Source: a bacterium (GTDB lineage Bacteria; Patescibacteriota; Saccharimonadia; Saccharimonadales; UBA4665). From it: DNA of 47,035 nucleotides. This document shows, one piece after another, positions 1 to 47,035 of the stretch. The position numbers were made by a program, and so were the translations under genes. Location of the stretch: contig JAJYDV010000005.1 in assembly GCA_021777375.1 (NCBI GenBank), forward strand, positions 15,789-62,823. The letters are read 5' to 3'. The notes beneath the pieces are model-generated. The model was not told where the DNA came from. It did no database searches and worked only from the letters and a program-made list of their open reading frames with translations. Numbering within the stretch: position 1 is the stretch's first letter; each line of letters begins with the position of its first letter.

Positions 1-480
1 CGATTCTGGGGCTAAACCTATGGCTTGAGGCATGGCGTTAACAAGCTTGACGGCATCAATACCTAAAGCCGTGTAATTATCCATCTTTTCTCTGACCGAT
101 TCTGGGGCATAGCCTATGGCTGAAGGCATGGCGTTAACAAGCTTGACGGCATCAATACCTAAAGCCGTGTAATTATCCATCTTTTCTCTGACCGATTCTG
201 GGGCTAAACCTATGGCTTGAGGCATGGCGTTAACAAGCTTGACGGCATCAATACCTAAAGCCGTGTAATTATCCATCTTTTCTCTGACCGATTCTGGGGC
301 ATAGCCTATGGCTGAAGGCGAGGCGTTAACAAGCTTGACGGCATCAATACCTAAAGCCGTGTAATTATCCATCTTTTCTCTGACCGATTCTGGGGCAAAG
401 CTTATGGCTGAATGCGAGGCGTTAACAAGCTTGACGGCATCAATACCTAAAGCCGTGTAATTATCCATCTTTTCTCTGAC
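1..480 (-). repeat. Five 96-bp tandem repeats inside the mTERF-like gene
   Basis: Units begin at 1, 97, 193, 289 and 385, with a partial sixth from 481 to about 526. The period is exactly 96 bp (32 codons). About 66 bp of each unit is identical in all copies; the differences fall in a block of about 30 bp encoding the variable residues. Two block versions alternate in the first four units (Gln/Leu type at 1 and 193, Ser/Tyr type at 97 and 289). Confidence 0.97.
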
Positions 481-894
481 CGATTCTGAGGCATAGCCTA
501 TGGCTGAAGGCATGGCGTTAACAAGCCTGGGAGCGTCTAAGCCAAAGGAATGCATGGTACGCTGAGTGCGGATAAAGGTATCTAACGGAATAAGAGTGGG
601 CTGTGTGATCTCATAAGAATCAACAAGTCCAGCAGATAAACCAATAAACTCTAGGAAACTTCGGCGTGCCGAAACTACATCTTGCCATTTATCTTCATTA
701 ACTGGCTCGTCAAGTCTAAGTGAACCAGTAATAATAGTGTCGTTCAAAGACTGGCGGAGTACTGGATCATACATCCATTGAGGATCTACTCCATAAACTT
801 CCAGCCATGGCTGGTCTCCAGGAGTTAGACAGGTCGGTTCCTGAGCATGCCGAACGTTAGTCTCTGAACTTTGTTCGTGATTGCGGACAGTCAT
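1..894 (-). CDS. Tandem 32-residue mTERF-like helical repeat protein (3' end outside window)
   Basis: Open from ATG at 894 down to base 1 (298 codons) with no stop, so the C-terminus lies outside the window. Residues 1-105 are non-repetitive; then one divergent repeat and five near-identical 32-residue repeats follow, each containing REKMDNYTALGIDAVKLVNA and then a variable stretch ending in AIG-x-AP. The spacing of LGI, the LV pair, the Pro and the following helix resembles the mTERF motif, a two- to three-helix nucleic-acid-binding repeat known mostly from eukaryotic organelle proteins; this assignment is inference from pattern. A possible -10 (TACAAT) lies 6 nt before ATG and there is no ribosome binding site. 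Alternatives are another helical solenoid family (TAL-like, HEAT-like). Function unknown. Confidence 0.7.
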   Translation of the reverse strand, partial: MTVRNHEQSSETNVRHAQEPTCLTPGDQPWLEVYGVDPQWMYDPVLRQSLNDTIITGSLRLDEPVNEDKWQDVVSARRSFLEFIGLSAGLVDSYEITQPTLIPLDTFIRTQRTMHSFGLDAPRLVNAMPSAIGYASESVREKMDNYTALGIDAVKLVNASHSAISFAPESVREKMDNYTALGIDAVKLVNASPSAIGYAPESVREKMDNYTALGIDAVKLVNAMPQAIGLAPESVREKMDNYTALGIDAVKLVNAMPSAIGYAPESVREKMDNYTALGIDAVKLVNAMPQAIGLAPES

Positions 895-953
895 TAGTAT
901 ATTGTATCACTTTAGTTAGCTTTTTACAAGGGGGCAGTATTTCGCTGTTAGCC

Positions 954-2316
954 CAAATTTAAAAGTGGAGTAATAAGGTGTACTTAGCTATGCTTCTCTC
1001 TGTAAAGGAGAATACCTTATGAAACAACTACATAAACAATTTAGTGACGAGGAGATAAAACAATATCTTAAGTGGTATGAGACAAGGGTTATGACTAAGT
1101 CTGAGGTATTAACCCTACTTGGCATAAAGGACAGTAGGTTCTATGTATTGCTTGCTCAGTATATAGATAAACCGAAACAGTTTAGCGTGGCATACAATCG
1201 CCTAAAAGCTACCAGGAGTTTACCGCCTAAAGTAGTCAAACAAATCCGTAGAGAGCTAGAAACAGAAAGAGGTTATGTGACTAATCCTAATATGTCAATC
1301 ATGTTCTACAACTACTCAGCTATTCGTGATGTGGTTGAGGAAGAAACGGGATACAATCTGTCTGCTCAGACAGTCATCAACTATGCCAAGAGGTGGGGAT
1401 TCTACCTAGAAAGACCGAAACGTAAGGCTCACACCCGAGAGGTATTAACTGATTCAGTTGGCATGTTGCTACAGCATGATGCTAGCTCACACCAATGGAG
1501 TCCCTATGCCTTTAGACCAGACGGTAAGCCGCTGAAGTGGTCACTCATTACCACATTAGATGACCACAGCCGTAAATTACTCTATGCAGAGTTATTTGAA
1601 CACGAGTCCGCTTGGGCACATATACAGTCGTTAGAATCAGTAGTTTTACATAATGGGGTTGGTGTCCAGTATTACTCAGATAATCACGCTATCTTTCGGT
1701 ATGTGACAAACCGTGATGCCAATGGTCTGAGTGCTGCCAATTACCAGAGGGTTCTTGACACTGATGACATTGCCCCGCAGTGGAAACAAGCTGTTGAAGC
1801 CAGTGGCATGAAAGTAACCTACGCACTTAGTCCTGAAGCCAAAGGTAAGATTGAGCGACCATACCGATGGTTACAGGATAGACTTGTCAGAAGATCAGCC
1901 AGAGAGCATGCCAAAAACATAGATGATGTTAGACGCATACTCTACCATGAGGTAGATAGGTACAATAACCGAGCTGTGCATAGCACTACTGGTGAGATAC
2001 CGAGTATTAGGTTCAGTAATGCAGTGAATGATGGTAGGTCAGTGTTTAGGCCATTAGACCTTACTAAAGCTAAACCGCCAGTAACTTCAACTAGGGATAT
2101 ATTCTGCCTTAGGACTGAACGCAAAGTTAACGGTTACGGAAAGATATCTTTCAACAGTTTACAGATTAGTGTCCCAGGCAATCTTCCTGATGGAACACCT
2201 GTAGCCCTGCATATTATTCCAGATCAGACAATAACTGAAGTAAGGTTTCTTAGAAACAATACGGTACTTGGATACCAGCAGATACCAACACCAAGACAAC
2301 TCCAGTTTTAAATTTG
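954..2316 (+). mobile_element. Complete insertion sequence with imperfect terminal inverted repeats
   Basis: A single transposase gene is bounded by imperfect inverted repeats at about 954-981 and 2288-2316. Both ends start with CAAATTTAAAA read inward, continue with TGGAGT, and share GGTGT further in. The transposase stop codon lies inside the right repeat. No clear target-site duplication is visible. The element sits between the helical-repeat gene and pilC. Confidence 0.75.
1019..2311 (+). CDS. DDE (rve-type) transposase
   Basis: Encodes 430 residues. An N-terminal helix-turn-helix region (about 1-130) precedes an integrase core with a D-D-E triad: Asp in LQHDAS (about 153), Asp in YYSDN (about 219), and Glu in GKIERPYRW (about 278). 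A small C-terminal beta domain follows (about 345-430). The layout matches stand-alone rve-family transposases of the IS481/ISNCY type; the exact family is not certain. The start ATG at 1019 follows AAAGGAG about 8 nt upstream. No frameshift or stop is seen, so the element may be active. Confidence 0.85.
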   Translation: MKQLHKQFSDEEIKQYLKWYETRVMTKSEVLTLLGIKDSRFYVLLAQYIDKPKQFSVAYNRLKATRSLPPKVVKQIRRELETERGYVTNPNMSIMFYNYSAIRDVVEEETGYNLSAQTVINYAKRWGFYLERPKRKAHTREVLTDSVGMLLQHDASSHQWSPYAFRPDGKPLKWSLITTLDDHSRKLLYAELFEHESAWAHIQSLESVVLHNGVGVQYYSDNHAIFRYVTNRDANGLSAANYQRVLDTDDIAPQWKQAVEASGMKVTYALSPEAKGKIERPYRWLQDRLVRRSAREHAKNIDDVRRILYHEVDRYNNRAVHSTTGEIPSIRFSNAVNDGRSVFRPLDLTKAKPPVTSTRDIFCLRTERKVNGYGKISFNSLQISVPGNLPDGTPVALHIIPDQTITEVRFLRNNTVLGYQQIPTPRQLQF

Positions 2317-2373
2317 TGATGCTACTGTTTTAATTTTGAGTTAACATATCGATATTCGCTTGGCTGGTTATTT

Positions 2374-3603
2374 CTATCCTGTGCTAGAAAGTTTAATAAT
2401 TGGCCCATAAACACTTATAGCTATAATTCCCACCATTCCACCGAGGATTACAATCATTACCGGTTCAATAATTGAAGATATCGCACTAACGGCAGAATCC
2501 ACCTCTTCTTCATAAAAATCGGCTACTTTCAAAATAATAGTATCCGATTGACCGGTTTCTTCACCAACGGCCAACATCTGAACGACAATTGCCGGAAAAT
2601 GCTTACTTTTACCGAGTTCGGTTGATAACTGACTACCGGCTTGCACGGCTTTAGAGCAGGCCTGGAGTTCACGTTCAATTACCGCATTACCGATTGCCTC
2701 AGCTGTGGTGTTGATTGATTCAACAATTGAAACGCCGGCACCCATTAGAGACGCAAAGATGCGTGCAAATCTAGCAATCGCGGTTTTCGCGACGATATTT
2801 TTAACCGCCGGAACTCTGAGCAGAAATGAATGCCAGACGTAACGCCCACGTTTGGTTTTTATATAACGCCTAAAGGAAATAATTATTGCCGGCAGTAAGA
2901 TTACCACGCCAATTAAAAACAAAGGCTGCCGCATAGTGTGACTGATTGAAAGTAAGGCGCGCGTATAAACCGGTAGCTGAGCCTTGCCAGCGGTAAGAGA
3001 AGTCATAATCGCACCAATTTTCGGAACAATAAAGGTCATTAACACAAAGAAGGCCAGGATGACTACTGAAAATATTACTGCGGGGTAAATCATAGCGCCG
3101 TGAATCTTACCGCGCAGCGCCGAGTCTTTTTCCTGCTGAACTGCGAGGCGGTCTAATACTTTGTCCAGGATGCCTCCTGTCTCACCGGCGCGCACCATAT
3201 TGACATAGATTGGGGAAAAAACCTTAGGATGTTTCGCAAGCGCATCACTTAAGTTATCTCCTCCTTGAATATCGTCTGTAACTGCAGCAAGGGCCTTTCT
3301 TAGAGGGAGTGAGTCAGTTTGATCACGCAGTAATGTTAAAGAGCGCAGAAGAGGTACCCCGGCACTGACCATTGTTGAGAGCTGGCGCGTGAAAATTACC
3401 AAGCTCTTAGGCTTAACTTTGCCACCGCCGGGCAAATTAATCTCCATTCCTAAGCCTTTTTTCTTGCCGATTTCTCTTATGATGATTGGAAGTAACTGAT
3501 TCTCGCGCAAAGCGGTCATCGCGGCATTTCTGTCCCTGGCGGTTATGGTCCCTTTCTGTAGCTGCCCGGTTTTAAGGTGTGCTGTATATTCAAAGTCGGG
3601 CAT
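2374..3603 (-). CDS. pilC: Type IV pilus inner-membrane platform protein PilC (GspF family)
   Basis: Encodes 409 residues, the normal length for the family. Two T2SSF domains are present (about 69-194 and 272-395) with membrane segments near 172-193, 227-244 and 380-402. In this family the protein anchors the assembly ATPase and drives pilin polymerisation at the inner membrane. The conserved pattern GETGG occurs after the first cytoplasmic domain and GEETGQ after the second. It lies 4 bp downstream of pilB on the same strand, so the two are almost certainly co-transcribed. No pilin, prepilin peptidase or PilT gene is seen in this window. Confidence 0.93.
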   Translation of the reverse strand: MPDFEYTAHLKTGQLQKGTITARDRNAAMTALRENQLLPIIIREIGKKKGLGMEINLPGGGKVKPKSLVIFTRQLSTMVSAGVPLLRSLTLLRDQTDSLPLRKALAAVTDDIQGGDNLSDALAKHPKVFSPIYVNMVRAGETGGILDKVLDRLAVQQEKDSALRGKIHGAMIYPAVIFSVVILAFFVLMTFIVPKIGAIMTSLTAGKAQLPVYTRALLSISHTMRQPLFLIGVVILLPAIIISFRRYIKTKRGRYVWHSFLLRVPAVKNIVAKTAIARFARIFASLMGAGVSIVESINTTAEAIGNAVIERELQACSKAVQAGSQLSTELGKSKHFPAIVVQMLAVGEETGQSDTIILKVADFYEEEVDSAVSAISSIIEPVMIVILGGMVGIIAISVYGPIIKLSSTG

Positions 3604-3607
3604 TAGG

Positions 3608-5425
3608 TTAGTCCTTGGTCCTGGCGGTTACTCTTAGGACTTCTTCTAGAGTAGTTTCGCCGCGCAAGCTTTTAATTAGTCCGTCAACGTGCATTGTGAT
3701 CATGCCATCATTTTCGGCTAGAGACTCTAAAGCTTCACTGGTAGTGTTGGATACAATCGCTTTTTGAATTGATTGGCTGTTGTCTAATGCTTCGTAAATA
3801 CCAATGCGCCCTTTATAGCCGGTATGGTTGCAAGCGGCACACCCATCTTCGTGAGCTCGCCACAAGCGACTAATTGTTTTTTCACTACTGCTTAATTCGC
3901 TAACTATGCCCTTATCGTTATCGTCACGAGTGCCGATGCCGTCTTTTAGAGCTTGCCGCTCCAGCTCGTTAATTTTCGCAAAGTCCTGTGCATCTTTCAG
4001 CGAAAAGGCTTCTTTTATACGGGCAATCACACCGCTGTCTGGCTCATACTGCTCGCGGCACTCCTGGCAAAGACGTCTTACCAGGCGCTGAGCAATAACT
4101 ACTCTTACCGTACTGGCAATAAGAAACGGTTCGACGCCCATATCCATCAATCTCGGTAAACAAGTTGCCGCATCGCTGGTGTGCAGGGTTGAAAACACAA
4201 GGTGTCCGGTAAGTGCTGCTTGCACTGCCAAGTCAGCAGTTTCGGTGTCCCGGATCTCGCCGACCATAATAATATTCGGATCCTGGCGTAGCAGCGAGCG
4301 CAAACCATTAGCGAAGGTCATTCCGGCAAGCGGATTAACCTGTGTCTGATTAACTCCCTGAATTCGGTATTCGACTGGGTCTTCGACCGTGGATATGTTA
4401 ACGCTCGGGGTGTTGAGAAGAGACAGTACGCTAAAGAGGGTAGTAGACTTACCGGAACCGGTCGGGCCAGTTACTAAAATCATGCCGTGGGGTTGAACTA
4501 TTGCTTGCTGCAATAATCTAAGCGCGTCGCCCCAAAAGCCCAACTCTTCAAGGGTGGCGGCTTTTACGGATTCGTTTAGAATGCGCATTACCACCTTTTC
4601 GCCATCAACAATTGGCAAGGTCGATACCCTTAGGGCAAATACCTGGCTGCCTACTGCAATTTTAAAACGACCGTCTTGCGGTGCCCGATGTTCATCAATC
4701 TTTAAATTAGCTAAAATCTTAATTCTACTAACCAAAGCATTAAGTACACGCCTTGGAAGCTTGTTGGCCTCTCTTAATATGCCATCAATACGGTAACGTA
4801 CCACAACATACTTTTCGCGCGGCTCAATATGGATGTCACTAGCGCCGTTCTTAACACCATACTCAATAATTAGGTTGACTGTTTGAGCAATTGGCGAGTC
4901 TTCCTTAAGATCGTTTTCGTCTACCGTACCCTCATCTTCTTCGGAGCTCAGTTCGTCACTAGAGATAACCTTGGTTAGTTCACCCTCAATATTGCTCCTA
5001 TAAGTATCTAGAGCCGATTGGATTTGGCTCTCCGGCGCAACGTAGACCCGTAAATTGTTTCCGAGTTGTTTCTGCAGAAAATTTACCGCCTGAATGTCAT
5101 CCGGATCGGCCATCGCAACGTATCTCACGCCGTCTTCATCGACATCAAAAACCACAGCATTATATTGCCTGGCAATCCGCTCCGGAAGTTGCGTCAGCAG
5201 CTCCCGCTTAAGATCTTTCGGGTTTAGTTCAACAAAAGGCACGTCAACCGCACTGGCATATAGCTTGGTCAATTCGTTTTCACTTAAGATATTACCCGCA
5301 ACGACTAAATCCTGCAGGGGTCGTTTTTCAGTCTTCTCCTGTGACCGGAGTTGTGCTAGCTGATCAGCACTAACTTTGCCGCTTTGCTGCAGGAAGTTCT
5401 CGACGAGTTTATCGGCGATGCGCAT
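3608..5425 (-). CDS. pilB: Type IV pilus assembly ATPase PilB (GspE family)
   Basis: Encodes 605 residues. An N-terminal MshEN/T2SSE_N-type domain (about 1-140) is joined by an acidic linker to the hexameric secretion ATPase. Walker A is GPTGSGKST (about 320-328), Walker B lies around IIMVGE (about 385-390) followed by RDTETA, and a zinc site is formed by CQEC (about 450) and CAAC near residue 535. It powers pilus extension with PilC, which follows 4 bp downstream. The region between Walker B and the second zinc pair carries a longer charged insert than usual. A divergent promoter region shared with recA lies upstream. Confidence 0.95.
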   Translation of the reverse strand: MRIADKLVENFLQQSGKVSADQLAQLRSQEKTEKRPLQDLVVAGNILSENELTKLYASAVDVPFVELNPKDLKRELLTQLPERIARQYNAVVFDVDEDGVRYVAMADPDDIQAVNFLQKQLGNNLRVYVAPESQIQSALDTYRSNIEGELTKVISSDELSSEEDEGTVDENDLKEDSPIAQTVNLIIEYGVKNGASDIHIEPREKYVVVRYRIDGILREANKLPRRVLNALVSRIKILANLKIDEHRAPQDGRFKIAVGSQVFALRVSTLPIVDGEKVVMRILNESVKAATLEELGFWGDALRLLQQAIVQPHGMILVTGPTGSGKSTTLFSVLSLLNTPSVNISTVEDPVEYRIQGVNQTQVNPLAGMTFANGLRSLLRQDPNIIMVGEIRDTETADLAVQAALTGHLVFSTLHTSDAATCLPRLMDMGVEPFLIASTVRVVIAQRLVRRLCQECREQYEPDSGVIARIKEAFSLKDAQDFAKINELERQALKDGIGTRDDNDKGIVSELSSSEKTISRLWRAHEDGCAACNHTGYKGRIGIYEALDNSQSIQKAIVSNTTSEALESLAENDGMITMHVDGLIKSLRGETTLEEVLRVTARTKD

Positions 5426-5467
5426 GTTTGCTTTTTAGGTATAAGCCCACTTTAACCTTTAGCGTTA

Positions 5468-5496
5468 AGTATACAATATGGGGCACAAAATGCTAA
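5468..5496 (-). promoter_or_regulatory. Likely promoter of pilB-pilC
   Basis: On the minus strand TTAGCA (-35, 4 of 6) and TATACT (-10) are separated by 17 nt, giving a leader of about 35 nt before the pilB ATG. A second possible -10 (TATACC) lies nearer the start codon. Confidence 0.4.
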
Positions 5497-5544
5497 GCCC
5501 TAGTAATAATTAATTTAATCTTAAAAGCCTTGAGCGGTAATGCT

Positions 5545-5572
5545 TTGTCTCTGGCGTTAATAAACGTATAGT
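5545..5572 (+). promoter_or_regulatory. Likely promoter of recA
   Basis: TTGTCT (-35) and TATAGT (-10) are separated by 16 nt; the leader to the recA ATG would be about 54 nt. No LexA-type inverted repeat was recognised between the promoter and the gene, so SOS control is not evident. Confidence 0.4.
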
Positions 5573-5632
5573 AGTATTCAATGTAAAGTGAAACCTGGCA
5601 AAATATGCAGGTTAGCGGAGGAGAAATGTTTT

Positions 5633-6688
5633 ATGGCGCAAACTAAGTCTGGAGCAACTAAAAGCAAGGGTGAATTGCCGGCTAAGGAATCTAGTGTCAG
5701 CGGTAAGGCCAAAGCCCTTGATGTAGCCATGGAGCAGATTGAAAAACAGTTTGGCAAAGGCGCCATCATGAAGATGGGCGAAGGGCACATTAGTGGCAAC
5801 ATAGAGTTTTCGTCGACGGGATGCATATCATTAGATTTAGCGTTAGGCGGCGGCTTGCCCAAGGGCCGGGTAGTTGAAGTCTATGGGCCGGAGTCTTCAG
5901 GAAAAACTACACTGACTTTGCATGCTATTGCTGAAGTCCAAAAACATGGTGGCACGGCCGCTTTCATTGATGCTGAACATGCGTTAGATCCTAACTATGC
6001 CAAGCGAATCGGCGTCGACGTTGCAAACTTATTGCTTTCCCAACCAGATAATGGCGAGCAGGCTCTGGAGATTACTGAAACTTTAGTGCGCTCCAATGCG
6101 GTTGATCTAATCGTAATCGATTCGGTTGCCGCCTTAGTTCCACGAGCCGAAATTGAAGGCGACATGGGAGAGAGTTTGCCCGGATTGCAAGCCAGATTAA
6201 TGAGCCAGGCGTTACGTAAACTGACCGGGGTTATCTCGCGTTCCAAAACCACCGTTATTTTTATTAACCAAATCCGGATGAAGATTGGTGTGATGTTTGG
6301 TAATCCCGAAACCACCACCGGAGGTAACGCATTAAAGTTTTATTCCAGTGTGCGCATGGATATCCGCCGGATTGGCCAAATAAAACAGGGCGAGGAAGTA
6401 ATTGGTAACCGAACTCGGGTAAAAGTGGTCAAAAACAAGATCGCACCGCCCTTTAAAGAGTCCGAGTTCGATATTATGTATAACGAGGGTATCTCTAAAA
6501 CCGGTGACGTCATTGATATGGCCGCAGAACGTGGCTTAGTTGAAAAGACCGGAGCCTGGTATGCCTATAAAGGAGAGAAAATTGCCCAGGGGCGGGAAGC
6601 TGCTAAAACTTTCCTTAAGAATAACCCTAAGGTACTAGACGAACTAATTAGCGCAATTCTGACTCAAGAAGAGACCGCTAAAGTTTAG
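5633..6688 (+). CDS. recA: Recombinase RecA
   Basis: Encodes 351 residues, typical for RecA. The ATP-binding Walker A motif GPESSGKTT lies at about 85-93, with the DNA-binding loops later in the protein ([18 protein letters not shown] and the [14 protein letters not shown] region). It polymerises on single-stranded DNA for homologous recombination and repair. I place the start at ATG 5633 because GGAGGAG lies 9 nt upstream; an in-frame GTG at 5588 has no such support and would add 15 non-conserved residues. A Lys/Ser-rich 25-residue extension precedes the conserved core. recX follows 38 bp downstream. Confidence 0.97.
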
Positions 6689-6726
6689 GTGTTGTTTTTC
6701 TAATAGGGTCAGGACTTAAAACCATC

Positions 6727-7347
6727 ATGAAAGTTACGGCTATCGAACACATGCCTCATAATCCGGGTATGTATAGGGTTTCGATAGACAATAAGCCCTT
6801 GGGCTATCTGACTGCGGACGACGTTCTAAGTTTAAGTTTGACTCGTGGCAGCGAAATTAGTACTGCCGGCTATGCGCAGCTAGTAAGTAGAATTAAGTAT
6901 GCAGCTTTCTATACAAGTGCCTTAAGGCATGCCGACCGCCGCTTACGCTCCCAAGCCGAAGTAAAAAGTTATTTAAGGAGCCGAGGCTGCGATTTACAGA
7001 CAGCAACCTCAATCATTAAAGAACTAACAAGGCTAGGAATAATTGATGAGTCAAAGCTTGCAGAAGCCTATGTTCACGATAGCGAAATATTAAAACCTCT
7101 TAGCCGAAAAATGCTTGCCTTAAAGCTGAAGCAGAAACAAATCGACCCAGAGCTTATTAACTCAACCATTGTTGCATCAGGCTATGATGACGCTCAAGCC
7201 TTGGATAAACTAATTAGCTTAAGACGCGGGCGATACGGCGGAAATCGGGCCCGCTTTTTTCGCTATTTGCTGCGGCAGGGTTTTAGTTATCCAGAAATTG
7301 AAAAACGCATTGGTCGTCCACCAAGCAATTTCGGCAGGTTTAAATGA
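6727..7347 (+). CDS. recX: Regulatory protein RecX
   Basis: Encodes 206 residues. RecX proteins bind RecA filaments and limit their extension. Three-helix RecX repeats are visible from about residue 62: RADRRLRSQAEVKSYL-like first repeat with the LTRLGIIDESKLAEAY segment, then the KLKQKQID and GYDDAQALDKLISLRR segments, and a third with FRYLLRQGFSYPEIEKRI. The first 60 residues form a non-family N-terminal extension. Position just after recA is the usual arrangement. It ends with TGA, showing UGA is read as stop here. Its last 8 bp overlap the convergent PRC-barrel gene. Confidence 0.9.
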   Translation: MKVTAIEHMPHNPGMYRVSIDNKPLGYLTADDVLSLSLTRGSEISTAGYAQLVSRIKYAAFYTSALRHADRRLRSQAEVKSYLRSRGCDLQTATSIIKELTRLGIIDESKLAEAYVHDSEILKPLSRKMLALKLKQKQIDPELINSTIVASGYDDAQALDKLISLRRGRYGGNRARFFRYLLRQGFSYPEIEKRIGRPPSNFGRFK

Positions 7348-7858
7348 TTGTGGCCGGCGCAGTAACCGGATTTCCGGCCGCCAGATCATTAATCACTACT
7401 TTAGTATCGGTGATCTCACGAACCTGATTGCGGTCGACGCTTAGGTTTCCTCCGCTAAAGCTCTTTAGTATGGACTGTGTAACATAGAGCTTTTGGATAA
7501 ACATCGTTTCGACTTCAACAGCGTAGTCGTTGACCTTTCCGACCTTACTTTTGTTTATAGTAACCACCTGTTTACCGATAAGATTAAAGTTTAAACTAAT
7601 AACGTCCTTAAGCCGAATTAAATCATCGGGTTCGCTTAGTGAGTCATGGTCGTTAACCACGTATCCCTTATTTAGCAGCTCGCGGATATCCTGATAAACC
7701 AAAACCAATGTCTTAGTGCTGAATCGATCTCTGCAGTAAAAGCCTTCAACTTTCAGATTGTCCGGATTAATGATCGGTGCGTAGACTGTTGCAATCTGAG
7801 CCCCGGTTCTTAAGGACATAACCGGTTTATTTAATAGCGTGGCACTTAGTTGGAGCAT
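7340..7858 (-). CDS. PRC-barrel domain protein
   Basis: Encodes 172 residues with no signal peptide or membrane segment. Two PRC-barrel-like halves are visible: residues 8-80 (LNKPVMSLRTGAQIA..., with DNLKVEGFYC) and about 93-150 (LIGKQVVTINKSKVGKVND..., with VQKLYV-like strand). PRC barrels occur in RNA-processing and photosynthetic proteins and often act as small binding modules; no specific role can be assigned. Start ATG is 10 nt from a TATACT box, and its promoter overlaps the divergent tsaE promoter. It converges on recX with an 8-bp overlap. Confidence 0.75.
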   Translation of the reverse strand: MLQLSATLLNKPVMSLRTGAQIATVYAPIINPDNLKVEGFYCRDRFSTKTLVLVYQDIRELLNKGYVVNDHDSLSEPDDLIRLKDVISLNFNLIGKQVVTINKSKVGKVNDYAVEVETMFIQKLYVTQSILKSFSGGNLSVDRNQVREITDTKVVINDLAAGNPVTAPATII

Positions 7859-7868
7859 AACTAATCAT

Positions 7869-7876
7869 AGTATAAT
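7869..7876. promoter_or_regulatory. Overlapping divergent -10 elements (PRC-barrel gene / tsaE)
   Basis: The plus strand has TATAAT at 7871-7876 and the minus strand has TATACT at 7869-7874. The two -10 boxes share four bases, so polymerase could occupy only one direction at a time. Confidence 0.5.
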
Positions 7877-7962
7877 CCGCTTAACGAATTTGCTACTAGA
7901 GAGTGCACAACCTAGAGCATTGGAGTTTTCGCCCTGATAGTCAGATAATAAGGAATAGCCGT

Positions 7963-8448
7963 ATGGGAGATAACACTATCAATCATCATTCGCGGAACAA
8001 GAAAGTCGCGTTAGAAGACGTGGCTGCAACGCTTAGTTTGGCAAATAAAATCGGCTCGCGTCTTAAAGGTGGTGAGACGATAGAATTAATTGGCGATCTA
8101 GGGGCCGGCAAGACCACTTTTGTAATTGGACTTACCAATGGAGCCGGAATTAATGAACCGGTGAGTAGCCCTAGTTTTACAATCCGTAACGACTACACCT
8201 CGCAAAATCTAAGCATTGCTCATTTTGATTTTTTCCGTTTGAGTGATCCGGGAGAGCTCAAAGAAGTGCTGGCTGAAACGCTATCCGACTCGCACTCCGT
8301 AGTAGTTATCGAGTGGGGTTCTGAACTAAGTCAGGTTTTGCCGCCTCGTCGTGTTAAGCTTTTCCTTAAGCCGACGCCAAGCGGATCAAGGGAAGTTGAG
8401 ATATTTTATCCGGATGATTATGCTTATTTGTTTGAGGAGGTATATTAG
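7963..8448 (+). CDS. tsaE: tRNA t6A biosynthesis ATPase TsaE
   Basis: Encodes 161 residues. TsaE is the ATPase that works with TsaB and TsaD to make the N6-threonylcarbamoyl modification at A37 of ANN-decoding tRNAs. Walker A GDLGAGKTT lies at about 44-52, followed by the family pattern SSPSFT and HFDFFRL, and a conserved IEWG near residue 120. Start ATG 7963 is preceded by AAGGA at a spacing of about 7 nt; an in-frame GTG at 7903 lacks this and would add 20 unrelated residues. The stop overlaps the tsaB start by one base, so the two are translationally coupled. Confidence 0.93.
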   Translation: MGDNTINHHSRNKKVALEDVAATLSLANKIGSRLKGGETIELIGDLGAGKTTFVIGLTNGAGINEPVSSPSFTIRNDYTSQNLSIAHFDFFRLSDPGELKEVLAETLSDSHSVVVIEWGSELSQVLPPRRVKLFLKPTPSGSREVEIFYPDDYAYLFEEVY

Positions 8449-8840
8449 TGCTAATCCTAATGATCCGTTCAGACCAACAGATGGCAGAACTCTATCTTAA
8501 TCAAGACCGTGAGTGCTTAGTTAAGCATGTCTGGGAGGCCAATCATCAGCTGGCCGAATCGATCAATAAAGAGATTCGGCAGTTACTTAAAAAAACCAAG
8601 CTGACTTTGAGCCAGCTGCAGGCAATTGGCGTATATAGCGGCCCGGGTAGTTTTACTTCACTGAGAATAGGGCACAGTGTAGCCAACGCATTGGCCTACG
8701 GACTTCAACTACCGATTGTTGAGGCTGGTGGTGAGGATTGGCAGGCGTCGATAGTAGCGATGCTTGAAGAAGGAAAGAATGATCGACTAGTCGTACCGCT
8801 TTATGGTGCGCCACCGCGAACGACTAAGCCTCGTAAATAA
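8448..8840 (+). CDS. tsaB: TsaB-like t6A biosynthesis protein (short form)
   Basis: Encodes 130 residues, shorter than the usual 220-240. The N-terminal ASKHA fold is recognisable from SGPGSFTSLRIG (about 65-76), the TsaB signature. The second lobe is missing or reduced to a basic tail (APPRTTKPRK). TsaB is a non-catalytic partner of TsaD. GTG start at 8448 with GAGGAGG 8 nt upstream; the G is shared with the tsaE TAG stop. Small TsaB forms may be normal in reduced genomes, but a C-terminal truncation is also possible. tsaD is not in the window. Confidence 0.85.
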   Translation: MLILMIRSDQQMAELYLNQDRECLVKHVWEANHQLAESINKEIRQLLKKTKLTLSQLQAIGVYSGPGSFTSLRIGHSVANALAYGLQLPIVEAGGEDWQASIVAMLEEGKNDRLVVPLYGAPPRTTKPRK

Positions 8841-8858
8841 GTTTTTTGGTTTCCCTAA

Positions 8859-8888
8859 TTGACCTCGGAAGATGTTTAAGCGTATATT
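8859..8888 (+). promoter_or_regulatory. Likely promoter of rny with long leader
   Basis: TTGACC (-35) and TATATT (-10) are separated by 18 nt. Transcription from here gives about 200 nt of untranslated leader before rny, containing a short perfect hairpin (CCGGC-TTA-GCCGG) near 9000-9013. Confidence 0.45.
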
Positions 8889-9096
8889 TATGGGCAGAGC
8901 TTGATTGTTAGAGAGACACGAGTTTTCCTAAAGTCAGGCCCCTGTATATAACCGTATTTAAGTAGTTTTGGGGTTTATTTTATTAGAGATTGGCAGCTAC
9001 CGGCTTAGCCGGGCTAGTGAATTGACAGCGATTGTTCGTAAGTGAGCGCGTAGCACCATCTTTTAAGAGTAGCCTTCAATATCAGAAAGGAAGAAG

Positions 9097-10614
9097 ATGA
9101 TTTTTGTGTTGTCCATAGTATTTGGCGTAGTAGGTCTTGGAGCTGGTTTCGGGGTTAGTAATTTTATTTCTCGCCGCAAGACGAGCGACATCGAATCAAA
9201 ACTCGAAAAAGAACGTAAACAGGCCGAAAAAGAAATTGAAAAGATAACCTCCCAAGCAAAAGAAGAGGCCGCTAGATTGTCTGAAGAGGCACGAAGGGAT
9301 GAGCAGTCCAGACGCAAAGAGCTTAAAGATCTGGAGAATCGTCTAGTAGTAAGAGAAGAGTCGTTAGACAAAAAACTCGATGAGCTAGACAAGCGTAATC
9401 AGAACTTGCGAGCCAGCGAAGATGAAGTTGAAAAGCTGAAAGACGAAATACGTGACATTCGTGTTAAGCAGCAGGATAAGCTGGAGAAAATCGCTAAACT
9501 TACTAAGGCGGAAGCTGCTGAAAAGCTGATGCAAATGACCGAAAGAGACATTAGGAACGACCTGGTTAACTTAATTGCCAAACTTCAAAACGAAGCAAAG
9601 GAAAATGCCGAAGAGGCCGCGGCTCTAATAATTACCACGGCCATGGAGCGCATGAGTGGCGAAGTAACCGCTGAGCGTACCATAACTTCAGTTAAGCTTG
9701 AAGATGAAGAGATGAAAGGCCGGATTATCGGCAAAGAGGGCCGCAATATTCAAGCTCTGCAGCGTGCCACCGGTGTCGATATTATGGTAGACGATACTCC
9801 TGGGTATATAGTTCTAAGCTCTTTTGATCCGGTGCGACGTGAAGTGGCTAGAATAGCGCTAGAAATGTTGATGAAAGACGGCCGTATCCATCCGGGACGT
9901 ATTGAAGAGGTGGTCGAAAAGGCACAAATGAATGTCGAGAAAGATGTTGTGCGTGCCGGTGAAGATGCTGCCCGAGAAGTCGGCGTAATAGGTATACCTA
10001 AAGAAGTTCTGCATTTACTGGGTGAACTTAAATACCGCACCAGCTATGGCCAGAACGTACTTAGACACTCGGTTGAAATGACCCACATTGCTGGTATGAT
10101 TGCCGAAGAGCTGGGGGCGGATGTTAAGACCGTTAAATATGCGGCCTTGGTCCATGATCTAGGAAAAGCGCTGACTCATAAAATGGAGGGCAAGCATCAC
10201 CACATATCCGGTGAAATGTTACGCAAGTATGGAGCTCCTGAAGAGGTGGCTTTAGCAGCAGAACAGCATCACGATGACATGGAAGCAACTAGCGTAGAAG
10301 CGCTAATTATTCGTGTAGTCGATGCTATTAGCGCTTCTCGTCCGGGTGCGAGAAACATCAGTGCTGAAAACTTTGCCGAGCGAATGAAGGAATTGGAAAA
10401 CATCGCTAACAGCTTCAGCGGTATCGATAAAACATATGCTATTAGCGCCGGTCGCGAGGTAAGGGTTTTTGTTCGTCCGCAGCAAATTGATGACTTAAGT
10501 GCCATCCGTTTAGCGCGTGACATTGCGACGAAGATTGAATCCTCTATGCAATATCCAGGGACTATTAAGGTCAACGTTATACGGGAGACTAGAGCAATTG
10601 AGTTTGCCAAGTAA
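9097..10614 (+). CDS. rny: Ribonuclease Y
   Basis: Encodes 505 residues, the usual length. One N-terminal membrane segment (about 2-24) is followed by a long charged coiled coil (about 28-190), a KH RNA-binding domain containing GRIIGKEGRNIQ (about 209-220), and an HD phosphohydrolase domain with RHSVEM (about 325) and the catalytic pair in VHDLGK (about 350), plus the downstream HH and DAISASRPGAR segments. This membrane-anchored endonuclease starts mRNA decay. GAAAGGAAG precedes the ATG. The 3' end overlaps the ymdB-like gene, an arrangement also found in Firmicutes. Confidence 0.96.
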   Translation: MIFVLSIVFGVVGLGAGFGVSNFISRRKTSDIESKLEKERKQAEKEIEKITSQAKEEAARLSEEARRDEQSRRKELKDLENRLVVREESLDKKLDELDKRNQNLRASEDEVEKLKDEIRDIRVKQQDKLEKIAKLTKAEAAEKLMQMTERDIRNDLVNLIAKLQNEAKENAEEAAALIITTAMERMSGEVTAERTITSVKLEDEEMKGRIIGKEGRNIQALQRATGVDIMVDDTPGYIVLSSFDPVRREVARIALEMLMKDGRIHPGRIEEVVEKAQMNVEKDVVRAGEDAAREVGVIGIPKEVLHLLGELKYRTSYGQNVLRHSVEMTHIAGMIAEELGADVKTVKYAALVHDLGKALTHKMEGKHHHISGEMLRKYGAPEEVALAAEQHHDDMEATSVEALIIRVVDAISASRPGARNISAENFAERMKELENIANSFSGIDKTYAISAGREVRVFVRPQQIDDLSAIRLARDIATKIESSMQYPGTIKVNVIRETRAIEFAK

Positions 10615-11416
10615 AGTCCGCTTTCTATATCTGGGAGACGTGATGGGCGATGTCGGCCTAGGCTTGGTTGAGACAAATCTGTCTCAGTTAAGAGACCGCT
10701 ATAACTTGGATTTTGTCCTTGCCCAAGCCGAAAATGTTAGTGAGGGTAAAGGGTGTAGCCCAGGGGACTACCAAAGGCTCCGTGTTGCCGGTGTTGACTT
10801 CTGTACTGGTGGCAACTGGACGCTTTGGCAAAAATCCAGCTACCACTTGCTAACAGATCCAGCACAGCCGATCATTCGGCCAGCCAACTATCCGGAAGGT
10901 ACCCCTGGATTGGGATATAAATATGCGCAAACTAAAGCGGGGAAGGTACTGGTAATTAGTTTGCTAGGACAAACCGTAGGTCGGGATAGCGGTATTATTA
11001 TGGATAACCCGCTACAAATAGTCGACTCCATTCTAGAGCAAGAACAACATACTTCCCGTCTAGCTACAATTGTTAATTTTCATGGCGACTTTAGTAGCGA
11101 GAAAGTAGTGATTGGACAGTATCTCGACGGGCGGGTAAGTGCCGTTATCGGTGATCATTGGCACGTACCAACCGCCGATGCTAGAGTTCTTCCTAAGGGC
11201 ACGGCTCATATAACTGACGTTGGCATGGTAGGGGTACTCAATGCCAGTCTTGGAGTCAAAACAGAGGTAATTGTTCAGCGCTGGCGAGACAATAAAACTA
11301 ACGCAAACGTTCTTGAATCAGCAAAACCGTGGCAACTAAACGGCCTGATCTTTGAAGTTAATCCGAAAACAGGCTTGTCGTTTTCGGCCGAAGCCTTAAA
11401 TCAGATTTATGAATAG
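10598..11416 (+). CDS. YmdB-family metallophosphoesterase, probable atypical active site
   Basis: Encodes 272 residues if translation starts at TTG 10598, which follows GGGAG at about 11 nt and gives the family N-terminus (KVRFLYLGDVMGDVG). YmdB-family enzymes are dinuclear phosphodiesterases acting on 2',3'-cyclic nucleotides. Conserved segments: GDVMGD, AENVSEGKG, RPANYPEGTPG, VNFHGDFSSEK, GDHWHV and HITDVGMVG. In the usual GNH motif the His is replaced (GGNW, near residue 73), and the DFHAE-type motif is NFHGD. The metal sites may therefore be altered or activity weak. It overlaps rny by 17 bp, so the two are coupled. Confidence 0.85.
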   Translation: MSLPSKVRFLYLGDVMGDVGLGLVETNLSQLRDRYNLDFVLAQAENVSEGKGCSPGDYQRLRVAGVDFCTGGNWTLWQKSSYHLLTDPAQPIIRPANYPEGTPGLGYKYAQTKAGKVLVISLLGQTVGRDSGIIMDNPLQIVDSILEQEQHTSRLATIVNFHGDFSSEKVVIGQYLDGRVSAVIGDHWHVPTADARVLPKGTAHITDVGMVGVLNASLGVKTEVIVQRWRDNKTNANVLESAKPWQLNGLIFEVNPKTGLSFSAEALNQIYE

Positions 11417-11447
11417 GCCGGACTTTTTGCTATACTACCCCTGATTA

Positions 11448-11524
11448 CGGGGATTGGCGCAGTTGGCTAGCGCGCCGCGTTTGGGACGCGGAGGCCGGAG
11501 GTTCGAGTCCTCTATCCCCGACCA
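11448..11524 (+). tRNA. tRNA-Pro (anticodon UGG)
   Basis: A 77-nt cloverleaf: acceptor CGGGGAT pairs with ATCCCCG, the anticodon loop is TTTGGGA (anticodon TGG), the T-loop GTTCGAG is standard, and CCA is encoded. TATACT at 11431 is a likely -10. A truncated serine recombinase gene from the other strand ends within its 3' part, which marks an integration site. Confidence 0.97.
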
Positions 11525-12213
11525 CGTTCGAAATCTTGGGTTTTAATGAAAGTAGCGTAAGGTTCTTTTAGCTCGCAGCTGACTACTTGCCATCTGGAAT
11601 TTACCTTTTTTGGACCAATAATTTCACCCTCTAAAGTCAGGTTCGAGAAGAATTTACGCAGTGTCTTATCCATTTGAGTAATACTACTAGTTCGCCTCAG
11701 TAAACTGGCCACATTATCGAAAAGTTCGAGATATTTTTCATAGGTTGGAATAGCAGTTTTTAACTTGGCTTTCTCACTGGTAGCTAATTTATAGGCCTTT
11801 TTTAGTTCGCTTAAAGTAGCTATATAACCATCTAAGTCCTTAATGTAGTGTTTTCTAAGTGGATTCTTTGGGTCAGATACTATCTTCTTGGCGTTATCAT
11901 AATCTTTCTGCTTAGATTGGATTTGTTTATCTAGTGAAGCATTCATGGCATTTAATTCTTTTGTTCTCTCAACTTTCTTTTCTTGTACTTCAGCAGCGTA
12001 GTTTTCGTAGTTATTGCGAGTAGTAAAGCGGTATTGGTCTAAGTAATCAATACAATAATCAGTGATAATCTTGGCCCTAGGTCCTTTGTTTTTCATTGGG
12101 CAGCCATCAGTTTCACAGCGATAACGATATGAAGGCGTTTTACTAGTCGTAATACCTGAAGATAGTGTTTTACCACAGCTTTTACAGTAGACAATGCCAT
12201 TAAGCATGAACAA
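11512..12213 (-). pseudogene. C-terminal remnant of a large serine recombinase
   Basis: A 233-codon frame starting at TTG 12213. It holds a recombinase zinc ribbon (CKSC near 10-13 and a second Cys pair at about 33-38), then a coiled-coil region (about 70-165), the usual C-terminal half of large serine recombinases. The N-terminal resolvase catalytic domain with its Ser nucleophile is absent, and the frame is closed a short way upstream, so the gene is truncated. The stop codon falls inside tRNA-Pro(UGG), as if the element had integrated at the tRNA 3' end. Inactive as an integrase on its own. Confidence 0.75.
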
Positions 12214-12435
12214 GTTTAGGCTTGATACTAGCAGTATATTTTTGTTTATCCGAAGCCAACGTTAAACCAACGTCAGCCTCTATTGAGGTTTTAATTTTAC
12301 CCACGAGAAAACTCCGCCCTCTACATCTAAAGGTGTCTTTAGGTTTGTAATGACGGAAGGCAAATCAGCCGAAACTGTGTGGGTAGACTGGTTTGTTTTA
12401 TACCCTCCAAGTCTATAGTTTGGTGCAAGGCTCAC
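12200..12435 (-). pseudogene. Small frameshifted reading frame upstream of the recombinase remnant
   Basis: Two overlapping short minus-strand frames, 12280-12435 (51 codons from GTG) and 12200-12304 (34 codons from GTG with GGGCGGAG upstream), read as one plausible peptide if a single frameshift near 12295 is assumed. I do not recognise the product. They overlap the start of the recombinase remnant. Could be two real small genes, a decayed gene, or chance. The following stretch 12436-12638 holds nothing I recognise. Confidence 0.25.
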
Positions 12436-12638
12436 GACCCTGCGGGTACACTATCTTCCAACGTGTTAATTTCTACTATACGCTCATGTTTAGATATTAC
12501 AACTACAACATATTAGTTTAGCTTTAGCTATAGACCTGTTTTCACCCTCATATTACCCAACTAAAACCCTACTTCTAAGGCATTAGGGCTATAAAATGTT
12601 AAGGTACAAAGTGGTGTAGTTTTATCCTAGTTTTGGTA

Positions 12639-13060
12639 TTAGCCGTACCAAATATCCTGCGCAGAGTTGGTAAACTCTTTAACTTCATAGGGTTTTTCTA
12701 TCTTTTGACCTTTAAACTCTACTCTGTAGGCTTCACTTTTTAGTTTTTCACTCAGTGTGTCTAACAGCTCAATTAGTTTTGGGGTTGGTATATCGCTAAG
12801 ACCACGCTTTTTAAGCTCCTCTCGGACGCTTTCTAGCTGCTCTGACCACATTTGTAAACGGTGCTGCTGCCCAGCTTTATAACGTTCATTTAGGGCTTCA
12901 TGGGTAATGGCTCGTAAGTTCTGTATGTCTAGCTCGTAAATCTTAGACCATGTTATTTGGTGCTTTTAGGCACCTTTAACTGTTTAGCAATTTTATCGTA
13001 GCTCATGCCTTCAGCACGAAGTTCAATAAACTGTTCTCTGGTTTTTTGTGTTGCAGCCAT
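12639..13060 (-). pseudogene. Frameshifted HTH DNA-binding protein, copy 1
   Basis: ATG at 13060 opens a helix-turn-helix N-terminus (TREQFIELRAEGMSYDKIAK) that stops after 35 codons at TAA. Shifting frame by one base there continues with WSKIYELDIQNLR and runs to the stop at 12639, ending in a C-terminal region containing LSDIPTPKLIELL. The whole would be about 140 residues. The same N- and C-terminal segments recur, more decayed, at 14100-14215, 14941-15076, 15794-16120 and 16405-16590. HTH type suggests a phage or plasmid regulator or small-terminase-like protein; not identified. Confidence 0.6.
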
Positions 13061-13145
13061 AATTTGCACAAACCCCTTTAATATATTGTAACATACTTTA
13101 TTGCTATTATTGTTTTCAGGGTTGAACTATGCCATGCTTATATAA

Positions 13146-14084
13146 ATGAATGACCAAGAGCAAGTACATGCTCCACAAGACCAAAACATTCAACCAGAAG
13201 CTCCTCAAGTATCAGTTGCTCCTATTGTTGCCTCCACTAACACTATTGCAACTAATAAGCCCAGCAAGTTAGCTAGTTTATTTAGTGGTTTCAATCACCC
13301 TGGAGTTTTACTAAAGGCTGTTGTGTTACTACTTAGTGTAGGTGTGGTGTTTTATGCTGGCTATCAATTAGCTATTTATCAAACACAAAAGGGTGATACG
13401 CTTTTACCGCATATTAACTTTACTTCTGATAACTCCTCAGGCGGTAACTGTCCACCAGGCGAATACTACGGCTATCCACCAAGACCAGGAGCTACAACTC
13501 AGATCTGTTTGTACCCAAATGGTATAGATAAACCTGTAATTTACCTTTACCCGACTCATACTGAAAGTATCAGTGTTCAAGTTGGATACAAACCAGGCTT
13601 TATAAAAACTGTGCCTAGCTATAATGAGCAAACTGGCTGGCAGGTTGAAGCTCAACCAAATGGGACGCTAACTAATTTAACTAACGGTAAAACTTACCCC
13701 TATCTATTTTGGGAAGGCAATCCAGACCCTTCACTGCATTTTGATATGTCTAAAGGCTTCGTGGTAGCGGGAAGTGATACCAAGGGCTTCCTACAACAAC
13801 AGCTAGTATCTATGGGGCTAAACCAAAATGAAACATCAGCCTTCATAGCATACTGGCTTCCGAAAATGGAACACAACATCTACAATCTAATTCACTTTGC
13901 AAGTAGTGAATACACTAGCGTAGTCAAACTGAATATATCACCCCAGCCCAACTCATTACTTAGAGTTTTTATGGCTTATGAACCACTACAAAGCCTTGTA
14001 AAAGTATCACCTCAAACGTTCCCAACCTTTCAGCGTGTAGGCTTTACTGCCGTTGAATGGGGCGGTACTGAACTTGGTAACTAA
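13146..14084 (+). CDS. Membrane-anchored extracytoplasmic protein with KPVIYLYP motif
   Basis: Encodes 312 residues. A Pro/Gln-rich cytoplasmic N-terminus (1-45) precedes one membrane segment (about 57-76, AVVLLLSVGVVFYAGYQLAI), then an exported domain of about 230 residues containing CPPGEYYGYPP, KPVIYLYP (about 137-144), GTLTNL and YPYLFWEG. I recall this KPVIYLYP/LFWEG pattern from uncharacterised CPR proteins; the function is unknown. Two Cys (about 100 and 122) could pair. There is no clear ribosome binding site. It sits as cargo between decayed HTH copies 1 and 2. Confidence 0.75.
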   Translation: MNDQEQVHAPQDQNIQPEAPQVSVAPIVASTNTIATNKPSKLASLFSGFNHPGVLLKAVVLLLSVGVVFYAGYQLAIYQTQKGDTLLPHINFTSDNSSGGNCPPGEYYGYPPRPGATTQICLYPNGIDKPVIYLYPTHTESISVQVGYKPGFIKTVPSYNEQTGWQVEAQPNGTLTNLTNGKTYPYLFWEGNPDPSLHFDMSKGFVVAGSDTKGFLQQQLVSMGLNQNETSAFIAYWLPKMEHNIYNLIHFASSEYTSVVKLNISPQPNSLLRVFMAYEPLQSLVKVSPQTFPTFQRVGFTAVEWGGTELGN

Positions 14085-14099
14085 AATACTAGACCTTCC

Positions 14100-14215
14100 A
14101 CAAGTGCAGGCTTAGCGGGTCTAGTGGTCTTTGGTTCTTCTAATAACAGTTCTGACGGCTCAGGATTTTAAGTGATATACTTAAAAAGTTCAAGCAGGAT
14201 ATGTGACTGCCGACC
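14100..14215 (-). pseudogene. Decayed HTH-gene fragment, copy 2
   Basis: On the minus strand the segment GRQSHILLELFKYIT, followed by a stop and a degenerate tail, matches the C-terminal segment of the other copies (GR-x4-LLELF-x-YI). It lies between the KPVIYLYP gene and the first AbrB/PIN module. Confidence 0.5.
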
Positions 14216-14231
14216 AGTATTTCGTTTTACG

Positions 14232-14248
14232 AAACTTGACGAAAGTTT
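14232..14248. promoter_or_regulatory. Probable operator of the first AbrB/PIN module
   Basis: Inverted repeat AAACTT-5 nt-AAGTTT, flanked by a direct repeat TTTTACG (14225-14231 and 14246-14252, two helical turns apart). It covers the expected -35 region of a TATACT -10 box at 14259-14264, which lies 7 nt before the antitoxin ATG, fitting autorepression. Confidence 0.5.
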
Positions 14249-14271
14249 TACGTTTATATATACTTAAAGGT

Positions 14272-14535
14272 ATGACTACCACTGTTTCACCAAAATATCA
14301 GATTGTCATACCCAAAGCTGTTCGTAGGCAGCTTGAGATTAAACCTGGTCAGAAAATGCAGGTCGAAGCTGCAGATAATGGAGATATTATTGTTAGGCCA
14401 GCAGATCGGCTAACAGGTTTTGATAATCTAGCTATGTTTGCTGGCAGTATTAAAACCGAAGAGACTAAATGGGGCCAACAGGGAATTGACGCGTCCGATT
14501 GGATTCGTCAACAGCGTGACAAAAACTGGGATTAG
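14272..14535 (+). CDS. vapB: AbrB/MazE-type antitoxin (VapB-like), module 1
   Basis: Encodes 87 residues. The swapped-hairpin AbrB domain is at about 1-45 (VSPKYQIVIPKAVRRQLEIK..., PGQKM), followed by a C-terminal tail (about 46-87) that would wrap the toxin. Antitoxins of this type bind their own operator and neutralise the PIN nuclease encoded 2 bp downstream. I take ATG 14272 rather than the upstream in-frame start at 14203, because the conserved domain begins here and the operator lies between the two. Confidence 0.88.
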   Translation: MTTTVSPKYQIVIPKAVRRQLEIKPGQKMQVEAADNGDIIVRPADRLTGFDNLAMFAGSIKTEETKWGQQGIDASDWIRQQRDKNWD

Positions 14536-14537
14536 TT

Positions 14538-14930
14538 ATGGTAGCACTTGATACCAACGTGTATATTTACTTTCTTGAGAAGAACTCAAAATTTTATAAT
14601 ACTGCCGAGAAAGCTATTAAGTACGCTTTAACATCTGGTCCTATTTGCGTGCCAGTCATTACATTCATGGAAATACGAAGTGGGGCTCCTCATAGCACGG
14701 AGATCATTAACTTCTTTGCTAATCCGCAATTTGATGTACATGACTTTACGGCCTCCTTGGCTATTCTAGCTGGCGAATTAAGGTATAACCATAAGTCACT
14801 TAAGTCAGCAGACGCAATCCACCTTGCAACCGCTTTAGAGAATGGTGTACATCAATTCGTCACCAACGATAGTCGGTTAGCCAACCTAAAACTTGATATT
14901 GAGATCGTGCCTTTAGCTCGATTCCAGTAA
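14538..14930 (+). CDS. vapC: PIN-domain toxin (VapC-like), module 1
   Basis: Encodes 130 residues. PIN ribonuclease acidic residues are all visible: Asp5 (LDTNVYIY), Glu in TFMEIRSG (about 47), Asp in SADAIHLATA (about 95) and Asp in TNDSRL (about 114). VapC-type toxins cleave tRNA or rRNA when freed from their antitoxin. It starts 2 bp after the antitoxin stop. The pair is unlike module 2 in sequence, so the modules are not recent duplicates. Confidence 0.92.
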   Translation: MVALDTNVYIYFLEKNSKFYNTAEKAIKYALTSGPICVPVITFMEIRSGAPHSTEIINFFANPQFDVHDFTASLAILAGELRYNHKSLKSADAIHLATALENGVHQFVTNDSRLANLKLDIEIVPLARFQ

Positions 14931-14940
14931 TTACCACTGG

Positions 14941-15076
14941 TTAAAGTACAAGATTTTCTATTAACTTTGGCTTACAGACTGAAGATAACTTGAGCTTATC
15001 GAGCAATTTTTCTGATGAACATGGATTTTCGATTATATACTTAAATAGTTCGAGTAGCATATGCTGAACTCGACCA
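14941..15076 (-). pseudogene. Decayed HTH-gene fragment, copy 3
   Basis: A minus-strand frame with no internal stop reads GRVQHMLLELFKYIIEN and later LLDKLKLSSVCKPKLIENL, ending at TAA 14941. It is the C-terminal part only; the upstream part is replaced by the promoter of AbrB/PIN module 2. Confidence 0.6.
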
Positions 15077-15080
15077 AGTA

Positions 15081-15103
15081 AAGTAAAGTAAATAACTTTA
15101 CTT
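15081..15103. promoter_or_regulatory. Probable operator of the second AbrB/PIN module
   Basis: Perfect inverted repeat AAGTAAAG-7 nt-CTTTACTT, with a third AAGTAAAG at 15076-15083. The right arm covers the -35 position for a TATACT -10 at 15120-15125, which lies 7 nt before the antitoxin ATG. The same 8-mer pair occurs at the unrelated VapB locus at 42566-42588. Confidence 0.6.
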
Positions 15104-15132
15104 TATGGGTACAATACTATATACTCGGTTTT

Positions 15133-15399
15133 ATGAAAAGTGCTACATATACACTAAAGGTTTCTTCCCAGAGCCAAATCACTTTACCTAAGGCCTTACG
15201 TGAAAGTTTAAGATTGCAGCCAGGTTCTCGTATAACAATTAATGTAGCAGAGGATGGTAAGCTGCAGCTGTCTGAGAAGTTGCCCATAGAGAAGCACTTT
15301 GGGGTGCTTTCTAATGCCTGGACTTCAAATGGTCAAGATGCTGCCGAATATACAAGAAAATTGCGTAATTCGATGCAGCCTAAGCCCAAAGCTAGATAA
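15133..15399 (+). CDS. vapB: AbrB-type antitoxin (VapB-like), module 2
   Basis: Encodes 88 residues. The AbrB-like DNA-binding domain is at about 5-48 (VSSQSQITLPKALRESLRLQ, then PGSRITI), followed by a toxin-binding tail with a very basic end (KPKAR). It presumably represses its own promoter through the repeat at 15081-15103. The -10 box ends 7 nt before the ATG and there is no Shine-Dalgarno site, so a leaderless mRNA is likely. The PIN toxin follows 3 bp downstream. Confidence 0.88.
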   Translation: MKSATYTLKVSSQSQITLPKALRESLRLQPGSRITINVAEDGKLQLSEKLPIEKHFGVLSNAWTSNGQDAAEYTRKLRNSMQPKPKAR

Positions 15400-15402
15400 A
15401 AG

Positions 15403-15804
15403 ATGATAGCTTACGATACAAATATAATTATTTATGCTCTTGAGGGTACCAGCCCTTGGTCAAAAGCTGCTCAGGCTATCGTGCAACAAGGGGAACATGA
15501 AGGTGCAGTACTATCAGTTCTGGCGTGGCAGGAGTTAGTGACTGGGCTGGTTTTACAAGGCGGTGATTTAGATAAAAAACTGGTGACTGTACTAAATGAT
15601 TTAGGTGCAACTAGATTTGTGCCTGTGACCTTAGCGATATGTGAGAGAGCAACTATGCTAACCAAGCAATATGGCAAGAAATTGTATGGTTACGATGCAA
15701 TACATATTGCAACTGCCATTCAGTATAAGGCCGCATCATTCGTCACCAATGATAGAACGCTTATTGATCTTCAAATTAATGAAATGCCAATTCTTAGTCT
15801 GTAG
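15403..15804 (+). CDS. vapC: PIN-domain toxin (VapC-like), module 2
   Basis: Encodes 133 residues. PIN residues: Asp5 (AYDTNIIIY), Glu in AWQELVTG (about 46), Asp in GYDAIHIATA (about 98) and Asp in TNDRTL (about 116). It is the presumed ribonuclease partner of the upstream antitoxin. Its 3' end overlaps by 11 bp the minus-strand end of the next HTH fragment (stop at 15794). Confidence 0.92.
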   Translation: MIAYDTNIIIYALEGTSPWSKAAQAIVQQGEHEGAVLSVLAWQELVTGLVLQGGDLDKKLVTVLNDLGATRFVPVTLAICERATMLTKQYGKKLYGYDAIHIATAIQYKAASFVTNDRTLIDLQINEMPILSL

Positions 15805-16120
15805 GCCAAAACATCAACCTTTCTATTAACTTTGGTTGTTTTGGTCCAGAAAGCTTAAGTTTATCCAGCAGCTTTTGTGATGGTTCAAGGTTCTCGGTGA
15901 TATACTCAAATAGTTCGAGGAGTATCCGTGCGTCTCGACCACGTATTTTTATTCAACCGACCTGGATTCCAGGCGCTATAGCTACTTTATATTCTCTAGA
16001 CCATGCTACTAACGCAGTCTTGCTGACTTTCAATTACTTAGCAATCTTGTCATAGCTTATGCTCTAAGCGCGAAATTCAATAGACTGCTGCTTAGTTTTT
16101 TGTGTTATCGGCAAACATTT
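15794..16120 (-). pseudogene. Decayed HTH gene, copy 4 (near full length)
   Basis: The minus strand keeps the order of the intact gene: an HTH part from about 16117 (degenerate match to copy 1, several stops) and then a stop-free C-terminal frame containing GRDARILLELFEYITENLEP and LLDKLKLSGPKQPKLIERL. It is the best guide to the original gene architecture and shows that the GR-LLELF tail and the HTH belong to one protein. Confidence 0.6.
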
Positions 16121-16404
16121 CATTATAAAGTAGCAACAGTTCAATAAATAGTGTTGCAGTAGAGGCTACAATTAGCGCACCCTAAAGCCAGATAGATAAA
16201 AAAGTAAATTAAGAAACAACCAAAAAGGCTTCAGTGCAGTTGAAGACTCGTTAATAGCTCTAAGCTTAGTATTAATATGTGCTGTGGGCTACATGGGGTA
16301 AGTCTCATTACTTACTTCACATAGGTTCGTCAACTTATTGGCTAATACTAGAACAGGTTATTTAGTATAGTCAAATCATATCAGAAGCTGTATTTTGGGT
16401 GTAC

Positions 16405-16590
16405 GAATATATGAACTTGACATTTCTATTAAGAAATTGAGGCTGTCTAAACTTTCTTAGAAACTGCGGTAGTTTAGCAAGGCTTCAAATCCCTGTAGTA
16501 ATATAAGTTCATCAGCAGCATCATTCCGTTGACCATTATTATTTATTCAATTCGTATTCAAGGCGATAGATAACCTTAAAGGTACTCCAA
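16405..16590 (-). pseudogene. Heavily decayed HTH-gene fragment, copy 5
   Basis: Nucleotide similarity to copy 4 is visible in segments (TTTCTATTAA near 16420, a GACCA-containing stretch near 16530, TTCAAGGCG near 16555), but no frame is kept. The preceding 16121-16404 contains nothing I recognise. Confidence 0.4.
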
Positions 16591-16594
16591 ATAA

Positions 16595-16933
16595 TTAAAG
16601 ATTAAGACTGGTAGCTGGGCTTTCGCCATTCTCGTATGCTTTTTCTAAAGCTCGCTTATTTTCTGCCAGTTCTTCTATGACCTCTTCTTCAATTTTAGCT
16701 GCAAATTCATCGTAGTTTTCAAACTTAGATTTTACAAACCACTCAACCGCACCTTCATCGTTTTGGTCGATAAGTGTATTTAATTGGTCAAGATCTTCAT
16801 CACTAAGTCGCTCCGATACTTTTGCCATGACTCTGGTAGCAACGACATTAGCTAGGTTGTCTAAGAGTAACTTTTGAGTCTCAGGATCAACTTTGTCGAT
16901 GCCTAATTTCTGAATTAGTTCTTCAGTCGTCAT
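16595..16933 (-). CDS. Small acidic helical protein, DUF5663-like
   Basis: Encodes 112 residues, strongly acidic and predicted all-helical, with no membrane segment. It starts with TTEELIQKLGID and contains a helix resembling LSDEDLDQLNTLIDQND. The pattern resembles small DUF5663 proteins of CPR bacteria; I am only moderately sure. Its ATG overlaps the stop of the upstream 723-residue gene by one base (TAATG), so it is translationally coupled and probably works with that protein. Function unknown. Confidence 0.7.
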   Translation of the reverse strand: MTTEELIQKLGIDKVDPETQKLLLDNLANVVATRVMAKVSERLSDEDLDQLNTLIDQNDEGAVEWFVKSKFENYDEFAAKIEEEVIEELAENKRALEKAYENGESPATSLNL

Positions 16934-19104
16934 TATTTGCCACCTCCTAGGATAAATTGAATTGCCCCGTTAATATGCCCAAGATCCGTAAATGTCCCCT
17001 GTCCGGGAATCGTAACGCTTTCAATTGCTCCTTGACCACCGCTTAAACCATTGCCAACGAAGTGAATGCCGTAATGATTGTTAATTAGTTCCGGTAATCG
17101 CGAAGAAAGATTCCCGAGGTGCGAATTCATGGCGTAATCCCAGGGCAGGGTATTGCCATCTACTGGCCTAATATCCAACGTACTGGTTGTTGAAGGATGC
17201 TCAATGGGAGCCGGAGCATGCTCCGGGTGCGTACCACTACTATGCGTAGGCCTATTTAAAGTTGGGGCATGCCCCTCAGCTAGTGACCAGGCGATTGGTC
17301 CGACGGCTAGAATTGAACCAATGACCGCGCCGCCGCGTTTGTAATTGCGTAAAGTTGCCGCTTCTTTAGAAGAGGAGGCCAGGTAATCATCGATAGTCTT
17401 TAGTTCCGACTGAGACACATTTTTGGCGGCCTTCCGCTCACCTAATTGCTGCACTAAATCATAAGAACCATATCCTCTAAGTAAGCCCTTGCCAACAGTA
17501 GCCAGAGCTACCAATGGAGCATCAAAGGTTGATGCGCCGACAAATCCAGCCGCCGTTAGCCCAATACTTACCGCCAGCCTAGTCTTTGGGTGTGATCGTA
17601 AAAAGCCCATAAACTTAGTCATCCTAGGATTAGAGCGAATGCGCTCGTCAATAACAGCCTGACTAATATTCTTGCTAGTCTCCATTAGCCTAGATTGCAG
17701 ATAGGCCTGTCTAGCACCTTCGCGCTGCTCGTATTCATTATCTATGCCTTTTTTCGTATCATTGGCTAGCTCAAGTTTTGCCTGGAGATCATTTATTTGG
17801 CTGTCTAGCGATCCATCATATTGCTCTCCGGCACTATTTTTTCGATTATTAAGCTCACTAAGCTGTTGATCTATTTCACTTATTTCTGCGCTATTGGCCT
17901 CACGAGCATTTGCCAGCGCCTGATCTGCTACCCGCATGGTTTCTGGTATGACAGCCATGTATTCATTGAACTTTGTTTTAAGTATTGCCGCAGCCGAGTC
18001 AAACTCTATTTTGTCTTTCTTGCCCGAAAACAACCTCTCAGCATGTAGTTTAGCTTTGGCATACCCCTCTATAGCCTTATCTAAGGCTAACCGGCGATTA
18101 GCTTCCATCTCGGGAGCTTCGGGAACTTGAATCTCTTGCTCGTCACTATTTTCTACTTCAGGATTTTCATTTACCGGCTGGTCGTTACCTTGTTTCTCGA
18201 TCTCTTCGGCATTTTGACTGGATTCATCAGTCGCTGTTTCCAACTGTTCAGGCACATTTCTACGGCGTTTGTTCATTTCCTTATCAACAATGTCTATAAG
18301 CTGAAGTTTACGGGCCTCATCCATTCCATTTTCTTTTTCTATGCGTTTGAAAATCTCATCTTGGATATCTAATGCCGCGGTTTTGTCATTATGATCCTCA
18401 GCGTCTGCCCACTTATCTAAAAGCCCGTCTTCTTTGAGCAACGGCAGATTTTCGTAAGCCTGATCGTTAGAGTCTGCTTCGTCAGAGTTATTGGTATCCT
18501 CTCTAGCTTTAAACTGTCCGGTACTTGCATCACGTACGTTGTCTCGCTTGTCTAGGTAATCTCTGCCAAGCAAGTAATCACGCATATCCCGGTGGCCCTT
18601 AAGCTCTTCCTCGAGTTTAGAAACATCCTCACCCCAACCTTTTTCAGTAGCAATTTTATCTTCCAGCCGCTCTATTTGTCGAGTTGTGGCTCCAAGCAGA
18701 TCGTTAACTATAATACTTCCTTCACCTGTTGAGTTATTTTCTGTAACTAGCTGATTCGGCTTTTCGGCTTCTACGCTCTGGTTCATTTCCATCTCGGTAG
18801 AAACAGCTACTGGCTTAGTGTCTGGGAATGTGTCAACTTGTTGCGAGGGCGCTGTTGTCTCAACTGTTTCTGGCGCTAGAGGTATTTCCTCTTGTACTTC
18901 TGTCTCGTTGACTTGCTTAATTGCCTCAGCGTCCATATTGAAGTCATCTACTGGATTGTGTTCGACTTCGGAAGCGGTATTGTCTTGAATGCTGGATGGC
19001 ACTAATCCTAACTCTTCAGTTGATTGTAAACGTTGGTCTTCTTGATTTGTTTCGTTAACAATCTGCGGAATCGGCTCTTGGTTATTACTATTGTTGTTTT
19101 CCAT
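16933..19104 (-). CDS. Large acidic coiled-coil membrane protein, unknown function
   Basis: Encodes 723 residues. The first 130 are Glu/Thr/Asn-rich and probably disordered. Charged helical or coiled-coil segments follow at about 135-320 and 340-500. Two hydrophobic segments (about 512-545, SIGLTAAGFVGASTF, and about 592-612, GGAVIGSILAVGPIAWSL) suggest a membrane hairpin; the His/Pro-rich linker and final 80-residue domain (DLGHINGAIQFILGGG end) would then lie on the other side. No signal peptide and no known enzyme motif. It could be a structural or surface-attachment component. TATAAT lies about 30 nt upstream of the ATG. Confidence 0.7.
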   Translation of the reverse strand: MENNNSNNQEPIPQIVNETNQEDQRLQSTEELGLVPSSIQDNTASEVEHNPVDDFNMDAEAIKQVNETEVQEEIPLAPETVETTAPSQQVDTFPDTKPVAVSTEMEMNQSVEAEKPNQLVTENNSTGEGSIIVNDLLGATTRQIERLEDKIATEKGWGEDVSKLEEELKGHRDMRDYLLGRDYLDKRDNVRDASTGQFKAREDTNNSDEADSNDQAYENLPLLKEDGLLDKWADAEDHNDKTAALDIQDEIFKRIEKENGMDEARKLQLIDIVDKEMNKRRRNVPEQLETATDESSQNAEEIEKQGNDQPVNENPEVENSDEQEIQVPEAPEMEANRRLALDKAIEGYAKAKLHAERLFSGKKDKIEFDSAAAILKTKFNEYMAVIPETMRVADQALANAREANSAEISEIDQQLSELNNRKNSAGEQYDGSLDSQINDLQAKLELANDTKKGIDNEYEQREGARQAYLQSRLMETSKNISQAVIDERIRSNPRMTKFMGFLRSHPKTRLAVSIGLTAAGFVGASTFDAPLVALATVGKGLLRGYGSYDLVQQLGERKAAKNVSQSELKTIDDYLASSSKEAATLRNYKRGGAVIGSILAVGPIAWSLAEGHAPTLNRPTHSSGTHPEHAPAPIEHPSTTSTLDIRPVDGNTLPWDYAMNSHLGNLSSRLPELINNHYGIHFVGNGLSGGQGAIESVTIPGQGTFTDLGHINGAIQFILGGGK

Positions 19105-19252
19105 ATTTTTAATAACAGTTTTTATTCAAGCTTATATTAATGATTATAGCAGTAACTCGCTCTAGTTTTTACACTCGAAATTTCTATTAGCATATTTTTC
19201 TTTTAGAAATAATTACCGACTTGATATTTATACCTAATATCGACAGATATTT

Positions 19253-19891
19253 TTATTGACTAGAGAGACTAACTGAGGGCACTGGTTGGTTATTAAAATA
19301 CACGGTATTATTTTTAAGGATTAAATTAGCATTCGGTTCGACACCTAAAGCCGATTCTCCGTTACCGGTAGTTACACTACCGAAGTTTTCTCTAATTAGT
19401 TCGCTTGCATCAAAACACACAGCTTCGTCTCCATGACCGATGGGGGCAACAAACCACTCATCACTCTGAGACTTATTTATATTTGCCGATTGTCCGCTAA
19501 CCTCTATTACTACTGGAAAATGCAAGATACTATTAGGAGAAGTAGTGGTAACGAGATTGTTTAGGGGTTCTCCTGCGCCATTTTCAAAACCGCATGAATT
19601 CCTAATATTGACCTGACCTTTTAGCGTAATATTTTCCAGTCCCTTCAAACCGCCTTCAGTAAGCTTAATGTAATCTGCTTTGCTAAGTATTGATTGAATT
19701 GAAGCCGGTTCAATTTTTCCCATTTTTTCAAGGCTGTTATATGCTGCAAAGACGGTAGCGGCAGATAAGGCCACTAGGCCGAGCTTCCTAGGGGTATAGC
19801 GTTTAGTTCTAAGTCTATCAGCAGGTGACAAGACAGATTTGTCAGTGGCAAATTTTAGAGAGCCGTTTTCAATTGGGGGGTATTTACTCAT
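19253..19891 (-). CDS. Single-pass membrane-anchored protein, unknown function
   Basis: Encodes 212 residues. A short cytoplasmic region with a basic stretch (RLRTKRYTPRK) precedes one membrane segment (about 37-52, GLVALSAATVFAAYNS), followed by an extracytoplasmic domain of about 155 residues with two Cys (about 99 and 158). Strand-rich sequence with GLENITLKGQVNIRNS suggests a beta fold. I do not recognise the family. TATAGT lies 6 nt before the ATG without a ribosome binding site, suggesting a leaderless mRNA. Confidence 0.65.
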   Translation of the reverse strand: MSKYPPIENGSLKFATDKSVLSPADRLRTKRYTPRKLGLVALSAATVFAAYNSLEKMGKIEPASIQSILSKADYIKLTEGGLKGLENITLKGQVNIRNSCGFENGAGEPLNNLVTTTSPNSILHFPVVIEVSGQSANINKSQSDEWFVAPIGHGDEAVCFDASELIRENFGSVTTGNGESALGVEPNANLILKNNTVYFNNQPVPSVSLSSQ

Positions 19892-20009
19892 GTCTTCACT
19901 ATAACACTAACGGTTAAAAAAAGCAAGATTATTTTATTGTATTTTAGAATATTGTTATATGTTATCGCCCGGAACAGATTGCAAGAGTGGTATACTTGGA
20001 AAGTTAAAA

Positions 20010-20086
20010 CGGGGTGTGGCGCAGTTTGGTAGCGCGCAGCGTTCGGGACGCTGAGGTCGTCCGTTCAAATCGGATCACCCCGACCA
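20010..20086 (+). tRNA. tRNA-Pro (anticodon CGG)
   Basis: A 77-nt cloverleaf with acceptor CGGGGTG pairing with CACCCCG, anticodon loop TTCGGGA (CGG), and an encoded CCA. TATACT at 19991 is a likely -10. It marks the right side of the 11.5-20 kb interval, opposite tRNA-Pro(UGG). Confidence 0.96.
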
Positions 20087-20115
20087 CATTCAGAATATAT
20101 AGTAAGTACGACGGT

Positions 20116-22005
20116 CTATTTAAACCGGCTTTCACCAACCTTGATGGTATGTGCTCTCAGAGCGTTAAATATTATAACTACATCTACCACCTCCTGTAGT
20201 ATAGCGCCGTAAATTGGCAGAAATCTCCCGGTAGCAAAAATAACCATTAATATCAGACTTAGAAGGACACCAACAAGGATACTTTGTTTAGCAATGCTGA
20301 AGGTTTTTTTAGCAATTTGAGTTACTGTAGCTACCTTGCTTAAATCATCGAGCATTACGACGATGCTTGCGGATTCACTGGCTGCAGTAGAACCACGAGC
20401 CCCGAGTGCGATACCGACATCGGCACCGGTAAGTACCGGGGCATCGTTTACTCCGTCACCGACAAAAACGATAGGACGTTCTTTTATATCTTCTAAGGCG
20501 TGAAGCTTTTCGCCGGGGAGAGTCTCTGCATAAACGGTTTTGATACCTAGTTGTTTGGCTATTGTGTCGGCCGTGCCCTGGTTATCCCCAGTCATCATAA
20601 CAGTTCGCGATACACCTAATCTGTAAAGCTCTTCAATAGTTCGTTTTGATTCGTCTCGCAACTTATCGCTTAAGAAGATTACTCCGGCCAACTTGTGATT
20701 AATTGCCACGAGTACGGTGGTTCTAGCCTTGCTCGGAGGAATTTTCCCTACATTGACTCCATGATTAGTAATAAAGTCCCGACGCCCAATTAAGATATGC
20801 TCAGACTTCAGCGTGGCCTGTACCCCCTGCCCGGGCAATTCGGTTACATGCTTGACCTTCGACGGTTTAATTCCTCTATCCTTAGCAGCTTTAACAATTG
20901 CCGCCGCAATAATATGATTTGAGTTCTGCTCAGTACTGGCTGCCAGAGCGAGCACTTCATTTTCGCTATAGGGAGCGTAGGTCTCTATGCTATCCAGGGC
21001 CAGCGACCCTGTAGTGAGCGTACCGGTTTTATCGAAAACGAAAGTTTTAGCTTCGGCTAGTCTCTCTAAGCTGGAACCAGTCTTAACAACCACACCGTAC
21101 TTATATGAACGGCTCATGCCCGAGATTAGGGCAATCGGCGCAGCTAGCAAAAGAGGGCAGGGTGTTGCAACGATAATTACATCTAAAAAGCGAATCGCAT
21201 GACCGCTAATAATCCAAACACTTGCCGCAATGATATAAGCCGCTATGGTAAAAGGAATGCTGTAGCGATCGGCTAAACGCACAAAAGGGGCTTTGGAAGC
21301 CTCGGCTTCGGACACTAGATGAACGATTTGTTGGTACTGACTGTTTTTGGCAGTTCGAATGGCCTTGGCGGTAACTAGTCGCTCATTGTTAATTGTGCCG
21401 CTGAGGATCTGCTCACCAATACCGCGAGACACCGGTAGACTTTCGCCGGTCAGGCTGGATTCATTGAAACTACTGGATCCGTCTAGAATCAAGGCATCTA
21501 CCGGAACGACCTCACCCGGCTTAATAATGATTCGATCGCCAACTTTGACTTCACTGACATCTAAATCGACTATCTTGTTGCCACGTTTTAGATGGGCTTT
21601 TTTGGGTGAGTTTTTAAGTAGGGCGCTTAGTTCACGGTGTGAACGGTGTTCGGCGAAATTTTCAAGACCTTTCCCCCCGGTAAGCATAATGACTATTGCC
21701 AAGGCCGCAAAGTCTTGTTTTAAGATGACCGATGTAATAATTGCGGTTAGTGCAAGAATGTCTATGCCGTAGCGACCAGTCCGGATATCCTCCCACATTG
21801 TTTTAATTAGCGGTAGGCCTTCAGCCAAAGCTGCAGTACCCATTACCCACAGGGCTAAAGTATGGAAGCCGCCAAAGTATAAACCTCCACCTAAAGCAAT
21901 CGACAGCAGGGCCAGCCCAAAAAGCTTATATACCCTGAAGAACTTAACTATTTTATTAACGGTTGAAGTGATTATTTTCAAATATGTCCTTATAAACAAT
22001 TTCAT
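20116..22005 (-). CDS. Heavy-metal-translocating P-type ATPase (P1B)
   Basis: Encodes 629 residues. Motifs: TGES (about 186-189), the metal-site motif TPCP (about 281-284) in the sixth membrane helix, phosphorylation site DKTGT (about 325-329), GDGVNDAP near 545, and a conserved NALR near the end. The N-terminal HMA metal-binding domain is absent. It exports or imports a soft or transition metal (Cu, Zn, Cd or Pb class; TPCP does not decide). I choose ATG 22005, two bases after the tRNA-His CCA end; an upstream in-frame start would lie inside the tRNA. Likely co-transcribed with tRNA-His from the promoter at 22114-22142. Confidence 0.92.
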   Translation of the reverse strand: MKLFIRTYLKIITSTVNKIVKFFRVYKLFGLALLSIALGGGLYFGGFHTLALWVMGTAALAEGLPLIKTMWEDIRTGRYGIDILALTAIITSVILKQDFAALAIVIMLTGGKGLENFAEHRSHRELSALLKNSPKKAHLKRGNKIVDLDVSEVKVGDRIIIKPGEVVPVDALILDGSSSFNESSLTGESLPVSRGIGEQILSGTINNERLVTAKAIRTAKNSQYQQIVHLVSEAEASKAPFVRLADRYSIPFTIAAYIIAASVWIISGHAIRFLDVIIVATPCPLLLAAPIALISGMSRSYKYGVVVKTGSSLERLAEAKTFVFDKTGTLTTGSLALDSIETYAPYSENEVLALAASTEQNSNHIIAAAIVKAAKDRGIKPSKVKHVTELPGQGVQATLKSEHILIGRRDFITNHGVNVGKIPPSKARTTVLVAINHKLAGVIFLSDKLRDESKRTIEELYRLGVSRTVMMTGDNQGTADTIAKQLGIKTVYAETLPGEKLHALEDIKERPIVFVGDGVNDAPVLTGADVGIALGARGSTAASESASIVVMLDDLSKVATVTQIAKKTFSIAKQSILVGVLLSLILMVIFATGRFLPIYGAILQEVVDVVIIFNALRAHTIKVGESRFK

Positions 22006-22007
22006 GG

Positions 22008-22085
22008 TGGGGCGAATGATGGGATTTGAACCCACGACCTCCGGGACCACAATCCAGCGCTCTAACCAACTGAGCTACATTCGCC
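22008..22085 (-). tRNA. tRNA-His (anticodon GUG)
   Basis: Acceptor GCGAATG pairs with CATTCGC; an extra G at position -1 faces C73, the identity mark of tRNA-His. Anticodon loop TTGTGGT gives GTG; CCA is encoded. The downstream ATPase start codon begins two bases beyond the tRNA 3' end. Confidence 0.97.
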
Positions 22086-22113
22086 GTATTATCCAGCATT
22101 AACAACAGGGGTG

Positions 22114-22142
22114 ATTATACGAAACTTCTACCGATTGAGCAA
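22114..22142 (-). promoter_or_regulatory. Promoter of tRNA-His and the P-type ATPase
   Basis: On the minus strand TTGCTC (-35) and a perfect TATAAT (-10) are separated by 17 nt, placing the start of transcription about 20 nt before the tRNA. Confidence 0.6.
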
Positions 22143-22383
22143 GCTAAGCTTTGGCGGAGGAGTCATTATCCTGTTCAATAAGTGTGCGATAAACCGACAA
22201 TATTACCTTGCCACCTCTTAATAAACAAAATTTTTTGCAATTTCTAGACGTTAAATCTAGTTTTCTAATATCAAGCTGAGGGGTAATTGAGGCTTAATTG
22301 ATGGATTAGGGTCGTTTTCCAAAGTTATTATGTAATTTAAATGAGTTAAAAACAAGAGTGGTAGGAAGTAAATAGCCATTAAA

Positions 22384-22415
22384 AGTAAAAAGACCTGTTG
22401 CCAGGTCTTTTTACT
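22384..22415 (-). terminator. Strong intrinsic terminator, possibly bidirectional
   Basis: Perfect 14-bp hairpin: AGTAAAAAGACCTG, loop TTGC, CAGGTCTTTTTACT (plus-strand view). A T-rich tract follows on the minus strand. It would end transcripts coming from murA, tRNA-Gly and tRNA-Arg. A second hairpin (GACTAAG...CTTAGTC) lies at 22416-22439. Confidence 0.75.
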
Positions 22416-22526
22416 GACTAAGTCATTTCTGGCTTAGTCTGTCATCTTTCGATGGCAACCACCTCAACGATGGTAATTTCTAGTTTAGCAGGCGATATTT
22501 ATTATGCAAGACCTTGGACTCTAAAC

Positions 22527-22621
22527 TGTGTATAACGATGTGGATAAAAGCGAAATCATATCTGTAGATAGCTTTTAAAATTTGAACTAAAATCTTAGCA
22601 TTAAGCTTATGTTTATCCACA
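22527..22621. other. Cluster of three perfect DnaA boxes in a non-coding AT-rich region
   Basis: TGTGTATAA at 22527-22535 and TGTGGATAA at 22539-22547 are minus-strand boxes; TTATCCACA at 22613-22621 is a plus-strand box. All fit the TTATNCACA consensus. The two TTATCCACA copies face each other across about 65 bp of AT-rich sequence. The whole gene-free region is 22086-22626 (540 bp), long for this compact genome. It may be a replication origin or a DnaA-titrating/regulatory site. dnaA and dnaN are not in the window. Confidence 0.6.
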
Positions 22622-22626
22622 ATATT

Positions 22627-22703
22627 TGGTGCCCCGGGATGGATTCGAACCAACGACCTTAGGCTTAGAAGTCCTCTGCTCTATCCAACTGAGCTACCGG
22701 GGC
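22627..22703 (-). tRNA. tRNA-Arg (anticodon UCU)
   Basis: A 77-nt cloverleaf with acceptor GCCCCGG pairing with CCGGGGC, anticodon loop CTTCTAA (TCT), and an encoded CCA. Three bases separate it from tRNA-Gly, so both come from one transcript. Confidence 0.97.
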
Positions 22704-22706
22704 AAA

Positions 22707-22781
22707 TGGTGCGGGTGGGGAGGGTCGAACTCCCGTCCCCAACTTGGAAGGTTGGGATAATAGCCGTTATACCACACCCGC
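22707..22781 (-). tRNA. tRNA-Gly (anticodon UCC)
   Basis: A 75-nt cloverleaf with acceptor GCGGGTG pairing with CACCCGC, anticodon loop CTTCCAA (TCC), and an encoded CCA. It lies 45 bp downstream of murA on the same strand. Confidence 0.97.
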
Positions 22782-22825
22782 AACAGGGGTGATTATATCA
22801 CCTTTTGTCTCTATTTAGTTAGAGC

Positions 22826-24361
22826 TCAAGCTAAAGGTTCAACCTCACTTAAAACCGTAATGTGCGCGCCCAGAGAGTTCAGTCGCTGGGCAAGATCTTC
22901 ATACCCGCGGTTGATTGTATAGACATTACGCAAAATAGAAATACCCGGGGCGGCTAACATCCCGATAAGTAGCATTACAGCCGGTCGGATGCCGCTCGGA
23001 CAGACCAAATCGGCCGGTTTAAACCTGGTCGGACCGCTAATAAATACGCGATGCGGATCGGCAAGTTCCATGTTGACCCCGATTTTTTTCATTTCGGTAT
23101 ACATCAACGCCCGGTCTTCGTAAATCCAGTCATGAATTAGTGTACGACCGCGAGCCACGGCAACTATCGGAACAAAATAGGGCAGGTGATCGATGTTCAG
23201 CCCGGGAAAGACGTTAGGGTGAATCTTTTCTTTTGGCGCAACCAAACTGCCATTATGTTTGTGCAGCTTGATGTCTACTAGCTCGGTGTATCCATTATCT
23301 GCCTTGTAGGTGTCGGACAGCTCATACTTTAACCCCATTTTTTCAAGCTTAAGTAGCTCAAGTTCTAGAAACTCCAGAGGCGCTCTGCGGATGGTAATTG
23401 ATGAATTAGTGGTTACTGCCGCAGCAATAAAGGTCATGGCCTCTACAGGGTCTTCGCTGGGGTAATAAGTAACGTTACGGTTAATTTTTTCAACCCCGTG
23501 AACAATTAGTGTTGAAGTGCCAATACCGTCGATGGCTACGCCTAGCTTGTTCAGGTAAAGACAGAGATCCTGAACCGCATAATTGGCACTAGCCATCTTA
23601 ATAACTGTAGTGCCGGGACTTAGGGCAGCGACCATGAGTATGTTTTCGGTCGTAGTGTCTCCTGATTCATAAAGTACGACATGTCGAGATGGTAATTTAA
23701 GCTTTGCTTTAACTTTATAATGCGCTGCAACAGTGTCCACATTAACACCGAACTCTTCAAGGGCGTAAAGGTGGGGCAGGATAGTTCGTCGTCCCAGATC
23801 GCATCCCCCGGCGTAGGGGATAATAAATTCTTGGCTCCGATGGGCTAGCGGCCCGATAAACATTAGCACACTACGGGTCCGCTTGGCGGCCTCTTGGTTA
23901 ATGTTCTTTAGATTCAGTTTCTCAGGAGCTTTAATAATTAAGTTATTACCATTTTGCCATTTAACATTCACGCCAATGCTCTGTAAAACCTCGATTATTC
24001 GGTTAACTTCCTCAATTCTGGCAACATTTTTTAGTGTTGTGGTACCGTGGTTAAGCAAACTGGCACAAAGTAAACCGACGGCTGCATTTTTGCTGGTTTT
24101 TAAGCTAATCTCTCCCCTTAACTCGTGTCCGCCATCAATCCTTAAACTAATCGAACCGGCCGACACGCTAATAAGCTGTTTATTTAAAACCTCGCTAATT
24201 CGGCCCAGAGTCTCCAGACTTAAGTTTTGACGGCCATGTTCGATACGATTAACAGCCGACTGCGAAGTCGAGAGCTGAGCAGCGAATTCATTTTGCGTAA
24301 GTCCGCGATCTTGTCGAATCTGGGATATGAGTTGACCAATCTGTTGGTTGGTAGTCGACAT
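22826..24361 (-). CDS. murA: XRE helix-turn-helix fused to UDP-GlcNAc 1-carboxyvinyltransferase (MurA)
   Basis: Encodes 511 residues, about 80-90 longer than ordinary MurA. Residues about 8-62 form an XRE-type HTH (LTQNEFAAQLSTSQSAVNRIE). From about 70 on it is an EPSP-synthase-fold MurA: the Lys-Asn pair (K91-N92 in TSKNAA) and the loop Cys (C187 in AGGCDLG) are present. MurA makes the first committed peptidoglycan precursor from UDP-GlcNAc and PEP. The C-terminal segment PSGIRPAVML diverges from the usual DLRAG form. The N-terminal HTH suggests DNA binding, perhaps autoregulation. TATAAC lies 6 nt before the ATG. Confidence 0.92.
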   Translation of the reverse strand: MSTTNQQIGQLISQIRQDRGLTQNEFAAQLSTSQSAVNRIEHGRQNLSLETLGRISEVLNKQLISVSAGSISLRIDGGHELRGEISLKTSKNAAVGLLCASLLNHGTTTLKNVARIEEVNRIIEVLQSIGVNVKWQNGNNLIIKAPEKLNLKNINQEAAKRTRSVLMFIGPLAHRSQEFIIPYAGGCDLGRRTILPHLYALEEFGVNVDTVAAHYKVKAKLKLPSRHVVLYESGDTTTENILMVAALSPGTTVIKMASANYAVQDLCLYLNKLGVAIDGIGTSTLIVHGVEKINRNVTYYPSEDPVEAMTFIAAAVTTNSSITIRRAPLEFLELELLKLEKMGLKYELSDTYKADNGYTELVDIKLHKHNGSLVAPKEKIHPNVFPGLNIDHLPYFVPIVAVARGRTLIHDWIYEDRALMYTEMKKIGVNMELADPHRVFISGPTRFKPADLVCPSGIRPAVMLLIGMLAAPGISILRNVYTINRGYEDLAQRLNSLGAHITVLSEVEPLA

Positions 24362-24485
24362 CTGACTGTTATACCATATATGGTGTTAGATTAGCAATAT
24401 ACTTTTGTTTTTGGATTCCGAACGTATTTTATTCCACCTGTCGCCTTGTTACAATAGCTCTAATAATTCCAAGAAGAGGAAAAGT

Positions 24486-25757
24486 ATGCAGGATAAGGCC
24501 GTCGCTAAACTTATTGCCGCTGAAGAAAAACGCCAACTTGAGGGGTTAGAACTTATTCCAAGCGAAAACTATGTTAGCCAGGAAGTACTTAAAACCATGG
24601 GCAGCGTTTTTACGAATAAGTATTCCGAAGGCTTTCCCGGTAAACGCTATTACGGTGGCCAGCTAAACACTGACGCAGTTGAGCAGCTAGCAATCGATCG
24701 GGCTAAAGTCCTGTTTCATTCCGATCACGCCAATGTTCAGCCTCATTCTGGAGCTCCGGCCAATGAGGCGGTTTATCATGCTTGGTTAGAACCCGGAGAC
24801 ACTATTATGGGAATGGAGCTTAGCCATGGTGGTCACTTAACGCATGGCCGTCCGGGTACGATCTCGGCTAAATTATTTAACTTTGTTCGCTATGGGATTA
24901 AAGACATCGAGACGGGTGAGATTGACTACCAATCGATGCGTGAAATAGCTCTCCAAACAAAGCCAAAGATTATACTGGCCGGGTTTTCTTCATATCCAAG
25001 AGAGCTGGACTATGCCAAATTTGCGGCAATCGGTAAAGAAGTAGGTGCGGTATTGATGGCCGACATGGCGCATATTGCCGGTCTGATTGCCGGCGGAGTT
25101 TTAAATAATCCCTTCGATTTCGGGTTTCATGTGATGACCACCACCACCCATAAGACACTTAGAGGGCCGCGTGGAGCAATGATCCTGTCTCAAGGAGTAG
25201 TCGGAAACCCCCTGAAAGCTCCGGAAAAGAATATCGAGAATCTGCCAACCCTAATCGATAGAACAGTTTTCCCTGGGCTTCAGGGCGGTCCCCATATGCA
25301 TATCATCGCCGCTAAAGCTGTCGCTCTGTATGAAGCCGCTCAGCCAGAATACAAACTTTATTGTCGGCAGGTTTTGGCTAACTCGAAGGTCCTAAGTGAA
25401 GAACTAATGCGCCGAGGCCTTAAGTTAGTCACTAATGGTACCGATAACCACATGATGCTAATAGATATTCAGTCGAGTTTTGGTTTTGACGGCAGTGTCG
25501 CTGAGGAGACTCTCGACCGAATCGGCCTAACCCTTAATAAGAACGTTATTCCAGACGATCCGTTGCCTCCGTACAGACCAAGTGGGGTTAGGCTCGGCAC
25601 TCCGGCTATTACAACCAGAGGACTTAAAGAAGAGCATATGGTTCAAATTGCCGCATGGATGTATAAAGCCCTAAAAAGCCATAATGACGAGAACGAACTT
25701 ACTAAGTTATCTAGCGAGGTAAAGCGTTTCGCAGCTTCTTTCCCGTTGCCGGTTTAG
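24486..25757 (+). CDS. glyA: Serine hydroxymethyltransferase
   Basis: Encodes 423 residues, normal length. This PLP enzyme interconverts serine and glycine with transfer of a one-carbon unit to tetrahydrofolate. The PLP lysine is in TTTTHKTLRGPRG; LIPSENYVS, GKRYYGG and NVQPHSG are family motifs. Start ATG 24486 follows AAGAGGA at about 6 nt; an upstream in-frame TTG (24405) would add a non-conserved extension. It is convergent with murB, the ends being 8 bp apart, and divergent from XRE-murA. Confidence 0.97.
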   Translation: MQDKAVAKLIAAEEKRQLEGLELIPSENYVSQEVLKTMGSVFTNKYSEGFPGKRYYGGQLNTDAVEQLAIDRAKVLFHSDHANVQPHSGAPANEAVYHAWLEPGDTIMGMELSHGGHLTHGRPGTISAKLFNFVRYGIKDIETGEIDYQSMREIALQTKPKIILAGFSSYPRELDYAKFAAIGKEVGAVLMADMAHIAGLIAGGVLNNPFDFGFHVMTTTTHKTLRGPRGAMILSQGVVGNPLKAPEKNIENLPTLIDRTVFPGLQGGPHMHIIAAKAVALYEAAQPEYKLYCRQVLANSKVLSEELMRRGLKLVTNGTDNHMMLIDIQSSFGFDGSVAEETLDRIGLTLNKNVIPDDPLPPYRPSGVRLGTPAITTRGLKEEHMVQIAAWMYKALKSHNDENELTKLSSEVKRFAASFPLPV

Positions 25758-25765
25758 AAGATTCC

Positions 25766-26794
25766 CTAGGGCAGGAGCAGAGGCTCCATCCGAAGATTAA
25801 TCGAAAATTGTTCCGCTACTTTGGCTTTAACCTTATCTGCAAATTTTAGCAGATCAGCGGTGCTTGTTGCGGAACGGTTAACAAAAACCAGAGATTGCGT
25901 GGGCCAGGTCGCAATACCGTAAACCGGATCTAAATAATCTTTGAAACCGGCCTGTTCGATTAGCCAGGCTGCGGATAATTTCACTTGACCATCAGCGGTC
26001 GGCCAGTTTGGCACGGCTGGATAATTCTCCTGGATAGCTGCTAGCTGGAAGCTATCAATTTCCGGATTCGCAAAAAAGGAGCCGCAGTTTGGAACTATTG
26101 CCGGGTCGGGGAGTTTAGCCTGACGAATATCTATCACTGCCTTACGCAGTACAGCTGGAGTGTAATCACTTATCCCTCTTTTTTCTAAATAGGAAGCTAG
26201 TGATTGGTAAAAGGGAGGCATTGGATTGTTTCGATTGAGCATCAAGGTGATTGCTGTAATCAGGTAACGGCCCTTCTCGGAAGTATTGAAAATACTGGTC
26301 CGGTAAGCAAATTTACAGTCTCCGGCGGCCAGTGTCACCATTGATCCGGTATTTAAATCATATGCCGTAACGGTAACCAAAGTTTGTGAGATATCCTGGC
26401 CATAGGCGCCAACATTCTGTACAGGTGTTGCACCGGCTGTTCCCGGGATTAAACTTAGGCATTCAATTCCCGATAGTCCTTGTTCGACGCTCTGCTTCAC
26501 GACGTCATCCCACTCTTCGCCGGCACCAACTGTAAGATAAGTGCCAAACTCGTCATTACTGGTTACCTCAAAACCTTTAATCCGGTTGACGATTACTAGT
26601 CCCGGAAATCCCTCGTCACGCCAGACGATGTTGCTGCCACTACCAATAACAATTATTGGCAAATTATTAGATTTGGCGTATTGTGCCGCCTCGAGTAATT
26701 GAGAAGTGTCATTCACGACAACTAAATAAAGAGCCGGACCACCAAGCTGCATTGTCGAGTATTGTTTAAGCAAAATGTTAGACTGTATTTCCAT
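25766..26794 (-). CDS. murB: UDP-N-acetylenolpyruvoylglucosamine reductase MurB
   Basis: Encodes 342 residues, type I length. MurB reduces the MurA product with NADPH through bound FAD to give UDP-MurNAc. FAD-binding motifs: STMQLGGPA (about 13-21), VIGSGSNIVW (about 49-58), GIECLSLIPGTAGATPVQN. The catalytic Ser lies in CGSFFANPE (about 240), and the terminal Glu in RMEPL. TATAGT lies 7 nt before the ATG with no ribosome binding site. With murA in the same neighbourhood, both steps to UDP-MurNAc are encoded here. Confidence 0.95.
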   Translation of the reverse strand: MEIQSNILLKQYSTMQLGGPALYLVVVNDTSQLLEAAQYAKSNNLPIIVIGSGSNIVWRDEGFPGLVIVNRIKGFEVTSNDEFGTYLTVGAGEEWDDVVKQSVEQGLSGIECLSLIPGTAGATPVQNVGAYGQDISQTLVTVTAYDLNTGSMVTLAAGDCKFAYRTSIFNTSEKGRYLITAITLMLNRNNPMPPFYQSLASYLEKRGISDYTPAVLRKAVIDIRQAKLPDPAIVPNCGSFFANPEIDSFQLAAIQENYPAVPNWPTADGQVKLSAAWLIEQAGFKDYLDPVYGIATWPTQSLVFVNRSATSTADLLKFADKVKAKVAEQFSINLRMEPLLLP

Positions 26795-26853
26795 TACCCT
26801 AACTATAGCAAAATGACTTGCATAAGATTCACTAATCGCTATACCATGGAGTC

Positions 26854-27399
26854 ATGAATCACTCTTCAATTGGACCTAAGCCATACGCCAATTTAGGCGA
26901 AAAGTTAAGAGCCTTGCGCAACTCCAGTCGTGAAAGTCTGGCCGAGGTGTCAGGTGCTGTAGAGATTGACGAGCATATCCTAGAGCGCATCGAAACGGGC
27001 ACGGACCGTCCGGATGAGGAAATTCTCAACCTGCTAATTAACCACTACCATCTAAATGAACGAACGGCGATGCAACTCTGGGAGTTGGCCGGATATAGCG
27101 AGCATTTAGAAGAGGCTGACTATATTGAAGAAGCTATGGCAGCCGCTAAACAGCTAGTTATGGTTTTGGCAACTGACGGACGCACTATCTATACCGATGG
27201 TGTTAGTGTCGACTGCAATAATAAAGGGCTAACCATGAGCTTTACCCAATCCGTACCGCAAAACAACACATTCGTAGTTTCTCGGCTAGGTATGAGCTAT
27301 GAATCGGCCGCCGAAGTATTAAAAGCTCTGGGCATCGCGCTAACTTATGCTAAATACGCCTCCGGTCATCCAATGCTTCCACCAGGCAAGATAGAGTAA
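26854..27399 (+). CDS. XRE-type regulator with DUF3467-like C-terminus
   Basis: Encodes 181 residues. An HTH of XRE type is at about 14-68 (GEKLRALRNSSRESLAEVSG, then IDEHILERIETG). The C-terminal 60 residues (VSVDCNNKGLTMSFTQS and VVSRLGMSYESAAEVLKAL) resemble DUF3467. Probably a DNA-binding regulator; its targets are unknown. TATACC ends 8 nt before the ATG. It is divergent from murB, with a shared upstream region of only 59 bp, so it could regulate murB or itself; that is inference. Confidence 0.8.
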   Translation: MNHSSIGPKPYANLGEKLRALRNSSRESLAEVSGAVEIDEHILERIETGTDRPDEEILNLLINHYHLNERTAMQLWELAGYSEHLEEADYIEEAMAAAKQLVMVLATDGRTIYTDGVSVDCNNKGLTMSFTQSVPQNNTFVVSRLGMSYESAAEVLKALGIALTYAKYASGHPMLPPGKIE

Positions 27400-27584
27400 G
27401 AAATGTTACAGAAACTGCTAATGCTTGGCTCTATGATATCCTCGGAAGTATAAAAATAATCTCTCTTAGCTTAAGGTATTCCAAAAAATGACGATTGAAC
27501 AAATGTTGGAAAATCTCCACCAAGTAGCACTAAAAACATCTACGGCCAAACCCAAGAAATAATAAACTTATCGTCTTCCTATGT

Positions 27585-28001
27585 TTATTCGGTCTTAGCG
27601 TGGAGCTTACGCAGGCCATGAATAGCTAGCATTAAGCTCATAGCGGCCATTGGTATCTCACCTAAAACAGCCATAATAAGGGCCTCGGTAAAACCATGTG
27701 TTCCCGGCCGGTAACTCAAGATATCGAACCAGGCGTCTGTAACAAATAGAGTGGCGGTTATGACGGCGGCTACGACCATGTAAATGGACTTCAGTTTGGC
27801 CAGTATGCCGGTAGCAAAAAGTGCTCCAATTAATGCTGAATCCAGACCGACCCAAGTGGCATCCCAATAGTGAGCTAGATGGTGCGCCGGAAGAGCGAAA
27901 CTTAAGTAAATGGTCCAGGGGACTAAACCAATTGAGATAACGACATATAACCAGGCGCTCCAAGTCGGTATGGTGATTTTAATTTGGCGTAGATCATTCA
28001 T
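27585..28001 (-). CDS. Four-helix membrane protein, unknown function
   Basis: Encodes 138 residues from ATG 28001 (an in-frame GTG at 28019 would add six). Four hydrophobic segments: near 15-35 (WLYVVISIGLVPWTIYLSF), 55-72, 75-95 and 110-130. Pattern HHLAHYWDATWVGLDSAL recurs, as I recall, in uncharacterised actinobacterial and CPR membrane proteins. It lies directly downstream of the PIG-V-like gene on the same strand, so they are probably one operon. The 27400-27584 gap to its right neighbour holds only a doubtful 24-codon frame. Confidence 0.65.
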   Translation of the reverse strand: MNDLRQIKITIPTWSAWLYVVISIGLVPWTIYLSFALPAHHLAHYWDATWVGLDSALIGALFATGILAKLKSIYMVVAAVITATLFVTDAWFDILSYRPGTHGFTEALIMAVLGEIPMAAMSLMLAIHGLRKLHAKTE

Positions 28002-28026
28002 TTTTGGCAATAATAACACGAATTAT

Positions 28027-29124
28027 TTAAGAACCACCTGTATAACCAGCTGCATAGTGCATCGTGAAGTAAGCCCAACCGAGCGCGCTGAGCATTAATA
28101 CGACTGCGTAGCCTAGAGTTGAATGCTTAAATTTGTTTAGTAGCATCATCTGAAGCGGGAAGTCGATGAGCAGGTAGCGAGGATACCCGTCAAAGTTACC
28201 GGTCAGCAACGGCAACAGCGCAAACAACAGGCCGAACATGGCAAAGCTAACACGTCTATGCCACCAGTAGACAACTGCCCATATTGCTAAAATGAACAAA
28301 ACTAATGCTACAGGAGATGTTGAGTGAAAGAAGGCCGCTAAGAACTGACTGCTCATCCACTTGATATGATGCTTCTGAGCGCTTATGAAGTCCAACGGTT
28401 TGCCTATTTTTGCCCAGAGATAAAGAGCGTATCCAGTAATTCCGGCGATTCCCATAATGGCCGCTAGGACGATCTGCCAAAGTTTAGCCTTAGCTTCGCG
28501 CAGTAGCAACGCGACCAACACCAATATGAATACTCCGTCGGGTCTTGAAATAGTGGCTAGCCCGCTCATAATGCCAGCTCCCAGATAGCGCCCCTTAATG
28601 GCGAAGTAGAGTGCGCCTAATCCAAAAAGGGCAAGCAGGCTTTCGCTATAAGTCGCAGCCAAAAAAACACCCGTCGGGAAAAATAGGAAAAGCATTAATC
28701 CCTGCAATGCCCCGATATGATCTTGCCCTAGGTATTCTTTAAGTATTTTTAAATAGAACCACAGTGCGCCGGCTAGGCTTAACCAGCTGACTAGCAGTGC
28801 GCTAATCAGTGGCGAGGAGATGGCTAGCATTACGGTACGGATAGCCAGAGGGTAAAGCGGGAAAAAAGCAGTTAACGAGTCGTCGCTGTAGCCGTATTGG
28901 GCAATATGAATATAATGCACTCCGTCCCACTCAGACATATAGTCAAGATGTGTACCGGGTTCGGATAAGTAGCGTGCATGAGGATCCAAATTACCGGGTA
29001 TGGTCTCGTTTGAGTAATGCCCGACACTTAAAGTCAGTGCAACGAAACAGACCGCAATCAGAACGGCTAGAATGTAGTTGTGCTCGCTAATCCAGGTTAT
29101 GCTGTTTTTAAATTTCTGTTCCAT
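28027..29124 (-). CDS. PIG-V-like GT-C glycosyltransferase
   Basis: Encodes 365 residues with about nine membrane segments. The first extracytoplasmic loop has the GT-C acidic signature in a PIG-V-like setting: EWDGVHYIHIAQYGY followed by AFFPLYPLAIR (about 63-95). Such enzymes use lipid-linked sugars, usually mannose, on the outer face of the membrane, for glycolipids or protein glycosylation. The last segments match the family's TM-rich C-terminus. TATAAT lies 15 nt before the ATG. The downstream membrane gene may be a partner. Confidence 0.82.
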   Translation of the reverse strand: MEQKFKNSITWISEHNYILAVLIAVCFVALTLSVGHYSNETIPGNLDPHARYLSEPGTHLDYMSEWDGVHYIHIAQYGYSDDSLTAFFPLYPLAIRTVMLAISSPLISALLVSWLSLAGALWFYLKILKEYLGQDHIGALQGLMLFLFFPTGVFLAATYSESLLALFGLGALYFAIKGRYLGAGIMSGLATISRPDGVFILVLVALLLREAKAKLWQIVLAAIMGIAGITGYALYLWAKIGKPLDFISAQKHHIKWMSSQFLAAFFHSTSPVALVLFILAIWAVVYWWHRRVSFAMFGLLFALLPLLTGNFDGYPRYLLIDFPLQMMLLNKFKHSTLGYAVVLMLSALGWAYFTMHYAAGYTGGS

Positions 29125-29209
29125 GGATCTTAAGTTAATATTATACGCAAAGAGACCAAGCTTTCATTTTTAGCAATCATAAAATGCCCTAGGATTATAC
29201 TATTGCCAA

Positions 29210-29965
29210 ATGGCTCAGCCGCACATATTAGAACAAGTAGATGACCAGTTCGGCAGTTTCAGCGTTGAAGAACTAACTTATGACGGTCGAAACTCTCGGG
29301 TATTATTTAGCGGACCTTCGCACTCTGCACAATCCGGACTAGCTTTAGACGGCAATCCAAAGCTACTTTTCGATTATATCCAGCAGTTATTTGAACTGGC
29401 TCTAGACTTGAACCCCAAAAATATATTAATACTAGGTGGCGGTACGCTGACGCTTGCCACGGCACTTTGCAAGCACTTGCCGAAAACCAAAATAACGGCT
29501 GTTGAGATTAATAAGGATTTAATAGATTTGGCAGAGAAGTACTTCGGTTATGAAAAAGACCCCAGGCTCACGGTTATTCTCGACGATGCGGAACATTTCG
29601 TAGCGCGACAAAAAGAGCATCATTATGAATTAATCGTCACTGATTTATTTAACGATCTGGCAATTCCCGATCAATTTATGAGCCAAACCTTCGCCAAACA
29701 ACTAAAACGGATACTAAAAACGGACGGTATAGTTGCTACAAATTGCATCGCTGCACTGTTTGGATTGGGCTCACAACCCGTGCTCAAGCTAGCCACTGCC
29801 TATCAGAAGACGATCGGTAGAACTAGAGTCTTAAGAGTAGATAACTATCGCCACTATCTAGGCTGGACGCCGCAAAACTTGCTAGTTCTGGCGGGTCGCG
29901 GCACTGAAGATCTTTTGCGTGGATTGGCCCAAGTACAACTAAATGTCCAGGGTAGGGTTTTTTAG
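29210..29965 (+). CDS. Spermidine synthase-like methyltransferase-fold protein
   Basis: Encodes 251 residues. A Rossmann-type SAM/dcSAM-binding core is evident: ILGGGTLTLATAL (about 80-92), the acidic end of strand 2 in AVEINKDLIDLAEKYF (about 106-121), DDAEHFV (about 130) and TDLFND (about 146). Spermidine synthases have DAR and a Tyr/Asp pair; the family here looks like the SpeE-like group without a proven polyamine role. No speD or other polyamine gene is nearby. TATACT ends 8 nt before the ATG, fitting a leaderless mRNA. Confidence 0.8.
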   Translation: MAQPHILEQVDDQFGSFSVEELTYDGRNSRVLFSGPSHSAQSGLALDGNPKLLFDYIQQLFELALDLNPKNILILGGGTLTLATALCKHLPKTKITAVEINKDLIDLAEKYFGYEKDPRLTVILDDAEHFVARQKEHHYELIVTDLFNDLAIPDQFMSQTFAKQLKRILKTDGIVATNCIAALFGLGSQPVLKLATAYQKTIGRTRVLRVDNYRHYLGWTPQNLLVLAGRGTEDLLRGLAQVQLNVQGRVF

Positions 29966-30025
29966 CCTAGTAATACCCCTATGTTTATATTATGATTGGG
30001 TGTAAGTACTTCGTGTAAAGCAAAC

Positions 30026-31399
30026 ATGGCCAAAAAAAGCATAATTGAGAAAACTATCGAGGCTCCGGCGCAAGTTTTGGAGCGCAGTGTTGAAAGCGGC
30101 GGAAAACTAGCGCGGAATATCTCCCACGGCAGTTATAACAAGCCGCTAAAGAAAGCCAGGGACTATTGGTACCTGCTCGGTCCCGGTTTGACCACTGGAG
30201 CATCTGATGATGACCCATCGGGAATCGCAACTTACTCTCAAGCCGGCGCTCAGACAGGTTTTAGTTTTCTCTGGACGGCTGTCTTTACTTTTCCGCTGAT
30301 GGCGGTAATTCAAGAGATCTGTGCCAGAATCGGCTTGGTCACTGGGCGTGGGCTGGCCTCCAATATCCGCCAGCACTTTGGCAAACGCGCACTATACATA
30401 AGCACGGTATTTCTGTTTGCCGCTAATACCTTTAATGTTGGAGCGGACATTGGCGCCATGGCTAACGCGGTGCAGCTGGTAATTAAGCTGAATACTACTT
30501 TACTGGTCATCGGCACGACGTTATTTATCTTGCTGCTACAGGTATTCACACCTTACGTGCGTTATGCGAAGTATCTTAAATGGCTAGCCTTGGTACTGTT
30601 AGCCTATATCCTGTCCTCAATTATGGCCCATCCTCACTGGACAACCGTAATCCACAGCACCTTTGTACCGCGCTTTGTTATTAACAAAAGCAACATTATT
30701 CTGCTTTGTGCGGTGCTAGGCACAACTATTACTCCATACCTTTTCTTCTGGCAGACGTCTCAAGAAGTTGAAGAGAAGATATCTCAAGGTAAAATGACGC
30801 TAGCTTCCAGACACGGTAGCGACAAAACCGAACTTAAAAAAATGCGCATTGACGTTTGGTCGGGCATGTTTCTATCCAATGTCGTGATGTTTTTCATCAT
30901 TGCCGCTTGTGCCAGTGTTCTCTTCACTCACGGTATTACTGACATCAATACGGCTGCACAGGCTGCTAAAGCATTGCGCCCATTTGCTGGTTCGGCAAGT
31001 TATTATCTCTTTGCGATTGGTATCGTCGGCATGGGTCTGCTAGCAATACCGGTCCTTGCCGGATCGAGTGCCTACGCAATCAGCGAGAGCTTAGGAAAAC
31101 GTCAGGGTTTAAACTCTAAGCTTAAGGAAGGTTACGCGTTCTACGGTGCAATCATTATTTCGATGCTAGTTGGCCTGGGCATTAACTTCCTAGGTATCAA
31201 CCCCATCAAAGCGCTAATTTACTCGGCTGTGGCTAATGGTATCGTGGCACCAATAATTCTAGTTCAGATTATGTTGCTTGCTCGAGATAAAAAAGTTATG
31301 GGGGAATGGAAGGTCGGATTATTGAGCGGATCAATTGGCTGGGTGTTAGTGGTTTTAATGGTCGTATCCGGTCTTTCGGCCATCTATAGTATTGCTTAG
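30026..31399 (+). CDS. NRAMP-related divalent metal transporter
   Basis: Encodes 457 residues with about eleven membrane helices. TM1 contains DDDPSGIATYSQAGA where typical NRAMPs have DPGN, and TM6 has ITPYLFFWQTSQEVEE without the usual MPH methionine. This pattern belongs to NRAMP-related proteins, some of which carry Mg rather than Mn or Fe; the ion is inferred only. An in-frame TTG at 29996 is possible, but ATG 30026 begins the Lys-rich start better. It is 17 bp before a P-type cation ATPase, and the pair probably forms a divalent-cation unit. Confidence 0.85.
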   Translation: MAKKSIIEKTIEAPAQVLERSVESGGKLARNISHGSYNKPLKKARDYWYLLGPGLTTGASDDDPSGIATYSQAGAQTGFSFLWTAVFTFPLMAVIQEICARIGLVTGRGLASNIRQHFGKRALYISTVFLFAANTFNVGADIGAMANAVQLVIKLNTTLLVIGTTLFILLLQVFTPYVRYAKYLKWLALVLLAYILSSIMAHPHWTTVIHSTFVPRFVINKSNIILLCAVLGTTITPYLFFWQTSQEVEEKISQGKMTLASRHGSDKTELKKMRIDVWSGMFLSNVVMFFIIAACASVLFTHGITDINTAAQAAKALRPFAGSASYYLFAIGIVGMGLLAIPVLAGSSAYAISESLGKRQGLNSKLKEGYAFYGAIIISMLVGLGINFLGINPIKALIYSAVANGIVAPIILVQIMLLARDKKVMGEWKVGLLSGSIGWVLVVLMVVSGLSAIYSIA

Positions 31400-31416
31400 T
31401 AATAAGGGGGTTGGGA

Positions 31417-33906
31417 GTGGTACATAAATACTTAACGCTTGAACAACGCTACAAGGAGCTCGATTGTAACGCGCTTGGTTTAGCTGACACTGAAGCCATA
31501 CACCGCCTAAATGAATTTGGTCCCAACGCTTTTTATACCAAGTCAAAGTTTTCGCCCGGACGCTTAATTGTCAAGCAGTTCAGAAGCTCCCTGATCTACC
31601 TATTGTTAGTTGCCTGCTTACTTTCGCTTCTTTTGCATGACGTATCCGATGCGCTAGTCATTGCCGTAATCCTGCTTATAAATACCGGAATAGGCTTTTA
31701 CCAGGAATTTAAGTCCGAAAAAGCCGTAGATAGTCTTGAACGTTTGGTATCGAGACAGGTTTTGGTACTCAGGGACGGTGTTGAAACGCTGCTCAATGAA
31801 AAGCAGTTGGTTCCGGGCGACGTAATAATCATTAGAGAAGGCGACACGGTCTCGGCGGATGCCCAGATTATTAGCGCCAATGATCTAGTACTTAATGAGG
31901 CTGCTCTGAGCGGAGAGTCTGCGGGAGTCAGTAAGTCAAATACAAAAGACCACGACTTAGTGTTTGCTGGAACTACCGTCGAACAAGGCGAAGCTAAGGC
32001 GCTAGTCTATGCCACCGGTCCGAAGACGCGTCTGGGCAGTATTGCCGGTCTTACGACTACTACCAGGAGGGTAACCCAATACGAGAAGTCTTTGTCGGAT
32101 TTCAGCAGCTTCCTGATTAAAGTTACCTTTGCGACATTGTTTATTGTTTTTGTGGCCAAACTAATTATTGATGGTAACGTAAGTAATCTCACGACCCTTG
32201 CATTATTTACAATTGCTCTAGCTATAGCCGTAGTACCCGAAGCGATGCCAGTCATTGCAACCGTGACCTTATCCAGCGGAGCTCTTAAATTAGCTAAAAA
32301 ACATGTTATTGCCAAAACCTTAACTGCAGTTGAGGATCTTGGTAACGTTAACGTTTTATGTAGCGACAAAACAGGTACTCTAACCGAGGATCGGCAAGTC
32401 GTTAAGCAACTAGTCGCTAAAGATAAAACACTCTTTATGCGTCTGGCTGCCGCTAGCTTAGGAGCAAGCGACGCCAAGCATCACCATGCGCTTAATTCAT
32501 TTGACCAAGCTTTGGCGGACTTCATCCCTAACTCGATTACTCATCACGCCAGGGTAAATAGTGAAAAAATGGAAGAGTTACCCTTTGATCCTGAAGCCAG
32601 GCGCCGAAGAGTTGTTTTTAGAGAGGAAGGCAAAACCTTCTTAATAGAAATTGGTTCAGTTGAAACGCTGCTCGAACTAACTAAAGATCCAAAAACCAAA
32701 GAATACCTGGAAATTATTAAGCAGAACGGTAAACAGGGCTTGCGTCACTTGGGTTATGCCTATAAAGAGGTAAGCTATGACCCCAAAGCGAAGTTTGAGA
32801 TTAAAGAGCACGAAACCGGATTAAAATTTATCGGCTTTGTCGCCCTAGAAGATCGTTTGCGTCCCTCAGCTAAAACTGCGATTGATACGGCACGTAGGTT
32901 AGGGCTCAGCATTAAAATTCTGTCCGGAGATAGCCGCGAAGTTACTGCTTATGTCGCAAGAGAAGTCGGACTAATTAATGAGAATGAAGACGTCTATACA
33001 GGAGACGAAATTGATGCCGTGACGGATCTGGATCTGGGTAAAATTCTAGATAGCCATTCGGCATTTGCTCGGCTCACACCGGAACAAAAATATCGGATCA
33101 TTAACATCTTAAAGTCCAAGGGTAATGTAGTCGGCTATCAGGGCGACGGAATTAACGACGCCCCATCTCTTAAGTTGGCTGACGTGGCAATTGCCGTAAA
33201 CAATGCCACAGACGTTGCGCGCGACAGCGCAGATATCCTATTACTTAGGAGTGATCTCGATGTCATAGTTAACGGCATTAAGTATGGTCGAAGCATCTTT
33301 GCCAATATAAATAAGTACATCCGTTACACGATGATTAGCAATTTTGGCAACTTCTTTGCACTGTCAGCTTTGCTTTTGTTAAGCTCCACCTTACCGCTAC
33401 TTACCATCCAACTGCTGCTTACCAGTTTACTTAGCGACGTGCCATTAATCGTAATTGCTACAGATAATGTAGATGCTAAGAGCCTGCACCGTCCCAGTCG
33501 CTATAACATGCACTCACTAATCTTTGTATCTGTCATACTTGGAAGTTTCACCTCAATATTTGAAATTTTCTATTTCGCTCTTGTTCGTCAACAGAGTCTG
33601 CCGTTAGAGCGGACTGAACTTTATTTATTCCTGACTATTATTAGTTTCGTTGTCATCATGGCCGTACGCAACCGCGAACATTTTTACAGGGCCGCTAAAA
33701 TGTCCTCATCGCTTAAATGGGCCTTCGGAGTTATTGCTTTACTAAGCGTCGCTTTAATTTATTTTCCACCAACTCGCAACATCTTCGCATTTAAGGACCT
33801 GACACTTAGCTCACTCGGTTTGATTGTTTTGATGAGCGGAGTTTACCTAATACTCCTAGATATGATTAAGGTATGGTTTTACGGCACGCCTTTTGCGGAA
33901 AAGTAG
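31417..33906 (+). CDS. P-type cation ATPase, MgtA/Ca-type (P2/P3-like)
   Basis: Encodes 829 residues. Cation-ATPase N domain (about 1-60), actuator with SGES (about 165-168), TM4 motif PEAMP (about 274-278), phosphorylation DKTGT (about 317-321), GDGINDAP hinge near 575, and a six-helix C-terminal part with LLSDVPL and TDNVD. PEAMP and TDNVD are closer to bacterial Mg importers (PEMLP, DNVD) than to Ca pumps, so Mg2+ or another divalent cation is likely. GTG 31417 is chosen because AAGGGGG lies 7 nt upstream; TTG 31411 would be too close. Downstream of the NRAMP-related gene. Confidence 0.9.
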   Translation: MVHKYLTLEQRYKELDCNALGLADTEAIHRLNEFGPNAFYTKSKFSPGRLIVKQFRSSLIYLLLVACLLSLLLHDVSDALVIAVILLINTGIGFYQEFKSEKAVDSLERLVSRQVLVLRDGVETLLNEKQLVPGDVIIIREGDTVSADAQIISANDLVLNEAALSGESAGVSKSNTKDHDLVFAGTTVEQGEAKALVYATGPKTRLGSIAGLTTTTRRVTQYEKSLSDFSSFLIKVTFATLFIVFVAKLIIDGNVSNLTTLALFTIALAIAVVPEAMPVIATVTLSSGALKLAKKHVIAKTLTAVEDLGNVNVLCSDKTGTLTEDRQVVKQLVAKDKTLFMRLAAASLGASDAKHHHALNSFDQALADFIPNSITHHARVNSEKMEELPFDPEARRRRVVFREEGKTFLIEIGSVETLLELTKDPKTKEYLEIIKQNGKQGLRHLGYAYKEVSYDPKAKFEIKEHETGLKFIGFVALEDRLRPSAKTAIDTARRLGLSIKILSGDSREVTAYVAREVGLINENEDVYTGDEIDAVTDLDLGKILDSHSAFARLTPEQKYRIINILKSKGNVVGYQGDGINDAPSLKLADVAIAVNNATDVARDSADILLLRSDLDVIVNGIKYGRSIFANINKYIRYTMISNFGNFFALSALLLLSSTLPLLTIQLLLTSLLSDVPLIVIATDNVDAKSLHRPSRYNMHSLIFVSVILGSFTSIFEIFYFALVRQQSLPLERTELYLFLTIISFVVIMAVRNREHFYRAAKMSSSLKWAFGVIALLSVALIYFPPTRNIFAFKDLTLSSLGLIVLMSGVYLILLDMIKVWFYGTPFAEK

Positions 33907-33978
33907 CTTAATAAAAACAACGGGCTTAAAATGCATTAACTGTCTAGGAACGAAGTGCTTTTGTTATACTAGTTAGGC

Positions 33979-35712
33979 ATGGAAGAAGAAAAACCGAGAG
34001 CTAGGCAGAGTTCCGCCTATCGGAATAATAGACGGAATTTTTTTATTGATGGGGTATCAAGACCAGTGCCGCCTCGGCTAACCAGCAATACCTGGCACCC
34101 TACCAAGCCGGACAATCCATCAATCGGACTAGACCAAAAACCGACTACCTTACCCGCTGCCAGCAATCGGATTAATAGCCAGCAGCTTCAAAAGACTAAC
34201 CCTGTAGTAAATTTGCCACTCTTAAATAATCAACCCTCCGTCCCTAAATCCAGACCATTGAGTCGCGATTCAAGAATGCCATCTTTAATTGGCTCGGCCC
34301 TACCGCCAGGTGGTTTAGGTGGCCACGTTAAACATTCTCTGCCAAGACGCAAGTCGATCTTGAAACGTACTTTAAGATACTCCGCTATAAGCTTAATACT
34401 GGCACTCATCGGCTTCGGTGCCTGGTTTGGTTCTTCGGTAATCGGGAGTCTCGACAAAACTTTCCATGGCAATGTTTTCTCAGATGTCCATGCTCTAGTT
34501 AGCGGGACTACGCTTAAAGAATCAAACGGAAGAATTAACATACTTTTAGCGGGAGATTCAATAGACGATCCGAATCACCAAGGAGCACTTTTAGCCGATT
34601 CAATCATGGTGATAAGCTACGACCCCGCAACGAAGAGCGGCTTTATACTCAGTATTCCGCGTGACCTATGGGTAGATATTCCCGGATGGAACCATGAAAA
34701 GATCAACGCTGCAAACGTCGTAACCGCTTTTAATCAGCCAGGATATCCTAGCGGCGGCATCGGCGCTCTTCAGGAAATAGTTCAAACTGATTTAGGTATT
34801 CCAATCGACTATGAAGCAACCATTGACTACTCGGCCCTAAGAGACGCGGTTAACACTGTAGGCGGGATAACCGTTAATATTCAAAGCCCCGATCCGTATG
34901 GAATTTATGATTCTTACACGCACCTTAAGCTACCTAACGGTGAGGACAAACTTAATGGACAGCAGGCCTTGGATCTGGCACGTAGTCGCGGTGACGGCCC
35001 CGGTTCTTATGGTATCCCAAGCGCCGATTTCTCGCGTACTCAGTTCCAGCGCGAAATGCTAATTGCATTAGCCAAAAAGTCTCTTTCAGTAGGAGTATTA
35101 ACAAATCCCATAAAGATTGCGAGCTTATTTAACAGCTTTGGCAACAACGTTACGACAAACCTGAGCCTGGGTGACGTAACTTCTATTCTGCACTTAGTGA
35201 GCGGAATGAAACTGTCCAGTATACAATCGTTTGCATATACCTACGGCGGATCGAACCCGATGCTAGTCGGTTATCTTGCCCCTAACGGCGAGGATGCACT
35301 AATCCCGGCACTGGGCGTGGATAACTTTACGGCGCTAAAGGCTTATTACCAACGACTTACATCATCCAATCCGGTTGTTCAAGAATCTCCGACCGTCACT
35401 ATACTTAACGCCAGCAACGTTGTCGGTCTTGCGGCCCGTGAGCAGAAAGTGCTTAACTCCCAGGGCTTTAATGTCTCGACGATTGCCGATGCTAGTACAG
35501 AATATCCATCGTCACTAATAGTAGACAACACTTCCGGATCCAAGCCTGCGGCCAGCGCGCAACTACAAAAAGACATTAAAGGCCAGAAGGTGACTTCTAC
35601 GAATGGTTCAGCTGAAGCTGCCGAAGCCGCTAATTACTCTACAGACTTTGTCGTAGTGCTAGGACAGGATTGGAATCAAACTACAGCAACTGGACTGCCC
35701 CTTCAGAACTAG
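33979..35712 (+). CDS. LytR-CpsA-Psr (LCP) family cell-wall ligase with LytR_C domain
   Basis: Encodes 577 residues. A long Pro/Arg-rich cytoplasmic N-terminus (1-130) precedes one membrane segment (about 134-156), the LCP domain (about 180-335, with RINILLAGDS, SIMVISYDP, SIPRDLWVDIPG and DLARSRGDG), and a LytR_C domain (about 472-565, starting TVTILNASNVVGLA). LCP enzymes transfer lipid-linked glycopolymers onto peptidoglycan. The Arg residues that bind the pyrophosphate are in PRDLW and ARSRG. TATACT ends 8 nt before the ATG. A shorter paralogue is at 43791-44942. Confidence 0.92.
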   Translation: MEEEKPRARQSSAYRNNRRNFFIDGVSRPVPPRLTSNTWHPTKPDNPSIGLDQKPTTLPAASNRINSQQLQKTNPVVNLPLLNNQPSVPKSRPLSRDSRMPSLIGSALPPGGLGGHVKHSLPRRKSILKRTLRYSAISLILALIGFGAWFGSSVIGSLDKTFHGNVFSDVHALVSGTTLKESNGRINILLAGDSIDDPNHQGALLADSIMVISYDPATKSGFILSIPRDLWVDIPGWNHEKINAANVVTAFNQPGYPSGGIGALQEIVQTDLGIPIDYEATIDYSALRDAVNTVGGITVNIQSPDPYGIYDSYTHLKLPNGEDKLNGQQALDLARSRGDGPGSYGIPSADFSRTQFQREMLIALAKKSLSVGVLTNPIKIASLFNSFGNNVTTNLSLGDVTSILHLVSGMKLSSIQSFAYTYGGSNPMLVGYLAPNGEDALIPALGVDNFTALKAYYQRLTSSNPVVQESPTVTILNASNVVGLAAREQKVLNSQGFNVSTIADASTEYPSSLIVDNTSGSKPAASAQLQKDIKGQKVTSTNGSAEAAEAANYSTDFVVVLGQDWNQTTATGLPLQN

Positions 35713-35781
35713 ACTTAGCATAAGCGCTATTGCCAGGACACTTCTTTAGAGAGATAATGTTCTTAAATTAAGGAGATAAAA

Positions 35782-36096
35782 ATGGACTGGCAACTATATC
35801 TATACAGCTTTCTAGCCGGAGTGTTAGGAGCTGAAGGTTTCCCGAGTTTTGTAATGGGTATTAGCGGCAAAAAGCATCAAACACCTTTCGGTAGGCCGTC
35901 TTCAGCTGTCGTAAATGTTATTTGGGGCTGGCTAAACTTTGCTGTTGCTGGGCTGTTAGTTTTCTACGGGCATGTTCATCAGCATCTGCTAAGGGCTTTT
36001 GCCTGCGTAGCGGTCGGTGCATTACTAATGTCTTTGCTCTTGGCCTACATATCTTCTAAGCACCCTGAGCAGGACCACTCGACCGTCGCTAAATAA
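35782..36096 (+). CDS. Small three-helix membrane protein, unknown function
   Basis: Encodes 104 residues with hydrophobic segments near 4-24, 44-62 and 66-88. AAGGAG lies 6 nt upstream of the ATG, one of the better ribosome binding sites in the window. The family is not identified; the segment EGFPSFVMGISGKKHQ recalls small actinobacterial membrane proteins. It lies between the LCP ligase and the MMPL transporter on the same strand, so a cell-envelope role is possible. Confidence 0.65.
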   Translation: MDWQLYLYSFLAGVLGAEGFPSFVMGISGKKHQTPFGRPSSAVVNVIWGWLNFAVAGLLVFYGHVHQHLLRAFACVAVGALLMSLLLAYISSKHPEQDHSTVAK

Positions 36097-36161
36097 ATTG
36101 CCGCCAAACCCGGCATTAAATCTAGCTATGCAAGAGATTAAATTTTAGTAAAATAGAGCAG

Positions 36162-38504
36162 GTGAAAACAACACAAAAAGATGAACTTAAAGGCATAGAG
36201 CATATTGGTTTTCGTTTTTTTGGGTTAGTTGGCAGGTTTTCGGTTAAGTTTCGTTGGCTAATAATTGTTGTTTGGCTGGCCGGTACGATTGTTGCCGTTA
36301 AGACCTTGCCGTCGTTGACAAGTGTAGTTAATTCTAATAACAGCAGTTTTCTTCCAGCTAGCGCACCTACCGAAAAAGCTATCAGTCTAGAGAGAGCTTT
36401 CGGTACCGCTAATGGCGCCAATCCGGAACCGGTTATAGTTGCATCGGTTTCCGGACAACAACTTAGTACGACGGATTTGTCTAATATCGCTAAACTAATC
36501 GTCGCATTACGCAATGTCCCGAACGTTCAAAGTGTCAAAAACTTTGGCTTATCCAAAGACGGTGAAGCAGATCAGCTTGAAGTGCTTTCTGGTGGATCAG
36601 GTGCAATTAATCCTACGATCCTAGTCGGCAACCTCAGAAGCGCTATTAACAGAGCCCACTTACCTTCTAATCTTGAGGCCCATCTGGCTGGTCAAGATGC
36701 TATTGCCGTAGACAATAGCAGTAGTTCGGGAAGTCAAAATGTCCAGGTTGAGATTGGTTCAGTAATCTTTATTATTCTGCTTTTGTTACTAATTTTTAAA
36801 GCTCCGCTGGCACCGCTTATTACCCTATTGCCGCCAATTTTAGTGTCTTCCATGGCCGGACCGTTTATTGCCACCATTGCCCACCATGGACTTAAAGTCT
36901 CGCCCTTTGCTGAATTTCTACTAACCGTTCTAATAATTGGGGCTGGCACCGACTACGGCCTATTCTTAATATTTAGAGTACGCGAGGAGAGGCAAGATGG
37001 ACTAACCAGCCATGAGGCCATTATTAAAGGATTGAGCCGCGTAGGAGAATCAATAACCTTTTCTGCTGCTACGGTTATTGCCGCCTTATTATCTCTCTTG
37101 CTTGCCAGTTTTGAGGTTTACTCGGACCTAGGTGTACCTTTGGCAATTGGTATCGCTTTAATGCTGCTGGCAGGATTAACTCTATTGCCGGCCTTGCTTG
37201 CGGTTTTCGGCCGAACCGTATTCTGGCCGAGCGAAAAATATGCTAAGCCGGGAACCTATGGTTTATGGGGTCGGATTGCTGCCGCCGCGGTGCGCCGTCC
37301 AGCTACTGTTATTATTGTTGGTTTAGTATTTTTCGGCAGTTTAGCATTGGCAACTTCCAGATACCAGGCGGCAGGATTTGGCGGTCAAACGACCCCGCCC
37401 CCAGGTAGTGACTCAGCCAAGGGATCGTTTCTCTTAGCTAAGTATTTTCCAAGTAGCAGCGCTAACCCGACTGGCGTACTTTTTGTTTTGCCGCATTCCG
37501 CTTGGCAGGATCCGCTACAATTATCCAATCTTCAGACATTGATGGTGCAGGTGTCACAGTTTAACGAGGTTAACGGACCGCTTAATCAGGGGACTCACCT
37601 AACCCCCAGCAGTATTAAACGGCTTTATGTTTCTCTAGGAGCGCCTTTAAAGTTGCCGGTTATTGAGACCTCCTTAGCGCACCGCTTAGGACTCTCGGTT
37701 ATTGAATACCAGGCATTTAGGTCACTTGCAAACTATATAAGCGCTAATGGAAGAACTGTACAATTTAATGTTGGCCTAAAAGCTGGAAATCCTAACTCCA
37801 CGCCGGCTATGAATGCTACTCCCCTCATTCGATCTGCAGTTGAAAGTATCGCAAGTAAAGTCGGCGCAACTAGTAGCGGTGTCGTAGGAGAAGCTCCGGC
37901 ACTTTATGACATTAACAGGATTTCGAGTAGTGACCTAAAAAGAGTTGTTCCGGTAGCCATTATCGTTATTGGTCTATTGCTGGCTTTGTTGATGCGTAGT
38001 TTGGTAGCCCCGCTTTATTTAGTCGCTTCGGTGGCTCTTTCTTATTTAGCTGCCTTTGGTCTAACGGTGTTAATTTTTGTAATTATTGGTGGTGCCAGCG
38101 GCCTAACATTTATTTTGCCATTTTTAATGTTCCTGTTTTTGCTGGCTCTGGGTGAAGATTACAATATTCTGGTTATGACCAGGATTCGCGAAGAGGCTCA
38201 CGGTATGACTTTGGCAAAAGCAGTTACCAAGGCACTTAATACGACTGGTACCACGGTTACTTCGTCCGGCCTAGTGTTAGCCGGGACTTTCGCTGTACTG
38301 GCAGTAGTTGCGGGAGGAAACTCGAGTCAGATCCGTGACATTGGAGCCGGATTGTCCCTCGGAATTCTTATGGATACCTTCTTAGTGCGAACGCTTTTTG
38401 TGCCGGCTACGGTAGTGCTACTTGGCAAGTGGAATTGGTGGCCAAGTAAACATGGAAGCTGGGTAGAGGCGGAAGTTAAAGAGCAACAGAGTAAGTTATA
38501 TTGA
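36162..38504 (+). CDS. MMPL-family (RND-type) transporter
   Basis: Encodes 780 residues. The layout is the double RND repeat: TM1 (about 23-43), an extracytoplasmic domain (about 45-185), TMs 2-6 (about 190-350), a second membrane entry (about 385), a second extracytoplasmic domain (about 400-600), and TMs 8-12 (about 605-755). Conserved GTDYGLFLIFRVREE (about 263-277) and the matching GEDYNILVMTRIREE in the second half are MMPL signatures carrying proton-relay Asp. Homologues export lipids or antibiotics. GTG start at 36162, with TAAAAT 7 nt upstream. UGA stop. Confidence 0.92.
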   Translation: MKTTQKDELKGIEHIGFRFFGLVGRFSVKFRWLIIVVWLAGTIVAVKTLPSLTSVVNSNNSSFLPASAPTEKAISLERAFGTANGANPEPVIVASVSGQQLSTTDLSNIAKLIVALRNVPNVQSVKNFGLSKDGEADQLEVLSGGSGAINPTILVGNLRSAINRAHLPSNLEAHLAGQDAIAVDNSSSSGSQNVQVEIGSVIFIILLLLLIFKAPLAPLITLLPPILVSSMAGPFIATIAHHGLKVSPFAEFLLTVLIIGAGTDYGLFLIFRVREERQDGLTSHEAIIKGLSRVGESITFSAATVIAALLSLLLASFEVYSDLGVPLAIGIALMLLAGLTLLPALLAVFGRTVFWPSEKYAKPGTYGLWGRIAAAAVRRPATVIIVGLVFFGSLALATSRYQAAGFGGQTTPPPGSDSAKGSFLLAKYFPSSSANPTGVLFVLPHSAWQDPLQLSNLQTLMVQVSQFNEVNGPLNQGTHLTPSSIKRLYVSLGAPLKLPVIETSLAHRLGLSVIEYQAFRSLANYISANGRTVQFNVGLKAGNPNSTPAMNATPLIRSAVESIASKVGATSSGVVGEAPALYDINRISSSDLKRVVPVAIIVIGLLLALLMRSLVAPLYLVASVALSYLAAFGLTVLIFVIIGGASGLTFILPFLMFLFLLALGEDYNILVMTRIREEAHGMTLAKAVTKALNTTGTTVTSSGLVLAGTFAVLAVVAGGNSSQIRDIGAGLSLGILMDTFLVRTLFVPATVVLLGKWNWWPSKHGSWVEAEVKEQQSKLY

Positions 38505-38654
38505 CAGCGTAAGAGAGGCGGGCTAACAATAAGACCTGTTGGCTGAAATATTAAAGGTTGAGTACCTAAGGCCGACTTTTATTTGGCATTAAAATAGCTT
38601 GTTAGGCTATTAAAGATACAAGAAGAATTACTAAAAGCGCCTAAATTTGAAAAT

Positions 38655-38885
38655 CTAGTCGGAGAGTCTAGAAATGCGACGAGGAAGTTTGTCCCATTTT
38701 CGGTATCCGTGAAGCGCTCTAAGAGCCAATCTATCAGTTACATCCTCGGTTACTACTGTCTCTTCTGGGTTTGCTCGCTCTATTTCCACCGGCTCTTCAA
38801 ACAGGGATAGGTCCCCTATATGTGTTCCGCCATTTGCGTCATAGATTAAAGCTGTTATTTCTGGATCCGTTTCTATTATTGCCAT
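38655..38885 (-). CDS. Small acidic protein, unknown function
   Basis: Encodes 76 residues: an acidic N-terminal half (EPVEIERANPEETVVTEDVT) and a basic C-terminal end (YRKWDKLPRRISRLSD). No membrane segment. AAGGA lies about 8 nt before the ATG, supporting expression. It opens the second accessory island, upstream of MFS, small membrane and PP-loop genes. It could be a leader-type precursor peptide or a small regulator; neither is shown. Confidence 0.55.
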   Translation of the reverse strand: MAIIETDPEITALIYDANGGTHIGDLSLFEEPVEIERANPEETVVTEDVTDRLALRALHGYRKWDKLPRRISRLSD

Positions 38886-39105
38886 AACAAAGTCCTTATT
38901 CTAATAATAAAACACCATAGCACAGCTCTAAACCGAAGGCAACAGATGTTTTTCCGGCGTAGCCCTCTAGTATCAACTTAAGTTACTAGTGCGTCAATCT
39001 ATCAAGAAGTGCTAGCCAGTAATCGACATGAGCTATTGGAACTCCTCGTTATGAAGGAATTGAACTGTTGATTGGCATCTTGACTAATCTATAAGTGCCC
39101 TATTC

Positions 39106-40293
39106 CTAGAATGTTGGCAACGGTTGTTTAAGGTGTTTTTTATAAATTATTGCACCATAAATTAAAGATACAACGCTTATTAACACATAAAGTAAAAATA
39201 CTTTTTGAGCAGAAATTATGGTAAGCAATGATCCAGCCAACAACAAAGAGGGCCAATAAGTTATATTGTCGATACTGTTATCAATAGCTAAGATTCGGCC
39301 TCTAAGTGAACCCGGTATATTGTCGGTCATTAATATTCCTTGAGGTGGTCCTGAACTTGATTCTCCTATAGCAAAGACTGCCGAGGAGGCCCAAAGTACA
39401 TAAACTGAATTAGTCAAACTAAAAACTAAGCCACCAATTGCGAGCATTGCTACTGAGAAGATTAGGGTCTTGTAGGGGCTATATTGATCTGCCCATTTAT
39501 GCGAAGTAACCAAAACAATAAACGCCACCACACCCATTGTCGCAAAAATATCCCCACTATAAATAACTTTATGACTAACTTGTAAGATAGCCAATGGCCA
39601 TAAAAAATACTTAACTGTAAAGTTTAAATCTATTGCCATATTCATTACCAGATAAAACGTCAGAGGTTTATGAGTTAGAAAATATTTAAAACCTGACAAT
39701 ATCATTCTTTGAGAAGCTTTTTTGTGTTTTATTGACTTAATCGGATGTAGGAATATTGCAGCAAAAATAAGATTAAAGATTGCGATAAATCCTATAACGA
39801 TGTAGTCCTCTCTTAAGCCATAATGCTGACCTAGGTAGCCTCCCATAAAATGAGCTAGGGCACCGACTATCGAACTAGTGGCATATAAATACCCGAACCA
39901 TTTACCTTTTTTATCAACATTGCTTAAACCCTCTTGGATATATGCCGTTATCAGTGGGCCGGTAGCGATACCAGCCATTGCCCAGAAGACTTTTATTCCG
40001 GCATATTGGAAGGCGTTTATAACGTTTGCATACAGAAATGGATATATTACTGCCGCGAATAACCCCAGGAATATTAATTTATGTCTATGACCATTATCGG
40101 CTAAATGGCCGAACCATAGGGACAAAACCGTCATAAGAATCGAGCCTAGTGCAAAGATTGAACCTGTGACAAAATTGTTATGATCCAGGTGCTGAATGTA
40201 CAAAGATTCGATCGGAGCTATAAGAAAACCCATAGAAGCGGCTAAAACAGATACAACAGCAGCAGGTAGAAAGTTTTTTGGTATATGCCTCAC
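39106..40293 (-). CDS. Major facilitator superfamily transporter
   Basis: Encodes 395 residues with about twelve membrane segments. The loop 2-3 signature GHLADNGHRHKL (about 61-72) is the MFS motif A position; the matching loop in the second half is near SHKWADQYSPYKT. Likely an exporter of a small molecule. GTG start at 40293; its first codons overlap by 9 bp the start of the divergent small membrane gene. Base composition is more AT-rich than the flanking core genes, which fits transfer. Confidence 0.85.
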   Translation of the reverse strand: MRHIPKNFLPAAVVSVLAASMGFLIAPIESLYIQHLDHNNFVTGSIFALGSILMTVLSLWFGHLADNGHRHKLIFLGLFAAVIYPFLYANVINAFQYAGIKVFWAMAGIATGPLITAYIQEGLSNVDKKGKWFGYLYATSSIVGALAHFMGGYLGQHYGLREDYIVIGFIAIFNLIFAAIFLHPIKSIKHKKASQRMILSGFKYFLTHKPLTFYLVMNMAIDLNFTVKYFLWPLAILQVSHKVIYSGDIFATMGVVAFIVLVTSHKWADQYSPYKTLIFSVAMLAIGGLVFSLTNSVYVLWASSAVFAIGESSSGPPQGILMTDNIPGSLRGRILAIDNSIDNITYWPSLLLAGSLLTIISAQKVFLLYVLISVVSLIYGAIIYKKHLKQPLPTF

Positions 40294-40638
40294 TTTATAA
40301 AACTAACACAAATTGCAAGCAATCATCACCTGTTGTTGGCGATTATAATCGGATTTTCTATTACAGGCTTGACGTTTTTCATTAAATCAAAATCTGTTAG
40401 TCAATTTTATATAGGGAGTACCAACTATATACGCTATAGGGGTGCTCCTATAAAATACTACCTAGAGTCGGATAATACTTCCGGCAGTGCTGTAGATTTT
40501 AAACCAAACGATTCAGGCTTTTTAGGCACATCCAAATTTTTAGAAAATGCTCTAATATGGTTTTCGTTATCTATGCTGCTTATGTATGTAATATGGCAAT
40601 GTATTGAAATTAAGAATAAAGAAGACATCACTTACTAA
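40285..40638 (+). CDS. Small two-helix membrane protein, unknown function
   Basis: Encodes 117 residues with membrane segments at about 15-33 (LLLAIIIGFSITGLTFFI) and 92-107 (ALIWFSLSMLLMYVIW), and a soluble loop of about 55 residues between them, ending in a charged tail. The family is not recognised. It is divergent from the MFS gene, with overlapping starts, so the true start could be further in. It precedes the split PP-loop gene by 112 bp on the same strand. Confidence 0.55.
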   Translation: MPHFIKLTQIASNHHLLLAIIIGFSITGLTFFIKSKSVSQFYIGSTNYIRYRGAPIKYYLESDNTSGSAVDFKPNDSGFLGTSKFLENALIWFSLSMLLMYVIWQCIEIKNKEDITY

Positions 40639-40750
40639 TATTTGGTACAGCACAATTAACGAGGCTAGAACCATCTAACATCTCCGGCGGCTTCTTTTTC
40701 TTTACGGGTTTAATTGATTATAATTAAAGCCATAAACTTGAAATAAACAC

Positions 40751-41011
40751 ATGACTTTATTTAAGCAGTATTACTTTTCAGAAACAGACCAGAAACTAGC
40801 CCACAATACATTGCCATCTATTACTAGCATCAGGCCAGCAGTTAAGGCCATTGATGAAAGTTTTACTCGCAGCTTGCAATCGGCTCTAAAAGAAAATGAA
40901 GCTGATAAAAAAATCGGCTTACTCCTTTCTGGTGGAGTAGATAGCAGCCTGCTTCTTGCAATGCTTAAGTCTTTAACAAATAAAGAAATTGTCTGCTTCA
41001 CAGCCCCATGA
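40751..41011 (+). CDS. Asparagine synthetase-like PP-loop enzyme, N-terminal part
   Basis: Encodes 86 residues ending in the ATP pyrophosphatase loop LLLSGGVDSSLLLAML (about 56-71) and the start of the next strand (CFTAP). Asparagine-synthetase-type domains adenylate a carboxylate for amidation or ring closure. The glutaminase domain that normally precedes it is absent: only about 45 residues lie before the loop and there is no Cys2. The stop TGA (41009-41011) overlaps the ATG of the next frame (ATGA), which carries the rest of the domain. Either two coupled chains or a -1 frameshift. Confidence 0.7.
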   Translation: MTLFKQYYFSETDQKLAHNTLPSITSIRPAVKAIDESFTRSLQSALKENEADKKIGLLLSGGVDSSLLLAMLKSLTNKEIVCFTAP

Positions 41012-41745
41012 CCGAGACTACCGATGCAGATGTCCTGCCTTCAAAAGAAATCGCTGAAATATTCAGAGTCAGATGGGAAAAGTGTAGGCTTACGAAGGCA
41101 AGTATTCCAGACCGATTATCTAAGATATTACCTCGCACAAGAGGTGGTTTATACTCAACTGCTTATGATTTAGCGATGGATGTTTGCATGGAACACTGCC
41201 AAAAGGAACGCATTACTAACTTATGGACAGGTAACGGACTTGATATGTTTTTTGGAGGCGGTATAGACCCCAGTAAATACAAGGCAAGTAGCAAGCAAGA
41301 GTTCCATAACCAATTCTGGCAGAATAGTTTTAAATTGCTTAAAAATCGTTTTTATTCGCAAGATGATAAAGACCTAAACTTGCAAGCCAGGCCTTACGGC
41401 ATTAAGTTGGTCATGCCTTTCGAAAGCATCGATACAATCTTGACTTCACGCAGTATAAGGGCCGACTTACTATTTCTTAATAACGAAGATAAATATCCGG
41501 TACGTATCTTAGCTCATAAGTACGGTGTGCTATTACGTGAAGCTAGACGGCATAAAGACCCATTACAGCACTCGTCTGGCATATTTGACTTCTTAAGAGA
41601 CTACATGTATGAAACCCTTCCAAAAATGACGCAAGATGGAGTTAACTTTGATCTAACCAAAGACTATTTCGAAAACAACCCTAATACCGATCTGCAACTT
41701 TTTCTTGAATTATTAACCAGTAATGGTTCTCAAAAACAGTCCTAA
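41008..41745 (+). CDS. Asparagine synthetase-like domain, C-terminal part
   Basis: Encodes 245 residues. It continues the PP-loop protein: TGNGLDMFFGGG (about 73-84) corresponds to the GxGADExFGGY motif with Glu replaced by Met, and YGIKLVMPFES (about 131-141) to the RVPFLD region, followed by KYPVR and a RRHKDPLQHSSG tail. Read with the preceding 86 residues it makes a glutaminase-free enzyme of about 330 residues. The start ATG is in the stop of the upstream frame (-1 relation). Substrate unknown; amidation or cyclisation of a peptide is one possibility given the adjacent transporter. Confidence 0.7.
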   Translation: MTETTDADVLPSKEIAEIFRVRWEKCRLTKASIPDRLSKILPRTRGGLYSTAYDLAMDVCMEHCQKERITNLWTGNGLDMFFGGGIDPSKYKASSKQEFHNQFWQNSFKLLKNRFYSQDDKDLNLQARPYGIKLVMPFESIDTILTSRSIRADLLFLNNEDKYPVRILAHKYGVLLREARRHKDPLQHSSGIFDFLRDYMYETLPKMTQDGVNFDLTKDYFENNPNTDLQLFLELLTSNGSQKQS

Positions 41746-41946
41746 TAGGATTCGAACCAAATTAAAGAAGTAATTGTTCCGAGTTGGCTAGAATCACTAA
41801 ATATTTAGAACTTCAGTAACAGAGGTTGTTGTTATAAAAGGCTTGATGGTACGCCGTTATCGAACAGGTCAGAACCATTTTACTCCTTAGGGTTCTGCTG
41901 TATAACAGTATCTGACAGACTTGCGCTAGGGATTAGTAAGTTATCC

Positions 41947-42327
41947 TCAGATACGGATTACTGGTATGTATTTTTCTACAATCTTTGTTAGTTTTTTATC
42001 ATTCGTAAAGAAAGCTTCAGTTTTTTGCTGAATAGCGGTAGCAAGATGAATTGAGTCACCAATTTTAATACTGTTTTTTCTTTGTAAATTAGCTGCCTGT
42101 TCAGCTAAGTTTTCATCGACAGGAATAATGTTTAATCTCGGAACTCTGTGTAATGTCTCAAGGCTTGAAGAAGTTGTTCCCGCTAAAAATTCAGTTACTG
42201 TAATGGCTGAGGTAAGCAGTTGTTTACCGCTTTCAGTAAACTCTTCGAGTATAGTCGCAACTTTTTTACTGTAAGGATCATGTAACTCGAACAAGTAAAT
42301 AAGTATATTTGTGTCGAGGTAAAGCAT
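41947..42327 (-). CDS. vapC: PIN-domain toxin (VapC-like), module 3
   Basis: Encodes 126 residues. PIN acidic residues: Asp5 (YLDTNILIYLFE), Glu in TVTEFLAG (about 46), Asp in IGDSIHLATA (about 93) and Asp in TNDKKL (about 109). Presumed ribonuclease toxin. It lies 11 bp downstream of its antitoxin on the minus strand. Imperfect direct repeats near 41848 and 42720 flank the module. Confidence 0.92.
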   Translation of the reverse strand: MLYLDTNILIYLFELHDPYSKKVATILEEFTESGKQLLTSAITVTEFLAGTTSSSLETLHRVPRLNIIPVDENLAEQAANLQRKNSIKIGDSIHLATAIQQKTEAFFTNDKKLTKIVEKYIPVIRI

Positions 42328-42338
42328 AATTTACCAAC

Positions 42339-42563
42339 TCAATCCCAATTATCCCTTAGTTCACGGACCCGTTTAACAGGATCCTGCTGTTGGGCGGGCA
42401 GAGTACCAATAAAATCTCTGTAGCTTGGCTCTTTACTAAGAACCACCTCTCTATCGGTTATTCTTTCTATTACAAGCCTGTCACCACTATGAAGCTTTAG
42501 TCTAGTTCTTACAGAACTAGGGATAACCACTTGATTTTTACTAGATATAGTAATTGTTTTCAT
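42339..42563 (-). CDS. vapB: AbrB-type antitoxin (VapB-like), module 3
   Basis: Encodes 74 residues. AbrB domain at about 1-45 (ITISSKNQVVIPSSVRTRLK, then HSGDRLVI), followed by a short toxin-binding tail ending RELRDNWD, a tail pattern also seen in module 1 (RQQRDKNWD). The -10 (TATAAA) lies 8 nt before the ATG and is covered by the operator repeat at 42566-42588. Confidence 0.9.
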   Translation of the reverse strand: MKTITISSKNQVVIPSSVRTRLKLHSGDRLVIERITDREVVLSKEPSYRDFIGTLPAQQQDPVKRVRELRDNWD

Positions 42564-42565
42564 AA

Positions 42566-42588
42566 CTTTACTTTATAGAAAAGTAAAG
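42566..42588. promoter_or_regulatory. Probable operator of AbrB/PIN module 3
   Basis: CTTTACTT-7 nt-AAGTAAAG, the same pair of 8-mers with the same spacing as at 15081-15103 but in the reverse arm order. It overlaps the -10 of the antitoxin promoter. Confidence 0.55.
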
Positions 42589-42784
42589 CATAAGTCAATA
42601 GTAAAGCTATACATTATACCAAACCGAAATGAATTAGAACCGAGCTCCAAAGCGTTAAATGATGAGAGAAAATAACCAGAAATCATTGCGACCTGTATAC
42701 CTATATACTCATTTCCAAGCTGGTACACCGCAGTCCGAGAAGTCAGAACCGCTATTGAGAGTGATTACAGAGATATAATGATCA

Positions 42785-42808
42785 CATATATGCATTGATG
42801 CATATATG
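42785..42808. promoter_or_regulatory. Operator of the RHH/RelE module
   Basis: Perfect inverted repeat CATATATGCAT-TG-ATGCATATATG immediately upstream of TATACT (-10, 42810-42815), so it covers the -35 and spacer. Fits autorepression by a ribbon-helix-helix antitoxin. Confidence 0.75.
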
Positions 42809-42842
42809 CTATACTAGACTTGTCAACAATGAAAGGATAATT

Positions 42843-43061
42843 ATGCGCACAACCATCACTCTAAACGACAAGATTTTTAAAGCCTTAAGGATTCGGGCTG
42901 CTGAAAGCGGTGAAACAGTCTCTGCGGTCGTAGAAGACGCTATAAAAGAACAGGTTCTAGAAGACCTTAATGACTTGCAAACAGTCAAGGAACGCGAAAA
43001 CGAACCTGCTATAGATTTCAAAAAATTCGTTAAAGAGCTTAAAGCCGATGGCCTCTTATAG
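42843..43061 (+). CDS. Ribbon-helix-helix antitoxin (RelB-like)
   Basis: Encodes 72 residues. The RHH DNA-binding fold is at about 1-42 (RTTITLNDKIFKALRIRAAE, then ETVSAVVEDAI), followed by a charged toxin-binding tail. Start ATG 42843 follows AAAGGA at 5 nt; an in-frame start at 42795 lies inside the operator and is rejected. The operator at 42785-42808 suggests autorepression. It overlaps the toxin gene by 14 bp. Confidence 0.87.
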   Translation: MRTTITLNDKIFKALRIRAAESGETVSAVVEDAIKEQVLEDLNDLQTVKERENEPAIDFKKFVKELKADGLL

Positions 43062-43317
43062 CGTCAAAATTAAGAACTCTGCTCAAAAAGAAATACGTAA
43101 TCTGCCAAGTAAGGTGATACGGGATAAAATTATAGAAATAATTGACGACCTTAACATAAACCCTGTGCCTGATGAAGCTAAAAAAATCAAAGGCTCAAAT
43201 AACATCTACCGTATAAGACAAGGGACCTATCGAATTGTATATCAGATTTACAAAAACGAACTACTTGTCATAGTTATCAGAGTTCGGCATCGTAAAGACG
43301 TTTATAGGGGCTTCTAG
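43048..43317 (+). CDS. RelE/ParE-family toxin
   Basis: Encodes 89 residues, typical length. RelE/ParE fold with SVKIKNSAQKEIRNLP at the N-terminus, the strand segment YRIRQGTYRIVYQI (about 55-68) and the end VRHRKDVYRGF, which carries the basic and aromatic residues (Arg, His, Tyr) usual for the mRNA-cleaving RelE group. Translation is coupled to the antitoxin through the 14-bp overlap. Confidence 0.9.
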   Translation: MASYSVKIKNSAQKEIRNLPSKVIRDKIIEIIDDLNINPVPDEAKKIKGSNNIYRIRQGTYRIVYQIYKNELLVIVIRVRHRKDVYRGF

Positions 43318-43430
43318 ACATAGGGGTTATAAGGAGTAGAACATACTGTAAGGTGTTAGCGATTGCTCATTCCAAAAGTACTAAAACGTCAGGACTAATC
43401 TGAAGGGTGCATGAAAACTAATTTCCTGTG

Positions 43431-43507
43431 TGGTACGCCCGAAGGGATTCGAACCCCCGACCTTTGGTACCGGAAACCAACGCTCTATCCAGCTGAGCTA
43501 CGGGCGC
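43431..43507 (-). tRNA. tRNA-Arg (anticodon CCG)
   Basis: A 77-nt cloverleaf with acceptor GCGCCCG pairing with CGGGCGT (one G-U), anticodon loop TTCCGGT (CCG), and an encoded CCA. Its 3' end faces the second accessory island. Confidence 0.96.
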
Positions 43508-43548
43508 GTATACCTAGAGCTTATCTAATAATTGCTACTCTAGCTTTT

Positions 43549-43625
43549 TGGTGCCCCCTGCAGGATTCGAACCTGCGGCCTCCTGTTCCGAAGACAGGCG
43601 CTCTAATCCGCTGAGCTAAGAGGGC
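43549..43625 (-). tRNA. tRNA-Arg (anticodon UCG)
   Basis: A 77-nt cloverleaf with acceptor GCCCTCT pairing with AGGGGGC, anticodon loop CTTCGGA (TCG), and an encoded CCA. It lies 41 bp upstream of tRNA-Arg(CCG) on the same strand. Confidence 0.97.
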
Positions 43626-43790
43626 ACAATAACCCCCTTATCTTAGCAGGGGATTTGTTCTTCCTGAAGTGAATTTATATGGTTGTAATAAAAATTGCCA
43701 GTACTACACTAAATTTCCTAGCTAAGTTATAAGAGTTATAGGATAATCAAATCAGTTAAATCTCAAATATTATTGCTATGTTAGAAAGTT

Positions 43791-44942
43791 ATGAAATCTA
43801 AACGTTCTAATAGAGATGAATCGTTGTCCTTCGCTAGTCCGACCTTTGGAACTAAGTTTGAACGTAAGATCAATGACGAGAGCCTGACAGATCAAACGAA
43901 CGAGAAAAAGAAATCGAGGGTTAAAGTTTGGTTTAGGCGGACACGCCGGATAGTCATTCTTTTGGCTCTTATTACGCTGTTTGGTTTTGCTTGGGAGTTC
44001 TACTCGTCGGCTTCTAAGTTAACTAACGAGCATAACCCCATATCATTAATTGCGTCACTTTGGCCACAATCGCCAGCCGAATCAAACGGCAGGGTCAATA
44101 TACTATTGGCCGGATACTCGATTGATGATCCGAACCATGCCGGACCGCAACTTACCGACTCAATTATGATTATCTCTATTAACCCCAAAACCAAAACCAG
44201 TAGCTTAATTAGTGTGCCGCGCGATCTATGGGTGAATATTCCCGGTAATAGTCCAAATAAAATAAATGCGGTTTTTGAAGACGGAGCGGCGGAAGGGTTT
44301 AATCAGCCTGGTTATTTCCCGGGCGGCATGGGATTGCTTGAGCAGTTGGTGAGCCGGGATTTTGGGATCAAGTTTAACTACTACGCTCTAATTGATTATG
44401 CGGCAATCCGGGACGGGGTAAATGCCGTCGGCGGTATAACTGTGGATATTAATAGTCCCGATCCAAGAGGTATCTACGACCCGTATACTCACCTTAAACT
44501 GCCAAACGGGGAGGTGCATCTAAATGGTCAGATGGCGCTTGATCTGGCGCGCACCCGCGGTTATGGACCCGGAGCTTATGGCATCCCAGACTATGACTTC
44601 ACAAGGACGCAGTACCAACAGAAGGAATTAGTTGCACTTAAGAATAAAGCCACCCAATCATCGGCATTGCTTAACCCACTTACTGTTTTGCGTCTAGTAA
44701 AGGCCGTAGGTAACAATGTCATCACTAACTTGAAAGTCGGCCAAATGGAATCACTCTATAGTGACGTAAGAGGCATATCGAACGGTAGCATCAAGCAGGT
44801 TACGCTGAACGACTATAACGGCCAGGATTTACTGGCTAATTACTATCCTACGCCGTACATAGATGCGCTGATGCCGGCTGCAGGAGTTAATAACTACAAC
44901 GCAATTCAGACCGCTGTTCAGCAGATTATATACGGCAAATAG
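43791..44942 (+). CDS. LytR-CpsA-Psr (LCP) family cell-wall ligase, short form
   Basis: Encodes 383 residues. Basic cytoplasmic N-terminus (1-52), one membrane segment (about 54-71, IVILLALITLFGFAWEF), then the LCP domain (about 100-255, with RVNILLAGYS, SVPRDLWVNIPG, THLKLPNGE and DLARTRGYG). It lacks the LytR_C domain of the paralogue at 33979-35712, with which it shares long stretches. Presumed transfer of glycopolymers to peptidoglycan. TATGTT lies 8 nt before the ATG with no ribosome binding site. Confidence 0.92.
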   Translation: MKSKRSNRDESLSFASPTFGTKFERKINDESLTDQTNEKKKSRVKVWFRRTRRIVILLALITLFGFAWEFYSSASKLTNEHNPISLIASLWPQSPAESNGRVNILLAGYSIDDPNHAGPQLTDSIMIISINPKTKTSSLISVPRDLWVNIPGNSPNKINAVFEDGAAEGFNQPGYFPGGMGLLEQLVSRDFGIKFNYYALIDYAAIRDGVNAVGGITVDINSPDPRGIYDPYTHLKLPNGEVHLNGQMALDLARTRGYGPGAYGIPDYDFTRTQYQQKELVALKNKATQSSALLNPLTVLRLVKAVGNNVITNLKVGQMESLYSDVRGISNGSIKQVTLNDYNGQDLLANYYPTPYIDALMPAAGVNNYNAIQTAVQQIIYGK

Positions 44943-44982
44943 TCAGCCCTAAAGTTATGAGTATGACTAAGCTATGCGCGTC

Positions 44983-45600
44983 TTATTTTGCAGCAAGTAC
45001 GCGGCGGCGTTTAACGTACCACCAGACGATCGCTGCAACTATTGCTACCCCAAACACGATGCTGATCGGTGTAAAGTAGCCAGCAATGCTCTGCCAATTA
45101 CCTGCTACGGCGTTGCCGCTGTAGGCTAGTGCAAGGATCCATGGCAGGCTACCGAGTAAGGTGAACAAGAAAAACTTAAACAGTGGCATTTCTGCAACTC
45201 CTGCCGGAAAACTAATGAAAGTGCGTACTACCGGTAAAACCCGTCCGATTAGCACTGCAGCCTCACCGCGTTTTGCAAAATACGTTTCAGCACGATCGAG
45301 ATCCTTATGACTTATCATTATGTAACGCCCCCACTTTTCTACTAATGTGCGTCCACCGGTTCTGCCAACCGCATACGCAATTCCCGAACCCAGCAAGTTA
45401 CCGGCTAATCCTAGTAGTGATACATTAAGTAAGTTTAAATGTGCCGATACTCCAGCAATTGTTGCACCGGCTGTTAACGCTCCGCCAAAGAGCATGATTG
45501 CTTCACTTGGAATAGGGATGCACGCTGACTCAAGGGTCATCAGTAGGAATATTGCCAGATAACCGTGCTTACTAATCTCAGATACTATGAAATGTTCCAT
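44983..45600 (-). CDS. DedA-family membrane protein
   Basis: Encodes 205 residues with about five membrane segments. SNARE-associated (VTT) domain features: ESACIPIPSEAI (about 25-36), GRTGGRTLVEKWGRY (about 79-93), and the conserved GRVLPVVRTFISFPAG (about 119-134). DedA proteins are proton-coupled membrane proteins; some are flippases for undecaprenyl phosphate or phosphatidylethanolamine. With two LCP ligases and murA/murB in the window, a lipid-carrier role is plausible. Convergent with the LCP gene. Confidence 0.9.
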   Translation of the reverse strand: MEHFIVSEISKHGYLAIFLLMTLESACIPIPSEAIMLFGGALTAGATIAGVSAHLNLLNVSLLGLAGNLLGSGIAYAVGRTGGRTLVEKWGRYIMISHKDLDRAETYFAKRGEAAVLIGRVLPVVRTFISFPAGVAEMPLFKFFLFTLLGSLPWILALAYSGNAVAGNWQSIAGYFTPISIVFGVAIVAAIVWWYVKRRRVLAAK

Positions 45601-45671
45601 TTAACCTTCGCAGTCCTTATCTAAACTAATAGCTTAGTCTAAGAATAGTTTAGAAAACGAGTTGCGTAAAG

Positions 45672-46223
45672 CTAAAGTGAAGTTAAATGCGCAAAGCCCA
45701 AGATAACAAAAATTAACATCACGGCTGCTGCGACAAAGAATACAATGGCTGTGATTTGGGCAATATGTCCAACTGTCCAAAAGGCGTAGGCATCACCCAA
45801 AAGTAAGCCACGCAAGGTTTCGCCCTGGAACAAGGTTTGAGCCTGAGCCTTTAGTACAGTGTTGGTTGGGTTAGCTAGAGACTCAGCACTAACCTGAGCA
45901 TAAGTTTGCCCGTTAGCTACTTCGGATAAATGAACCGCAATGAAATGATCGGCGTAGGCCTTAGCCTCCGGTCCGGTTAGTAACTGTAGTCCGGCATACC
46001 GATTTAAGTATGGGCCAATCTCTGGGCTAGCTAATGCCGGGCTACCTTTTGGCGGAAAATATATTTTCTGCGAAGCGAGCTCGGTTTTTACGTTATTAGT
46101 CGTAAAAGAGTATGCCCCCCAAGCGAGGCTGCCGACTATGACTAACAGGACCACAATCAGCGACCCTAGTGATGTTAAAAGTTTGTCTATTGATTTTTGT
46201 TTGTTTGCTTTCGAGTTTGCCAT
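45672..46223 (-). CDS. Two-helix membrane protein of an uncharacterised actinobacterial/CPR family
   Basis: Encodes 183 residues. One membrane segment near 15-38 (LTSLGSLIVVLLVIVGSLAWG) and one at about 155-178, with an extracytoplasmic domain of about 110 residues between them (ASQKIYFPPKG, and NGQTYAQVSAE). I recall similar actinobacterial proteins mislabelled as aromatic ring-opening dioxygenase LigA; no dioxygenase motif is present and I do not support that name. Function unknown. Confidence 0.7.
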   Translation of the reverse strand: MANSKANKQKSIDKLLTSLGSLIVVLLVIVGSLAWGAYSFTTNNVKTELASQKIYFPPKGSPALASPEIGPYLNRYAGLQLLTGPEAKAYADHFIAVHLSEVANGQTYAQVSAESLANPTNTVLKAQAQTLFQGETLRGLLLGDAYAFWTVGHIAQITAIVFFVAAAVMLIFVILGFAHLTSL

Positions 46224-46295
46224 TTTTTACTTCTATGTTGTTAGTTAATACGCATCTATGATAGTGCGATTTATAAGGATAAGCAAGTTAATTGC

Positions 46296-47035
46296 ACTTA
46301 CTCACTACATCGTGGACACTCGCCTGCGGAGAATAGTTAAGCCAAGTGTATCACAGTATTCGCTAGGGGTTAGGTAGTTGAGAGCCTGGTGCGGCCTAAA
46401 GAAATGGTAATCGTTTAGCCATCCAACAATCTGTTGTTCCCGCTCCGCTAAGGTATAGTGCCCCCGGAACTCGTCAAGACATTCCTGCTGGAGTTTACCG
46501 ATGAGATTCTCAACATGGGGCTTGTCTTTAGGGGTGTGAGGCCTGGCAAAGTATTGAGTTATGCCGTGGCTCTTAAGATAGTTGTAGGCATGGTGGTAGT
46601 TCTCGCTGCCGTTATCGTTAACGATGACCATGTCTTTGCCAAACACTTCAACTGCTTTTTCCAGGGCTAGCATAGCCTGGAAGCTATTGGGTCGCATCGC
46701 TAGGTGGATTACAGCCTCTTTAGTGAATATATCGACCGCCACAAAGGCGTATTGCTTAACGCCGCCTAAATAGATATGCTTCATGTCGAATTCAATGACT
46801 GAGCGAGGGCTGTTGGCTGCTAGCAGATACGGTTTGCGCTCTTTCCAAACCTGCTGCATCTTCTTAGCACGTTTCTTGGACGCAACTATCTTAGCCCTGA
46901 AGAATAGTCCAAAGCGTTTAATGATGCGTCCAATAGTAGCAGCCGAGTAGCCGATGCCGTAGTCTCTGAGTACTATCCGGGCCAGCTTCTTAGAGGAAAG
47001 GTAGGGATAGTCGGTTCTAAGCTTTCGGATAAGCC
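46296..47035 (-). mobile_element. Insertion sequence cut by the window edge
   Basis: A transposase gene on the minus strand runs off the window. Its 3' end sits in CACTACATCGTGGACACT (46302-46319), which looks like a terminal inverted repeat: the stop codon lies inside it. The other end is outside the window, so boundaries cannot be set. It is not the same element as 954-2316. Confidence 0.5.
46305..47035 (-). CDS. rve-type DDE transposase (5' end outside window)
   Basis: About 243 codons open from the window edge to TAG near 46305. The part upstream of the first internal ATG (46859) is in frame and coding-like: an HTH region with SSKKLARIVLRDYGIGYSAA. The integrase core follows, with Asp in EFDMK, Asp in IVNDNGS and Glu in KPHVENLI, then YHFFRPHQALNYLTP. 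This resembles IS481/IS3-group transposases. No interruption is seen in the visible part. Confidence 0.85.
   Translation of the reverse strand, partial: LIRKLRTDYPYLSSKKLARIVLRDYGIGYSAATIGRIIKRFGLFFRAKIVASKKRAKKMQQVWKERKPYLLAANSPRSVIEFDMKHIYLGGVKQYAFVAVDIFTKEAVIHLAMRPNSFQAMLALEKAVEVFGKDMVIVNDNGSENYHHAYNYLKSHGITQYFARPHTPKDKPHVENLIGKLQQECLDEFRGHYTLAEREQQIVGWLNDYHFFRPHQALNYLTPSEYCDTLGLTILRRRVSTM

Follow-up and report, generated by a model that had tools for sequence, protein, structure and literature searches.

A tandem-repeat mTERF-family protein of Saccharibacteria with variable residues around the motif proline

Sequence and fold comparisons support assignment to the mTERF family of the gene product encoded at the start of the window (the whole 47,035-nucleotide stretch of bacterial chromosome analysed here, G000:C14:15789-62823). 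The source genome is that of a saccharibacterium, a very small bacterium of the parasitic type. Our favoured reading, to which we give a probability of roughly 60%, is a prokaryotic mTERF-fold solenoid that likely wraps double-stranded DNA and acts as a sequence-specific regulator or roadblock, its target being read out by unit.

Gene architecture and repeat array

The mTERF-like open reading frame is open at its 3' end, running off base 1 of the window on the minus strand (Table 1). TRF places a 96-bp (32-residue) tandem array at window positions 1-526, with 5.5 copies and 93% matches, and five complete units in the ESV register occupy positions 7-486. This confirms the five or more 32-residue repeats reported in a preliminary description made from the sequence alone. 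Ten N (L005:7780-7789, corresponding to G000:C14:15779-15788) directly adjoin window base 1 inside the array. On the other side of this gap the array continues, unchanged in orientation, for two more full repeats; a C-terminal domain comes next, and the reading frame ends at a stop codon at L005:7173 (P0001). Hence, the scaffold gap lies within the array, the gene is longer than the window ORF and the true number of units is at least 8. At least seven full ESV-register units are visible in G000, together with a first unit (nt ~487-543) that is more diverged than the others. The seven full units from both sides of the gap show a mean pairwise DNA identity of 95%, in agreement with the near-identity described previously. 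The N-terminal helical domain is conserved across orthologues whatever their repeat number. The protein fragment encoded in the window has an acidic pI of 4.7, and full-length orthologues range from near neutral to acidic.

Table 1 Features of the mTERF-like gene and the adjacent insertion, in window coordinates.
Feature	Position	Strand	Basis
mTERF-like tandem-repeat gene, 5' part, 298 aa	1..894	-	ORF; PF02536 35.9 bits
N-terminal helical domain, aa 1-117	544..894	-	alignment of orthologues; AF2 helices
First, diverged repeat unit (FGLDAPRLVNAMPSAIGYAS region)	487..543	-	translation
Repeat unit 1 (ESVREKMDNYTALGIDAVKLVNASHSAISFAP)	391..486	-	variable codons 409-417, 397-402
Repeat unit 2 (..NASPSAIGYAP)	295..390	-	
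Repeat unit 3 (..NAMPQAIGLAP)	199..294	-	
Repeat unit 4 (..NAMPSAIGYAP)	103..198	-	
Repeat unit 5 (..NAMPQAIGLAP); following unit cut by scaffold gap	7..102	-	
Promoter-like hexamers TTGTAA-17-TACAAT, upstream of mTERF-like gene	901..929	-	weak, consensus match only
Insertion sequence	954..2316	+	18-nt inverted repeats 954-971 / 2299-2316
Transposase ORF	1019-2311	+	ISNCY/IS481-like, below curated cut-offs
16-bp exact direct repeat (ATATCGATATTCGCTT) flanking insert	2346..2361	.	other copy L005:6970-6985

Relationship to the mTERF family

The preliminary description had likened the repeat spacing to the mTERF motif and proposed comparison with the PF02536 profile. PF02536 (mTERF; gathering cut-off 23.1 bits) was found to be the sole Pfam family to score above its cut-off with the window fragment, at 35.9 bits. 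A full orthologue (P0005) scores 57.8 bits, a diverged paralogue (P0007) 62.7 bits and P0011 122 bits, with P0010 (18.1 bits) and P0014 (19.4 bits) below the cut-off. The mTERF motif is defined by proline at position 8 and leucine or another hydrophobic residue at positions 11, 18 and 25 (PMC11417379). Proline is present in six of seven G000 units (histidine in the other), with isoleucine at 11, valine at 18 and tyrosine at 25, and the same motif is present in the arrays of G775 and G308. The likeness in spacing is thus upheld by both profile score and motif.

When a profile of nine family members was compared with all PDB chains, 11 of 12 matches at E<=1 were mTERF proteins, each of the matches to mTERF entries being individually weak (E 0.014-0.06). 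Single proteins searched against the PDB with phmmer gave no mTERF protein and one weak match to a 'CAP REPEAT' chain; hence, within the PDB, mTERF kinship surfaced only by profile or fold comparison. Weak matches to many Pfam, NCBIfam, PHROG and PADLOC models were rejected, as most had no stretch passing alone or lay far below cut-offs. They can be explained by scores adding up across near-identical units. P0007 and P0012, which are paralogues without a tandem array, have no such NCBIfam or PHROG matches, yet still match mTERF.

AlphaFold2 (AF2) modelling of the complete 523-residue G008 orthologue gave a mean pLDDT of 84.8 and a pTM of 0.60, one of five models being confident (pLDDT 84.8 vs ~60 for the other four). 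The model displays a regular three-helix unit with helices of 13, 7 and 5 residues. A Foldseek comparison of this model with the PDB returned 11 matches at E<1, all from the mTERF group with probability 1.00 and seven of them at E<=0.001, one chain (6z1p_BY, from the Tetrahymena mitoribosome) being placed in the group by inference and not by name. The top match is DNA-bound MTERF1 (E 4.8e-5). TM-scores to MTERF1/3 are moderate, at 0.28-0.58 by target, the value for MTERF3 being 0.58. Neither a TALE nor a HEAT protein appeared at E<1, so that the structural check of a full-length protein against mTERF, TAL and HEAT solenoids, as previously suggested, singles out the mTERF group. The model therefore supports a predicted mTERF-type fold, with three-helix units stacked in a superhelical solenoid. 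When the window fragment was modelled by itself (pLDDT 70, pTM 0.48), the fold search gave no match, which is uninformative rather than negative given a cut fragment with few relatives.

The fold matches include MTERF4, which acts on the mitoribosome, and the mitoribosome chain from Tetrahymena, and could indicate that the solenoid binds RNA or the ribosome instead of DNA, with the variable loop reading RNA or rRNA. Plant mTERFs act on RNA, as in intron splicing, and one relative (L106) sits between genes reading as nusG and rplK. However, the closest fold matches are DNA-bound MTERF1 structures, the bacterial pTERFs that have been assayed bind DNA (PMC11417379), and a patchy distribution with variable unit number is unlike that of a conserved ribosome factor. 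We consider binding to RNA or the ribosome unlikely, and favour DNA.

The family shares with human MTERF1/3/4 and the plant organelle mTERFs the PF02536 profile, the P8/11/18/25 motif, the three-helix unit and the predicted superhelical solenoid. In contrast to the eukaryotic proteins, in which the motifs are diverged and interspersed, it is bacterial and has 1 to at least 10 tandem, near-identical units that are homogenised at the DNA level, as well as N- and C-terminal domains of its own. Eukaryotic mTERFs are nuclear-encoded and organelle-targeted, whereas the present gene lies on a bacterial chromosome; these are traits of the eukaryotic branch and not of the mTERF fold.

mTERF proteins, spiral repeat proteins with which mitochondria grip DNA, were long held to be eukaryotic, and the existence of bacterial members with canonical motifs matters for the question of the fold's origin. 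The view that the family is described mainly from eukaryotes, repeated in the preliminary description, needs updating since bacterial pTERFs were published in 2024. These tandem mTERF-like proteins, which carry mTERF motif annotations, have 3-11 units and come mainly from Clostridia/Bacillota MAGs (Hu et al. 2024, NAR; PMC11417379). pTERF1 binds specific DNA with a Kd of 1.87 nM, two pTERF members have different motifs, and pTERF1 is reported to be without the conserved mTERF motif positions (PMC11417379). The family described here has prokaryotic tandem mTERF-like repeats in common with pTERFs, its units mostly falling within the 3-11 range (P0010 has one). It is set apart from the published pTERF description by the P8/11/18/25 motif, its occurrence in Patescibacteria and the homogenised unit frameworks combined with hypervariable groove positions. 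The literature searched contained no paper linking mTERF with Saccharibacteria. The bacterial tandem kind is known from pTERF; what is new is a Saccharibacterial variant of bacterial mTERF that combines canonical motifs with TALE-like hypervariable positions.

Variable positions around the motif proline

In G000, the seven units agree at 27 of 32 codons, even at synonymous sites, and every difference between units falls at P-1, P, P+1, P+4 or P+5 relative to the motif proline. These five positions were fixed beforehand and then tested in four other arrays, for which a share of ~0.155 of the nonsynonymous differences is expected. The observed share was 0.61 in G008 (P 0.004), 0.56 in G001 (P 0.058, not significant alone), 0.27 in G308 (P 0.013) and 0.41 in G775 (P 0.002), and the enrichment across the four pooled arrays has a permutation P of 8e-5. 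G008 and G001 belong to the same genus as the window genome, and their unit types may share ancestry with it; G775 and G308 are more independent.

In G008, the remainder of the unit shows a pN of 0.028 and a pS of 0.309, while pN at the five positions reaches 0.225. The corresponding values for G775 are 0.085, 0.441 and 0.338. Judged from these substitution rates, the unit framework in G008 and G775 is under purifying selection, which argues against an expansion devoid of function. Such a young expansion without selected function, or an assembly artefact, would have recent duplication account for the few differences, and could be suspected from the near absence of synonymous differences between G000 units, the interruption of the array by a scaffold gap and the rarity of the gene. 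Against it stand the selection seen in the older G008 and G775 arrays, with their higher pN at the five variable positions, the open reading frames of similar arrays in five genomes and the conservation of the end domains. Functionless expansion or artefact is disfavoured and, in our estimation, very improbable.

In HMMER alignments, F243 and R350 of MTERF1 fall at P+1 and F322 falls at P+4, within the loop that lines the DNA major groove, the residue numbering being anchored by the F243A and F322A crystal variants. When MTERF1 is bound to DNA, its motif prolines run along the major groove and R350 makes a double hydrogen bond with a guanine (PMC4705650). The alignment of the variable positions with these residues suggests they are the ones an mTERF solenoid would present to DNA, and we infer that the positions varying in G000 are probably those facing DNA. 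Their coincidence with MTERF1 contact positions lends extra support to the earlier proposal of a modular nucleic-acid binder. At the variable positions S, Q, M, N, G, Y, F and L predominate, where MTERF1 uses arginines.

We propose that an N-terminal helical cap, tandem three-helix 32-residue units and a C-terminal cap would form a solenoid that most likely wraps double-stranded DNA via the major groove. The proline loop of each unit (P-1, P, P+1, P+4, P+5) would be presented to the bases, such that the order of unit types may set the target sequence and their number the target length. Framework identity would be kept by recent duplication or gene conversion, with the groove-facing residues kept diverse. 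The cellular role is presumably that of a sequence-specific transcription regulator or roadblock, making this a candidate regulator in Saccharibacteria with a testable mechanism.

In TALEs, helical repeats of a similar length are nearly the same apart from a handful of hypervariable positions, and their number changes. The present family resembles TALEs and TALE-likes (STAR, Bat and others) in these respects by analogy only: the TALE RVD loop lies at positions 12-13, while the unit described here has three helices and variable residues that flank a proline. The TAL_effector Pfam model had no match in the window fragment at E<=10, nor among orthologues, paralogues and relatives at E<=0.01, and as the PDB fold search likewise contained no TALE, membership of the TAL effectors was rejected. 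More tentatively, and at somewhat less than even odds, Patescibacteria might possess an independent TALE-like modular DNA code on an mTERF scaffold, in which unit types defined at P-1/P+1/P+4/P+5 would read bases, and duplication, deletion and shuffling of units, together with relocation of the gene, would give the protein new targets in different lineages. Arrays in which the differences between units are confined to groove-facing positions offer natural experiments for reading an mTERF recognition code, as for TALEs, and could yield a compact programmable DNA-binding scaffold.

Distribution, unit number and genomic setting

The family profile has matches in 11 of 93 genomes of the window's family, and in 13 of 393 genomes drawn from the order (a draw that overlaps the 93). 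Across the phylum, PF02536 exceeds its cut-off in 2 of 380 genomes, the window's own included. In another class, one of 86 genomes (G308, L062:4111-5667) has an mTERF tandem-repeat protein scoring 122 bits, its array built of 33-residue units. The contigs carrying orthologues are labelled Candidatus Saccharibacteria or bacterial MAGs, and homologues in other Saccharibacteria, which the preliminary description had recommended looking for, thus exist. Viral contigs, phages and plasmids yielded no family relatives; this, together with the lack of a viral fold match, led us to reject a mobile-element or viral origin.

Two kinds of gene occur in the window's genus. Those of the first kind have near-identical repeats (G000, G001 and G008) or are short forms (G002 and G016); the second is a diverged, non-homogenised paralogue found in G002, G005, G010 and G000. 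In G000 the latter is split between contigs C9 and C3 with overlapping ends (L006:5431-6456 and L066:1-630), and the two pieces together appear to be one diverged mTERF-like paralogue. Orthologues keep the N- and C-terminal domains, with the unit count ranging from 1 to at least 10: the G117 orthologue (P0010) has a single unit, those of G002 and G016 two or three and that of G008 eight full units plus the first one, while in the truncated G001 gene nine units are full and the ends are partial. G775, from another family of the order, has tandem arrays too, as does G308.

In six congeners, pilC is directly followed by the major pilin gene. G000 has an insert of at least 3.1 kb between the two (window 895-2361 and L005:6970-10150), comprising the mTERF-like gene and an insertion sequence. 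Other orthologues lie in unrelated neighbourhoods, and the mTERF-like gene therefore appears to move between genomic sites. We dropped the idea that the gene works with type IV pili, as its place among the pilus genes results from an insertion peculiar to G000 and is thus no guide to function.

The location in a type IV pilus cluster had also been one reason to consider that the solenoid binds protein partners (pilus, host-surface or phage), its variable face being under diversifying selection; helical solenoids frequently bind proteins, and the window fragment is acidic. Yet that location is peculiar to G000, with pilC and pilin directly adjacent in the six relatives and the other orthologues elsewhere, no signal peptide was seen by inspection, and the variable face corresponds to the groove that holds nucleic acid in mTERFs. 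Protein binding is accordingly judged improbable, and DNA remains the preferred partner.

Several further loci were noted. G775 contains two tandem mTERF-like gene copies with different unit numbers at separate loci (L104:3227-4804 and L105:3247-4380). An mTERF-like gene at L106:3316-4356, from another family of the order, is flanked by genes that look by eye like nusG and ribosomal protein L11/L1 genes, and is encoded on the strand opposite to theirs; at L063:4263-5663 an mTERF-like gene scoring 43.9 bits is directly upstream of genes that look by eye like dprA and topA. Downstream of the diverged G000 paralogue are a WhiB-family gene (Pfam Whib, 69 bits) and a response-regulator-like gene. 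Other repeat proteins were also seen: one with SAEGLKLPEIV... units (L062:1075-3213) adjoins the G308 mTERF gene, and a different tandem-repeat protein with units around 'VAELGLPSDATWDDI' (L022:6427-7173) lies ~3 kb from an mTERF-like orthologue.
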